DNA of 64,000 bases from Tetradesmus obliquus (Eukaryota > Chlorophyta > Chlorophyceae > Sphaeropleales > Scenedesmaceae), in contig CP126191.1 of assembly GCA_030272155.1 (NCBI GenBank), positions 2,316,501 to 2,380,500 of the forward strand, given 5' to 3'. The position numbers and the translations under genes were made by a program. Numbering within the stretch: the first letter of the stretch is position 1; each line of letters starts with the position of its first letter. Shown here in pieces: positions 1-64,000 of the stretch. The notes under the pieces are model-generated. The model saw only the letters and a list, made by a program, of their open reading frames with translations. It did not search any database and was not told the origin of the DNA.

Positions 1-3000
1 ATGCTGCCTCGTCTGCTGCTCCTGCTCTCGTTGATGCACCCTTGCCGCTGATTAGTACAGCTAGAGCTAGCAGCAGTTGTCTATGCAGTGGCAGCGCAAC
101 CTGCGCCGCTGCGCGGCCATTACTAATGCATCTCATACGCGAAGCGCGCACTGCCGCACTGGTCAAACCATGCATCGCATTGTGGTGTGCGAATTGCGAT
201 TGCTGGCGGCAGACGCATGTATGCCAAGTTCCAGAAGTTGTTGGTTTTGTGGATGTTACTGCTCTGTGCCAATGTCCGGTGCAGCATACGCACGCTTTGT
301 CTGTTGTCTGTTGGGTGTGCCTGACTCTGCTGAGATAGTTGAACCCCAGTCTCTGGGGCGTTTCAGGGGACAACAGCACACAGCTTCTGTTGTGTGCTGT
401 GTTGGCTGTCTGCAGCAGGCCTAGGCATGCTTTGCACTGCACAACCTGGCCTTTCGCGCCGGTGCGTGGATCTCCACAAAAGTGTGCATGGTGAGTATGT
501 GGGACACACTGCTCACCTCTGCTGCTGCCAGTAGCTCGCTTCCAAACAGCTGAGGATGCCTGCTGAAGTACAGCTCAGGAGCATGGCGGCTGGAAGGCCC
601 GTGTATGTGTTACGTGCCTTGAGCTGCCGTGCCTGCGTGTGTTGGGTGGGGTGGGTGGGCGGGCGCGTGCCTTCTGGCTGGGTTGGGTGCGTGGCGGCTT
701 GCGTATTACTGACAGCACTTCCTCAGGCTTTGATCCATACACAGGCGCGCACTGCCTCCTGCACTGCTGCTTCTCCAGTACGCGGACATGTTTGTTGCAC
801 GTTTGCATGGGCTGCTGACACTCTGCTCCCTGGGCCTGGCCGGGGGTGGCAGTGTTGGTGGGGTGTGTTGGCGGCTGGTGTGCAGACTGGAATGTTGGGG
901 CCAGGTGCTGACGCTGCATTGCATCTGCGCAGCTGTCGGCTGTGTGGGTGTGCCTCACTCAAGACTTGAGGCTGGGAGTGGCAGAGGGGCCAAACGGCGT
1001 GCAGTGCAGCAATCAGCTGCGAGGTTGACTTCTGATACAAATCAATCGAGTTCCATTTGGCTGGTGCGCGTGTGCGCAGCACGGCAGCCAGCACGACGAG
1101 TATGCAGCAAAGTGTATCAGCATGCTGTTGCTGTTGCACACATGCAGACAAAGGCACACACTAACCGCTGGGTGTGGTTGATTTGTCAGGGTGATGGCTA
1201 TATATGTGTGTCAGGGGCTGACTTTAATGCCTGCTTACCCGTTCAAGCATAAGCATACATGGTGTTGAGCTTCGTTGTTATTGTGTGTGTGCGGAGTTGG
1301 GCGCTTCTGTGAGTGCGCTCGGGTACCGTGGTCGACTTGAGCTGCGCACCTTGTTGCTTGGTTCATCTGGCTTCCACAGTGTGTCCTCACACTGTGTTGC
1401 CTGTGGACCAAAGCACACATTGCATACCAGGCTGATGTTATTGCTTGCATGTGTGGCGCGGCCTGCTTACAGGCTGCAGTGGCCATTCAGCAACTTGCAA
1501 CCTGCTATGTCAAAAGGCGTCCCTGTGCCAGGGCTACGCCGTAATGCAACGTAACGTGTATGTGGCGGCAGTTTTTGCTCTCAGTGCAGGGGCATGGTGG
1601 TTTGAATTTGTATCGACGGTATGCATGCGCTGGCTGTTGTTTCATGTGAATCCCGGATGATCTGTGACACACTGGAGTGCAAGCTTGTGTCATGCAGGGG
1701 CAGATGAATCGCCAGTGGTGCAGGGTTGGGGTTGCTCTTGATGGCTGGGTGCTGCTTTGTTGCCTGGTTGCGGGGCTGGTTTGCGGCCCACTCTTGCCTG
1801 TTCCTGTTGCTGCGCAAGGGGGGTTGATCATGCTCTGCCAGCGCAGCTGCTGGCTCAGAGGTGTGAACGTTGTGGTCCCGCATGTGGTGCCGTATGTCAA
1901 GGGGGCACACTGCTTCAGTGGCCAGCTGGTTGTGGGCTGCTGTGTGCATTGCGTAGTTTTGGGTAGGCGTGCTGAAACACCATCCAAGGCTAGCGTGTAG
2001 GTTGTATTGCTGTGACGGTTCGCCTGGCTGGCAGCGCAACCGGCTGGCCGCAGTGCGGCTGCAGCTTGTGCGGCGCACAGAGGCGGCCGGCCAGGCAGCG
2101 GCTGCAGGCACTCTGCCTGCATCCCTTGCGCTGCTGCGCCAGGTGAATCCGTCACAAGCACTTGATGAGCGTGTTGGATGTGTAGTTTGCAGCATTAACG
2201 ATGGCGAGATTCGCGTGAGATGCTCTTGTTACTGCGGTGGGCGCCTCACTTCCATGCACAAGAGTCTGATTGCATCGTGGTGCCTCGCGCGGTGACGACG
2301 CTTTCCCGGCGGCGACAGCATCCCAAAACGTGCAGCCCCGTGGAGCCCGTGCCATGCCTATGTTTTGTTGTGTTATGCCTTGGGCTCCCAACACTGAGCT
2401 GGGCTCTGCGGCAGCAGCATATGGTCCGGAACTGAGTCGGTGAGTGCTGATGTGGTACTCAGGAGGGAGCTACCGCACTGGATACGCCCTCCGCACCCAT
2501 CCGAGCAGGGCGCTGCATCGCCCAGGGCAGTGATTGACCGATGTGCTGGTCTGGTGTGCTTGCTGGGTGGGTTGGGTTCTGCATGCACTGCTCACACACA
2601 ACACACCGCAGAGGATGTGGTATGTGGCTGCGTGACTGCGACAATGCACCGGGCCTCAGGATTGATACCTGACATTCAGTGCTTGGGCTGCGTCGGGCTG
2701 AGTTTGGTTTGATCAGTCAGCTTTTGTTTGCCAGATTGCCAGATTGCTACACGGGGTGCAAGTTGCAAGGCACCTGCTGTCCATTCAGCACCATTCCGGG
2801 CCCTAGGGCCAGCACGGGCCTTGCATCCTGCTGTGTTGCTGCAGCGCATAAATCAAGGACTGAGCGTGTTTCACCTGTGGCGTACATGTGCAAGCCAGAC
2901 AGGGGCACGGCAGCTGTTTAAGCTGGCACTTGTTACACTGTCGTTGGGAGGCTGGGCAGCAGCAGGCAGCAGCTTGCTGTATCATTCAGCGCGCCTCTGC

Positions 3001-3900
3001 AGCCGTGGTCGTATGGTGCTGGGGTGGGGATCAGGGGGTGGTGCTGGCATTTGATGTGCGGCGTATGTCCCAAGTGCGTAGAAACTATCAAGGGCTGGTC
3101 ATGGCTCAATAAAGTTACTGACGCTATCAACTGACGAGCATGCCATCTGCAAGACACTTGCTTGCTGTCCGCTACCAGTGTCACGCATGAACAGTGTCAG
3201 CACTGCCTTAATTTCTGTGTTGGCGTTCTTGTGGCAGGCCGAGGGCGCCTGTCACACTTGACAATCACGAAGAGCGCGGGGGTGGCGCTGGCGCAGCCAA
3301 GTTGGGGCTGCCAGCGCAGACGGTGGATGTTTGCGTGCTTGACACATGCATGCGTGGCTCTGTGTAATAAACCTCAAGGTGCCGCCACGACCCAATGCGT
3401 TGCTGTTAATTTCAGCAGCACTTCACACGTATGCTCTTTTCCCACACATCTAGGGCCTAGACACTGTACTAGCCGGGTGGTCTGCTGCAAGCCTGCATAA
3501 GAGCTAGAATTCGTCATTTTATAAGAGTTGGACCTGCAAAGGGTCGCACCATGCAGTACAGCACACTGTGTACTGCACAGCCAGGCTTCTACTCGGCTGT
3601 GCCGCGCGGCAGCTTCTCGGGCAGCCGCTGCCGATGATCATTCAGTCTGCCGGACGTTGTGGAAGCCGCAGATCGTCGGCGATCTCATGCTGTACATTGC
3701 CAGTTGCTTCCAAACAGCCGCCCCTGAACAGCAGAAAGAACAGCTACACGCATGGTGTCCGCGCACACTGCAATCAGCTCATGATAAAGTTACATCAATC
3801 ATTGGCGTGGCAGGATGATCCTGCCATGCGCACAATCTATGCACAACTTGATGTACAGTGCAACAGCTCGATGCAGCACAACGATGCAGCACAACCGCGC
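1..3900. other. No gene resolved; G/T-rich, with scattered exon-like blocks
   Basis: This stretch is rich in TGTG and CTG and has many short open frames but no recognisable domain. The best exon-like block is on the + strand at about 2035-2142. It follows an AG at 2033-2034, ends at a GTGAAT donor, and encodes an Arg/Ala-rich helix-like peptide (RLQLVRRTEAAGQ). A similar start (QWQRN) recurs near 86-110. I could not chain these with consistent phase. They may belong to a gene whose conserved part lies outside the window, or be chance. Confidence 0.35.
3790..3794 (-). terminator. Candidate TGTAA poly(A) signal for the membrane-protein gene
   Basis: TTACA on the + strand reads TGTAA on the - strand, about 275 bp downstream of the stop codon at 4068. 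TGTAA is the usual chlorophyte polyadenylation signal. A five-base match is weak on its own, so the support is position and lineage. Confidence 0.35.
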
Positions 3901-4067
3901 TAATGGAGCTCAAGGCTGCAACGAAACAGGGCAAGCGGCGACATGCAGGAAGTGCTGCTGCACAGTTAGGCTTCCTACAACACACACTCCAACACACACT
4001 CCTAAACTGTGTTTGGAGGTTGAGCACACGCTGCATCACCAGGATGCGTGCCTCTCCACGAGACCCA

Positions 4068-5701
4068 TCAAACCAAGTCGTGGTGCGGTGCAGCAGGTGC
4101 GGCAGGTGATGGCGGCACCTGCGAATGCTGTTGCTGTTGCCGCTGCTGCTGCACTGGTTGCGGGCTCTGAGCTGCCTGGTGTCTAGGCGGTGCGTAGGCT
4201 GTTGAGAAGGGATCCTCCACGCGCTGATAAGCGCTGCTGGCTGGTCCAGCAGGGCCTGATGGGTAGGGCGCAGGTGGTGCGGCATAGCTGGGCGATGCGT
4301 AAGTGCCCAACCCCTCGCCTGCGACACCACCGGCAGCAGCGTTGCAGCAGCAGGGGTCAAGGCAGCAGCCTGGCTGAGTGCAATGGACAGGCCACAGCGA
4401 CGGCACACGTAATCCCCTGCTGCTGAGCTTCTTGCGGCACATGTGCCTGGTGGCGCAACGGCAACTGGCTGAACATACTGCTGCTGCTGCTGTTGTACCC
4501 TGGCTCACCCGTAGCCACTGATCTGTGGAGTGACCAAGCAAACACGCCCCCTGCAACCTGCATGCAGCAGCAGCAGCAACAGCTCCATAGCATCAGAAGG
4601 ACAGCATGAGCCTGGTGACCAGATGAAGATCACATACAACAACTGTGTGCAAGGTTATTGGCATGGCACCGGGCACCCATGAAGCAGTCACACACGTTAC
4701 TTTACTACCACGCAGTACAACCAGCAGGCACAAACACGGGTTAAACTATGCATTTCATATGCATTCAGCCTCCCCACTGCGCCCTGCACACTGCCATTCG
4801 CCTCAGCAGGCCGTGCGTCATGCTGTCCCCAGCACAACACTGGCTTTCAACGACAAGCAGTGGCACTACCCATACAGACACACTTATCACGTCTCATCAG
4901 GCTATACGTATACACATTCCTGCAAGGCAGCGCCTCACGTCCTGCCCTGCTCACCTTTGCAGCCATCTCCAGCAGCTGCAGGAACACCAGCCAGCCCCTG
5001 CCATGCACAGTGTGTGGCACGCCAGCCAGCCGGATGATGTCCACCACAATGGAGGCAGGCACAAACACCATGAACTGCAACCACGCACGTGCCGGCAGCA
5101 GCAGCAGCAGCGGCAGTGGCAGACAGACTCGGTGACGCAGGGGCAAGCACTGCCTGAGACACACATGTGCACCAGGTGGAGTGTCATGCCTCACACTGTA
5201 CAGTGCACCCCAAGCTGCGCTGCAATCGCAAGCAGGGAGCGCTAGAGCTGCAATATTTTTGGTTGACATCAGTCTTCATGACGTGCACAAGTGCCAATTG
5301 CAGGCCGCAGCAGCAGCAGGCTGCGCACCAGCACCAGCAGCTCCTGTGAAGCGAGGTACACAGCCATGATGCCCAGCAGGGAGATGGTGCCGCTCACTTC
5401 GCTGGTCCAGATGCTGCAGCAGCAGCAGCAGCAGCAGGCACTGTTTTTGTAAGAAGCTGTCATCTAGGGTGAAGAGCTACCGCTGAGATGGTGGCAAGCA
5501 GCTGACCCACTTGCCTGCTGTGGCATGTACCGACTGCCATGCATCAACTGCACGTGTGCGTGGCTACAGTACTGCAATGTGCCAAGGCCTCTGAGGGAAT
5601 GCGTGTGGCCAGCAGGTGCAAGCTGCTGTACTGACCTGCAGATGAGTGCCAGTGCCAGAATGGTGATGGCTGACAGCGCCACGTAGGATGCCCTTGTGCC
5701 G
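4068..5701 (-). CDS. Small multi-pass membrane protein, possibly AGTRAP-like (5' end unresolved)
   Basis: Five - strand exons join with consistent phase: 5701-5636, 5413-5329, 5074-4955, 4557-4509 and 4318-4068 (stop). They encode hydrophobic segments around SYVALSAITILALALIC, TISLLGIMAVYLASQELLVL and FMVFVPASIVVDIIRLAG. A short loop (HGRGWLVFLQLLEMAAKVAG) and an Ala/Pro/Tyr/Gln-rich cytosolic-type tail follow, ending HHDLV. The order of helix, VDII-L, helix with Lys, GG and then a soluble tail resembles the angiotensin-receptor-associated-protein (AGTRAP) family, but the match is loose and is inference. The first exon with the start codon was not found; it must end in phase 2. The acceptor of the second exon follows a sense-strand CTG run. 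Confidence 0.55.
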
Positions 5702-6856
5702 CTGCAGGGTGTGGCAGCAGAGAAGGAAAAATTTGAAGCAGGTTGAAGCACCAAGCGCCGGTTCATCATGCAGTATGCACGCAGACTGGTGCTGGCTCTG
5801 AATCACGGTTGCAACTAGTGAACCAAGGACACACTAGACACGGCAGCACATGTGTGCACAAACACATTCAGGCGCACTGTCAGCGTCAGTGGGGTGGAGA
5901 GGGGTGCAGCATCGCCCTGCTGCTGCCACTGCTACTGATGCTGTGCATGCAGCTGCTCATGTCAGCATCTTCTTCTGTCATTCACCTGAAGGCACCGCCA
6001 GCTGCATTTGGCTGCATGTTGATCTGTACAGCTCTGCCCAAATCCTTCCAAAGTCCCTACAGTCCTTGGTTTGTGTGGTAGCTGCTCCCAGTGATATGTG
6101 CCTCGAACGCTGCTTTTCAAAACACGGATAATCCGCGAGACGATCAGATAGCACAAGAACTAGCGTGCGCAAACAGGAGTGGTGCTGCACCACTGGTGCA
6201 ACTGTCGAGGCAGGTGACTGACGAACGTCAAGAGAAACTAAAGATGCACCAATCCCAGCAACATAACCACAACTGTGCCGAGCCGCAAGTTGTGCTGGGG
6301 AACGCTGGCCGTACAGCACTCCTGTTGCAAAGAACCCTGGCCTTGTGCCTGTGTGGACGTGTCAACATCAGTCTGAACTGCCAGAGCAAGACTGCTGATG
6401 CTTGCTTGCGGCAGTTTGATCGCAGTAGATGTTTGAATCTTGAATGGGCGTGCCTCCTTCGTCCTTGGTCTTGCTGTGCAGTATGCTGTTTGCAGCCCGT
6501 TCCTTTGCAGCGGGCTCAAAAGCAGGACAAAGCATGCTAGGGTAAGATTTTTTTATCAAAGTTTCCTGTAAATAAGTCGAAGAGCGGCAGCCGCTGTTGT
6601 AGCTGCAGTACAAGCATGTGGCTGGTGATGCCCAGGAGTCACTGCTCACCTGGCGCTGCACATGCTGGGGCTTCTGCTTGCAGGAACTGCACTGCAGCTG
6701 GTGCAGGCAGTGGGTGTGGCCAAAGAACGAGCACCTTTACCAGAGCAGCTGATACCAGCAACACTGTGCAGGTGAGCTGTGCCTTGCTGGCATCGAGTGA
6801 CAGGTGGCATGGCCCACTGGGCCTGGTAGGCGGCCTGACCCTGCTGCATTATACAG
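5702..6856. other. Intergenic or unresolved first exons
   Basis: This gap lies between the membrane protein (-) and the DUF2237 gene (+). It should hold the first exon of each. One + strand block at about 6684-6772 lies between an AG and a GTGAGC donor and is open in two frames, but neither frame joins the next DUF2237 exon in phase. No other signal was seen. Confidence 0.4.
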
Positions 6857-8273
6857 GTTACTTTGGCCAGGGCAACGCCAATCGCACTGTGCAAGCGCAA
6901 GTAAGCTCAGGCAATCAGCTGAAACCTACCCGCCAATCTGTGTGCTGCTTGTGCAGGCGCTCAATGTGTTGGGCACACCCCTGCAGTGCTGCTGCAAGAG
7001 CCCAATAACAGGTGACACTGCAGCCTGACAGGTTGTGCTGTGCAACGCTGCACTGCATCAACGCGCATACTAGCAATCTGGAGGCAAAGCAGCAAGACCT
7101 AACCCATGCGCAAAATGGTGGTGGCTATGCAACCACAGCTAATGGAGTATCTACCTATATGCTTGGCACGTGCATGTTTGCTGCCTGGTGTGTGGACAAC
7201 TATCACCAGCATTGCCCACTCCTGATGCATCACCTGCAGGTTACTACAGGGATGGGTTTTGCAGGACCGGCGGAGGAGACTTTGGGGCACACGTGGTGTG
7301 CGCGCAGGTGCGTGTGTGCAATTTATATCTATATCTCCCATCATGTATGGTATCCTGCCGGCAGCTCTATATGCACACGCTGCGCTGCTGCTGTGCATAC
7401 TGCTGGCCTGTGGCAGCTGATGAACGCTTGCTGGCACTAGGCTGCTGCTAAGGTTCTGAGGATCCATAGACAGCTGGCTTCGACTTGACTTACAGCAGTA
7501 CCCCATAGGTTGCCCTTGCATTGCACACATGAGCATGCAACACAGTGCTGCACGGTTGCTGCATAAGTGCACTCTGCTCAGTGCATATCCTCAGTGCATA
7601 TGCCGCTGCTCCCCCTGCTGCTGAACCATTGCCGGCTGTGCACAGGTGACAGAGGAGTTCTTGTTGTACACGCGCGCAAAAGGCAACGACCTGAGCACGC
7701 CTGCGCCCCAATACGGCTTCCCAGGCCTCAAGCCGGGTGACAGGTGGTGCCTGTGCGCCAGCAGGTGCGCCGGCAGCAGCAGCAGCAGCAGCAAGCTCGC
7801 AGCAAGCTCGCAGCAGATGCGCAATGCTTCGGCCAGTTTCAAGCTGGGATTCTATACAGCCGTGCAGCGGCCAGGGCGCAAGCAGCAATGCATTGCTGCC
7901 GCTGCAGCTGCACCCTTGCTCTGGGGGCTTGTAGTGCGGAGCAAATGCGCAAACCAGCGGCAGGAGGAGTGCATGCGGTACATGCCACTCGCCCTGACAA
8001 ACTCCAACCCTGATGCCTGGGCTGCAACCCCTTCCTGTGCCACCATGATGCATTTGTGCTGTGATTTGGTCAAACTGACTCCTGTGCTTCCCTGCTACTC
8101 TGACGAAGTGTTTGTGTGCTGTGTGCATGCATGCATGCAGGTGGAAGGAGGCTGCCGATGCAGGCAAGGCGCCGCCGGTGGTGCTGTCAGGCTGCCACAT
8201 CAGGGCACTAGACTATGTAGACATGGCCCTGCTTAAAGCACACGCAGTGGCAGAAGAGGAGCAGCAGCAGTAG
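6857..8273 (+). CDS. DUF2237 family protein (start exon unresolved)
   Basis: Five exons join in phase: 6857-6900, 6957-7011, 7240-7307, 7646-7764 and 8141-8273 (stop TAG). The translation carries the DUF2237 signature in order: ALNVLGTPLQCCCKSPITG, YYRDGFCRTG, DFGAHVVCAQVTEEFL, GNDLSTPAPQYGFPGLKPGD, RWCLCASRWKEA, GKAPPVVLSGCHIRALDYV. The domain is common in plants, algae and bacteria; its Cys-rich pattern suggests metal or redox chemistry, but no biochemical function is established to my knowledge. The conserved domain starts at 6957. The exon at 6857-6900 is the likely upstream piece, and the initiator Met is not identified. The protein ends EEEQQQ. Confidence 0.85.
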
Positions 8274-9367
8274 CAGCAGCATTAGGCAGCAGAGCATGGA
8301 AGGGAGTCTAGGAGCTGCAGGCAACGGCACAACAGCAGTATGCTCATTGAAGATTGGTGTACAGCAGCAGCAGTAGCAGCTGTCATGGTTCATGATGGCT
8401 GCACCAAGGCGGCCACAGTGATAGGGATGGCGAGCACTACCAGTGCTCAATGTGTTGCCACTTGAATTGCCGTTCATTGTGTAGCTACTGTCGCAGCAGA
8501 CACGGTCGCGACAGCCTGATGATTGCTTACTGCAGACCATCACATGGCTTGCGTCTGCAGCACTTCTGCAAGTGTGGCTTTAAGTGTGTAACGGGCACCT
8601 GTTTAGTCCTGAGCTGCAGCGGCAGCGGTCAAGGGACGCCAAACGTGTGTACTCAAGCGCCATGTCGTCCGCGGGCTGCTGCAACGAACCTTGTTGCATC
8701 AGTCACCGCGCAACCCTCGGTGGTGGGTTCTTGCCGTTTGAATGCTACGTTTTGTTCTGCACCTGCAATGCGAGTGTAGCATGGCGTTTCCGGTGACTGT
8801 ACGAGGTGGGTAACAGGAGGGCGGGAATCCGTATGACGGTCACGGTAATCCCCTACCTGTTGTCTGATTCAATAGGATGAAAAGAACTTGAAACACAATT
8901 AGTTGTTCATGTGGACCTAGCTGAACTGTGGCTGTTCGGAAGCGCGCAAGAGAGCGAATGATTGGGTGCTGTGTACGTCCTCACTGTACTCACTCACGAT
9001 GCAATTGCTGAACTGAACAGTTTTCCACCAGCAATAGTATCTAAATCAGGCTGGTAACAGCTGCCCTGCGGTGCAAGAGGGAGTTCTGCAGGTCGGCGTC
9101 AATGCTTCAACGCGGTTGCTGTGCGACGAAAACAACGCATGGTACATGCTTGCGCTCACGCATCCAATGTATGCAGCAATACGCGTAACGTAGGTTAACA
9201 TGTATATTACCACGGATATACTATGCATACATATATCCCTGCGGTCTTGTCAGCTGTCACGAGTTTTGCAGTGTGCTTGTGCTCTTCACGTAACTCTTGC
9301 CTTTAGGAAGGCCTTCTGTTGATGCCCAGAGACGACTTTTACCCTTGATGCAGGACTCTCAGTTGTG
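8274..9367. other. 3' UTR of DUF2237 gene and promoter region of SGNH gene
   Basis: A TGTAA signal lies at 8587-8591, about 315 bp after the DUF2237 stop. The remainder, roughly 8800-9360, is less CAG-rich and more AT-rich than the genes, as expected of a promoter. No motif was recognised. Confidence 0.45.
8587..8591 (+). terminator. Candidate TGTAA poly(A) signal of DUF2237 gene
   Basis: TGTAA lies 314 bp after the stop codon, within TGTGTAACGG. It is the first sense-strand TGTAA noticed after the coding region. Confidence 0.4.
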
Positions 9368-9590
9368 ATGTTCTGGCCTATGAGCTGTGCAGCCATGCAC
9401 AACACCCAACGCGCGAAACTGCTGGCGCTGCCTCTGGTACTCGTGCTGCTGCTCAGCGCTCAGTGCAGCAACAGTGCTGTTGCCAGCGCTGATCAAAGCA
9501 GCATGCATCCAAAGGATCTCCAAAATCATACTTTGAGCAGTTCAAGCAACACAGCATGGGCGTCAGCACATGAGCGTGTTACACCTGCAC

Positions 9591-9639
<49 letters not shown>

Positions 9640-12600
9640 TGCTGCTGCTGCAACAGGACCTGCAGCAGCAGCACCTGTCAAGCAGTATACAGCAGGTCAG
9701 GTGCGCGCGCAGTCAGCCACTCTGGCTGCCGCAGCAAGGAGCGCCTACAATTCAATGATGCAGACAACAATGGTTGGTCCTGATTGGCTGCTGCGCAAGG
9801 GATTAACAAACAAACTCGACGGCAGAAACTGGCGGCGGCTGGCGGCCAAGCTTGCCACGCCTGGATCAAACATAACAGTCGTTGTGTTTGGCGGTTCAGT
9901 CAGCACAGGCTATGGATTGCCTCAGAGGAGTGCCAACTGGGGCAGCCAGTTCTGCACCTGGCTGCAGTCGGCTTTCCAGCACACAAACATCGTTCAGGTG
10001 GGCCGCTGCAACACACGTCACATGCGGCAAACATTGTTCAGGTGGGCCACTGCAACACACGTCACATGCGGCAAACATCGTTCAGGTGGGCCGCTGCAAC
10101 ACACGTCACATGCGGCAGCAGCTGCTGCTGCTACAGCTGCATTTGGACGCCTGCTGACAAGTGCATCCCACTGCAGCGACTTACTGCTGTGCTGCAACTT
10201 ACATGCACACGTTTGCCCCGGTCCGCTGCATGCAGGTTAATTTGGCGCGTGATGCAACCAATGTGGACCTAGCTGAGGCATGCTGGTACCAGCACACCCC
10301 TGAAGAGGCTGACCTTGTGATGATTGAGTACAACCTCAACGCCTGCGGCTATTTCACCTGCTCCGCAATAGTAGCACCTCAGGTGAGCGGGGCAGTACGC
10401 TGCTGGTGCGCGCAAAGCAGCAGCTGGCATGAGCAGGCAAGGAGGGGCGGCGGCAGACTGCTGCAGCTGCCGCTGCACGGCTGACGTGTCCAAAGCCTGT
10501 TGCTTTTGACCTCCGCTTGGCAGTGGTGCTTCAGCTCTGCAGCAGGGCATGCTGTGCTGAGCTTGGTTGCTGACTGGCCCTGCATGCAAGTGTCTGCATG
10601 GACTGTGGCACAACAGATGTGCATGCTTCAACAAGGGCCAAGCGAGATGAAAGTGACTGGCACGCCAGCAGCTGGTGCTCAGTCTGATGTGCTGCCAGTC
10701 AATTAGTTGCAAAGTGCTAATGCTCCCACTGATGCCACTGCTGCTGCTGCTTCTGCGACTGCTGCTGCTGCTCTTCCCCAGATTGTTGCGTATGAGTCTT
10801 TGATGCGGAAGCTGATCCGCAAGGTGCCTGACGCTGCACTGCTGGCGTTTGATGTTTTCAGCTTTGAAACTTTTGATGTGGCCCTGCCAAATGGCAGAGG
10901 CACGCGCAAACTGAATGCACCATACTACAACTCAGGTGTGTGCGACAGGCTTGGTTCTGCAGCTGAGCGTCCAGCCAGCTGTCATGTGAGTCATGTGACA
11001 TGGTACATTCCTGCTTGGTCGGGTTTGATCAGTGGTGAGCAGGGGCAACTGTCGGCAGCAAATGATGGCAGCAGCAACCATGATCAAATGTGCGCTATAA
11101 GCGCAGCCAATGGGAGTGCGGTAGTGTAAAAGCGCAGCATGCATCAGCTGGCATCTCACAGGTGCTGCACCATTAACCCACCACTGTCAGCTCTCAGCTG
11201 TGCTTGCTTGGGTTCTGCCAGCTTGTGAGCCCTGCAGCACTGGCTTGATTTGTATGCTGCTGCTGCTGCTGCTGCTGCAGGCGAAGAGATGCATGCTATG
11301 CTCGCCACCCGCTACAGCGTCCCACTGATCAGTGTGAGTGCAGAGTCAAGTGTTGATCAAACATGAGCGTCTGCACAGAGATTGTCAGCTGCAACACATC
11401 AACCATGTTGGTGATCAGCGCCATGCTGCAAGAGCAGTGCAGCAGCATGCTATTTCAGCTTCACCAAACACACACACAGGCAAGCACCGGCAGCACTACA
11501 ACTACCGTCTTTGTACTGAGTGCGCTTCGCTGCTGCTGCCACAACCGTTGCACACTTGCAGGCGCGCAATGCACTGTATGACGTCATGTGGAATGACAAG
11601 GCCCTGAGCAGCATCCTTGGCGCCACCCGCAAGGAGCTGCTGCAAGACAACAAGCACCCCACCATGCAGGGGCATGCGCTCTACGGGTGAGGAGACCTGC
11701 AGCATGCTGCTGCTGCTACTGCTGCTGCTGCTCTGCCTGCTGCGCAGTGCACAGCATGCTACACCTCGGGCAACTGCAGCTGCATGTGCAAACACTCTCG
11801 CAGGCTAGTTGCTGCATGAATTGGGCTAGATGCATATGCAGCCCGACCAGCAATGAAATGTGTTTCCTTGCACGTTGACTACGCGCAGCGTTTGCTGTTT
11901 TGGTGATGCGGCTGCAGGCGGGGGCTGGTTGCATGGGGGGCCAGGCAGATGCTGGCCCCTGAGCTGCAGGCACTAGCTGCAGGCGGTGCAGCAGCACCAG
12001 CCAGAGCTGCATTGCTCGGGCCTGTCAGCCCCCTTGCAGCCCAAGTTGATGGCGACAGCTGGTGTGCAGAGGGCAGCAGCCTGCAAAGCCATGTGATTGC
12101 AACATCAAGCAGCTTGGGGCCAGGTGCACAGGATGCACACAGGACGGCGGATGCCGATGCCATGTCGTCAAACGGCGCGCCTGTGAATGCAGCTGCCCAG
12201 TTTGTTCCTTGGCAGCTCGTGGAGTCGCTAATTGCGCAGAAATGCGAGCTGCCAAACTGCGCAAGCCTGGCCTACCAAGCCAAGGGCCGAGGCATGCAGC
12301 TAGACCTGCAGCTAGACTTGAGTGCTGCAAAGTCGCCCGGCGAGACCTTGAACCGGCGTGCAGTCTCTGTGTTCTTCAGCGTAGGAGCGCTGTTCTTGCC
12401 GGATACAGGTGGTCGAGGAGAGTATATTGGCCTGGGGCAGATGAGCTGTGAGAGAGGCTGCACGTGCGAGCCAATGCTGCTGGATGGATTCAGGCCGGGC
12501 CGCAGTGCATCTACAAAAGCAAACAGCACAGAGGTGGGTTCAGCTCACTTTGTGTGGTCGCGTATGGTAACAGCTGCTCAAGCATCCAGCTACAGTACCT

Positions 12601-13125
12601 GGTTGTTTGCAGCTGTGTGCACTCGGCTCAGCGCAGTCCGCTGCACATGCTTGCTGTAGAATGACACACGTAAGCCACAGCTGCCAGCTACCAGGGGGCT
12701 TCCGCTGGTAGCGCACCATCTAGTGTGATGCAACGTTGCTGCATGTGTAGCACGCGGCAGGTACAGCAAGCTATGCACAGCCATCGGCCACTCACTGCTC
12801 TACACTAGGGCCCACTCGCCCCTTGCGGGTCTCTGGCACTGCCTCTTTGCCCCCTGTGCTCTGGCACTTGACCACCGTGTACAAACGAGCTGCTGTCTGC
12901 TGTTTGTTTGTTTATTACGCGCAGGTCTTGGGTGGCCCCACCTGCCATGTGCGCATCACCATCAAGGATCAGAACTGGGTGAGGGTGCAGGCGGTGGCAG
13001 TTGTGCCGTACACCAACGCGCTGCCGCGAACCCCTGTGGACATCAGCGCAATGAGGGCCTTCTATAACAGCAAGAGCACTCCGCGTCCTTTGGGGCACAA
13101 GCGGCGGCTGCAGGGGAGGAGCTAA
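9368..13125 (+). CDS. Secreted SGNH/GDSL-type hydrolase with C-terminal Cys-containing domain
   Basis: Seven exons join in phase: 9368-9997, 10236-10382, 10782-10935, 11281-11333, 11562-11686, 11918-12533 and 12925-13125, giving about 641 aa. The N-terminus has a hydrophobic core (LLALPLVLVLLL) typical of a signal peptide, followed by a poly-Ala tract. Block I is VVVFGGSVSTGYG with the candidate nucleophile Ser near residue 177. IEYNLNACGYFTC supplies a block-III-like Asn. DNKHPTMQGH near residues 357-364 fits the catalytic D-x-x-H of SGNH hydrolases. The last roughly 250 residues (for example MSCERGCTCEP and TCHVRITI) look like a separate beta-rich domain. Substrate is unknown; acylated cell-wall or extracellular polysaccharide is a guess. 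The acceptor at 11918 is the least certain junction. Intron 1 begins with a triplicated donor. Confidence 0.8.
9592..9649 (+). repeat. GCA/GCT triplet tract encoding poly-Ala in SGNH exon 1
   Basis: About 19 consecutive GCA/GCT codons form a poly-Ala linker between the signal peptide region and the catalytic domain. In another frame the same DNA reads as poly-Gln, so only the frame joining the signal peptide to the SGNH block is taken as real. Confidence 0.85.
9986..10117 (+). repeat. 44-bp triplicated splice-donor segment
   Basis: Three tandem 44-bp units start at 9986, 10030 and 10074. Each holds the last 12 exon bases (AACATCGTTCAG or one mismatch), a GTGGGCC donor and the same following intron sequence. 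The first donor, at 9998, is phase-compatible with exon 2. Because 44 is not a multiple of three, each alternative donor would shift the frame. Confidence 0.95.
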
Positions 13126-13296
13126 CTTGTGGCAGCACCAGCCTAGGAGGGGTTGCTGCAGGGAAGTGCTAAGGGTTTGTGCTGTATAAGTAGCTACTGC
13201 CGGAGCACTGCACCTACTAGTGCCGTATATGTGCAGTGCTGCTCGCCCATTGAGGACATTGTTCGGACAAGTAAATGCATTGCTATGCATTGAAGC

Positions 13297-13941
13297 GTAG
13301 ATCTTGTTGCTGCTGCGGGATGGGCGGTTGCCAGTCATTCAGCAGGGGTAAGTTGATGCACGAACGGCTTTTGTAAGGCGGTTTGGGATGGGCGGCGGGA
13401 CAATGTGGGGGTGGTGAGGCTGGTTTGGGCTTGGTGTGTTATTGCCATTGTGAGCAGCATGTAGCTGCAAGCATAGATCTTGCTGCTGCTGCGGGATGGG
13501 CTGTTGCCTGTCAGTCAGCAGGGGTAAGTTGATGCGCGAACGGCTTTTGTAAGACGATTTGTGGGATGGGCAGCGGGACAATGTGGGGGCGGCGAGGCTA
13601 GTTTGGGCTTGGTGTGCTATTGCGTGTCATGAGCAGCAAATAGTGGCAAGCATAGACCTTGTTGCTGCTGCGGGATGGGCGGTTGCCAGTCAGTCAGCAT
13701 GGGTAAGTTGATGCACGAACGGCTTTTGTAAGGCGGTTTGTGAGATGGGCAGCGAGAAATTGTGGGGGAGATGGGCTGGTTTGAGCTTGGTGTGTTATTT
13801 TTAGCATGAGCAGCAAATAGCGGCAAGCATAGACCTTGTTGCTGCTGCAGGATGGGCGGTTGCCAGTCAGTCAGCAGGGGTGCATTGATGCACGAACGGC
13901 TTTTGTAAGGCGGGTTTGTGGGATGGGCAGCGGGACAATAT
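13297..13941. repeat. Tandem satellite, about 177-bp unit, 3.6 copies
   Basis: Units begin near 13299, 13475, 13654 and 13831 (spacings 176, 179 and 177 bp) and are about 85-90% alike by eye. Each includes GCTGCTGC, a TGATGC(A/G)CGAACGGC segment, TTTTGTAAG and GGGATGGGC. The array starts about 170 bp after the SGNH stop codon, so it is probably in or just beyond the 3' UTR. Every unit carries a TGTAA. Confidence 0.92.
13372..13376 (+). terminator. Candidate TGTAA poly(A) signal inside satellite unit 1
   Basis: This is the first of four TGTAA motifs, one per satellite unit, 247 bp after the SGNH stop. Repeated copies follow about 177 bp apart. Confidence 0.4.
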
Positions 13942-13942
13942 G

Positions 13943-13993
13943 TTCTACAACATCCATGCTTTACAATATCCATGCTCTACAATATCCATGCTG
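13943..13993. repeat. 16-bp tandem repeat, three copies
   Basis: Three tandem copies of an ACAATATCCATGCTCT-like unit lie directly at the end of the 177-bp satellite. There is one base difference in the first copy and variable last bases. Confidence 0.85.
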
Positions 13994-13999
13994 CCAAGC

Positions 14000-14900
14000 T
14001 GGAGTGAATAGATATAAACAAATGTGCCACATGTTGGAAGATGGTGACCCTGGTGCAGGCCTGCAGCAATGCATGCCTCTGCTGAGTCATCTCAACACAG
14101 CCAGCATCCAACACCATCCTTTTGCGCATGCAACCTCTACCAAATGGACCTCTACATGGTCTACTTCAGTGTGTTTTGCATGGTGTTCTAGATGGTGCTC
14201 TGCATACTATTCTGCATTGATGCACTGCAACATGCATGGTTTTTAGCGCTGGGCTTGCGGCTGTCCGTGTGTTTGCCTGGCCATTTGTTTGCCTGGCCAG
14301 TGTTTGCCTGGCCGTCTGTTTGCCTGGCCATCTGTTTGCCTGGCCATCTGTTTGCCTGGCCAATCTGTTTGCCTGGCCAGTGTGTGCAGCCCTTTGCCTG
14401 CTGCCGCTCTGGATTGGGCCGGGAAGGTCGCAGCAGTAACTGCAGCACTGCTGAGCTGCATTGCTGTTGCTGCTATGATGCAACTGGCATGGTCTCCTGT
14501 GTGAGCCCTGTTTGGTTTCTATGGGATTGTATCACTCGTTGTTAGGTGCAGAGTTGTTGGGTGGGGTTAACGCAAGAAGGGCCTCTGCATGCAGCCCGCA
14601 TTTGTCACATTATGTAAGACAAATAGTGCTTGGCTCTTTGGCTCGGGTGTTCTACGTGGGTGCCTTGTGGCACTCTCTTTTTGTTAGCGTACCATGGGGT
14701 TCAGGTGTCTGACAAGGGTTTTCTTGGCACACACATGGCCAGCCTGCTGTTGCTGGCCAGTGATGGCAACTGTCAACATCAGCAGCTCCCATTCCAGTCT
14801 TCCAATCAAATATACGCCCCGTGTTGACAAGTCAGGCGCGTGATCTTTTCTGCAAGCCTTTTACTCTTACCCTCTGGGTGTTGCTGTCGTGTAGCTGAAC
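14000..14900. other. Intergenic; promoter region of the methyltransferase gene
   Basis: Apart from the minisatellite at 14267-14382, I see no coding signal. The sequence just before the start codon (GTAGCTGAACATGG) gives a good initiation context for the gene starting at 14901. Confidence 0.4.
14267..14382. repeat. Minisatellite, about 16-bp unit, seven copies
   Basis: Seven imperfect copies of a unit with the core TTTGCCTGGCC and spacers ATC, AGTG or GTC. Stop-free frames exist through it on both strands, which produces spurious ORFs. Confidence 0.93.
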
Positions 14901-15149
14901 ATGGCGGGCGCAGACTGGATAGACGATATCACAGTACAGACGACACAACAGCTAACAACCACAGGCGGTGAGAGCGACGTAGCCTTCGACGGAGACCAGC
15001 CGTGCAGACAGTCGACAGCCCGCCAAACAAACCCTGCTCGGTCCGTATGCAGGCACGGTCTGGAACGCGGCTCGTAGGTGTGCGAGTTATCTGGAGCATG
15101 AAGCAACCATCATTGGCTTAGACCGCCCAGGCGTACGGGTGAGCTGACA

Positions 15150-15245
<96 letters not shown>

Positions 15246-15645
15246 CAGTCCTTGAGTCAGTGTATGCTGTTCTAAATCCATTCCATCTCAAAACCTAGTC
15301 ACTCCCATCAATACTGCTGCTACATCTCCTGCATCCTCTATCGCTGCCTGCCACTTGCACAGGTGCTGGAGCTAGGTGCTGGCTGCGGCCTGCTGGGCCT
15401 GCTAGTAGCGCGCAACACGCCAGCAGCAGCAGAAGTATGTCTCACAGAGCAGGCTTTCGGTGGAGCGCTGCAGCACCTGCGGCTGAATGTGCAGGCCAAC
15501 AGCCACCTGCCACACATGGCCTCTGTCACGACCTGTGCATGTGACTGGACACACTTCATGGACCCGCAGCTGGTGGCGGCAGCACGCAGCGGCGCTGGCT
15601 GCAGCCCAGCAGGTTGCGTGCAGCCGCAGCAGCAGCAGCCTGATT

Positions 15646-15684
<39 letters not shown>

Positions 15685-16244
15685 TGGTAGGTACAGGGCA
15701 GCCTCACGAGCAGGCAGCCTGCCAAGGCAGCAGCAGCAGCAGCAGCAGCAGCCCTCCCAGCGCTGCTGAGGTGGCTGACATGCGCCACCTGCTGTGCAGC
15801 CACTGGGACATCATCATAGGCAGCGACCTGGTGTACAACAGCGCAGGTGGGTGGGTGCGCCCTGCAACGGCTGCAGCAGCGTGGTGCATGGCTAGAAGGG
15901 CATGCAGTGCGCTGCGTGGCCAAGTATGTTGCCGCTGTCGCTCGACAAGTAGTATCCTGAAGATTTTACTGCAAGTTGTGCTGGAGGCGGGCAGCGTGGG
16001 ACAAGCTGCAGGGCCTCGAGCTTGTTTCATGCTGTTGCAAGCATCCTCCATTGTATTTGATGTGGTGCTGCATGCTATGACAGCAGGGAAGCCGGCCACA
16101 GCAGCTGCGGGAACAGAATTCAATGATAAAGTTGCATGTGCCACCCACACTGTGGCAACTCATGTGTGCAGGTGTCATGGGCTTCCCCCGCGTGTTAGCA
16201 GCCCTCATGCAGCCACCCAACAGCACAACAGAGCAGCAGCAGCC

Positions 16245-16285
<41 letters not shown>

Positions 16286-16509
16286 CGGTCATGTACTACG
16301 CACACACCAAGCACCGCTTTGATGCGATGGATGTGGACCTGTTTGAGCAGCTGCAGCGGCTCGGGCTGTGTGTGGCGGAGGTGGTAGAGGCGGGGCAGGA
16401 GCTGCCGCCTGCCTCCCCGCCGCCCTTCAGCAGCCTCTACCCTGAGATGCGCTGCGCGGTGTTCAGGATCAGCCGGCCTGCAGCAGCTGGCGACGAAGAT
16501 GCCGCGTAG
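14901..16509 (+). CDS. METTL21-like protein-lysine methyltransferase
   Basis: Four exons join in phase: 14901-14967, 15053-15138, 15363-15846 and 16172-16509, giving 324 aa. The protein starts MAGADWIDDIT. GTVWNAARRCASYLE matches the W-[DN]-A-A segment of lysine methyltransferase family PF10294. Motif I is VLELGAGCGLLGL, near residues 52-64 (SAM binding). CACDWTHF and DIIIGSDLVYN follow, the latter fitting the family's D-x-x-Y motif. The C-terminal strand region is VMYYAHTKHRF to MRCAVF. Gln tracts interrupt exons 3 and 4 and are probably surface loops. It probably methylates lysine on a protein target, but the substrate cannot be read from sequence. Intron 2 carries a pure CTG repeat. The gene converges on NOP2. 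Confidence 0.88.
15154..15243. repeat. Pure (CTG)30 microsatellite in intron 2 of the methyltransferase gene
   Basis: Thirty uninterrupted GCT/CTG units on the sense strand, starting 16 bp after the exon 2 donor and ending about 119 bp before the acceptor at 15362. The frame has no stop on the - strand, hence an artefactual poly-Ala ORF. It is the longest perfect triplet run I see in the window. Confidence 0.97.
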
Positions 16510-17505
16510 CTAGCCTGATGCATTTGGTCCACCAAAGTATGGTTCACAGCCTGCTGTTGAGCATCCAGTGGTAATTGGGCAGCTGCAGCAGCTGCAGAGG
16601 GGTGGTGCACCACGTGGTGCAATCGACCGTCGACTTTGACATGGTCAGCCCCAGTTGGCATGGTCAGCCGCTGCCTCCCGGGGCAGGGCGCGCTGCTCAG
16701 CCGGCCCGTGCCTGCACTGCACACTGACATGACATGCATCTTGTAGTTGACGGTATCGGCACCTTTTGGGTGATAGGCCCGGCCGCATAATCTGTTTGGT
16801 GCGCCTGCTGCAAGACGCAGGCGTCAATGCATGCACGTGCATTGATGCACCTCCTGTGCGTGCTCTAACCGCCAGATGTGCACCAAGGCTGCCAGAAGTG
16901 CCTCCGTTGACTGTGTCGGACAGCTGTGACACATGGCATGCATGCATACAGTTTGCTTGATGACTTTGATCAGCTTGTACTGCCGAGCGGCGCTGAGACA
17001 CATCAAGGCTCCTGGCTGTTTGAACTCCTGCTCCTGGCTGTTGGTTGCATCTTGTGGCTTGCTATCGGGTTCTCACGATATGTGAACTGAAAGAGGGGCA
17101 AGTGACTCACTCTAGGGTGGTAGCTTGCCCACCCCTGCAACAGACCTCTCTCTCTGTTTGAACAGCACTAGCTAGTGCATTATGGTGCACTCCAGGTGGC
17201 TTGCGCTGCGTGTGTACAGTATCAAGGATCGCATGGAAGACAGTACAGCACGGCCTCAAAAGCAGATGGATCCTGGACACCAGACAATACCACAGACTTC
17301 TGTATGTTACACTCAATGTACAGCAAACTGTGCAAGCGTGCAACTGTAATGATTGCCGATTTCAGGCAGGAGGCATCCAGCCAGGCTTCAAGTATCCCGC
17401 TGGCCTGCCACGCGCACAGGGAATCAGGCCGAAATGACCCCGCAAGGTAAGCAGACAACACACTGCCTTGTTGTCTGTGTACAGTCTGCATCATCCTAGC
17501 TGTGC
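16510..17505. other. Intergenic between convergent genes
   Basis: This 996-bp gap holds the 3' UTRs of the methyltransferase (+) and NOP2 (-). A - strand TGTAA (TTACA at 17307-17311) suits NOP2. A + strand TGTAA occurs near 17344, so the two transcripts may overlap at their ends. No gene was seen. Confidence 0.5.
17307..17311 (-). terminator. Candidate TGTAA poly(A) signal of NOP2
   Basis: TTACA on the + strand, about 200 bp beyond the NOP2 stop codon at 17506. Confidence 0.4.
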
Positions 17506-19602
17506 TTACGCCTTCTTGCCGCGCTTCACCTCTGTCCTGCTGCCCTTCCTGCTGCCCTGCTTGGCGCTGCCGTTGCCCACGCCGGCCTTGCTGGCTGCAG
17601 GCGCAGTCGCTGGCGTTGCTGCTGCTTCGGGCTGCTTCGGCTGCTGCGGCGTAGCTGCGGCCTGCTGCTGCTGCTGCTTGGGTGTTTTCTGCTGCTGCTC
17701 CTGCTGCGGCGTGTGTTGCTGCTGCTTTGGTGTTTTCTGCTGTCGCTGCTGCTGCTGCTGCTTTGGTGTCGATTGCTGCTGCTGCTGTGGTGTCTTTGGC
17801 GCCTTGCCAGCAGCGGCACCATTCGCCTGCACTGGCTGCAGCCGCTCCTGCGGCTGCTGTGGCTCGGCTTGCTGCTGCTGCTGCTCCCGCTGCTGCTTCA
17901 GCTTCTTCTTAATTGAAGATATGCTGTTGGGCGTAGGAGGCAGCTTTGGCGTACCCCGCTGCTGCGCCTCGCCACCCGGCGTGCCGCCTCCTGCTTCCTG
18001 CTGCTTCTTCTTCTTTCTGCTGGCGGCGGCTGCAGCTGCTGCTGCTTCCTGCTCCTGCTGCACACGCTCCATCTCTGCTTTGAACCACGCTGGCGGCCCC
18101 TCCTCTTCTACCTCTGCTGCTTCTGATGACCCAGCCTCATCCTCCTCATCATCTGAGTCAGCATCTGCCTCTGAATCTTCCTCGCCCTCACCGCTGCTGC
18201 TGCCAGGCTCATCTTGAGACGCACCCGCATCCTCATCCTCCTCTTCTTCACTGCTGTCGGCCCCGTGCTGCTGCTGCAGCTTCTGCTTGCGCTGCTGCTG
18301 CTGCTGCTGCTGCTGCTCGTCATCCTCGCTGTCAGAGCCGTCCATGCCCCGCTCGTGCGCCGCCTGCTGCTGCTTCTTGCCTGCTGCTGCCGCTGCTGCT
18401 GCTGCAGTGCCTGGCGCGCTGGTGGCATTGGACAGCTTCTTGAGCTTGCACACAAAGAAGCCTGCAGGCAGGCAGGCAGGAGGCGGGCAGACATGGGCAG
18501 GAGCAGCAACAATGCAGTGGTATGAGCTTACGGATAAGGCAGCAGGCAATGCAAGAGGCTGAAGCAACTGGGGCAAAGGTTTACATGCAGGCAGTGTGCT
18601 GCTGCTGCCGCCCTGTAAAGCAACACTCTGCTACATCTTGCTTTCTGCTGCCGCTGCCTCAGCGCTGCGAACCCAGGCTCTGCTATTCCTCTGAGCAGCA
18701 GCAGCAGTATCGGCAGCACACAGCAAGCACGCATCTGCGCCGCGCGCCCTCACCATCCACATGGTACACCAGCACTGCGGTGCGCACAAGCATCTCTGCA
18801 TTCTGCTTTCTGCACCAATTCTGCCGTCAAGCACGCCAACCCTCCCAGCAGCAGCAGCAGCATACAGGGACATGCATCTCACCGTCCAGGTTGTGTGCGT
18901 GCGGGTAGAAGCGCCGCGCGTGCTGCAGGCTGGGGTGGAACCTAAACTCCCGGAAGCGAGCCAGCCCGGGCCGGCCAAACTCGAGGCCACTCGGCACCAC
19001 CTTGACGTGGCGCTTGCGCAGCACATAGTTGATCACATTCTCGTTTTCCTCGACCAGCATGGAGCATGTGGAGTAGACAATGTAGCCGCCGCTGGTGCTG
19101 TTGGCGTTGACCATATCGATGGCAGCCAGAAGCAGCTGCTTCTGCAGGTGCGCGCAGCGCCAGATGTCGGCCGCGTTCTTGCTGGTCTGCGGCGGGTGCG
19201 CAAAGGGCAGATTAGCGTTGCACCGTGAGGGGTTCGCAGAGATCAAGTGGAAGCAGCAGCCACGGGAAGGTGGAAAATTGGTGATGATGCCGCATACACA
19301 CTGACAAGAAATGCTGCCTGGAGGCTCTTTGTGTGTGTTGATGCGCGCAGCGCATGCGGTGTTCCTGCCAAAATCATGCAGCGCCCACAGAGCTAGCGCT
19401 GCGACCGCAAAGGCAGGGCTGCTGTGGCACGGGTTGTAGACCCGGGCGCCCACGGTGCAAACGGCACGGCGCACAAGAGGGAACCCGTGCCATGCATGCG
19501 GCATGGCCATGCATTCGCCACAACGCATGTGTGCAACACAGGGCGGATGATCAAGGCACATCACAGCTGCATGATGCCTGGCATGCGCAACCTCCTTCCT
19601 GT

Positions 19603-19638
<36 letters not shown>

Positions 19639-21142
19639 GCACCTTGACGCTGGGGTCCTTGCTGACCACCCCCGTGCCACTGCAGGGCGCGTCCAGCAGC
19701 ACGCGGTCCACTGCGTTGCGCCCCACCACACTGGGCAGCTGCCGGCCGTCATAGTTGCACAGCACGGCGTTGGTCACGCCCAGGCGGGACAGGTTGGCGG
19801 AGATGGACTTGAGGCGGGAGGGGTTGAGCTCGTTGGCAAAGATGGTGCCTGGGGGTGCGAGGAGAAAAGAGAAAGAACAGGGTGTGCAGGGTTACATAGT
19901 GCATTCGTGGGGCCGGCTTGCATGCCACGCCAGGGCGGTACACAGCTGCATACACAGCTGCATGGCACGCCAGGGCGATACACAGCTGCATACACAGCTG
20001 CATGGCACGCCAGGGCGATACACAGCTGCATACACAGCTGCATGGCACGCCAGGGCGATACACAGCTGCATGCCACGCCAGGGCGATACACAGCTGCATG
20101 CCACGCCAGGGCGATACACAGCTGCATACACAGCTGAATGCCACGCCAGGGCGATACACAGCTGCATGCCACGCCAGGGCGATACACAGCTGCATACACA
20201 GCTGCATGGCACGCCAGGGCGATACACAGCTGCATGCCACGCCAGGGCGATACACAGCTGCATGCCACGCCAGGGCGGTACACAGCTGCAGCAGCTGCTT
20301 GTTACGGAGGGTGCTAGCAGGAAACGCCCGTAGGTGAGCTGATTTCACCTGGCTGCTCAACAGAGTGCCTGCTGCTGCGACACAAACAAGGTGCTAGAAT
20401 GAGCAGCAGTCCATGCAGCTACGCAGCATGCACTGCATGGTGCCATACCACTCCTACAGCCAGACCCACACAGCCCCAGCCCCAGCAGCAGCAGCAGCAG
20501 CAGTGCTCACCGCTGTTCTTCATGAGTGCCGCGATGTAGCTAGTCTTGCCGCCCGGTGCTGCCGCCACGTCCACCACAGTCTCGCCAGCCTGGGGGGCCA
20601 GCGCCATCACTGGCATGAAGCTGCTGGCACCCTGCAACCACAGACACAAAAGGCACGAACAAGCAATTGAGAGGCATGAACGAAGAGGCACATGCACGGC
20701 ATGAAGCTGCTGGCGCCCTGCAGCCAGATACACAAGAGCAATGAACAGGCAGTTTACGTCAGAACCGCAGGAATGCATAGGCAAGCGAGATGCATGAAGC
20801 ATGCGCCATCACAGGCATGAAGCTGCTGGCACCCTGCAGGCAGCAGCATGCAGCGGCAAATGTAAAGGGTTCAAATGTGAACAGGCATTGGCAGCGCATG
20901 AATGGCTAGGCATGTGAACAGCATGACGCTGTGTATGAGAACACAGAAACATGGACAGGCAGTTGAGCGGCAAGGACAAGCAGCTGACATGCAAGGGCAA
21001 CGTTACACTGGCGAGCAACATGGATGCAGCAACAACAACAGCAGAGCAGCAGCAGGGTTGCTTGCAGAATCATGCAGGGCGCAATAAGACGGCCCAGCTG
21101 AGGCACACTGCAGTGAATGCATTACTATTATTATTATTATTA

Positions 21143-21203
<61 letters not shown>

Positions 21204-21961
21204 CAGTAGTATCACTGGCAGCCGCCTCACCTGCAGCATGTAGTGCCCAGCCATGTACTCTGGTGTGGCCCCAATGGGCACCTTGGAGTCATACACCACC
21301 AAGCCCACCTGGCAGCATTAAATGCAGAAAACACGCAGTTCAACAAAGTCAGCGCTGGACGGACTTGGATATCGTGCTGTGGACACGCCTTCAGAGATGT
21401 GACCTGAATCAAGACAATGGCTCAATTAATCCGTCGCCTTCAAGATATACGGCTGATTGCAAGTGAAGCAGAGAGGCACCCCAGCCCCACCTTGCTCCAG
21501 GGCCCGATGGGGTCCAGGTTCACGCCGCGCCCAATCAGCGCGGCAGCCAGCTCGCGGCGGCGCGCCTTGAGGCTGTTCACACGCAGCGTGATCTGCAGCA
21601 GAAGTAGCGGTAGCGGCAGCGTCAACGCCAGATCAGCACCTCCAAAGCTGCTGCTGGTCTTGAGGGGCCTCACCTGCAGTGCGAATGCACCACAGTTGAA
21701 GCTACGCCGTCGCTGCCACCTTGTGCAGCATACACGCACCTGCTGTGCATCTGTAGGGGTGTATGCGCACATGATAGCAGCCCTGTCACCTGTTCCAGCG
21801 CTGCTGCTGCCGCTGCATATCATGCATGCACAATGCAAACTCAATGCAAACTCACGGGGCGTCACGGCTGCTGCTGAACTCAAAAGTCCATGCGCATAAC
21901 AGCGGCCTTGACTCCTGAACCCAGCGCTGCCGTTTCTGCTGCTGCTGCTGCTGCTGCTGTC

Positions 21962-22000
<39 letters not shown>

Positions 22001-24973
22001 ACACGCAACTCCTAACTCACCGGGCGTGGGCTCTCGCAGGCCTCGCACAGCTCCAGCAGCTCGCCAGGCGGGAACAGCGCAGCCAGCTGGCCCAGCAGGT
22101 AGCCGTTGTAGCCGTAATACACGCCCAGGTCGGCCTTGAGCTGCAAAAGTAACAAGTGGCAGGGTCGAACCATTAGCGGAAACATTAGCGAACACATGTG
22201 AGACCAGTATGCAGCGGCAGCTGTCGTAGCCATAACACACGCCCAGGTCGGCCTTAAGCTCCAGGCAGGGCACGCAGAACAATTGGGCATAGCAGTTTGA
22301 GCAGGTGTGAGGAAAGTGTGTAGTTGGAGTGGCACAGCGGCCGACGCCCCAGGTACGTTGTGAGCTGCGTGCGGTGGGCAGCAGCGGCGTGCGGTTGCAA
22401 GCTCAGGGTGTGGAGGGAAGCACAGCAGCAGCGGCACTTGCTGCATCAACCAGCCGAGTTGGCACTAGCAGCGACACCAACAGTGGCAGCTGTTGCGCGC
22501 GTGGCCCATGTGGCAACATCAATTTGCACAAGCAACAGTAATAGAAACATATGGTGAGTCCATAACCAACGTCACGCCTTACACACGAAGAATTTCCTGG
22601 GGTTGAACCTCAGAGTGACAGCCCGAGCTCAGCTGCTTGCAGCTTCCTATTTTACCAGGTGTCTGTGGCGGCGTATGCCGCATGAACACACCATGCAACC
22701 CCTCTATCTATCTATGGTCAGTGCCGTACCTGGTCCATGTAGTCGCTCCTGCTCCTGTTGCCTGCGCGCCTGCTGCTGAAGTCCTCAAGCACACCAACCA
22801 CCTGCACCAGACAGCAGCAGCAGCAGCAGCAGTCAATCATCAGGCACTGCCAGCTCACAGTCGCAGCAGCTTGCTTGCCTCCCAGCCCACACCGCCTCCA
22901 TGCTGCCATGCTGCCATGCTGCCATGCTGCCACACCTCCATGCTGCCATGCTGCCATGCTGCCACACCTCCATGCTGCCATGCTGCCATGCTGCCACACC
23001 TCCACCAAACACCAGCTGCTACCACATTTACCCCAGCCTACCCCAGCAACACCTTCATCGTTTGACCACGTTTGACCGCGTTTGACCGTGTTTGACCCAC
23101 CTGCTTCAGCCGCCGTTTGACCAGGTCCAGGTCAACCGCGCCATCTGGCCCTACAGCAGGCGCTCCCAGTTTGGCTCCCAGCCCCGTCTCGTCGTCTTCA
23201 TAGTCACCACCCATGCCCTCATCATCATCATCCGAACCGGCGCCGCGGATGTTTGTGGCCATGGCGCGCGTCTCAGCAGCGGCATCAGCCATCTGCTGCT
23301 TCCTGCAAGCAGCACAAAGCGACAGACAGCAGGCGGCGGAACACCGTAAGGAACAGAGTTGTGTGCGAAGTGAGTGTAGTGCTCTAAAGCAGGCCGCGCG
23401 GCACGCATCACAACTTCTAACTACAACTGTCCGTCATGGTTGTTGCTGCTGGCGCTCCCAGCCATGAAGCCTATCTGAGAAAGCAAGCAGCGATCAAGCC
23501 CTGCAGCCCTCCAGTGTTTGAGTTCACATCATAATCTTTCACCCGCTGCATGCATATGCCGCATGCAATGTTGCAGCAGCGCGCACCTAGCCTTCTCCAG
23601 CAGCTTGTTGTGCCACTCAATCGCCAAACGACCAAGCCTGAGCCCAAGCTAATGCTGTGCACTCCACGCATCGGCTGCCGAAACTACATCTACAGCTGCA
23701 CCTGGCCGCACCTGGCCTTCTCCAGCAGCTTGTTGTGCCGCTCAATCGCCAGCTGCTCATCCGAGTCATCCGACATGCCGCCCTCGTCGTCTGAATCATC
23801 ATCATCCCCTTCGCCCTCATCGTCTGACTCTCCCTCTCCTGCCTCGTCATCGCTGCCGAGGCTGCCGCTGCCAAACTCATCGTCGCTGCCGATGCCCAGG
23901 TCAGCATCAGAGCCGCCTTCCTCCCCATCGCTGTCAAACAGCGCCTGCTGCTGCTTGCCTGTGATGGAGACAGAAAGGTGATAATCAGGCAGGCGAGCGG
24001 GCAGGTAGGTATGTTGTGAGCAGCAGCAGCAGCAAGTGAATAGGCGCAAGGATCAGCGCACTGCTGCAGGCAGTCTGATGTAGGTGCAAGCGCACCAGCC
24101 GCTTGCACAGAGGAGGCAGCCTGCAATGCGCAAGCTCATATACTATATGCAACCCCTTGTCCCTGGCCATGCCATCCTGTGCAGAAGCAGTACTGTACGT
24201 GCATGCTTGTGCTTGCAACACCTGCTGCCGCCTCATCCCTGCAGTGCTGCTGCCTCACCTTTCGCCTGCTGCTTCTGCTTCTTGCTGGCTGCTGCTGCTG
24301 CTTTTGGCTCTTCCTCCTCAGCCTCATCATCGTCTGAGCCATCCATTGAGCCACTCATCTGCTGCTCATCATCGTCAGATGAGCCCATCTGCTGCTGCTC
24401 GTCGTCTGAGTCCAGCATTGCGTCCTCATCTTCCTCCTCATCTGACTCGCTGAGCTGCTGCTGCTTCTTGGCAGGCTTGAGCCAGCCTGCATTGTGGTCG
24501 CTGAAGCCAGCGGGGCGCTGCCGCTTGCCTGCAGCTGCTGCTGGCTTAGCCTGGAGATGCAAGTTGGCAGCAGGGCGGAGGGTCGGCAGGGCAAGCTCTG
24601 CTTACAGAACTGTTGTGCATTGCAGAATGCAACTGGGTGTGATGCAATGTATATGCGAACCTGTTTGACGCTTGGCAGCTGCATGCAGTACGCGGCTGAA
24701 CCATGACTAGACCATGACGGCAGCCTCAGCCCAGCAGTACTACTGAGCCGTCAATGCTTGTGCAGACTGCAGCAGATGCAAGGGAACAAACAAATAAATG
24801 AGCATGAAAGCAAGCACGCACCTTGGCAGTAGCTGCAGCTGCCGTCTGCTTGCCCTTGGTCACGGCAGCAGTAGCCCTACCCCTGCTGCAGCAATGAGCA
24901 GTGTACACGTGAGACCGTTGTAGCGACAGAAACAATCACTAAACAAACCTCACCAACAAGATACATGCGACAT
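17506..24973 (-). CDS. NOP2: NOP2/NSUN1 rRNA cytosine-C5 methyltransferase
   Basis: Thirteen exons join in phase: 24973-24954 (tentative first), 24882-24822, 24550-24259, 23958-23712, 23302-23101, 22801-22730, 22140-22021, 21592-21491, 21308-21231, 20631-20511, 19848-19643, 19186-18883 and 18461-17506, giving about 926 aa. A very acidic Ser/Asp/Glu N-terminus leads into the Nop2 core: [47 protein letters not shown] and motif [15 protein letters not shown]. Motif IV is [15 protein letters not shown] and motif VI is YSTCSM, with both family catalytic cysteines. The enzyme methylates a cytosine in large-subunit 25S/28S rRNA in the nucleolus and is needed for 60S assembly. The long tail has [12 protein letters not shown] repeats and acidic and Lys runs. 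The start exon is the least certain part. Three exon edges are duplicated into introns. Confidence 0.93.
19919..20290. repeat. Minisatellite in NOP2 intron, 40-bp and 27-bp units, 11 cores
   Basis: Eleven copies of the core CACGCCAGGGCG are separated by CACAGCTGCAT segments that occur once (27-bp unit) or twice (40-bp unit). The array lies in the intron between the exon encoding ALMKNSG and that encoding [13 protein letters not shown]. It is open in several frames on both strands, so the long ORFs through it are artefacts. Confidence 0.95.
20609..20843 (-). repeat. Triplicated acceptor edge of NOP2 exon (GASSFMP)
   Basis: The real acceptor, followed by GGTGCCAGCAGCTTCATG, is at 20631. Copies with an intact AG lie at 20717 and 20833 in the upstream intron (spacings 86 and 116 bp). 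The farthest copy keeps the most exon sequence, encoding [10 protein letters not shown]. Confidence 0.88.
21121..21203. repeat. (ATT)n microsatellite in NOP2 intron
   Basis: About 27 TTA/ATT units with one GTT interruption, in the intron before the exon encoding VGLVVYDSK. It is the only long AT-only triplet run in the window. Confidence 0.97.
21935..22003. repeat. CTG/CAG microsatellite in NOP2 intron
   Basis: Interrupted CTG run (with TCG units) on the + strand, so CAG on the NOP2 sense strand. It starts about 17 bp after the donor at 22020. It is one of the few intronic runs with sense-strand CAG rather than CTG. Confidence 0.9.
22105..22262 (-). repeat. Duplicated acceptor edge of NOP2 exon (LKADLGV)
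   Basis: The real exon starts at 22140. A second AG followed by an [16 protein letters not shown] sequence starts at 22258, 118 bp upstream in the sense direction. The copied exon edge is about 34 bp with few mismatches. Confidence 0.85.
22901..23003. repeat. Minisatellite in NOP2 intron (CCATGCTG core)
   Basis: Many copies of an 8-9 bp unit with core CATGCTGC, arranged in a higher-order pattern with CACACCTC spacers. It lies between the exons encoding KRRLKQ and VVGVLEDF. Confidence 0.93.
23587..23755 (-). repeat. Duplicated donor edge of NOP2 exon (NKLLEKAR)
   Basis: The real exon ends at 23712 with a GTGCGG donor. A copy of roughly 40 bases of exon end plus donor (GTGCGC) ends at 23587, 125 bp further into the intron. 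It encodes [14 protein letters not shown] with two or three differences from the exon. Confidence 0.88.
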
Positions 24974-25741
24974 GCGAGATAACGCGGCCTGCCACCGCTA
25001 TGCTGCTGTGCTTGCCGACACACCGGCCATGCGGGCGGCTACGCACAAATAGTCCCCGATCTCGCGCTCACGTTTTCGTTTCAGGCTTCAGTGCTCCTTT
25101 TAGCTTTGCCATGTGGAGGAGTGCTCTGCCAGCTGCTGCCGGCAAGTGCTATCACTTAGCGTGTGTGGTCGGGCAACGGCACCAGAGCAACGGGTTTTTA
25201 CAACATAAACTGAAGCTCTTTTGGGGGTGGCCGCATCGAAAGTCCCGTGCATGTGCAGTTACCGTGACATGTAACAGTGACAGACTAACACAGTTACCAG
25301 GTTGAACCCAGCAAGTATCCTGCCACGTTCTCCTGTGCATGTCAAATGCTAATGTTTCCCAACCATCGGCTTGTTCAGCGCTTGCAGCCCCGACACCTGT
25401 ATGAATCTTGTGCTGCAGGTGCATGCACATCGTCAGCGCTGACTGAGGCTGAGGCTAGCCTGCCAGGTGCATGCACATTGTCAGCCTGCAGTGCCGCCTG
25501 CGAATCGCCTGCCACAGTGTGTACACATGTGGCTGCAATAGCCTCAGGTAAGGGCCTGCATGATGTTTAATCCTGTACCATATGCTGGCAGCAACGCCAG
25601 AAACAGTGTTGTAGCTGCGGTGTCTGACAATGCCACATGCTAGCAGCAGGGGCGTGCACAGGCGGCTAAAGCATGCAATGACTACATGCTTGAAGGTACG
25701 CAGCTGCGCATGACCACCGTCCTTTGGGATCCTGGCTTTGT

Positions 25742-25759
25742 CTAGAATTCGTCATTTTA
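25742..25759. repeat. 18-bp sequence identical to 3504-3521
   Basis: The 18 bases starting CTAGAATTCGTC are identical at 25742-25759 and 3504-3521, 22 kb apart in the same orientation. The flanks share nothing obvious. An 18-mer match is unlikely by chance in 64 kb, so this may be the end of a dispersed element. Confidence 0.7.
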
Positions 25760-27140
25760 CATGCCATGCTTCACCTTGGAGTCGTCCCCCTCATCAGCAA
25801 TCATTGCTACACGGTGTCACAGTCTTCTGATCAACGTACGCATTACGCACGTCAAGTGATCAGGCGGCACATGCCGCAACTTCGCTGCTTCACGCATGCA
25901 GAAGGTGATTTACAGTCCGTAAGTGCAGCATGCCATAATAGAAGCTTGCTGACACCACTGTGAGTGACCAGCTTTCTATACCAAACAAACTGCCAGCAGT
26001 GCGCTTCGCATGGCTGATCTCTGCATGTGTGCCAATTCACAGCATACTTGAGCTAGAAGCATGTGTGCCCCAGGCACCAACATCCACTGGTGCCACAGCC
26101 GCAGCAGGTCGAAGCCATGCGGTGCCGGGAAGAAACCACCAGGCAGAAGCAAGGCACCAAGAAGAATAAGCATGCATATGCTTGCTTTCACGCATGTGCT
26201 GCACAGCAGGGTGCCACACACTGCCATGGAATGCTACCCACGCCAGCAAGCTCAACACAGGTGCTGTGGCGATACGTATCGTATACGTGTGCAAGAGGTT
26301 GTCTGCAATGCAAGCGCATCCAGGCAGACTCTGGATGGAATACGTCGTTGCCCGATCCATTCAGCTGTAACCAGGTCTCAGATGGTATGCAATGATTGTG
26401 ACGCACACGTTCGTCGCGCGCTCAACAACAGACGGCCAATGTACCACATCCAATTGTACCACGTAGCATGCATGTATGCCACAGATTGGCTTCAGCCTGG
26501 GGAGCCATACGCAGAAGTCAGCTATGGAATCGTGCATACAGAAGCCAGCTATTCAGCAGCCACAACACGTGCTATAACCCGCTCCGTCACTGGTCTCTGA
26601 CCTTTTTTGGATGTAGTACCACACACATTACTATACATCAATCCAGAGGCTGACTGTGATTAGCAGTCAGTTCGCAGCATATTGGTGCCCCAAGCGCCAC
26701 CATGCACTAGCGCCATGACCGTCACAAGCAACCCGCAAGTCAAGCTCATGCAGCACCTTGACCTGACCACCATGCGAAAGTGAAGGACCAACAGAAGATT
26801 GACGACACCTCTGCAATCTTTCAGGAATCTTCTGCACAGCCCTCGGTCTGTCACCAGGTCACCTAATACAGTGTCATGGAATGCCTTCCATGCAAGCCAG
26901 CTCAAAACGTAAGCCGTTGTTTTGCGTGTGCCAGAGAATTTTTGCCGTGCGAAGTGCACTCATGCTGACTCAAGATATGATTAACCCGCCGCGCAGATTG
27001 CACCTGGTGTGCGTAACATGAACACACCTACCCAACATCACGCGCTCAACCTCGGACACTTCATGCCAAAGCCTGGGCATTGCAGACTCCACAGTCAACA
27101 GCGGCAACGTGTACCACATTTTCACATTTTGGAAGTTACA

Positions 27141-27370
27141 AGAGTAACCTCGCCAGGCACGCAGCCCTGCCAGGCACGCAGCCAACCGTATGGGGTAACC
27201 CCCACCTGCTGCCTGGTGCAGGCGGTGAGGGGGTCTGGGTGGTCTACCCCTCACCAATAGAGAGGCAATAATAGTCGTAGTTTCCGCTCTGTACGGGGCG
27301 CGGTTGCCGATGCCGATGACAAGGTATGGCTTACAAGAAGACTATTATTATTATTAAGAGTAACCTCGCC
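27141..27370. mobile_element. SINE-like insertion with 14-bp target-site duplications
   Basis: AGAGTAACCTCGCC occurs at 27141-27154 and 27357-27370, flanking a 202-bp insert. The insert ends in an ATT-repeat tail, as short non-LTR retroelements do. It contains an inverted repeat (27224-27232 with 27247-27255, GGTGAGGGG/CCCCTCACC) and a 3' part related to a second insertion at 40259-40355. I see no clear pol III A and B boxes, so the tRNA origin of a classical SINE is not shown. Confidence 0.72.
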
Positions 27371-27635
27371 CGTTGGGGAGCCAATGACAGGCTCATTGGG
27401 CAGAGAAAAAACGGCAAACTCCACCAGTCCTTTTTGACAGGAAAGACACTACCAAATCTCATCCTGAAAATCGTCGCACATAAGATCACATAACGGTTCC
27501 TGGTGACGTTCATCAATCAAGTGCACCAGGTGTGCAACTGCACTTTGCTTCTCATGGTTCATCAGTCTGTGCATACACGCAGGGTTGTTGGGACCACATG
27601 CTGCCCCGTCGCTGTTTTCCCAACACTATTGTTTC

Positions 27636-27845
27636 GGCTAGGTGTAGGGTGATCAAGGCTAGGTGTAGGGTGATCAAGGCTAGGTGTAGGGTGATCAAGG
27701 CTAGGTGTAGGGTGATCAAGGCTAGGTGTAGGGTGATCAAGGCTAGGTGTAGGGTGATCAAGGCTAGGTGTAGGGTGATCAAGGCTAGGTGTAGGGTGAT
27801 CAAGGCTAGGTGTAGGGTGATCAAGGCTAGGTGTAGGGTGATCAA
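27636..27845. repeat. Perfect minisatellite: 21-bp unit, ten copies
   Basis: Ten identical 21-bp units beginning GGCTAGGTGTAGGG and ending TGATCAA. As 21 is divisible by three, both strands show repetitive open frames (ARCRVIK and LITLHLA), which are not taken as genes. Confidence 0.98.
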
Positions 27846-28043
27846 GGCGGCCGCTGAGCAATCAGCAGCACTATTAGAATGAAATGAACAATGCAGAACA
27901 AGCAAGCACATGCCGTGCAGTGCAGTTGCTGCTGTTGCGCAGAATAGGCTCGTCTGTGCGATGTGCACACATCAACTGAGCCTGCTGTGCAGCAATTGCT
28001 CAACCAGCGCAATAAAATGCAACTACAAATGCAATGAAATAGT

Positions 28044-28125
28044 TGTAATGTATCATAATGTGACGTAAAGTCATGTAACGGCATTTAAAGTGATGAAAGG
28101 TAATGTAACGAAGTTATAATTGTAA
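28044..28125. repeat. Cluster of TGTAA motifs at 30-bp spacing
   Basis: TGTAA occurs at 28044, 28074, 28104 and 28121 on the + strand. The first three are exactly 30 bp apart, in sequence that looks like a decayed 30-bp tandem repeat (TAATGTAACG and variants). It lies about 340 bp beyond the - strand Hint gene stop and in the opposite orientation. Confidence 0.6.
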
Positions 28126-28465
28126 TCAGCCACAATCTGCTTTGTTAGCATTGTAAACGGGCAACACTAAGAAAGGAGACATGCAGTCAAACTTCAAATG
28201 AGCTCCGCTAATCTGCACATAGACAGTACACCTTGCATGGTGCACACTCAGATGTGTCAATGTATGTGTGGGTTGTTAATGTATTTTATATGTGATATTC
28301 AACGACTCCATGAATAACACTCATGGCGAGCCGATCTCAGTGTTGTTGGTCAGCTTGCAACTGTACAGCTGAGCGCAATACTATATGTTGTTATCAGATG
28401 CATGCACTCTGACTGCATGTGCATGCACACTTCAATACCCTGTTTCTCAATGCATATTTAATCAA

Positions 28466-28823
28466 TCATGCGGCTGTGGTGGCCTGCGCAGCGACACGCA
28501 CAGCAGCAGCCAACCCATCGCTAGGTGCATTCACTGCCTGCATAGCGCTGAATATCATGTTGTCAAGCAGCGCAAGGGGGCTCTTGCCCAGTGCGCGGTA
28601 CACAGCACGCAGTGGCGCCTGCAGCGCGTGGTGTGCCTGAGCCAGCAGGTGCTGTGCTGGCATGACATGTTTGCGGGGCAGCAGCTGCAGCAGCTGCGCC
28701 TCACCCGGCCAAGCCGTGTGTGTGGATGCCGCAAAGCCCTCAACCACGATTGAGCCTGACAGGGTCCAGGGGCTGTACATGCCCTGCTCGGTGCTGGCAG
28801 TCACCTGCAGTGGAGCAGCAGCC

Positions 28824-28880
<57 letters not shown>

Positions 28881-30498
28881 GCAGCAGCAGCAGCAGCAGC
28901 AGAAGCATAAGGTAAGCTTCACACAACAAGCACAACAGGATGCCAAAGCATGGCACCTTGTGGCCAGTGTGTTCCTGCCAAACCACACACAGAAACAGCT
29001 GCAACTTGTTGCTTTGCAGAGCTTCTGCATCCTGGTGCTCCATGCATGTCAGCAACAGGCAGCCAGCACGCTGGCTCACCTCATCAACGCGGGCCAGCAC
29101 AGCTTGTTGGCCCTGCAGCAGCCACACCAGGTCGCCAACAGCCACCTCGCGCGTATGCTTGAGGCACTGCTGCTGTCGGGTAGCACCACAGGCAGTCGGT
29201 ACGTAGTGCATGGGAGACAGCGTCAGCACCTTGCTGCTGCCTGCAGCCCTGACAGGCGTGGCGCGGATGTTGAGGTAGGCCGCTGCTGTGCCTGCGTCCC
29301 TGTGTGGCATCAGGTAGACGTCATCAAACACCGCCGTGCCTGTTGACGCATCAACCGCCAGCACCTTGTCACCAACCACCAGCTGTGCAATGGGCTTTGG
29401 CCCGGCAGGCGTGATTACACGTGCCGCAGCAGGGAAGCATGCGCCATCGTTCGGCCCCGCAAACAGTGCAGTGTCTTCGCGGCCAAGCAGCGCATTGTTG
29501 ACCTTGCATGTTACAGAAAGTGCCCCAGCTGTGGCTGATGTGAGTCCCGGCTTATTGTCCTTGTCGAAATGCCACTGGATGCTTGGCGCGTCAAACACGG
29601 GAGCCTCTGTGCAGTTGAGAGGCAGGGCGGGGTCGCTTGAGGGCACACAGGAATGGCCCCGGGTGTAGTTGTAGCCAGTCCTGTCGTACAGCACGTATGT
29701 GCAGCGGAGCTTGTCTTTCAGGCCGGTGAGCTTTGCCGGAAGCTGGAACACAGCATTTGTGTTGTTCAGGTCTCCAACATTGCTGTACTTGGCCAAGTTG
29801 CGCGCCTGGGCTGGGCTGAAAGCAGTGCTGGCCTTTGTGAACTTGCAGGTGAAGGTGTTGGCTGTGACAGCAGACACTGTGGGGGACACGGCAATGATGG
29901 CGCCTGCAATATGCAGCAGCAACCACACAAACAAACAAGAAAATACTTTTGAGCGGCGTCTAGCGGTGTGTGAGATTCCAAACAGGTGGTGCGAGCCGCA
30001 ACTTTCCTTGCACATGCTGAACACCCAAGGCTGACTGCACAGCGTTGTGCGCATGAAGACGCCCTGCTGTATAAGGCATCGTATTGCGCGCTCACTGGCC
30101 GTTCTGCCGTTTGCAAGCTGGTGTGTAGACACAGCTTACAGTTGCTAGCGCTCACCAACATCATCAATCTTCGGCGGTTGGGCAGGTGTGCCAGGAGATG
30201 GGTCCTCAGCATACCGCTGCGGGCGGGTGATGATGCTTGTCAGGAAGCAGCCAAGGCCTGGCGTAAAGCCCACGGTGTAGAAATCCACGCTGTCATGCGC
30301 AGGGCTGGAACCAGTAGCCTGTGCAATGCCGACAGCACCGGCCACTCTGCCAAAGGCCTCTTTCTTGACCTCCTGCGCCACACAGCTGGCCACCTTGCTG
30401 TAGAAGCTGCGGCCCTGGCTGCCTTGCGCAGCAGCAGCAGCAGCAGCAGCGGCAGAGGCCGCCACGAGCGCGAGCAGCAGTGCACCGTAGGAGGGCAT
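28466..30498 (-). CDS. Secreted protein with C-terminal hedgehog/intein (Hint) domain
   Basis: Three exons join in phase: 30498-30156, 29903-29080 and 28804-28466, giving 501 aa. The start MPSYGALLLALVAASAAA looks like a signal peptide. The next roughly 250 residues have no recognised domain but include several Cys and two N-glycosylation sequons (NYT, NCT). The Hint domain begins near Cys270 (DGACFPAAARVITPAGPKPI), continues QLVVGDKVLAVD, has the block-B-like LTLSPMHYVP with His near 347, and ends with GMYSPWTLSGSIVVEGFAAS, the hedgehog-type last strands. Known Hint domains cleave themselves at the Gly/Ala-Cys bond through a thioester. No C-terminal Asn of inteins is seen, so a hedgehog-like mode is more likely. 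The intron before the last exon is filled by a CTG run. Confidence 0.85.
28815..28908. repeat. CAG/CTG microsatellite abutting an acceptor in the Hint gene
   Basis: About 30 CAG units on the + strand, with CCG and CGG interruptions. On the gene's sense strand they read CTG and end about 11 bp before the acceptor at 28804. Confidence 0.95.
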
Positions 30499-31986
30499 TG
30501 CTGCGATGGGTTGCGTGATAGGGCAGCAGCAATGAATGCAGCAGGTCAGTCACCAGCAGCAAAGAACTGGCGTGGCCATGGCCAATTTCTTGGTGGACTG
30601 CAACAAATGGCACAGCAACACCGGAAGCAGCATGCTCGACAACATAATGGCAATTGCCACCGTTTATGCAATGAACTGCCAGCCAGCTTGATTGTGGAGC
30701 AAGCTGGCAGGTGCAGACCCTTGCAACAGCACCAGTGCTTGTGGCTGTAGCACCGCCCGCCCGGACTGCTGCGACAGCCCTCGGACTGCTGCGACAGCCC
30801 TCGAATGCGCGAGTCGCACAGCGTCTCGAATACTAATAAAATGTCTTGCCGGCCAGCACCGCCTGGGCAGAACTGCTCACCTCAGGGTATACCTTACCTT
30901 ACGTAAGGCAGCCACCGTCAAAGCTGTGTACCGCAGAAACGCTCGACTTGTAGCTGTGAAAGCACTCGAGAACGAACAAGACAATCTAGATGATACGTGC
31001 GTTGATCGGCTGTCGCGCTGATCCGCCCGTGAGTCTACAGCTTTTACTAATTCGCCCGCATCTGTCACTCTATTGCGTCGGGGGTTCTTGCGATGTTCCC
31101 TGTGCATGATGATCAGCAAACAAAGCAATGAACATCATTCACAGCTGTAAAACAAATAAGCACGTTTCTGCGCTGGTACTAGACACTCTCCTGCGCAGCT
31201 GCTGCTCAGCGAGCTGCTAGCAGTGCTGGACCAACAGGCCGACTGGGTGCTCATCAGCACGTGACTTGAGGCGTACGTCTGCTGCACTTGAAACCCGGCT
31301 GCAGCACGCTTTCGTTCGGCTAGCCCAGAGAAAGACCAACGCTAGGCACATCCCCAAAGTAAATCTTGTGTCCCACCAGCACTCCCCTAGGGCTGTTGAC
31401 TGGTCACCCCCCTGTGTGGCACGGTGCCAGCGCATGATGCATGGTGACGTGTGATGAAAAGTATGACACAACTGCTTTCTATTGCTCGCAGCAGCTTTGT
31501 GGGTGGAATGTTGTTGATGCTCACTCTGTCGCCCATTGCCAGTGCACTTGTGGCCACGGGTCACCAGCACCAATGCAAACAGGACAGCATGCAATTCAGC
31601 ACAGTTACATGAACACTATACAATTAAACAGCCGTTTTTGTGTTGCTTGTGCTCCTTCTGGCGATGCGGCTGGTGTTTTGGTGTTTACGATTTGCTGCGA
31701 TTTGAACCTCCCGCTTTCTCCCTTCCCGGCTGAACATGCCGGCTACACCCAGGCTGCAGGCGTGACCTCGCACTGTGTAATATATTCGTCGACAGAAGTC
31801 GAACCACCCGCCCTTAAAGCCCTTCCCGCTTCAGCTTTGTGGCGAGAATTGTGATACTCGTCTTAGGCGCTGCTGTTCTGCCTCCTAGACGCTTCAAATA
31901 ATAGTTTTGTGTGTAAGTCAGTGATCAAGCGATCATCACGCTTTGATCTAGCAGTGTAGGCGTCACCACTCGGCACCAGGGACAAA
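30499..31986. promoter_or_regulatory. Divergent promoter region between Hint and HMG-like genes
   Basis: This is 1.5 kb between two divergent start codons. It holds a two-copy 20-bp tandem repeat (30762-30801) and a perfect 12-bp palindrome CCTTACGTAAGG (30897-30908). No TATA box can be assigned with confidence. Confidence 0.5.
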
Positions 31987-34900
31987 ATGGGCAGCAACCG
32001 GACTGGACGCAAGCGGTCTTCCAAGGCCAGTGCCATGGTCGGTGCTACTCCTATGTCGGACGGCCTCACTGACTTGATCCACGGCAAGGGCCTTGCGGCT
32101 GCTGGCAGGGACCTGGACAGGGGCAAGGACCCCAGGGAGCTGTCAAAGGTGTCTGTTGGCAACTTCTTCACTGCTGTGCCGCGTACTGCCGTGCTCAACG
32201 ATGATGAAAACGCCCCAGACACCTTCAAGCACAATGACGCTGCCCCACCTGGCCTGGGGGAGATATCTGGAGGTGAGCAGCGCCGCCGCCAGCAGCAGGG
32301 GCGCAGCTGCTGTCAGCACGCTGCCAGCATGCTTGACCGGCAGCAGTCTGTGCTCATGTTAGACTGCATTGCCTCCACTGGGTGAGAGTTGTGGAAACAC
32401 CCGGCTTGCACAGCACACAAATCTTGTCAGAGGCACAGCAGTGCCAGAAGCGACACCATGGAGTGTGTCTGGCCGGCTGTTGAATTGTGCTGAGCCGGGC
32501 ACATATTAGGTTAAACTGCGCAACCGGAGACTGAATGTTACTTGCATTCATCGCACTCAAATGGTGTGTATGCATCATGTCAAGTTTGACAAGACAAGGT
32601 GTGAAGTTCGTGCATGACACGACCAAACCAAATTTCTGGTGACCGATGCATTGCAGTCACACCCTGATGCTCTGCTCTGCCCCCAACCTCACACACCTCT
32701 TCTTGCTGTGGCCCTGCTGCTCCTGGTCTGCCCCCCCGCTGCTCTCCCTCCGCGCGCATCCAGTCATGTGGGCCAAAACTGCCGCCAGCAAGGGCGGCGC
32801 GCGCGACCCTGCTGCTGCGCCCGCCAACCGCCTGGGCCACATCCTGTCTGACATGGCTGAGCTTGAGGCGGGCGGCGCTGACGCTGCACTGATGAGCGCG
32901 CAGGGCTTCAGGGCGTACGCGCAGGAGGGCATCTGGGTGAGCTGAAGGACAGACGATTGTGGCCCTGCTGCTGCTGCTGCTGCTGCTGCTGGCTGCTGCA
33001 TGCGGTGCAGTGCTTGTTACGCATCAGCCATGTGCGCGCGGGTGCCTGCGAGCTGGGCTGCCTGCTGGTGTGTATGGTTGGGCATGCTGGCTTGCTCAGC
33101 CAGGCTGTAACAAGGCATCCTGCAGGCAGGTGTGCTGTGAGTGCCAGATGTAACGGCTGTGGCTGCATGCATGCACTCACTGCTTGCCTGCCTGCCTGCT
33201 CCTCTACCCATATACATCTGTAACATCTTCTGCTTGCTTGCGCACGCTGGCACTGACGACCCCACGGCTAGAGACGAGGCTCTGCAGCAGCCCTCCCACA
33301 CACTTGGGTTGAGCTCGCTTTATGCCGCTGCCAAACCCCACCGGACGCCCAGCCCATCTTGCCAGATACACGCGCCCAAAGGGTTGTTTGTACACATGCC
33401 CACCAGCTCACTGCCTGCCTGCCTGCCTGTCCTGCCGCCTATGCCTGATCACTGCCTGCTATATTCCGTACCACCACCTCCAGGGCGTGCGTGCGGCTGG
33501 CGAGGCTGACGACGCCCCTCTGGATGAGAGTGATGCGCTGCAGGTGGCTGCACGCATGCGGCTGCTGTGGGGGCACTGGCGCAAGCTCAGCGAGCAGCAG
33601 CAGCGCGCCTGGGGCGACAAGCAGCTGGGTGAGTGGGGCTGTGCTTGTGTGGGGCTGCGCTCGTTATGCAAGGATGATTGCTGGTAGTGAGGCAGGGGGC
33701 ACGCAGATCTGCTGCAGCTGCTTGATGTTGCAACAAAGATCAATGCATCTGCGTCTGGTCTCACAGCTCATCACAGGCGTCAACACTGTGCACAATACAT
33801 GCCAGCGCCATGCTGCCATGCTCACCCCGCCTCCCCACACCTCAACCGCCAGCCCTTGACATTTCGCGTGTGTTGCTGCTGCGCGCTGCGCCCTTCATCA
33901 CTCCCATCACTCCCCATCCCACCCATCCTCGCGAATCCCTCCCATTCCTCCCACCACGTAGCCTCCGAGGCCGCAGCCACAGTGCAGCGCGGCAAGCAGG
34001 CCGCCCACCCCAGCAGCAAGCCCAAGGGCCGCCGCCCCGGCTCTGCTGCTGCAGGCCCCAGCCACGCCGCCGCAGACATTGATGCGCTGCCCAGCCACCA
34101 GCGTGCCCGCAAGGGTGCTGCCAAGGCCAAGGGCAGGGCAGCAGCAGCAGAGGGGGATGAACTGGATGCAGAGTACAGGCGCGCTGAGGCGATGCGCAGC
34201 AGCAACCTGGCGCTGCTGGCTGAGATGCGGCTGTGGGAGGAGCAGGACCAGGAGGCTGAGGACGCCGCTGCTGCAGGAGTGGTGAGTAGAGCTGGCAGTG
34301 TCACATGCAGTGTGGTAGTTGGTTTCGCAGGGAGCGAGCGGAGGGAAGGGTGCAGCAGCTGCAGTGCACCGTTGTACAGCAAGGCACCAGCACATCATGC
34401 TTGCCCTTTCTCTTTGGCTTCTACAATGGCGTGTATGTGCTGGCGCGGGTGCATGTTGCCTGTTGCGGCTTGTTGCCTGCTGATATAGCCCACACCCTGT
34501 ATCACAACACAAATGTTTGTGCTGCCTCTGCTGTGCTGCCTCACCTGTCAGACTGTGGAGCAGCTGCGTGAGCAGCGCGAGCAGGAGGAGGCAGACGCAG
34601 CTGCTGCAGCAGGTGCCGACCAGGGCCAGGCGGATGATGACCAGCAGCAGGAGGAGGAGCAGCAGGATGGTGCCGGCAAGCGCGGCAGGAAGCGCAAGGC
34701 GGCAGCTGCTGCAACAGCAGGTGAGCACGGCTGCAGGCAGGGGGACAGGCAACCATGCAGTAATAAATGGTGTGTAACGGCTGCTGCTGTGATGGGTCAA
34801 AGGCTGCTGATCTTTCCTTTGGAGTAGCAGAGCGCCAGCTTGTGTGCGTGCTGCTGGTTTTGACATGAGATGCTACTTGCTGTCATTAGGCTGCTGTGAT

Positions 34901-37061
34901 AAGGTGCCTGCATTTGCAGGACAGCTGGCTGCAGTATGGTTTCCTACCATGCACTTCTGCCGTTGCTGTGCCTAACCCACCTCACTGCTGTCGCTGTGTC
35001 ACTGCTATCGCTGTGTCACCGCTGCAGGGCGCGGCCGCCGCAGCGCAGCAGCTGCAGAGGAGGATGCATCAGAGGAGGAGGAGCAGCAGCAGCAGCGCGC
35101 ACCGCAGGCCAAGCGTGTCAAGGGCACCAAGGCTGCTCAGCGCAAGGCTGTCAAGGCAGCAGCACGCAAGCCTGCTGCTGCTGATGTTGATGACAGCGAC
35201 GCAGATGAGCCTGCTGCTGCTGCTGCTGGCCCCAGCAAGGCTGCTGCCAAGTCAAAGAGCGGCAAGGCTGCTGCTGCTGCTGCTGCTGGCAGCAGCAGGC
35301 GGGCTGCAGCCAAGGGCCGGAAGCCGGAGGGCCTTGCGTATGTGGAGAGTGAGGAGGAGAGTGAGGAGGAGGATGCTGTGGGGGATGAGGAGATGGCTGA
35401 GATGGCTGCTGCGCTGTCTGAGGGCGACGACTCTGACGCAGACGCGAGCTCTGGAGAGGAGGGTGAGCAGGGTGCTGCGGCTGAACGCTGTGGTGACTGT
35501 GGCGGGGAGTGACTGACTGCCTGGCTGGCTGGCTGGCTGGCTGGCTTGAGTGGGTTGATCGCCTGTAGCTTCATCATCAGCTGACTGTACGTGCTGTCAC
35601 ATCCGGTTCCTGTGGGCTGCTTGACAATGCTACGCATCTATCCCCTCGATCTACAAAGCTCTGCGGGTGCGCCTTTGTTGAATTTTGCTGCTGCTGCTGC
35701 TGCTGCTGCTGCAGATGATGAGGTTGAGGAAGAGGAGGAGCAGCAGGCACAGCCCAAGAGCAAGAAGCAGCCGGCTGGTGCGGCAGCTGGCAAGGCCCGC
35801 AGCAACCCCAGCCTGGCTGCAGCGCGCGCAGAGGCTGAGGCTGCACGCAAGGCGGCACAGGCAGCGGCAGCCGCCGCCACAGCTGCTGCTGCTGCAGCGC
35901 AGGCCCAGGCTGCTGCTGCTGAGGCTGCTGCTGCCCAGCTGGCTGCTGCCGAGGAGGCTGCTGCTGGCAAGGGCAAGGGCAAGGCTGGCAGGCCCGGCAG
36001 CAGCAAGAAGGCAGCAGCAGCAGCAGACAAGAACGTGAGCTGAACAGCAGCTCTGCGATAGATCATGGATGACAGGCCCTTGTCCTGCTAACCGCAAGTT
36101 GCGCAACACCCTCTCCACTGCTTGCGCCAGCACATGCTTGCGTACATTGCTGGCAAGTACAGGTGCATGCGTTTCCGCGTGGCGAAACCTTCGTGTGACC
36201 ACATGCTGTGTGTGTTGTTTGCTGCTGCAGGCCACAGCCAAGCCTTCAGAGGAGGGCAGCAAGAAGCGCCGCGCAGCAGCAGCAGATGAGGAAGATGAGC
36301 CAGAGCCTGCTGCTTCTGGCAAGGCACGCAAGCAGTCTGCCGGCAAGCCTGCGGCCACCGCAGGCCCGCAGCAGCAGTCGCCGCGCCGCAGCGGGCGCAG
36401 CCAGCGCAGGGAGGGAGAGGCTGACGAGGACGGGCCGGCAGTCAGCGGCGCAGGTGTGTGCGCCACATCAGTGCGCTGCTGTATCGCTCCTGCAGCACAA
36501 GCGCATGCGTGCTGCGCACATGCATGGCACGTGTTTGCAGCCTCACACATCTGCAGGATTGTGGATGTGGCTGGTAACACACCATTGAGTAGCTCACCTC
36601 TCTGCTGCTGCTGCTGTTGCTGCTGCTGGCTGCTGCAGGCCCCTCCTCTGCGGTGCGCCGCGGGCGCTCTGCTGCCGTGGGCGGCGCGCTGGCTGCGCAG
36701 CACGAGAAGCACATCGAGCTGCTGGAGGACGCGCTCTTCAGCAACACGCGCCGCAAGAGGTGCGCCGCGGCAGCTTGCGCCTGTGTGTGTGCAACTTGTG
36801 ATGATTGCACCATATGTGTGAGCTAGCAAACTCAAGTCAAACAGTGACAGCTAGACAGCTCGGTGCATTGCAGGCACACGCGGTTTGTGTCACAGTGCAC
36901 TGTTGCTGAACACGCTTTCTTTGCTGCTGCTGCTGCTGCTGCTGTCGCTGTTTGCTGTTTGCAGCACTGGCCGTGCCGACAGCCCTGGCCTGGTGGCGCT
37001 GGCTGCTGCAGCAGCAGCGCAGGGTGCGCGCCCCAGCAGGCTGGGCAGGAGCAAGAAGTGA
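31987..37061 (+). CDS. Ala/Lys/acidic-rich nuclear protein with weak HMG-box-like segment
   Basis: Ten exons join in phase: 31987-32272, 32764-32936, 33484-33628, 33962-34281, 34552-34720, 35028-35462, 35715-36034, 36231-36453, 36639-36759 and 36965-37061, giving about 762 aa. The start context is AAAATGG. The residues across exons 2-4 (FRAYAQEGIW, ARMRLLWGHWRKLSEQQQRA, WGDKQLASEAA) resemble an HMG box in spacing and Trp placement, but this is weak. The rest is low-complexity: basic KGRKP/RRGR clusters, Ala/Lys runs like a histone H1 tail, long Glu/Asp/Ser blocks, and many likely nuclear localisation signals (KRGRKRK). The C-terminus is conserved-looking (HEKHIELLEDALFSNTRRKR) and ends LGRSKK. 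A chromatin or nucleolar role is inference. Two introns end with CTG runs at the acceptor. Confidence 0.72.
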
Positions 37062-38498
37062 GCAGGCCGCCATATGACTTGCATGGGCAGCGCCTGCGTC
37101 TTCAACAGTTATGGAGCCTGCATCCCGATGCATGGCCAGGAGCTGGCTAGGCAGCAAGAGGAGCAGCTCCTGCTGCATGGCTTGCCTGGGTGTGTATGTG
37201 TATGCTGCCAGCAGCTGTGCAGACGCCTGGAGTGTTGTGGTTGGAGTTGTGCGGATGTGCCAATGGGTTCAGAGTCTGTGTTGTGTGGCAGCGCTGTCGT
37301 TGCTGGGCAGGGGTGGGTGAGGTGGCATGGCACGCAATCAATGCTGCTGGTGGGTGGTGCGAGCTGTGGCAAGCGCACACATGTGCAATCATTTGTGGCG
37401 CTGGTGGTGTTTGCCCACACGTGGGTTTGTTCAGCCTTCAACTCTACCACAGGCGCAGCCTTCAACTCTACCACCACAGGCGCTGCATTTATGGCACCGT
37501 GAGACGCTGGTTGCACCCCAAGCTGGGCAAGTGATATCTCGAGCAGGCTGGGACGGTGTTGGCTGCATTTGCAAGCACTACACTGCACAACCATACAAAG
37601 GCTTCGCTGATGCTGGGTGCTGCGCTGTGCTCATGCCCATCTTGATGTGGCAATGTATACTGCACACTGACGGGCGAGGGAATGTTGCGTATCCAGGGAG
37701 ATACTAGCAAGCGGTTGTTCCTATACGGCACACCTTGACCTGTTATTAGTTGTTTGACCTCAGCAACTGCTTACAAATGATTGTGCCTCTCATTGTGCTG
37801 GGGGCACAGCTTGGGCCTTGCACAAGTGATCCTTTGCAGCACTCTCAGGGCCTTGCTGGGTGCTGCACTCAATTACCATACAATCCGATTGTGGCTAATG
37901 GTCTTTCGTGATCTGCATGTTCTGGATAAAACGGCTGTTGTGTAGGCTTTATATTATGCATCTTAGGCAGGTTTTGGCTGCCAATCTTGGTGGTATACGT
38001 CTGTGGCGTTCCTATGTTGTGGCCCCTGTGTTGCAGCGACATTTTCGCAATGCAGCAGGGCTCCATACGCCTGGCACTGTCTTGTGTACTTGTGCCATTA
38101 TCAAAAACGTGCATCGGCACCTGCAATGCACGGTATACCACATGCCATGGGTGTTCGTAAATGCATGGTGCACAACATTCAATCAATCAAGTTGACGTGT
38201 ACAAGGTGCAAACCTTGGTGTTCTGCCAGTAGCCAGGTGCCTGTCCCTGTCCTTGTACAAACTGTTGCCATAGCATGTTCGATATTCTGCATCACTTTAG
38301 CAGCAGTGGTTCAATTCCCAGGACCACTCTGTTGTTTTGGAACGGTGTCTGTAACATGTTTTGAAAAATGCCGGACTGTCTGGTGCAAGACCACGCGCAG
38401 TCAATTTCAGATGCTCTCGACTTAAAGCAGAGCACGTGTCCTGGTTTGAGTGATGCTTTGTCAGCGGGGCTCTGTAATGAAGCAGTGCGTCAGACACT
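37062..38498. other. Intergenic; no gene seen
   Basis: GT-rich 3' region of the HMG-like gene followed by more AT-rich sequence. The first sense-strand TGTAA noticed is near 38348. Open frames here are short, without domains or phase-consistent exon partners. Confidence 0.4.
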
Positions 38499-39265
38499 AT
38501 GCACGCACCACCGGCATCCCGCGTTATCGCTGGTATGCCTGAGCTGCCATGCCGGAAAGAATTACACCAGTACTTTGTCACGCACGCGCTCCTGGACTGT
38601 GCGAAGCTGCCCGAGGTCAGTGATCCAGCTGTGATTTTGTGCAGTTGTAGTTCCCTGCAGCTGGGATTGCTGCTGTAGCAGCTGCTTCTGCTGGTGTATC
38701 ACTGCACTGCTTGTAACATCTGATCTGGACAAGCAGCAACTGATAGTATTGTGCTTGGCTGTCCCTGCAGGACGATGGGGTGTTGGCTCAGCCACGTTCC
38801 CAGCAAGCAAGTAGCAGCAGCTGGCAGTGCTCCTCTCTACAGGCAGCGTACCAGGCAGCATTACTGCAGTACGGCGATGATCCAGCAGATCTGCAGCACC
38901 TCATCGCCACCTATGCCTCTGCTGTGCTGCGCGTCAGCCAGTCGCTTGGCAGTGCAGCAGGGCAGCTGCTGCAGCAGCGTGCCTTCAGCGCAGCAGACCA
39001 GGTGCACAGCCAGCTTGGGAGCTTGCAACGTGACCAGCAGCTGCTTGCAGTAGCAAGGAAGGCATTAGCATGTGCTGCAATGCCGGAAGCATGCTTGCAA
39101 CAGCCAGAATACGTCCCAGAGCAACACATGCGTGAGCCGCAGCAGGACCTCTTGCAGCAGCCAGTGCAGGAGCAATTGGGTCACAGTTGGCGGCAGACAC
39201 TTGAGCAAGTAAAAGCATCAAGCTGCGAAGATGCTGGCAATGATTGGCAGCCCCTGTTCAGCTGA
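38499..39265 (+). CDS. Small unrecognised helical protein (two exons supported)
   Basis: Exon 38499-38615 (MHAPPASRVIAG... HALLDCAKLPE) joins in phase to 38771-39265, giving 203 aa. The sequence is helix-rich with heptad-like Leu spacing (AAYQAALLQYG, LQHLIATYASAVLRVSQSL, QVHSQLGSLQRDQQLL), suggesting a coiled coil. I do not recognise the family. The 3' end may be longer: an alternative GTAAAAG donor lies near 39209, and a Gln-rich coiled-coil-like frame continues at about 39365-39567, but I could not join it in phase. Confidence 0.5.
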
Positions 39266-41037
39266 AGTGTCAGTTGCAGCGCTTTGACTGGTTGCATGGC
39301 TTGGTAGTCAGGAGTCGCAGGGGTCAAACCCATTTCCTGCAAGCATTGCTCTGCAGTGCACAGCATGCAGAGGGAACAGCAGCAGCAGTACCAGCCTGCA
39401 CTGGCACTCCTATGCCAGGACACCACCTGCAGGCGGGAAGCAGCTCACCGCGCCTGGCAGCTGCTGGCCGGTTCAGAGCGCTGTTTGCTTTCACAAAAGA
39501 AGGACGCACTTGCCCATCGCACAGCGCAGCAGAGGCCTTGCTGGGCAGCGAGCAGCTGGTGATCCTGCATCAACTGGTGTGCCGCACTTGGTGCTGGCAC
39601 GTTCAAGAGGCTGCTACTGCGCCGCCAGACAGCCAGGTGAGCACACGTAGGATGGGTGGACGCAAATTATCGGCTTCTGCAGCTTGCTGATGCTTGTAGG
39701 GGAAATGTGCAAACAGATTCGTTGATTGCATACGGTTGCGTGTTGACATTGCCTGTTCAGGGCAATGCAGTTGGTGTTTTTGACACAAGCGGTTTGTGCT
39801 TTCTGCCGGACAGTAAAGGGCTCTTGTTGCAGCAAAACAACCAGCCCCCTGCCCAAAGAAACGGTCCACCTGCTTGTGCTTCTGTGGTGCTGCAACATCG
39901 CTTGCATTGCACACAGTAAGCAAGCACACCTCGCTCACCCCAGCCAATGACGGCTGTTGCTGTCTATGCTCCTTCGCAGGCCCCTGCGTGCAGCATGTGC
40001 GGTGTGCAGTACAGCTGTGAGCAAGCACCTCTTGTATGGCAGGCATCCCCCCCAGCTTGGAAGACTCCTAGGTGTCTGGCAGCCTGCAGGAGCCTGAGGA
40101 TGCTACAACACTTCACACAGCTGTCAGCCCTGAGGCTGCCAGTGCTGCAGCCCTCGTGCCAACGGGGAGAGAGGATGGGAGCCAGCGTGGGCGGGAATAG
40201 ACAGGGGTTGGGGCGCAAGGCACAGCGTGCACATACTCTTCGCTGCATACAGGCTTTGATGATGGTGTAGTGCTCCTTCCTGTTGCCGCTTCATTGGGGC
40301 GCGGGGCCGATGGCGTTGATCCTATGGCTTGATGGGTAACATGATGATTATGATGATACAGGCTTTGTGTGAAAGCCACGCGGGGGGTTACTGTGGAACA
40401 GCAGGAAACAGCGACCAGTTGATTTTTGAGCAACAACAGCAGCTGCAGCAATGAGGGCTGGGCCTCTGACTCAGAAATACTTCGAAAAGTGGTTACACTG
40501 TTACCAAAGTGCCATGCAGTGCACGCGCAGCATGATGTTTGTGACGTCACAGTCTGCAGTGTGTACACACAGCACATTCTGTACAAGCCTTTTATGCCGC
40601 ACTGCGGCTTCAGTTGCACATACTTTGAAAAAGTACACCAAACAATGCAGCGCTGATGCATACGTTGTCAATGCAGCACCACACCATGGTAGCGTGATCT
40701 GTCACACATCCAGTGCTGCCTGCCACCTGTTTAGGCCCTACAATTTGCAGCAGCGGTCACAGCAACCAACAAGCACAACACCAACAACATCATTGCAGCT
40801 GCGATCGATAGCTGTACCACTTGGTGCACACATGCGCAAGGCATTGCACCCGCACGCAGGACCACACCAGGTGGCGTGGCACTTTTGGCACGCGTGACAC
40901 TCGGCAGCGCCAGCCTGCGCAGACCAGCCTGAGCAGACTGGCCTGGCAGCGCCAGCCACACAGCTCACGGCATGTGAGTGAGCAGTACGTTGCATCGTGC
41001 CACTGCAAGGTGTGTATCCTGCAACTCTTTACATGGC
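39266..41037. other. Unresolved + strand exons, SINE-like copy and intergenic DNA
   Basis: Exon-like + strand blocks occur at about 39365-39567 (Gln-rich helix) and 40084-40200 (encoding EPEDATTLHTAVSPEAASAA then a stop). They may be 3' exons of the 38499 gene or another gene. A short SINE-like insertion is at 40247-40367. From 40400 to 41037 only the 3' flank of INO80 is expected. Confidence 0.4.
40247..40367. mobile_element. Second, shorter SINE-like insertion with 12-bp target-site duplications
   Basis: ATACAGGCTTTG at 40247-40258 and 40356-40367 flanks a 97-bp insert ending ATGATGATTATGATG. It shares CCGCT, GGGGCGCGG, GCCGATG and TATGGCTT in the same order with the 3' part of the 27155-27356 insert, and looks like a 5'-truncated member of the same family. 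Confidence 0.7.
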
Positions 41038-44000
41038 TCACCACCCATACTCGCCCACACCGCCACCACCCATATCCCCCCAGTCACCCCCACCCCCAGC
41101 CTCGCCCTGCTTCTTCCGCCCCCTGCCCCTGCGCCCCCTGCCGCGGCCCCTGCCACCCTCCCCAGCCACACCATGGATCTGGCCAGCCTTGCCACTGCCA
41201 GGCGGCCTGCCGCGCCGGCCCCTGCTCCGCCCAGTGCCAGGAGCAGCAGCAGCAGCAGCACCCCTACCGGGCCCAGGGGGCCGCCCCACCCCCCTGCGCT
41301 TGAAGCTCAACGCAGCAACACCCACACCAGCTGAGGCAGCAGCAGCAGCGCCACTAGCACCAGGCAAGCCGCTGCCTGCAGGGCTGGCAGTGCCAGGTGT
41401 TGAAACGCCAGCAAACCCTAAACCGCCGGCGGCTGGTGGCGGCGCTGAACCGCCAGGCTGGAAGCCAAACCCTAAGCCCTGCGGGGACGGCTGCTGCGGG
41501 CCTGCACTGGGAGTGGTGAGCCCGCTGCTGAACCCTGGGATGCGGCCTGCTGTAAACCCTAGGCCCTGCTGCTGCTGCGCTGCCCCGGGGCTGGGGTTTG
41601 TGATGCCATCATCATGGTTTAGCTCGCTCAGGCTCAGTGGATCTAAACCCTGCTTGGCTGCCTCATCTGCCAGGTCATCATCAAACAGCAGGGAGGCCAC
41701 ATCAGCAGCACCCAAAGCAGCAGGCGCATCATCCACAAACATAGCGCCGCCTGAACCTGCCGCTGATGCGCCCGGCCCACCCTCCTCGTCATCTAACTCG
41801 TCATATAACATGTCATCTGGGGCGTTGCCCTGGATCAGCATGTGCTCATCCTCCTCCGCCTCCTCCTCCTGCTCTGCTGCTGCGCCGCCCCCTGCCTCTG
41901 CTGCTGCACCTGCCTCACCACCAGCAGCAGCAGCAGCGCCCTTGTCTCCTGCCATGACCAGGCGCTGCACGTGCGTCTTTGCTGCTGCTGTGGATTGGAT
42001 GCGCTCCTCAATGGTGCCAGCTGTCACGAGGCGGTACACAGTCACCGGCCGTGTCTGGCCCAGCCTGTGGCAGCGGTCCATCGCCTGCAGCCAGCAACAG
42101 CAGCAGCATATCACACATCACAGTCTCGCGTCTCGAGCGTGTACGCTGCTGCAGATGCGGGAGTTATATAAGCCAGCCATACGCGGCACCAGGAGCACGC
42201 AACACACTCAGGCCCACCTACAACTTTCCAGTGCTGGCTGTAACTTTGAGCCCCACCCCCTGCCCCCAAACACCCGTCACCACCCACCTGCAGGTCCATG
42301 GTGGGGTTCCCATCACCGCCACAACACAATGCAACATGCGCCCAGCCGTCCCCACACGCCACGCCTCACCCCCATCCTACCTAACACCCCGCAAGCACAC
42401 CCTCTCCCTCGCACCTGCAGGTCCATGGTGGGGTTCACATGATCTTCACCACGCGACACGACACACATCCAGCCTTCCCGGGCCCCCCCACACCCCTATC
42501 CCACGCAACACTTTGCCCCCCTCCATCCATCCTCCAGGCCTCCCACCTGCAGGTCCATGGTGGGGTTCCAGTCGCTCTCGTAGAAGATGACAGTGTCAGC
42601 CGCCGTCAGGTTGATGCCCAGGCCGCCCGCCCTTGTGCTCAGCAAGAACACAAAGTGGCTGTCGCCGCCCTGCCATGCGTCCACCAGGTCGCGGCGCTCC
42701 GCGATGGGTGTGGAGCCGTCCAGGCGCAGCCAGCGGTGGCGGCGGTACGCAAACAGCTCCTCAAGCAGGTCCATCATGGTCGTCATCTACACGTACATGC
42801 AGCACAGGCAGCAGGGTTAAGGAAAGCATGTGCAAGATGGCAAGGGCAGATGGCAGCTCCTCCAGCAGGTCCATCATGGTCGTCATCTACACATGATCAT
42901 TGCAACAGGCGGCAGGGTTAGGGTTGAGGCAAGCATCGCCAACGTGGCAAGGGCAGGTGGCAGCTCCTCCAGCGGGTCCATCACGGTCGTCGTCGTGGGG
43001 GTGATGAGGGATGCACGTCAGGCAGCAGGCTGCATGAGGGTTAGCGGCAGCAGCAGCCAGCGGTGGCGGCGGTACGCAAACAGCTCCTCGAGCAGGTGCA
43101 TCATGGTCGTCATCTACACGTACATGCAAAGGGGAGGGGGGTAGATGTGCACAGGCAGTAAGAAAGGAGGGTTGATTGAGGCAGCAGCAAACAGACGCAA
43201 ACAGCTCCAGCAGGTCCACCATGGTCGTCATCTCCGGGTGTTCAAAGGACGTAGCATTGAATGAGAGTTGGAGGCAGCAGCAGGTGCACCAGTGGTCGGC
43301 ATTCGTGCACTTGGTGTGTGGTGCCGTACAGACAGGCAGCAGGCAGGTCGTGATCGGTTGAGGGTGAGGAGGTAACAGCAGGTGGACGCGGGTAGCATGC
43401 ATGTGACCATAAACCACGAGGGCACACATATCTCTGCAGCGCTGCACCTGGCAGAAGACCAGCACCCTGTGCCCCCCAGCCTTCAACAGCTCACACAGCA
43501 GTCGCAAAGGCGTCGCATATGCTAGCATTTGCCACCACACACGTACCAATACAATAATGCATCCAGTGGTTCCCCGCACCTGGCAGAAGACCAACACGCG
43601 GTCCCCCTCACCAACACGATCATAGCTACATAGGTACAGAGCTACAGAGCTACTGCATTTCCCGCACCTGGCAGAAGACCAGCACGCGGTGCCCCTCAGC
43701 CTTCAGCGTCATCAGCAGCGAGTCCAGCGCAGTCAGCTTGCCACTGTCACACAGCGCCTTGGCCAGCGCATACGGCTGACCGGGCGGCGCGCTGCCAAAC
43801 ACCTGCAGCAGCGGGCCGGCCAGCGGCTGCCGCGGCGGCTGCGGCAGCAGCGCGGGAGGCGGCGGCAGCGCGTGCCACAGCGGCGGCAGCGGGCTCTGCA
43901 CCACGCGCGGGAAAGAGGAGTATGCCTGCTGCTGCTGTAGCTGCGGGTCTGCTGCGGATTTGGCTGGCGACTCGCGCTGCTGTTGCGGCGGCTGTGGAGG

Positions 44001-46273
44001 CTGCCGTGGGGTTGTCAGCCCTGGTGCTGCTGCCAGCGCTGCACTGACAGGATCTGTAGCAGCAGCAGCTGCAGCAGCGGCAGCAGCAGGGCCTGGCGTC
44101 TGCTGCTGCTGCTGCTGCTGCACTGCCTGCTGCTCAAGCAGCAGCGGCGGCGGCGGCATGTCTCTGCAGTACCCAGGTAAGCCTGCCTGCTGCCTATCAA
44201 CGACAAAGCTCCAGCTCCTGCTGCTGCCAATACCAAAGCTGCTGACAGCACCAGCAGCAGCAACACCGGGTGAGCCGCCACCGCCGGCTCCTGCGCTGCT
44301 GGCAGCAGGTGCGATGCTGCCTGCCCGGCTACCCCACCGGCCCCTGCCCCTGCCTCTGCCCCTGCCGCGCCCGCGGCCCCTGCCTCTGCCGCGGAATGTA
44401 TTCGGCAGCGGCGGCAGCATACTGCTGCGCTTCTGCTGCTTCTGCCGCCGCTGCTGCTCCTCCGTTGCATCGTCTGAGTCATCTGCCCCGGACTCTGCCC
44501 CGCCCGCATCTTCTGCTGCGCTGCTGTCGCCGCCTGCTGCATCTGCAGCATCTGTGTTGGGCAGTAAGTCGCGCAAGCGGCGCGGCGGCTGCAGCGCTGC
44601 TGCTGCGAGCGCAGATACGCGCCAGCTGGCGGCAATAGATAGCAGAGGGGGTGCACCTGCTGGGAGGGTGGGCTGCATGGGGCGGCTGTTGATGCCCAGC
44701 AGCAGTGCGCGGGACCTGCAGGACGCAAAGGATGACACCGATACATGCAGATGGCACACAACGTTTGGTGTGAAAGCGCCAGAAGAAAGGCGTGTGCATT
44801 GGCATGTGAAGGATGCATTTGGTTTGTTGACATGCAATGGGTGATAGAGATACAGCCTTTGCAGTGGGTTTGTGGATGTTGAAGTAGGATGGTTTCAGCA
44901 GCAGGAGGCAGCACCCTGCAGCATCTCATAAAAACCGAGGTACAGGTCGCATCATAACCAGCAGCAGGGGCGGCTGTTGATGCCCAGCAGCACCGCCCGC
45001 GACCTGAAAGACACAAGATCAGCAAGGTGAGCGAGGTCGGCACATCCGGGACATGACCACAACAACATGTCTGACACAAGGCCAGCAGAAAGCTAAGGCG
45101 GAACAAGAGTGCGCGCTGGCGCGCAGTGACTGCACGACTGCAGAGGCAGCTGTAGCAGCGCAGTTGTCAAGGTGACATCCATCCAGGAAAGCTGCAACCA
45201 AACATAACACAACTCAGTTGGCAGGGGCTGCGACACACCACACACCAACGATATGTTTGGGCACAGGGCTCACCAAGGGGCTGCTGTCAGGGCCGCCTGC
45301 TGGGCCACCAGCCCCGCAGCGCTGCACACCAACGCCACGGGAGGGCTCAGCACAGGAGGGATCAGCGCACCCCACACGCTGCGCAGCAGCAGCGCCGCAT
45401 CCGCCAGCCGCCGCTTGGCACTGCACACCAGCGGCGGCAGCAGCTCCCCTAGCTCCTGCACATCTGCTGCTGCTGCTGCTGCTGGAGTGCCGCTGCTGCC
45501 GTCAGCAAGCAGCCGCTGCACCGCTGCAGCAGCAGGGCTGCCCTCTGGCTGATCTGCTGGCTCCAGCTTCTGCTGCTGCTGCTGGATTGTCTGCAGCAGC
45601 TGCCGATCCGCATCGCTCCACACAGCACGCTGCTGCCGCAGCGCCCGGCCTCTGCTGCTGCTGCATGCTGCGCTGCTGGCAGCAGCAACGTCGTCCACCA
45701 GCAGCAGCAGCCGCCGCAGCCGCAGCGACTTGCCGCTGCTGAGAGCAGCCTTGCTGGGCGGCAGCTGCAGCAGCTGCTGCTGCAGCTCGCTATGCTGCTG
45801 CTCAGCCACAACCAGCAACCGGCCCCCATGTGCATTGAATGACACTGCAGGAAGCGCTTTGCCTGCGCTCGACCCTTGCTGCCCTGCTGCTGCACCTGCC
45901 TCCTGCTTGACGGCTTGCTGGTGCCGCTGCTGCTGCCAGTGCAGCTGCCGCAGCTGCTGCACCTGCTGCTGCCACTGCGCCTCATCCATCCCGTACTCCT
46001 GCCAGTGCTGCTGCCAGGCTGCTGCTGCTGCTGCACCCCTCCTGCCTGCATAGGCAAGCTCCCAGGCCTGGAAAGGGTCTGCTGCTGCTACAGCCGCCAC
46101 CTGGCCAGGGCTTAGGCCGCTGAACACTGCGAAGCTCAACCCTGAAGAGAAGCAAGGGTCTGACCTCGGACCCAACACCAACAGCTTGCTGCTGCTGCTG
46201 CTGCAGCTGGGCTGGTCAGATGTACGGCCAGCTTCCTTGCCAGCTACCTTGTCTTGCGGCTGCTGGTGCTCAA

Positions 46274-46305
<32 letters not shown>

Positions 46306-49300
46306 AGTAGCTGCCGCACAAGGCTCGCAGTGAACAGCTGCAGCCGCTGCCGCAGCCACAGCTGCCGTGCCCCCTCCAAGTGCCCACCCAGCACTGCAGC
46401 CGCTTGGCCCACCATCCCCTCGTTATATAACAACCTGGGCAGCACCACGGCCAGGTGAGACCTGAACCCTGTGACCTGCACCCAGGGTATAACTGTCTGC
46501 TTGGGGGGCCGCCCGGGACCTGCTGACACTGGCGGGGCGTTGTCTGCTGGGTTGTTGGCTGTGGTGCTTGCTGCAAAGGTGAAGGGCCAGCGCTCTGCCT
46601 GGCCTTCCATCAGCTCCGGGTGGTTGCAGACCTGGCAGGTGGGATGGGGGAGAGGGCAAAAGCAGGCATGGGTGTTGAGAGGGTGAAGAGCAGCAGCAGG
46701 GGAAGCACGCACACATGATACTTGCACTCCATCAGCTCCAGGTGGTTGTAGATCTGGCGGGTGGGCAAGAGCAGGCAGGGGGTGTGAGAGGGTAGGGGGC
46801 AGAGGTGGGGGGAGCAAGCACGCACATAGTTTGCGCTCCAGGAGCGCTCGGGTGTTGCAAACCTAGCGTGAAGGCAAGAGCAGGCAGCGGGTGTGAAGGA
46901 GGGCGGGGGGCAGAGGCAGGGGAAGCAAGCGCACATAAAGTTTGCGCTCCAGCAGCGCTGGGTGGTTGCAGACCTGGCGGGAGCGCAACAGCAGGCAGGA
47001 GGTGGGCAGCAGAGGCTGGGTAAGCAAGCACGCATGAAGTTTTGCACTTCTGGCCTTCCATCAGCTCAAAGTGGTTGCAGACCTGGCGGGTGGGCAAGAG
47101 CAGGCAGGGGGCGAAAGGAGGGGAGGCAGCAGAGGCAGGGGACGCAAGCATATATTTGTACTCAGGTGCCACGTAGAGGCAGCTTGTTGCTGCCCTGTCA
47201 GCAAAGGGGCTGTTGCTGTCTACCCGCGCCACATCCTGCTGCTGCTGCTGCTGCCATCACTGCTGTCACTGCTACTGCTGCTGCCACGTCCTCACCTTGC
47301 GCATCTGCATGATCAGCCCCATCAGCCGGCTGCTGGCGGCCGCGCTGACCGCAGGCTTGCCGGGCCGCCCCGCTGCGCCTGCTGCTGAGCGTGCCCCCAT
47401 GGCCAGCAGGTCTTGCAGCGTGAGGTTCCTGCGCAGCGCAGCGTACAGCTGCGTCTGGCGGCGGCTGAGGCTGCAGCGCAGCGTGATCTGCGGGGCAGGA
47501 GGGCAAGCATAGAAGATGTCAGGGGCATGTGGCTGCAGGTGAGCAGCGCAGGAAGCACTACGTAGTGAAGTTTGTGCTGCACGGCTGTCCGGTTGCGATG
47601 CAGAACAGCGTGTATTGCAGCTTGCAAGGTGCGAGAGTCGGCTTGCACCCCACAGGTCGCATACAGCTGTGCATGGCGGCGGCTGAGGCTGCAGCGCAGC
47701 GTGATTCAATGTGGGTGGAGTGGGTGGGGGTGGGGCTGCAGTGTATGGGGCCGATGGTTGTGGGGGAGCGGGGGGCAGGCAGGAGGGCAAGCTACAGGAA
47801 GCATGAAGGGATGTGGCTGCTGTGAGAAGCACTGCAAGCAATGCAACGCGAAGCACGGAGCCGGCTGCTGCTGCTGTGTCTGCTCTGGCAGCGCGCAAGG
47901 CAACACATCACAGCACAGGGCGACGCAACAGTCCCGAACACCGTGTGCATACCACGGACAGCGCTGCCAAACACACTCGCACCTCTCACCTCGGTCTTGG
48001 GCACCATCTCGGCCACCACGTCCTTCTTCACGCGCCGCACCAAAATCCAGGCAGATGCTCACTTTTTGCACTGTGCATGTATGCTGCGCTACACATCTAA
48101 TGCCTCTCTTACCGCTGTCTTGGGCGCCATCTCGGCCACCACGTCCTTCACGCAGCACCCTAAATACACAGCAGCCGTACCCTTTGCAACATACACGAAG
48201 GCTGCCCTACACATTCAACACCTCTCACCTCGGTCTTGGGCACCATCTAGGCCACCACGTCCTTCACGCAGCACCCTAGATATACACAGTTGCCGACTCT
48301 CTGCATTGTGCACAGCCACATCATCTTTACGCGCCGTGCATGCCGCAATACACATCTGCAACCTCTCACCTCGGTCTTGGGCACCATCTCTGCGACCACG
48401 TCCTTCTTCACGCGCCGCAGCATGAAGGGCCCCAGCACGCCGTGCAGCCGCGCCAGCTGCTGCTTGTCAAGGCTCATCTGCGGCGCGCCGCTGCCGGTGC
48501 CGCCCGCGCCCGCGGCCGCGTTGTTGGAGCCCTGCAGACATGTGGCAGCACGCATGGCGGCGACGCAGAGGTTGTGAACGATGTCCGGTTTATGTGATGT
48601 GAATGTTTGGGGAATGTGATCAGAAAGTTACGTGCAGCATGCAGACGTTGAAGCTACACGGCCAATGCACAGGTGGCGAGCAAGCACCCGTACCAGGCAC
48701 CCCTCACAACAGTCCAGACATGAACTGCGCCAAGCCCCACACCCTGGCCCGCAGCTCACGCTGGCACCACTACTCCTTGAACTGACTTTCAACAACATTT
48801 GGAACAACGCCTCACCCTTGAGAACCACTCGTTGAAGGCGTCCCTGCTGTCGAAGAGCTGCGGCATGATGAAGTGCAGCAGCGCCCACAGCTCCTGCAGG
48901 TTGTTCTGGATGGGCGTGCCGCTCAGCAGCAGCCGGTTGCGGCAGCCAAACGTGAGCAGCGCACGCCAGCGCGCAGAGCCCGACGACTTGATGGCCTGAG
49001 GGCAGCGTGATAGCAGCGTGATGGCAGCAGCAAGCAGCATGGTGTGAGGCACAACAGCGTTGTGGAAGCCAAAGGTCAGCAGCTATTGATATGAGGCAGC
49101 GCGCGGACCGTGACGACTTGATGGCCTGGGGGGCAGCGTGGTGTGGCAGCAGCAAGCACAGGGGTTTGAGGCACAGCAAGCAGCATGGTGTGCAGTGAAG
49201 CAGCAAGTAGTCCGATGACAGCAAGCAGTGTGACGGCAGCACTCTAGGAGAAACCTCTGCTCATCAACACCCGACCACATGTTGCACACAATGTGCTTGG

Positions 49301-51508
49301 ACACGATAACTCCGCCATATCCCCAGACGTTCATGCAGCCTCTACACAAACGCATGCACAGTGACGGGGTGATTAACTGTGCCACCATCCTGCGCCACCC
49401 TGCACAAGTGCCAGGCCACCGCCGCCCACCATACCATGTGCCAACACTGTCTCTTGTCAACCAATAAATGCGCATCTAAACATGTGGTGCAGTCTCCTGT
49501 GCCAGCCCACCGCCAGCCCACCTGTGCCTCGTCCAGGATCATGAACTGCCACTTGACCTTGCGCAGCACCGCCTCATCAGCCACAGCAATCTGGTAGCTT
49601 GTCAGTGCCACGTGGAAGGGCGCGGCACGCCCGTACAGCCGGGAGGGGGCCAGCAGCCGCCGCAGCGTCTTGCGGTCCGCCAGGTTGCCCCAGTACGGCA
49701 GCACCTGGCGTTTGCAGCAGCAGCAGCACCAGTAGCAGCAGCATTGACAGGCCCTATCAGGTACATTGGTTTACAGCTATAAGATAGAATGCATCATCGC
49801 GGCGAAGCGTGATGCAGGTTCACTGCACAGGCCAACGGCATACTTCACGGTGATATTCACGCGCTGGCTGCCATGTCACACCCAACTTCCCACCTTGAAC
49901 CCTGGTGTGAAGCTGCTGAGCTCCTTGTCCCAGTTGTGCAGCGTGGAGGCGGGTGCCACCACCAGGAAGGGACCCCACACGCCACGCGCCTCAGCCAGGT
50001 GAGCTAGGAACGCCAGCGCCTGCAGCGGCAGCGGGGATTGCGGGTAGGGGTGAGGGTTAATGTGCAGGGGCGGCATGCAGCAACAGCATGTGCAAAATGG
50101 GATCACCAAGCCATCCTGTCGCCTCCGTTTTTGCTGAATGCTGTTGCTATTTCCGCTCAATGCCTTTCCTGTCAACCATGTAAGGAGTGCAGTGAACCTC
50201 TACGTGCGAACACGTTCCAACGTGTGAAGCCACCACGGCGACTGGCCTGCTGGCGTCATCACACGGCCCCACGCCGAAGCTACAAGCTACCCCCCTGCTG
50301 TCCAGGCCATTACATTTTGATGCCCTGCAACCTCAACAACCCCAAGCCCAAGATACCTCGCGCAACCAAGAGAAAATATCTTGCCCACCTGCACCGTCTT
50401 GCCCAGGCCCATCTCATCAGCCAGGATGCCGTTCAGCCCCTGGTCGTACAGGCTGGACAGCCACTGCACGCCCTTCAGCTGGTAGCCCTTCAGGCTGCCC
50501 CTGAACCCTGACGGCTGAACCACACCACTGGCCTCAGGCATTGTGGTAGGCTGAGTCAGATCCACCTGCTGCTGCTGCTGCTGCTGCTGATCTGGCGGCA
50601 CACCCATGCCCATCTGCTGCTGCTGCTGGTCTTGCAAGATCTGGCTCGGCGCCGCGCCCACGGCAGCAGCGCCGACCGCATACTCCTGGTCAAAGGCAGC
50701 AGCAGCGCCCATCGCACTGGCAGCAGCAGCCTGCGCCTTGGCTGCTGCTGCTGCTGCCAGCCGGGCAGCCTCCGCCTCGTCATCTGCCAGATCAGCCTGC
50801 TTGATCCTGACACCTAAGCCCTGCAGGCTGAACCCTGCGCCACCAGCATCGCCACCAACCCGTGGCGCAGGGCTGCTGCCAAAACCACCAGCAGGGTTTA
50901 CACCCAATGGGCTGAACCCTGCAGGGCCCGGGGAGGACCGTGCAGCACCCCCAAACCCTGGCGGCTGCTTCACTGGGGTACTGCCAGGTGTACCGCCAGC
51001 AGCAGCAGCAGTAGCCGCATCCCCAGTGCCCAGCTTGTTCTTCATAAAGTGGCTGTACAGCTCAGTCTGAGTCAGCAGGAAGTTCAGCCTCTGCTGCTGC
51101 CGGCGTGCCTCCCGCTCTTCTTCTGCCTTGCGCGCAGCCTCCGCTGCTGCGCGTGCTGCCGCGCGCGACGCACCCACCACCTCCCTACCTGCGGCGCGCC
51201 ACCAGGCCTGGCCGTCACGCAGCAGCCGGCGCAGCGAGGCGCCAGCGCCACGCCTGCACCGGTGTGCACAACGTGAAATGTGCATGGACAGCAGCAGCAA
51301 AAGGCGGGCAAGTGGAGCGGGCATTGTTGTGAGGAGTTGTGAGGAGCGGGCGCGGCGTGACGCGGCAGCAAATGGGTGCAGAATATAACAGCAGCCAGTC
51401 ACGTGCAGCCCTTACACATGATGATGAAGCGCAGGAAACATGGACACGTGCACGTCAGGCCGTGCTGTTGCCAGCAGGGCAGGCCACCAAGCATGCGCCC
51501 AGCGCTAG

Positions 51509-51540
<32 letters not shown>

Positions 51541-52099
51541 CTCACCCTGCTTCGCGTGCCGACTTGGCTGCGCGCAGGCGCAGCTCCCTTGAGCAGCTCT
51601 CAGCCAGCCGCTCAGCCTCAGCAGCCACACCTGACGGAAGAGAACAGCACAGAGCAGCACAGCACAGCACAGTGAACAGTCTGCACAGAACCGCAGCACA
51701 TGCTGCGGCACAGCACAGCACTGCAAAACACAGTGAGCCGCCAGCGCAGGGGTTTGAAATGTGCAGCGGTGCTGGCAATGCAGCACTGCTGCTGTCAGCA
51801 GGAGATAGAGCACCCGCGGCGCTAGGAAAGTGGCAATAGCCGCAACTACTCCTCACACATACAGCACCAGGCAATGCCACACACATACACTGCAGCCTGT
51901 TGCAGGCAACGCTGCAGTCTTGCAGCGCGATGCGCAGCCATTTCCTGCCCCGCACCTGCCCTGCGTGCCGCCGCCAGCTTTGCCGCGCGTGGCACGTCGC
52001 GCCGCACCAGCACCTGCCATGCCTTGGCTAGTGCTGCATCCTCCCAGGCTGCCTGCGCCTCGGGGGGCAGGTGCGCACCACGGCGGCGCTTGGCGGCAG

Positions 52100-52134
<35 letters not shown>

Positions 52135-53321
52135 TGGGGTGGCGCGAGGCAGGCAGGCAAGCAGCGGCAGCAGTAGCAGCAAGCATGATGAGCAAGTGCG
52201 TGTGCCGAGCATGGTGAGCAAGTGCGCTTGTGAAAAGATGATACCAGGGAGTGGCGGCTGTCCAGCATGGTGACACATGGCATGCTCAACAAATGCAGCT
52301 GGCGGCTGGCGACCCGCAAAACAACACCATGACACCACCGACGCTGCACATCCTGCTGCAGCACATGTGACAGGATGGTAACAAACAGTGGAGTGTGCTG
52401 GGCTGGGAACCAGGATAGCCACGATCTTGCAGCTACAGCACATCTCAAGTGCTGCAATCAACACGATACAGTGCGCGCACTCTCTCACGCAGCACAGCGC
52501 GTCTCTACCTCTCCCTACCTGCTGCTCGCCGTCACCCACGCCAGGCACATACCACCACTGGCCACCACTGCCAGCCGCCAGCTCAGCAGCCAGCTTCTTC
52601 GCCTCCTTGCCACACAGACCACCAAAGCCACCGCCGCTGCCGCTGCCGCCGCCAGCCGCCGCAGCAGATGCCGGCCGCTTCTTGCTGGCGCGCGCAGCCT
52701 CTGCTGCTGCCGCCGCCTCCTGCTGCTGCTGCAGCTGCTGGCGGTACTGCAGGATGCTCCAGTGCACGGTAGCAGGTGTGTCGAGTTCGGCTGCGGGGTG
52801 CAACTGCCGCTTGAATGCTGCTGCTGCTGCAGCTGGAGGTGGAGATGTGCCAGCTGCGTCGGCGTCCGCTGCTGCTGCTGCTGCTGCTGCATCTTCTGTG
52901 CTGTCGTGCCGCTGCTGTGCAGCGCCGTCATGTGGTGGCACAGCAGCCAGGAAGTTTTTGCCAGCAGCCATCCACCTGCAGCAGCAGAGATCGGGCGTAA
53001 CCGCACCGTCACTCAGCCGGAAAACAACAGCAGCACAACCAGCAGGGCTGCCGGGCTGCATTGCAGGAATGCAGCGACACAAGCATGTGTGTGCTGATGT
53101 GATAATAGCATACTCAACAAACAGTCTTCTATTCCAAACGTTGCCACATGCTCAAAAGATGGTATGCAGCAATGCACTTTGCGCAGAGAGCGGCATGCGC
53201 CCCACCTGCCGCGCAGCAGGCCCCTGATGCGTGCCGACTCCGCCAGCGCTGCCGCCTGCTGCAGCGACACAGGCTGCTTCAGCAGCTCAGGCGGCAGCAC
53301 AGCCACGTCCTCATACCTGAT

Positions 53322-53358
<37 letters not shown>

Positions 53359-54204
53359 GATGTGAGCCACACCACCTGGCACAACGCTTCACCAAAGTGT
53401 TGCTGCACCCTGCACTGGACACAGGTGATGGAACAGGGCTGCTGCTCTTCTGTACAGTGGCTCTGGTGGTGTTGGGTGTGCTTGCTGGTCCCTTTCACTG
53501 CAGCTGCCTTGGCTGCCACTGCTGCCTCAGCCAGCACACCAACTGCGTGTGCTGTTCCTTTTGCCGGTGATCCGCTACAACTGCTGCTACTCCCATGTAA
53601 CACTATGCATGCTGCCTCCTTGCGTGCTGCTTCCTGGCGTTTTGCTTCAATGCATGCTGCTTCCTGGCTTGCTGCTTCTTTGCGTGCTGCTTCTCTGCTT
53701 GCTGCTTTTTGCATGCCGCCTCCTGACTTGCTGCCTTTCCTTGCACCATGCTGCTGCTGCCGCTCACCTGGGCACCATGCCTGTCTTTGCCAGGTCATCA
53801 TACCACAGAGGGATCTTCAGCGACAGCCCACCGCCCAAATCCAGGCTGCCGTTGTCTGCAAGCACCAGCGTCATGCGCGCCCCAGCGCCCGCAGCGCCGC
53901 CAGCATTGAACCCAGCCGCTGCTGCTGCTGCTGCTGTGGGTGAGCCTGAGGGCGTGACACCAGCAGAAGTAGGCACAGACACCGGTGCCAACTGCGGACG
54001 CTGCTGCTGCTGCTGCTGCTGCTGCTGTGGTTGGCCTCCCGGGGGCAGCGGTGGCAGGCCTGGTTGTTGCTGCTGCTGCTGCTGTTGGAGTAGTGCTGTG
54101 GCTGCATTGCCATTCTCTGCTGGTTGCTGTTGTTGCTGCGGCTGTGGCGTATGCAGGTGGCCCTTGTGGGCTATGTTGCCACCTGCGCCGCCCCCAACGT
54201 CCAT
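41038..54204 (-). CDS. INO80: INO80 chromatin-remodelling ATPase
   Basis: Fifteen exons join in phase: 54204-53768, 53316-53206, 52975-52519, 52100-51956, 51630-51546, 51253-50389, 50019-49894, 49704-49522, 48995-48816, 48531-48370, 47487-47296, 46631-45274, 44715-43668, 42786-42547 and 42084-41038, giving 2211 aa. The DBINO region spans exons 4-6 and ends [20 protein letters not shown], followed by SNF2 motifs: [38 protein letters not shown] and [10 protein letters not shown]. After the insertion come [35 protein letters not shown] and [16 protein letters not shown]. The DBINO plus a very long insertion between the helicase lobes identifies INO80 rather than SWR1 or Snf2. It slides nucleosomes and acts in transcription and repair. 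The insertion is about 790 residues, with Gln and Arg-Gly runs. The ends are low-complexity. Eight splice-junction arrays lie in its introns. Confidence 0.95.
42288..42566 (-). repeat. Triplicated donor edge of INO80 exon 14 (NPTMDLQ)
   Basis: The real exon 14 end is at 42547 (encoding WNPTMDLQ, then GTGGG). Copies of the last roughly 20 exon bases and the GTG donor end at 42415 and 42288, so spacings are 132 and 127 bp. All three encode NPTMDLQ. Confidence 0.93.
42740..43240 (-). repeat. Five copies of the acceptor edge of INO80 exon 14 (MTTMMDLL)
   Basis: The real exon starts at 42786. Copies of ATGACGACCATGATGGACC with small changes start near 42886, 42988, 43113 and 43231 (spacings about 100, 102, 125 and 118 bp). 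The 43113 copy keeps about 55 bases of exon (through AYRRHRW). The 42988 copy has lost its AG; the others keep TAG or GAG. Confidence 0.92.
43448..43700 (-). repeat. Triplicated donor edge of INO80 exon 13 (HRVLVFCQ)
   Basis: The real exon 13 end is at 43668. Copies encoding DRVLVFCQ and [17 protein letters not shown] end at 43580 and 43448, each followed by a GTGCGG or GTGCAG donor. The last copy retains about 55 bases of diverged exon. Confidence 0.92.
44680..45003 (-). repeat. Duplicated acceptor edge of INO80 exon 13 ([12 protein letters not shown])
   Basis: The real exon starts at 44715. A copy of about 38 bases (GTGCTGCTGGGCATCAACAG core) with a CAG acceptor starts at 45003, 288 bp upstream in the sense direction. 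Confidence 0.87.
46595..47090 (-). repeat. Five copies of the acceptor edge of INO80 exon 12 ([10 protein letters not shown])
   Basis: The real exon starts at 46631. Upstream copies start at 46753 ([10 protein letters not shown]), 46862 ([10 protein letters not shown]), 46973 ([10 protein letters not shown]) and 47082 ([11 protein letters not shown]), each with an AG and a CTGCCTGCTCTTGCCC-like tract in front. Spacings are 122, 109, 111 and 109 bp. It is the clearest of the arrays, and CNHP is a conserved SNF2 motif. Confidence 0.95.
47440..47707 (-). repeat. Duplicated acceptor edge of INO80 exon 11 ([15 protein letters not shown])
   Basis: The real exon starts at 47487. A diverged copy of about 50 bases spans 47652-47707, with its junction near 47706. 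The AG immediately before the copied ATCACGCTGCG has been lost. Confidence 0.85.
47990..48420 (-). repeat. Four copies of the donor edge of INO80 exon 10 (VAEMVPKTE)
   Basis: The real exon 10 end is at 48370. Copies of the exon end ([13 protein letters not shown]) with GTGAGAGG or GTAAGAGG donors end at 48229, 48113 and 47990 (spacings 141, 116 and 123 bp). The 48229 copy has an in-frame TAG; the 47990 copy matches nearly perfectly. Confidence 0.95.
48930..49130 (-). repeat. Duplicated acceptor edge of INO80 exon 9 ([10 protein letters not shown])
   Basis: The real exon starts at 48995. A copy encoding [10 protein letters not shown] with an intact CCCAG acceptor starts at 49125, 130 bp upstream. 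A fragment of the following LLTFG segment recurs near 49065-49080. Confidence 0.87.
51512..51538. repeat. CTG/CAG run after the INO80 exon 5 donor
   Basis: Nine CTG units on the + strand, hence CAG on the sense strand, directly after the donor at 51545. It is another exception to the usual sense-CTG rule. Confidence 0.9.
52105..52133. repeat. Sense-strand CTG run abutting the INO80 exon 4 acceptor
   Basis: Nine to ten CAG units on the + strand read CTG on the sense strand, ending in CCAG right at the exon start (52100). Confidence 0.93.
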
Positions 54205-54864
54205 GTGACTCCCTAACAGCTGCTGCTGCTGCTGCTACTGCTGCTTGCTGTGTGTGCAATAATACAGATCAGTGCCTGGCACTGCTGCTGCACCTTGTGT
54301 AGCATGAGCGTGAGATGCACACGCGCTGTTTGCTGCTTGGGTGCCGTATACTGTGTCTGTCACTGCTGTGAGTCACAGCTCAGCCAGCAGTCTAACAGCT
54401 ACAACAGATGCCTTGCTTTCAGAAGGACATGTTCTTGCCTGCAGCAGAACAAGTCATACAGTTGTTTGTGCAGCGGGTGCAACGGCGCAAGGTACATGCA
54501 GGTGCGCCTCACACAATGGCATCATCACCAAGCAGCAGCAGAACAAGCGTACTGTAACTTTTATACGATCGACAATCTCTCACCAATTACGCTGTCCTCT
54601 GCATACCAAGCCAGCTAAGCAGTCCTGCTGCTGCTGCCACTAATGCTGCTACAGCACTGCTGTTCATGAAGTCGCCCTGGTGAACCCTACCGCCCACAAA
54701 CTGATAACAATTACAGGCTTCTAAGAGATCATGTATGATCACCCTTCAACTGGAGGCTGGTCGCGCAATAAGTTCAAACTGAAACACGCCCGCTCGTGTG
54801 TTGTGTGCCATGTGTGTCCGTCCCTCGCTTTCTGCCTCATTAAGACATGATTTAAGCCATAGAA
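54205..54864. promoter_or_regulatory. Divergent promoter between INO80 and the kinase gene
   Basis: This is 660 bp between two divergent start codons, CTG-rich near INO80 and AT-richer toward the kinase. No specific box was recognised. Confidence 0.5.
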
Positions 54865-57303
54865 ATGGGTTCAACGCTGCTTCACCAGCGATCCAGCAGT
54901 GATGTTGTTGTGGTTCTGCCCTCAGGTAACATGGTTGACACTCCCTCGCTTCCAGGAGCCCAGAGGCCCAAGGAGTAAAAGAGACGTGCTAATGCAAGCA
55001 GAAAGTTTGACTGGTGAGCTTTTGCCATCCCTGTACCAACTCTGGACAAACTTACAGGGCCTGTAAGCATGGTGTTGCTGCATGATGTGTGGGTCATGCT
55101 GGCCACCAGCAGCCTGCCATTGGGCCTTGTGGCTTGCACGGAAGCTCTAAAGGACTCCAACAGACTTACTGCTGCCTCAGCGCGCAAGTTCCTCCACATA
55201 GTAACAGGTAGGCATGCCCTGCTCTTGCAGGAGACAGGCAGGAGTAGGAGACACCTGCCTGCACAGCCCATCAGTACGCCTCTTGATTGATGGCAGCACT
55301 GCAGGCTTATAGCTGAGGCGATAAACACCACCTCTCAGCTGCATGCCAGCTCCACTGCTGCAAGTGCCACCTGCATGCTTCGTGACAGAGGGCAGAGATC
55401 TTGCTCTGTACAGATTGCATGTCAGCCCGCACCAGGAGCCTGCACTACTGCGCTGTGCACAGCGCTGCAGCTCCTGCTGCCCTGTAGGCAGCTCTGCTAT
55501 CACACCACAGGCTTTGTGGTAGTCTGCCAGGACGTACATACTGTGTGGCGCCACCGGCTCCTCTCAGGCACTGTCTGTCAGTGGCAACATGCAGGTGTGA
55601 ATGGGCGGTGCATGAATCTATACGGTTCCTGGTTTCCGTTACACCGAGCTAAATGCACAACTACGCGCTTTGTGTCCACGCTGTGCAGGCCTGGCCTTCA
55701 TGCTGACCTGGCCTCTGTACAGCGATGACCCCAGTGCGAGGTGAAGTTCCAGCAAAGCAAACAGCAGATGTTGGCTGGCAGCTGGCAGCATACAGCAGCA
55801 GCTCCCCTCAGGCGCTGCCAGCGGGTGGTGAGAGGATACACAGCTTCGACTACTTCCATCTGCTTTACATGCTAAATAAAACTCTGCAACCTCCATGTCA
55901 ACAGCACTGCACGCAGGCATCTGAGTGAGGCGTGCTGTCATACTCCAACGCACACCGCCAGCTGCTTTCATAGCAGAGCACACGTCTCGCTACGCAGCAG
56001 CTCCTCCCCGTCGCGCCCTGCACAGCCCGCCAGCCATGAGCACTCCTTGCCGTTGCGCGCGTTCAGCTCCTAATCTGAACCCTGCGATGAGACTCCAGCT
56101 GGTGCCCTGCCGCGGCATGAAAGTGACTGCCGCTGCTTGACCAGCAGGTACCTGGCTGCTGCGCTGCCTGGCGCGATGGCTCTACGCTTCCTGCTGGCTG
56201 GGCTGGGAGTGACACATGAGGCGCGCCTGGTGGCAGGCACGGCAGTGAGTTGACAAAAGCACTGCATTCAATTGCAGGCAAGCAGGCTAGCGACATACCT
56301 GCTAGGACACCCTACTAGGCATCCCATTAGGACGATTGCATTCAGCGGCTTGTTGCGACGCTAGGGTGGCAGGCACGGCTGTGTGTTGCAGCAGCACCCA
56401 TACCTTTGCACTTTGGCCGCACTCAAGTGCAGAGCATGTGCATCGCTGCACCCTCCCATCAGTATGTCCCGCGTGCCGCTACCGCCTGCAGCGCACAGGC
56501 CAGCGGCAGGAGCTGCTGGCAGGGCCCATGCTGTATGGCCTGGCACATGTTGCGCTGACGCTGGTGGTTTGGCGCAGCAGCCCAGCCGCTGCTGCTGGCT
56601 TGGCAGCGCTTTGCGCTGGAGATGGGGCAGCAGATGTTGGCGGCAGGTGATTATCTACTCTGGCGCTTGCAGACGCATACAGCAGCATGTGCCGTTTGCT
56701 GCAGCCCTCGTTGCTGGATTGTCCTGCAAGGTCCGGTGGCTTTGGATGGCGTGTGACTGTGCCATTGTCTGCTGTACCGACTGGACACCATTGCAGGCTG
56801 TGGGCTGCACGCATGGGCGGGCAAACAGGCAGACTACCGCACAACAAAGCCAAGGTGTGCTTCTTGAGGCCAGCTGAGTCTCCGTGAATAGCCTATGGTG
56901 TGTCTCATGGGTCGTTTGGAAAGCCAGGTTGATGCCCTCTGTCATATGTACAGCAGCAGCAGCAGCAGCAGCTGTTCCTGAGACCTTCGCACAGCGCTCA
57001 ATGACATTACATCATAGAAACATGATGATGTTCAAACGCGCTGTTTGCCCTGCCTGCCTGCTGGTGCAGACCTGGGCCGGCAGCTGCTGCTGCCTTGCAG
57101 CAGCGTTCGTCTCGTCCCTTGCCTATTTATGTTTGTTCAACAGCCTCGGCTACTACCAGCAGCGCTGGTCAATGGCAAGGCTGGCTCAGGCTAGCCTGCT
57201 CAGCAGCTGGGCTGCTGCTGTGTTGGAGTCCCTGCCTGGGCTGCAGGACAACCTTGTGATGCCGGCAGGAGCAGGGTTGGCAGCGCTGCTGTTGGTCAGG
57301 TAG
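54865..57303 (+). CDS. Phytol/farnesol kinase-like enzyme (VTE5/FOLK family)
   Basis: Seven exons join in phase: 54865-54925, 55058-55207, 55689-55740, 56148-56244, 56492-56646, 56797-56854 and 57070-57303, giving 268 aa. The family order is present: ARKFLHIVTGLAFMLTWPLY, ARYLAAALPGAMALRFLLAG, RTGQRQELLAGPMLYGL, GDGAADVGGR, LPHNKAKTWAGS and LESLPGLQDNLVMPAGAG. These are the membrane helices and the CTP-kinase motifs of phytol, farnesol and dolichol kinases. Such enzymes phosphorylate isoprenoid alcohols with CTP; in plants phytol kinase feeds tocopherol synthesis in the plastid. Phytol versus farnesol as substrate cannot be decided. The first exon is plausible but carries no conserved motif, so a longer transit peptide upstream is possible. 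The exon 4 donor edge is duplicated in intron 4. Confidence 0.85.
56229..56388 (+). repeat. Duplicated donor edge of kinase exon 4
   Basis: Twenty-four bases spanning the donor (GGTGGCAGGCACGGC, then AGTGAGTTG) at 56229-56252 recur with two mismatches at 56365-56388, 136 bp into the intron. Confidence 0.85.
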
Positions 57304-58238
57304 CAACTGCAGGTGTTTACTGTGTTTGGTATGCTACTGTTCAGGCGATACTCGGCTCAGGCTGAGCTGGTAAGAACAGCAAGACAGTGCTGTGCCTAGT
57401 GACAGCTCCAGAGCTGGGGTCGCAACTCTGCAGGCATCTCACCAAGCGCCCAGCTTTGGGAGATATATCGTTTGTTCGGCTGGGATGGTGGTATTTCTGC
57501 GCAAAACTGGCTGTAAAGCAGGTTGACGAACGTTTGGACGATCGACTGCAACTCATAATATCGACGCTTGTTGGGTCACGACCAGATGACACCCGACCAG
57601 ACTGCCGAGTCGGCACATAAATGTCGACCGAAAATCATTATTTGCTTGTTACTGGGAACTGCAGTTCCAGCAGCAGTCTATGGTAAGCTTTTTCGGAGGT
57701 TGGCAAAGAATCGTACTGTTTTTCACAATCAATCAAATGGCGACCTTTTTCGTTAAAAAGCAGGCCAATCGTCGCTGCTCCTAATTGCATGTGATATGTC
57801 CTTTTATTCACGACGTAAAAGTGTCGGCTCAGGGCAGCACATGATGGTCTGCAGCATGTCTAGGTTACCTGCAGCCTCTAGGAGGCTATAGATACGCACA
57901 GACAACCTCAAAGTTAAGTGGCACTCAGAAAGTCAAAAGCAATACCGCGCCGGTGCCTGTCCACTGCTGCTGCTTCAAAAACCTACTCACCGACCGTGCT
58001 CCGATGCAGGCTTTTGGTGTCGCTCCCAACGCCATAGCATTCGCTGTAACATCGCTTGTGTGTTTGTCGGGTGATCTAGTGAAAGTCCAGTGCATTAGTT
58101 CCACATCACAGGCAGAGGCTGAGTGCAGTTTGGCTGGCAGTTGCATTATGCTTGTTTCTCGTTAGTTAAAGTGCTTTTTTTGTTTGTAGTTGGCGTTTTG
58201 CCAGCTCCTTCAGCCCCCAGTGGGGTCGACCCAACCAG
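57304..58238. promoter_or_regulatory. 3' UTR of kinase and promoter region of CCCH gene
   Basis: A TGTAA at 57512-57516 lies about 210 bp after the kinase stop. From about 57450 to 58190 the sequence is AT-richer than elsewhere, ends in a T-run (TTTTTTTTGTTTGTAG), and may include a first intron of the CCCH gene. Confidence 0.45.
57512..57516 (+). terminator. Candidate TGTAA poly(A) signal of the kinase gene
   Basis: First sense-strand TGTAA after the stop codon (209 bp), within GGCTGTAAAGC. Confidence 0.4.
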
Positions 58239-59339
58239 ATGGACGCCAGTCTGGTGCTGGATACCGTTTATTCCAGCGACGATTTTCGGTAAGCAGCTAT
58301 TGGTGACACAATGCATACCTGCGAACGCACCGGGCAGGATCATCATCAGCCAAGAAAACACCCCCTAACGACAGTGCCCCCACCGGTCTCTTTGCGTGCA
58401 GACTATATTGCCACAAGGTGATTCACGGGCTTACAGGAGATGGTGATGTGGTTGGTGCAGTGTGCTTGATGTGCAACCCCCCTTGCACTCTGCAGCGAGC
58501 GTGCTGAAGCACCCGCCATCCAACATCGGGGGTTACGACGACACCAGCAGCAGCATATGCGGCAGCGTGCATGAGCCGCCAGCGTTCGTCATCCTGTTGT
58601 CAACTGACCTGCCATTGCTGTGCTGTTTGCTGCCTGATCTGCTCAGGTCCTGCCATGTGCAAAGGTAGGCTTCTCCTCGTAGTCATGCACTAGCCAGCTG
58701 CAAAAGCAACTGCTCCATCTTTCGCCTCCCGTTGCAGCATATGTGCTGCACCCTGCATGCCGTGCTGCACAGAATCCCTTCAATCTCACACCTGGCAATA
58801 ATCTACATCACTGACGTGTGCTGTGCCCCGGCTTTTCGCACTGCAGCGCACACCACACGACTGGGCCAGCTGGTGAGTGCTGGCTGGCAGCACCACCTGT
58901 GCCTTTGCAGCAGCAGCAGCAGCAGCAGCACTGCTTGTGCCTGCCCAAACCACTCGGAAACAGCAGCCTGCTGTGACAGCTGCAGCGCAGTAGCCGCTCA
59001 AGCTCATGCGCCTGCTGCTGCTGCCGCCTGTGCTGCTGCAGCCCCTTTGCCCACCCGGGCGAGAAAGCAAAGCGCAGGAACATCCGCACGCACTACTACA
59101 GTGCAGACATGTGTGTAGCAGTGTCCAAGGTAAGGACAGCAGAGGTGCAGGTAGCCGCCAGGCAGTGTGTGCGGTGCACACTAACAAAACAGCAGGCGCT
59201 ATCACCACCATGGTGCAGCCATGCGCATGAAATGCAACCTCGATTATGCCAGGGTGGCAGATCATGCTGCTTCACTGCCCAGATCTTGCTCATGAGTAGC
59301 AGTTGGTATGCCTTAGTACAGTGGAGCGTGCTGTAACCT

Positions 59340-59376
<37 letters not shown>

Positions 59377-60942
59377 AGGGTGAGGAGTGCAAGCTGGGCT
59401 CCGGCTGCCCCAACAGCCACAACGTGTTTGAGTCCTTCCTGCACCCACAGAAGTACCGCACCATGATGTGCAAGGACAGGGACAAGTGCTCGCGCCCGGT
59501 CTGCTTCTTCGCACACTCACCAGACGAGGTGCGGCGGCAGCAGCAGCTGCAGGATGTGCTTGTTCAGCCTGCAGCTGCAGCAGGAGAAGGGCCGGTTGAT
59601 GGCGCCATTAGCAGCAAATGTATTCATTACCCGTGTAGGCATCGAGCAGACCACATGCTGGTGTTCACTGAGGCAGACTTTTGCGCACCTCCTTTACATG
59701 CAAGCAAACTCATGCAGCAGTTGGCGGCGCGTGGCTGCTAAGTTATTGGTCCTGCTGTTGTGTTTGCACATGCAGCTGCGCCAGCCCACAGACGTCAGGC
59801 CCCTGCAGGAGCAGCAGCAGCAGCTGCAGGCAGCAGCCGGCATGCCAGGCCTACGTGCTGCTGGCAGCTCCTCCGAAGCCGCCATGATGGCAGCACTTGC
59901 AGCCGACTGCCAGCAGCTGCCACACCCCGGCGCAGCAATGCAGCCAGGCGCATGGCAGCTGCAGATGCAAGTGGCCAGCCTGGCGGATCAGCTGGCGCGT
60001 GCAACCAGCAACACAAGCGTGCTGAGCAGCGCATCCGGCCCGCCTAGCCCCAGCGCCATGAGCTCGCCAGCAGCAGCAGCCGGCGCGGCAGCAGCAGCAG
60101 CAGCAGCGGCGGGTGGCGGCAACATGCAGCACCTGCTGCGGCACCTCATGCAGGATGCCAGCTCAGCGAGGCAGCAGCTTGCAGCCACGCAGCAGCAGCT
60201 GCAAGCCATGGCGGCCGGAGCAGCCTGCATGCCGCTGCACGCCGGCAGCAGCAGCAGTGGCTACCCGTTGCAGCAGGGCCTGGTGCGGCAGCTCAGCCTG
60301 CCCAATGCATCAGCTGGCGGCTGCTATATCGGCAATGCACCAGCAGCAGCAGCCTACATGGCGATGGACTGCACGGAAGGCATGTCGAATGCATCGATGG
60401 AGCTCGCAGCGCTCGAGCCGTCTGCCTGCAGCTCAGCAAGCCTCTCCGAGCTCTCTGCCGCGCTGCCGCTGCTCACAGCTGAGCAGATGGCGCAACTTCA
60501 GCAGCAGGGTGGACACGCAACAGCAGGCGCGCCAGATGGCGTGCTCATGCGTAGCGGCAGCAGCGGCGGGCCGCCGATGCCGTGGGGCCAGCAGCTGGCG
60601 GCTGCAGCAGTGGCAGCAGCGCAAGGCGGGGTTGTGGCAGGGGCACCTTCCCGGCTGGGCATGTATCAGCTCACTGCTGCACCAGACTGGGGTGCGCACG
60701 GAATGATGCAGCAGCAGCAGCAGTTTGGCATGCCAGCTGCCAAGTGGCAGCAGCAGCAGCAGCTTGCAGGACAGGGTGTCATGATGATGCAGGTGCCTGG
60801 TGGGTATGCGATGCCTCGGCAGCAGCAGCAGCAGCAGCAGCAGGTGGTGCCAGGTCACTATGGCTATCAGCAGGGTGTGGCAGTGCCAGCAACACAGGCG
60901 CTGCAGGGCCCTGGGGGCCCTCCGCTGTACTTCCTGCAATGA
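58239..60942 (+). CDS. Tandem CCCH zinc-finger protein (plant TZF type)
   Basis: Seven exons join in phase: 58239-58288, 58402-58417, 58647-58664, 58847-58872, 59042-59129, 59379-59555 and 59776-60942, giving 513 aa. The N-terminal SSDDFRLYCHK/VLPCAK and HDWASCPFAHPGEKAKRR match plant and algal TZF proteins. Three fingers are visible: C26-x5-H-x4-C-x3-H41, C61-x8-C-x5-C-x3-H80 and C97-x5-C-x4-C-x3-H112 (CFFAHSPDEVRR). Such proteins bind AU-rich mRNA and act in mRNA decay, often in cytoplasmic granules. The remaining roughly 390 residues are Gln/Ala/Met-rich and probably disordered. The Met at 58239 is the earliest I can support; the frame is open upstream to the T-run, so an earlier exon is possible. 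Confidence 0.9.
59340..59378 (+). repeat. (CTG)12 run ending at the CCCH exon 6 acceptor
   Basis: Twelve uninterrupted sense-strand CTG units run directly into CAG at 59376-59378, the splice acceptor. Confidence 0.95.
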
Positions 60943-61006
60943 GGCAGCACCTTGCAGTGAGGCTGCACCTTGCAATGAGGCTGCACCTTGCAATGAGGCT
61001 GCACCT
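60935..61006. repeat. 18-bp tandem repeat overlapping the CCCH stop codon
   Basis: Four 18-bp units (TGCAATGAGGCTGCACCT and near copies). The stop codon TGA at 60940-60942 lies in unit 1, and the period keeps a TGA in the same frame in each unit. Confidence 0.95.
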
Positions 61007-64000
61007 TGCTGCGCACTGCAGCTGCTGGTGGCAGGGTTTGTTACAGCTGGTGTGCGAGATTGGTACGTGGGATTGTGGCTGCCGCTAGCGACGGGTGGCG
61101 TGTTTCTCTTGCGCGGTGACACAGAGTGCGTGCATCTTGGATTGGCTTGCGGATTAGGAACGAATGGGGGTGTTTCTGCTTTTGAGTTGGGTCCAATGCA
61201 TGCCAGGCGTTGTGCAGTGCACAGGCAGACAGATGGTGGCACTCTTGCCGCCATCATAGCGATTCTAGCACCAGCCCTGCACGTTGGTTCACACCAGTTG
61301 GTGTTCCGCTCCGCGCGCAAGCTGAGCAACCACAGCATACCATACACATTGGTGTTGCAAGGGAGGCTCTTCTTCTCTTTGGTGGTGGGTGCACCTGTGT
61401 GTTCTGCCTGTGATGCACACAAGAGGCCATCATTGCAAATAACTTGGCTTGTAGCCTACAATACATATGGGCCTTTTGTACTGCTGTGCAGCTGCTGCTG
61501 CACGTCAACAAAACATCTACATACATAGCCATCTTCTGTCCTGTGTCCTGCGTCAATCCTGCGTCACCCACTCCAGCCTACGCGGCACGGCTTTGCACAG
61601 CGCTCACATGCACGCTGCTGCTTGTGGTGTTGCGGGGCTCTTGCTGGTGGCTGATGCCTCCACAGCAACTGCTGTTATGCTATTGAGTGCTGCTAGAACA
61701 TCATGCAGCACTCTCTGTGGCTGTTGTTTTCATCACGGCCTGGTGTCGCTTCATCTTTCAGGAACTTTCTATGTCTGACTTGAACTAGGTTGCTCGGTGC
61801 TCCAGCACAGGACGGCTTGGCATGGGCTGTTTGTTGCATCACATGCTGTGTGTGCTGTGCTGCGTCTTCTTGTCTTCTTGTCTTAGCAGCATTGGCGTGT
61901 GGCTCATCAATCCCAATAAACCATGCATGCACAGAATCTGCATACCTCGGATGACAGCGCACGCAATGCATCCACACACATAGGGCATTCGGCCCAGTAC
62001 TGTGCTGTGTAGGGTTTCAGCATTGCAATGTCTTGCCGCCTCTGCGTGGATGGCTTCTCTGCCTGCATCTATAGAGGCAGGCATCTGTGGGATGTGGCTG
62101 TGTGCATTGTACAGGTACAGGTCATGCTCCGGTATCAGGGCTGCTCTTTTTTTGTTCCCGTCTTTTCAACTTGCTTGACTTGGAAGCTCCGAGCGTTGGC
62201 CGTTGGGTTGCTGGCGTGTGGTCAGGACTCCCGCCCTGAAGCTTATTAGCGTGCGGTGTTCATGATACATGGTTGTGAACTGGGATCCTGGAGGTTTTCT
62301 GGCCTGTGCTTTGCATGCGTTGTGTGCGCTTCAGGCTTGGGGCCTTGCCCAATCCACATGTGTGCGCAGGCATAGCTCAACCTAGTGTGTATGTGTGGGC
62401 TGCATCGTCCTAGCTGCTTTGCAGGACCTGTGCTACTCTGCGCCTTTCAAAGGTGCTCTCGTTTGACACCCATAGCACTACTGCGGCTGTTAATGCATGC
62501 ATGCCTCGGCAGCGTCTGAAGCTGCAACGCTTGCTGCATGTGCAATGCGCAATGCGGCTTGTGTGCAGCAGCCGCCTGTGGGTATGGGACAAACGGCTGG
62601 CTGCTTGCGATGGAAAGGGTTGGAATGGGGGGGGGGGGCTGCTTTGTGCGGTGCAGTGCGTGGCTGGCTGCAGCATGGAGAGAGGTGTGTCTGGCACTGC
62701 TGATGCTTGCTGAGAGTGGTCCCTACCATCTTTGTTCAAAAAGGAAGCACAACAGCAGGAAGGGGAAGGACTTTGGGCCACCATTGGTGGGCAGGGATTG
62801 CACAGGCCACGAGACGTGATGTTGCAGCAGTGATTGCGGCGCACACAGACTTGCTGCGGCAAGGGGCAGATGACATGAGAGAGAAGCCATGCTGTTGCAT
62901 GCTGCCGTGATGTGGCTGTTGTTGTTTTCTTTTCTTCTTTCTTCTTTGAGAACTTTGAGGAGGGCAGGCACAGCTGCAACTGCCAGCAGGCTTGTTATGG
63001 GGGGAGACAGTGGTATCAGGGCTTGCGTGCATATGCTTTTATTGGGTGCAGGCAATGTGTGGTGGCGTTGCATCCAGCCATTGCCAGGCGTGCGGAAGCG
63101 AGACGCCGCGTGCTTGTTTGGGATCTGGGCTTGTGAGGAGTTCCGTATGACATGTTTGCGCAGTTTGGGGCCTAGGTGTGTTGCATGCGTGCTTTGCCCC
63201 TTCCAATAAGTCCATGGGGACGGTTGCTACTTGCTTGTGAACGGCACTAGAGCTGCCAGACCTAAAATCATCACACACGGGGATGCATGCAGACATAAGT
63301 TATCATTTGTAGCGATTTGCACGTGGCTGCCCGGATGCTGAGATGTTATGTATGGCAGGCAGCGCCAGCTTTCAGAGCATGGCTGCCGCCTGCATTTGGA
63401 CTGAACATACATGCTGAATTTGCCCGACAGCAGTTGGCTGTGGTCGCTGCAGGGTGTGTCTGTGTTTTGAGACTCTTTGCATGCTGTGCTCCTTGTGCAG
63501 CTGTGGGGATTTGCAGAGCTGGAGTTACCTGGCTTCCAGCTCCATCAGCTTGCATAGTCCTGCTCTACTTGCTGACTGCTTATGCTTAACAGCAGCCATA
63601 GCACCGATCATGCATGGCAATGTAAACACTGTTGTCTGTCGCTGCGCACTCCCTGGCGCTTGCCCCATAGGGGCTGGCGCCTGGTGGGTGCTTGGCATGT
63701 TGGCGTCACAGCATTGATGTTTTGAGTGCTTTAAACCACCGGTCCGGCGTTGATGTTGGGCACGCACATTGTGAGTGCTGTGCTGCTTTTGCACTCAGAC
63801 TGTTGTGGCTTTGACTTGGTGCACCTGGTTGCGTTGGAAATCTCAGATGGAGCAACCCTCATCACGGAGGATCAGCACTGCTTGGGATGCATGCTTTATG
63901 CTGGTTGCTGCTTTGCGTTGCCAGCCCACATGCAACCCGCTGGCAGCCATGCACTACTGGGAACGGCAGCACTGCCAGGTGTTTGGAAACAAGTACAACA
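60943..64000. other. No gene resolved; possible exon at the window edge
   Basis: The first part is the 3' region of the CCCH gene. The rest is GT/TG-rich with a 12-base G run (62627-62638) and no recognised domain. At the right edge a + strand frame from about 63950 (MHYWERQHCQVFGNKYN) runs off the window and may be the start or an exon of the next gene, but it is too short to judge. Confidence 0.35.

Follow-up and report, generated by a model that had tools for sequence, protein, structure and literature searches.

How do copies of exon edges, complete with splice signals, come to lie repeatedly in the introns next to those exons, and what keeps them intact? The question is raised by the gene for the INO80 ATPase of Tetradesmus obliquus. 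The stretch of DNA analyzed here, hereafter called the window, comprises 64,000 nt (assembly GCA_030272155.1, CP126191.1 positions 2,316,501-2,380,500), and the coordinates of the arrays are based on it. We found that the repeated exon edges are real and are not limited to INO80.

The INO80 gene and the arrays in the window

The last 10 exons of the INO80 gene were modeled on the reverse strand (41038..51213) from one open frame, PDB alignments, and annotated proteins. From high to low coordinates, the exons are 51213-50389, 50019-49894, 49704-49522, 48995-48816, 48531-48370, 47487-47296, 46631-45274, 44715-43668, 42786-42547, and 42084-41038. The start of exon 51213-50389 is provisional. The 1786 codons are open in a single frame, and the sole stop is terminal. 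PDB chains of INO80 align through the four joins that carry six of the eight arrays described below (one alignment query had one extra residue at the VPKTE/ITLRC join). At these four joins and at the AIKSSG acceptor, the model is matched by the proteins annotated in two T. obliquus assemblies. They use the outermost sites except in one assembly at 44715, where protein P0002 agrees with the model and P0001 disagrees. The functional edge is the outermost one, according to the frame-open model and the homologue alignments.

A 42-nt probe from each exon edge was searched against the adjacent intron. It detected 17 copies at 8 of the 18 internal junction sides of INO80, and the initial annotation had likewise reported eight arrays in this gene. 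All of them are on the reverse strand. The donor arrays are located at the exon end 48370 (VPKTE; 47983..48422), with three copies whose junctions are at ~48228, 48112, and 47989; at the exon end 43668 (LVFCQ; 43444..43708), with two copies (junctions ~43579 and 43447); and at the exon end 42547 (NPTMDLQ; 42280..42569), also with two (junctions ~42414 and 42287). The acceptor arrays belong to the exon starts 48995 (AIKSSG; 48967..49130), with one copy starting at ~49125; 47487 (ITLRC; 47441..47707), with one copy at ~47705 that lacks AG; 46631 (VCNHPEL; 46599..47094), with copies at ~47082, 46973, and 46753 and, too weak to reach the threshold of the probe search, a further one at ~46862; 44715 (44679..45016), the acceptor used by P0002 only of the two annotated proteins, with one copy at ~45003; and 42786 (42726..43233), with four copies at ~43231, 43113, 42993, and 42886. 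The spacings are 88-141 bp, plus 218, 220 (with a weaker copy in between), and 288 bp. TRF arrays with units of 107-116 bp coincide with three of the INO80 arrays.

The three arrays reported for a NOP2-like gene on the same strand were all recovered. The name of this gene is putative and is taken from the initial annotation and the predicted peptides. Its acceptor arrays belong to the exons 20511-20631 (20601..20838) and 22047-22140 (22093..22263), and its donor array belongs to the exon 23712-23958 (23582..23751). Eleven of the 13 arrays first counted were thus found, eight in INO80 and three in NOP2. The single arrays assigned to the SGNH and kinase genes were not recovered; 3 of the 96 predicted exon edges of the window outside INO80 gave matches, all of them in NOP2.

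Frequency of edge copies and anatomy of the repeat unit

A set of 11 conserved genes, comprising INO80 and ten CCT/cpn60 loci, provided 192 internal junction sides. Among the 120 matches listed in a protein search for CCT1, there was no annotated T. obliquus protein of this name, probably because of the length limit of the search. Copies were present at 69 of the 192 sides, with 127 copies in total, and they occurred in 10 of the 11 genes, on as many contigs. Six sides were not on GT/GC or AG, one of which had a copy; without these six sides, the count is 68/186. Edges from unrelated genes gave no match (0/960), whereas probes from exon middles matched in 5/90 cases and those from intron interiors in 32/258 (Fisher p 7e-9 and 6e-9, respectively, against the exon edges). 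We also searched 19 random loci, where the junction sides were taken from gene-finder predictions. The 264 kb used to train the gene finder included one locus (L011) that consisted entirely of N and was read as A; this locus was excluded from every count. Copies were found at 32 of 314 predicted sides, in 15 of the 19 loci, compared with 0/297 for unrelated edges and 1/99 for exon middles (p 0.002). The initial annotation had proposed that equal frequencies at random exon and intron positions would speak against a special role of the edges. In the 11 conserved genes, the edges clearly exceeded both controls; in the random loci, they exceeded the exon middles, but not significantly the intron interiors (32/314 vs 22/351, p 0.09). 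A junction side may have one to seven copies, and this recurrence is seen in many genes. The frequency of arrays varies among genes from 0/18 to 11/14 sides (p 1.5e-6).

The copies have a median spacing of 127 bp (interquartile range 116-147). None of the 127 spacings was below 80 bp, and the 44-bp outlier mentioned earlier was not reproduced. Copy-free introns have a median length of 295 bp, and intron length rises by 134 bp per copy (Theil-Sen 136, 118-156; 96 introns). The copied exon part is ~47 nt long. In the random loci and the window, repeat units that contain exon and intron sequence have a median length of 128 bp (n=63), compared with 120 bp for intron-only (n=18) and 107 bp for intergenic units (n=10).

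Eighteen introns have copies of both types; in every one, the donor copies lie on the 5' side of the acceptor copies, and the two types never interleave, which bears out the clustering at the two intron ends described in the initial annotation. The inner ends of the copies have no partner splice site above background: AG precedes 18 of 68 donor-type copies (background 0.28), and GT follows 19 of 59 acceptor-type copies (background 0.33). Therefore, the copies are unlike cassette exons, and the earlier view that units were copied in place, and not as exon-intron-exon blocks, holds. The spacings are about evenly distributed modulo 3 (44/48/35), with no bias to multiples of 3, which speaks against in-frame read-through of the units.

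Conservation of the copies and their proposed origin

The copies, which appear to be unused, retain coding sense and splice sites much better than the surrounding intron DNA. In the conserved genes, GT is present in 52/68 donor copies and AG in 54/59 acceptor copies, in agreement with the initial statement that most copies keep them. The same was seen with exon-only probes (GT in 47/61, AG in 46/51). The predicted strength of the retained donors has a median of 6.78, compared with 7.00 for functional donors and 2.31 for random GT; the values for acceptors are 8.07, 8.80, and 1.80 (random AG). Changes in the copies comprise 304 synonymous, 187 nonsynonymous, and 4 stop changes, while the context-matched expectation is 162, 327, and 5, and dN/dS between copies is 0.29 (0.21-0.40). 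The synonymous excess partly reflects the history of the functional exon itself. Changes private to one copy show a weaker synonymous bias (84 synonymous, 92 nonsynonymous, 3 stop). Frameshifts occur in 18 of the 127 copies, 19 of 21 indels are not multiples of 3, and 4 of the 127 copies contain stops, which is about the number implied by the missense count. Therefore, constraint on the copies is weak or lies in the past.

On balance, we favor an origin by duplications of ~125 bp across the junction, which splicing tolerates by using the outermost site, with continuing exchange that homogenizes the exon part and the splice site. Short tandem duplications of ~100-150 bp would arise often in this genome. 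Those wholly within an exon would be removed by selection, while those spanning an exon and an intron would be tolerated, as the anatomy, gene models, and intron lengths suggest, because splicing keeps to the outermost copy, which is the sole one joined to the full exon. The duplicate would therefore turn into intron, lengthening it by about one unit, and after repeated rounds the intron would have donor arrays at its 5' end and acceptor arrays at its 3' end. From then on, the intron half of each unit would drift freely. The exon half and the core splice site would stay alike because of continuing exchange between the units and the functional edge, through conversion, contraction, and expansion. 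A broken copy would thereby endanger the gene, so that copies would indirectly be kept competent for coding and splicing while not being used themselves. In an exchange test, 6 of 14 informative site pairs showed all four combinations, whereas an approximate null with hot sites gave an expectation of 0.075 (P 3e-4); the sites were few, and all 14 pairs came from five of the eight arrays examined. Of the options named at the outset, tandem duplication across the boundary in a genome with fast turnover is retained as the best account of the origin, given the ~134 bp of intron gained per copy and the existence of young whole-unit duplicates. The duplication-plus-exchange model leaves the differences in array frequency between genes unexplained. 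If units were exchanged with other strains or haplotypes, this would explain the clocks.

More tentatively, many unused edges in the introns of this genome may be kept competent for coding and splicing by second-order selection. Recombination could swap them into the functional position so frequently that degenerate copies would be a genetic load, and the introns of T. obliquus would be expanding by shedding their exon edges again and again. We hold this extension to be possible, with the balance leaning against it.

A plain neutral history, in which random boundary-spanning duplications decay independently and edges seem special only through their conserved functional copy, is already disfavored, and we consider it unlikely. 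The unit length and intron growth fit it, as do the stops and frameshifts in the copies and the lack of a significant excess over intron interiors in the random loci. It is also consistent with young whole-unit duplicates, in which both halves are similarly diverged: 10 of 13 matches to intron probes include the exon edge, and their exon and intron parts are ~0.90 and ~0.84 alike (row average), close to the prediction for neutral duplication. However, such intron-edge probes match at 13/172 edges, compared with 69/192 for exon edges. The exon parts of the copies are 0.871 alike among themselves, nearly as much as copies and functional exons (0.899), whereas the intron parts (0.629) are near the baseline of unrelated introns (0.573). 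Simulated identities of the intron block were 0.87/0.85/0.79, and those observed in the nearest copies were 0.65/0.70/0.63; the simulation fits only if the intron half changes ~6 times faster. Low complexity of the intron edges does not account for this fast divergence, as there was no trend with entropy. The full predicted strength of the copied splice sites is a further difficulty. Judged from these sequence comparisons, simple neutral tandem duplication is probably not enough alone.

That the copies are selected because they themselves serve as decoy, back-up, or regulated splice sites appears quite improbable. The retention of GT and AG, predicted strengths equal to those of functional sites, and the synonymous bias would be expected from it. 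However, use of a copy would insert units unbiased to multiples of 3, the copies have no partner site, frameshifts and stops are present, a decoy needs no coding sense, and the arrays vary widely between the CCT/cpn60 genes. The regulated splice-site choice considered in the initial annotation is not supported so far by the spacings modulo 3, the frameshifts, and the stops.

It is also improbable that the exon edge alone was copied, through a template switch from the splice motif (TGCAG or AGGTGAG) to a similar motif elsewhere in the intron. Such modular copying would explain why similarity fades at the junction: the intron positions of donor copies match hardly better than those of unrelated donors, and the match has already dropped at positions -2 and -1. 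In acceptor copies, some extra similarity persists to ~10 nt; thus, the break at the acceptor junction is not perfectly sharp. In the random loci, pairs of functional edge and copy at least 97% alike at the edge have flanks only 0.68 alike, which would also fit and speaks against independent neutral decay. However, introns gain the full spacing and not the ~47 nt of copied exon, and a number of arrays are ~70-89% alike over the whole unit.

The gene finder took some copies for exons, but that they are alternative cassette exons, or that the gene models are wrong, is very unlikely given the background frequency of partner sites, the in-frame INO80 model, and copied peptides that repeat one stretch of the homologue in alignments. 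An assembly artifact is hardly credible, since copies differ by substitutions, are separated by unlike sequence, and occur on many contigs and in most random loci.

Comparison with known systems and significance

In our literature searches, no report on comparable arrays of exon-edge copies was listed. Tandem duplication of mutually exclusive exons also places extra exon sequence and splice signals beside the parent exon, and each duplicate has an acceptor and a donor. The copies of T. obliquus are partial and have a single splice site, which prevents their inclusion as ordinary exons. Introner elements resemble them in that one process alters many introns of a genome, but introners disperse related sequence over different genes, whereas the edge copies are gene-specific, as the absence of matches to edges of other genes and loci indicates. 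In the concerted evolution of genes and pseudogenes, gene conversion keeps unused copies similar to a constrained functional sequence. The exchange proposed here would do the same, but on exon edges ~125 bp apart inside one gene. Intronic minisatellites share the adjacent head-to-tail units of ~125 bp, and some arrays are alike over whole units; unlike minisatellites, the unit is anchored on the splice junction, and in most units similarity is confined to the exon half and the core splice site (0.87 for the exon half vs 0.63 for the intron half, between intronic copies), with a young minority alike throughout. In the RdRp gene of potato, as far as the available text of the report describes it, one tandem duplication across an intron-exon boundary created a new intron (PMC4974935). 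There, too, the duplication crosses the boundary and the copy inherits splice signals; in contrast to that case as described, the copies of T. obliquus recur inside existing, lengthening introns, and their partner sites are no more frequent than the background.

About one third of the junction sides in the 11 conserved genes have extra strong predicted splice sites, with matching exon sequence, ~100 bases away. For the protein models to hold, the outermost site must be chosen, which makes these genes a natural test bed for site choice by the spliceosome; under exon definition, one-sided copies would be expected to be passed over. Edge copies are also a measurable route of intron growth. The available text of a comparative report gives a mean intron length of 462 bp for T. 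obliquus and 230-302 bp for three other Sphaeropleales (PMC5966456). From the difference in conservation between the halves of a unit, local exchange could be measured, as could selection on DNA that is itself unused. If second-order selection is true, non-functional DNA would evolve like an exon. Some copies were called as exons by the gene finder; copies of this kind can therefore mislead gene finders.

Arrays in INO80 and the window

The window (G000:C1:2316501-2380500) lies within a genome of 104.7 Mb in 17 contigs. Across the 391 residues of INO80 used as query, the Tetradesmus obliquus protein OEZ86_010939 (P0001) is 100% identical, which identifies the alga as this species; the INO80 protein of a second assembly (OEZ85) is referred to as P0002. 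The gene is on the minus strand, with 10 exons in one open frame and a single stop at the end. INO80 chains from the PDB align across the joins VPKTE/ITLRC, QMRK/VCNHPEL, FCQ/MTTMM, and MDLQ/AMDRC, where six of the eight INO80 arrays sit. The outermost sites are common to both annotated proteins except for the acceptor at 44715, with which P0002 alone agrees. Each junction side (one exon end at an intron) was probed with 42 nt, comprising 36 exon and 6 intron nucleotides. We found 17 copies at 8 of the 18 INO80 sides, which bears out the eight arrays of the initial annotation. Its three NOP2 arrays are also present; those claimed in the SGNH and kinase genes were not recovered, and the three matches among 96 predicted window edges all belong to NOP2.

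A gene-finding HMM was started from INO80 and then trained on its own predictions in 264 kb, consisting of the window and 20 random stretches, one of which is all N. It recovers 18/18 internal INO80 junctions exactly, misses the INO80 stop, and labels two array copies as exons. As learned from this set, acceptors have a strong CTGCAG-like consensus with a weak pyrimidine tract, and donors are GTGAG-like.

Frequency in conserved genes and random loci

In an HMM search of the alga's own genome, the same domain stretch was matched repeatedly, approximately 140–280 bp apart, in a kinesin gene and in CCT genes. We took 10 of 11 CCT/cpn60 places, with or without repeats, and a kinesin locus (L028) that was not counted. 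After short and redundant exons were dropped, these ten loci and INO80 had 127 copies at 69 of 192 junction sides, with some in 10 of the 11 genes (68/186 without six sides off GT/GC or AG). Controls gave 0/960 for unrelated cores, 5/90 for exon-middle probes, and 32/258 for intron-interior probes. In the five genes backed by homologue alignment (INO80, CCT1, CCT4, CCT5, and CCT8), copies occur at 48 of 88 sides, and the copied peptides repeat one stretch of the homologue; models of the other six loci came from the gene finder and Pfam matches. The frequency varies by gene, from 0/18 sides (L029) to 11/14 (L037) (p 1.5e-6). In the CCT1 intron of L037, after the exon ending at gene-strand position 7534, several 33-bp tandem repeat units lie beside an exon-edge copy. 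The kinesin acceptor array (L028, G000:C2:7430001-7433200, approximately 666–1765 of the locus, minus strand) keeps a single reading frame open over 1.1 kb and has seven near-identical peptides (like VIVSLANKESHIPYRNSKLTWL) with CTG-coded leucine runs between them.

In 19 random 10-kb loci, copies were found at 32 of 314 predicted sides, spread over 15 loci; therefore, the high rate of the 11 genes should not be taken as genome-wide. The corresponding controls were 0/297 (unrelated), 1/99 (exon-middle, p 0.002), and 22/351 (intron-interior, p 0.09). In these loci and the remainder of the window, repeat coverage is highest at the edges of predicted exons: 0.15 within the terminal 20 nt, and approximately 0.09–0.10 through most of the exon farther inside. 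In L020, picked without knowledge of its content, a predicted exon edge is accompanied by four copies (4604–5220, minus strand); three of the five are identical over 42 bp, and their flanks differ.

Exon and intron halves of the copies

Intron-edge probes (172 tested) detected 13 copies, 10 of which include the exon edge with both halves diverged similarly, as plain tandem duplication predicts. In the exon-edge arrays, the functional edge (the outermost site, joined to the full exon) and a copy share an identity of 0.899 in their exon parts and 0.643 over intron positions 7–42; two copies share 0.871 and 0.629, against 0.573 for unrelated sequences. Flank similarity is independent of exon similarity: in the 15 functional-copy pairs whose exon parts are 97% or more alike, the flanks are 0.68 alike, reaching at least 0.8 in 13% of these pairs. 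Boundary-spanning duplication, simulated under the same detection rule, gave 0.87, 0.85, and 0.79 for intron blocks, whereas 0.65, 0.70, and 0.63 were observed for nearest copies; the simulation matches the data only if the intron half changes approximately six times faster. Sequence complexity does not account for the contrast. Similarity falls at the junction itself. On the donor side, +1 to +9 are barely above unrelated donors, mainly excepting +4 (0.56 vs 0.34), and acceptor copies retain some extra likeness to approximately 10 nt.

Most copies were said to keep GT or AG, and indeed GT is present in 52/68 donor and AG in 54/59 acceptor copies (47/61 and 46/51 with exon-only probes). Where the dinucleotide is kept, copies match functional sites in predicted strength and score far above random intronic GT or AG. 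Copies with a function of their own, such as decoys, would fit these splice sites but not the conserved coding sense. Functional-copy differences number 102, 78, and 315 at codon positions 1, 2, and 3, and comprise 304 synonymous, 187 missense, and 4 stop changes against trinucleotide-matched values of 162, 327, and 5. By our estimate, comparing a free copy with an exon under constraint would yield synonymous and missense changes in a proportion of about 236 to 255; thus, missense is rarer than expected of a free copy. The Nei-Gojobori dN/dS is 0.195 (0.149–0.254) for functional-copy and 0.290 (0.206–0.401) for copy-copy pairs. However, 18 of the 127 copies contain frameshifts, the lengths of 19 of the 21 indels are not divisible by 3, and stops occur at least as often as expected from the number of missense changes, all of which argues against strong current constraint. 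The bias is smaller among changes found in a single copy (84 synonymous, 92 nonsynonymous, and 3 stop vs 54, 121, and 4).

Origin and proposed exchange of the copies

Copies are spaced by a median of 127 bp (IQR 116–147), with 0/127 below 80. Introns lengthen by 134 bp per copy from a copy-free median of 295 bp. In all 18 introns that contain donor and acceptor copies, the donor copies are the more 5', as initially described. A copy includes approximately 47 nt of exon (5–95%: 18–85), only 1/127 extends over the whole exon, and splice sites at the inner end are no more frequent than background. In the random loci and the window, median unit lengths are 128 (exon and intron, n 63), 120 (intron only, n 18), and 107 (intergenic, n 10), with 8 further exon-only and 5 other repeats. 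This likeness suggests that duplications of approximately 120 bp arise by a general process. The window also contains a 21-bp tandem repeat in ten perfect copies (27636–27848) and a predicted exon (29126–29876, minus strand) coding for CFPAAARVITPAGPKPIAQLVVGDKVLAVDAS..., which looks like a Hedgehog/intein-type Hint module.

No report of such arrays was found in the literature searched, most subscription journals being outside its reach. In potato, one study describes a tandem duplication across an intron-exon boundary that made a new intron (PMC4974935), and T. obliquus introns, at 462 bp, are the longest in a table of four Sphaeropleales (PMC5966456).

There is good support for junction-spanning duplication, for its tolerance because splicing uses the outermost site, and for introns growing in steps of whole units. 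The births of copies are compatible with pure neutrality, but their pattern of survival is not. Later exchange with the functional edge would prevent the exon half and splice site from diverging, and would put indirect selection on the copies. We infer that exchange has occurred, as it is the sole account found that would fit the conservation of coding sense and of site strength together with free flanks, one-sided copies, and the tolerance of frameshifts. Eight arrays had enough copies for an exchange test, and five of these yielded 14 informative site pairs. In this small sample, all four combinations were present at 6/14 pairs, against expectations of 0.014 for a tree without exchange and 0.075 for approximate hot two-state sites (P 3e-4).
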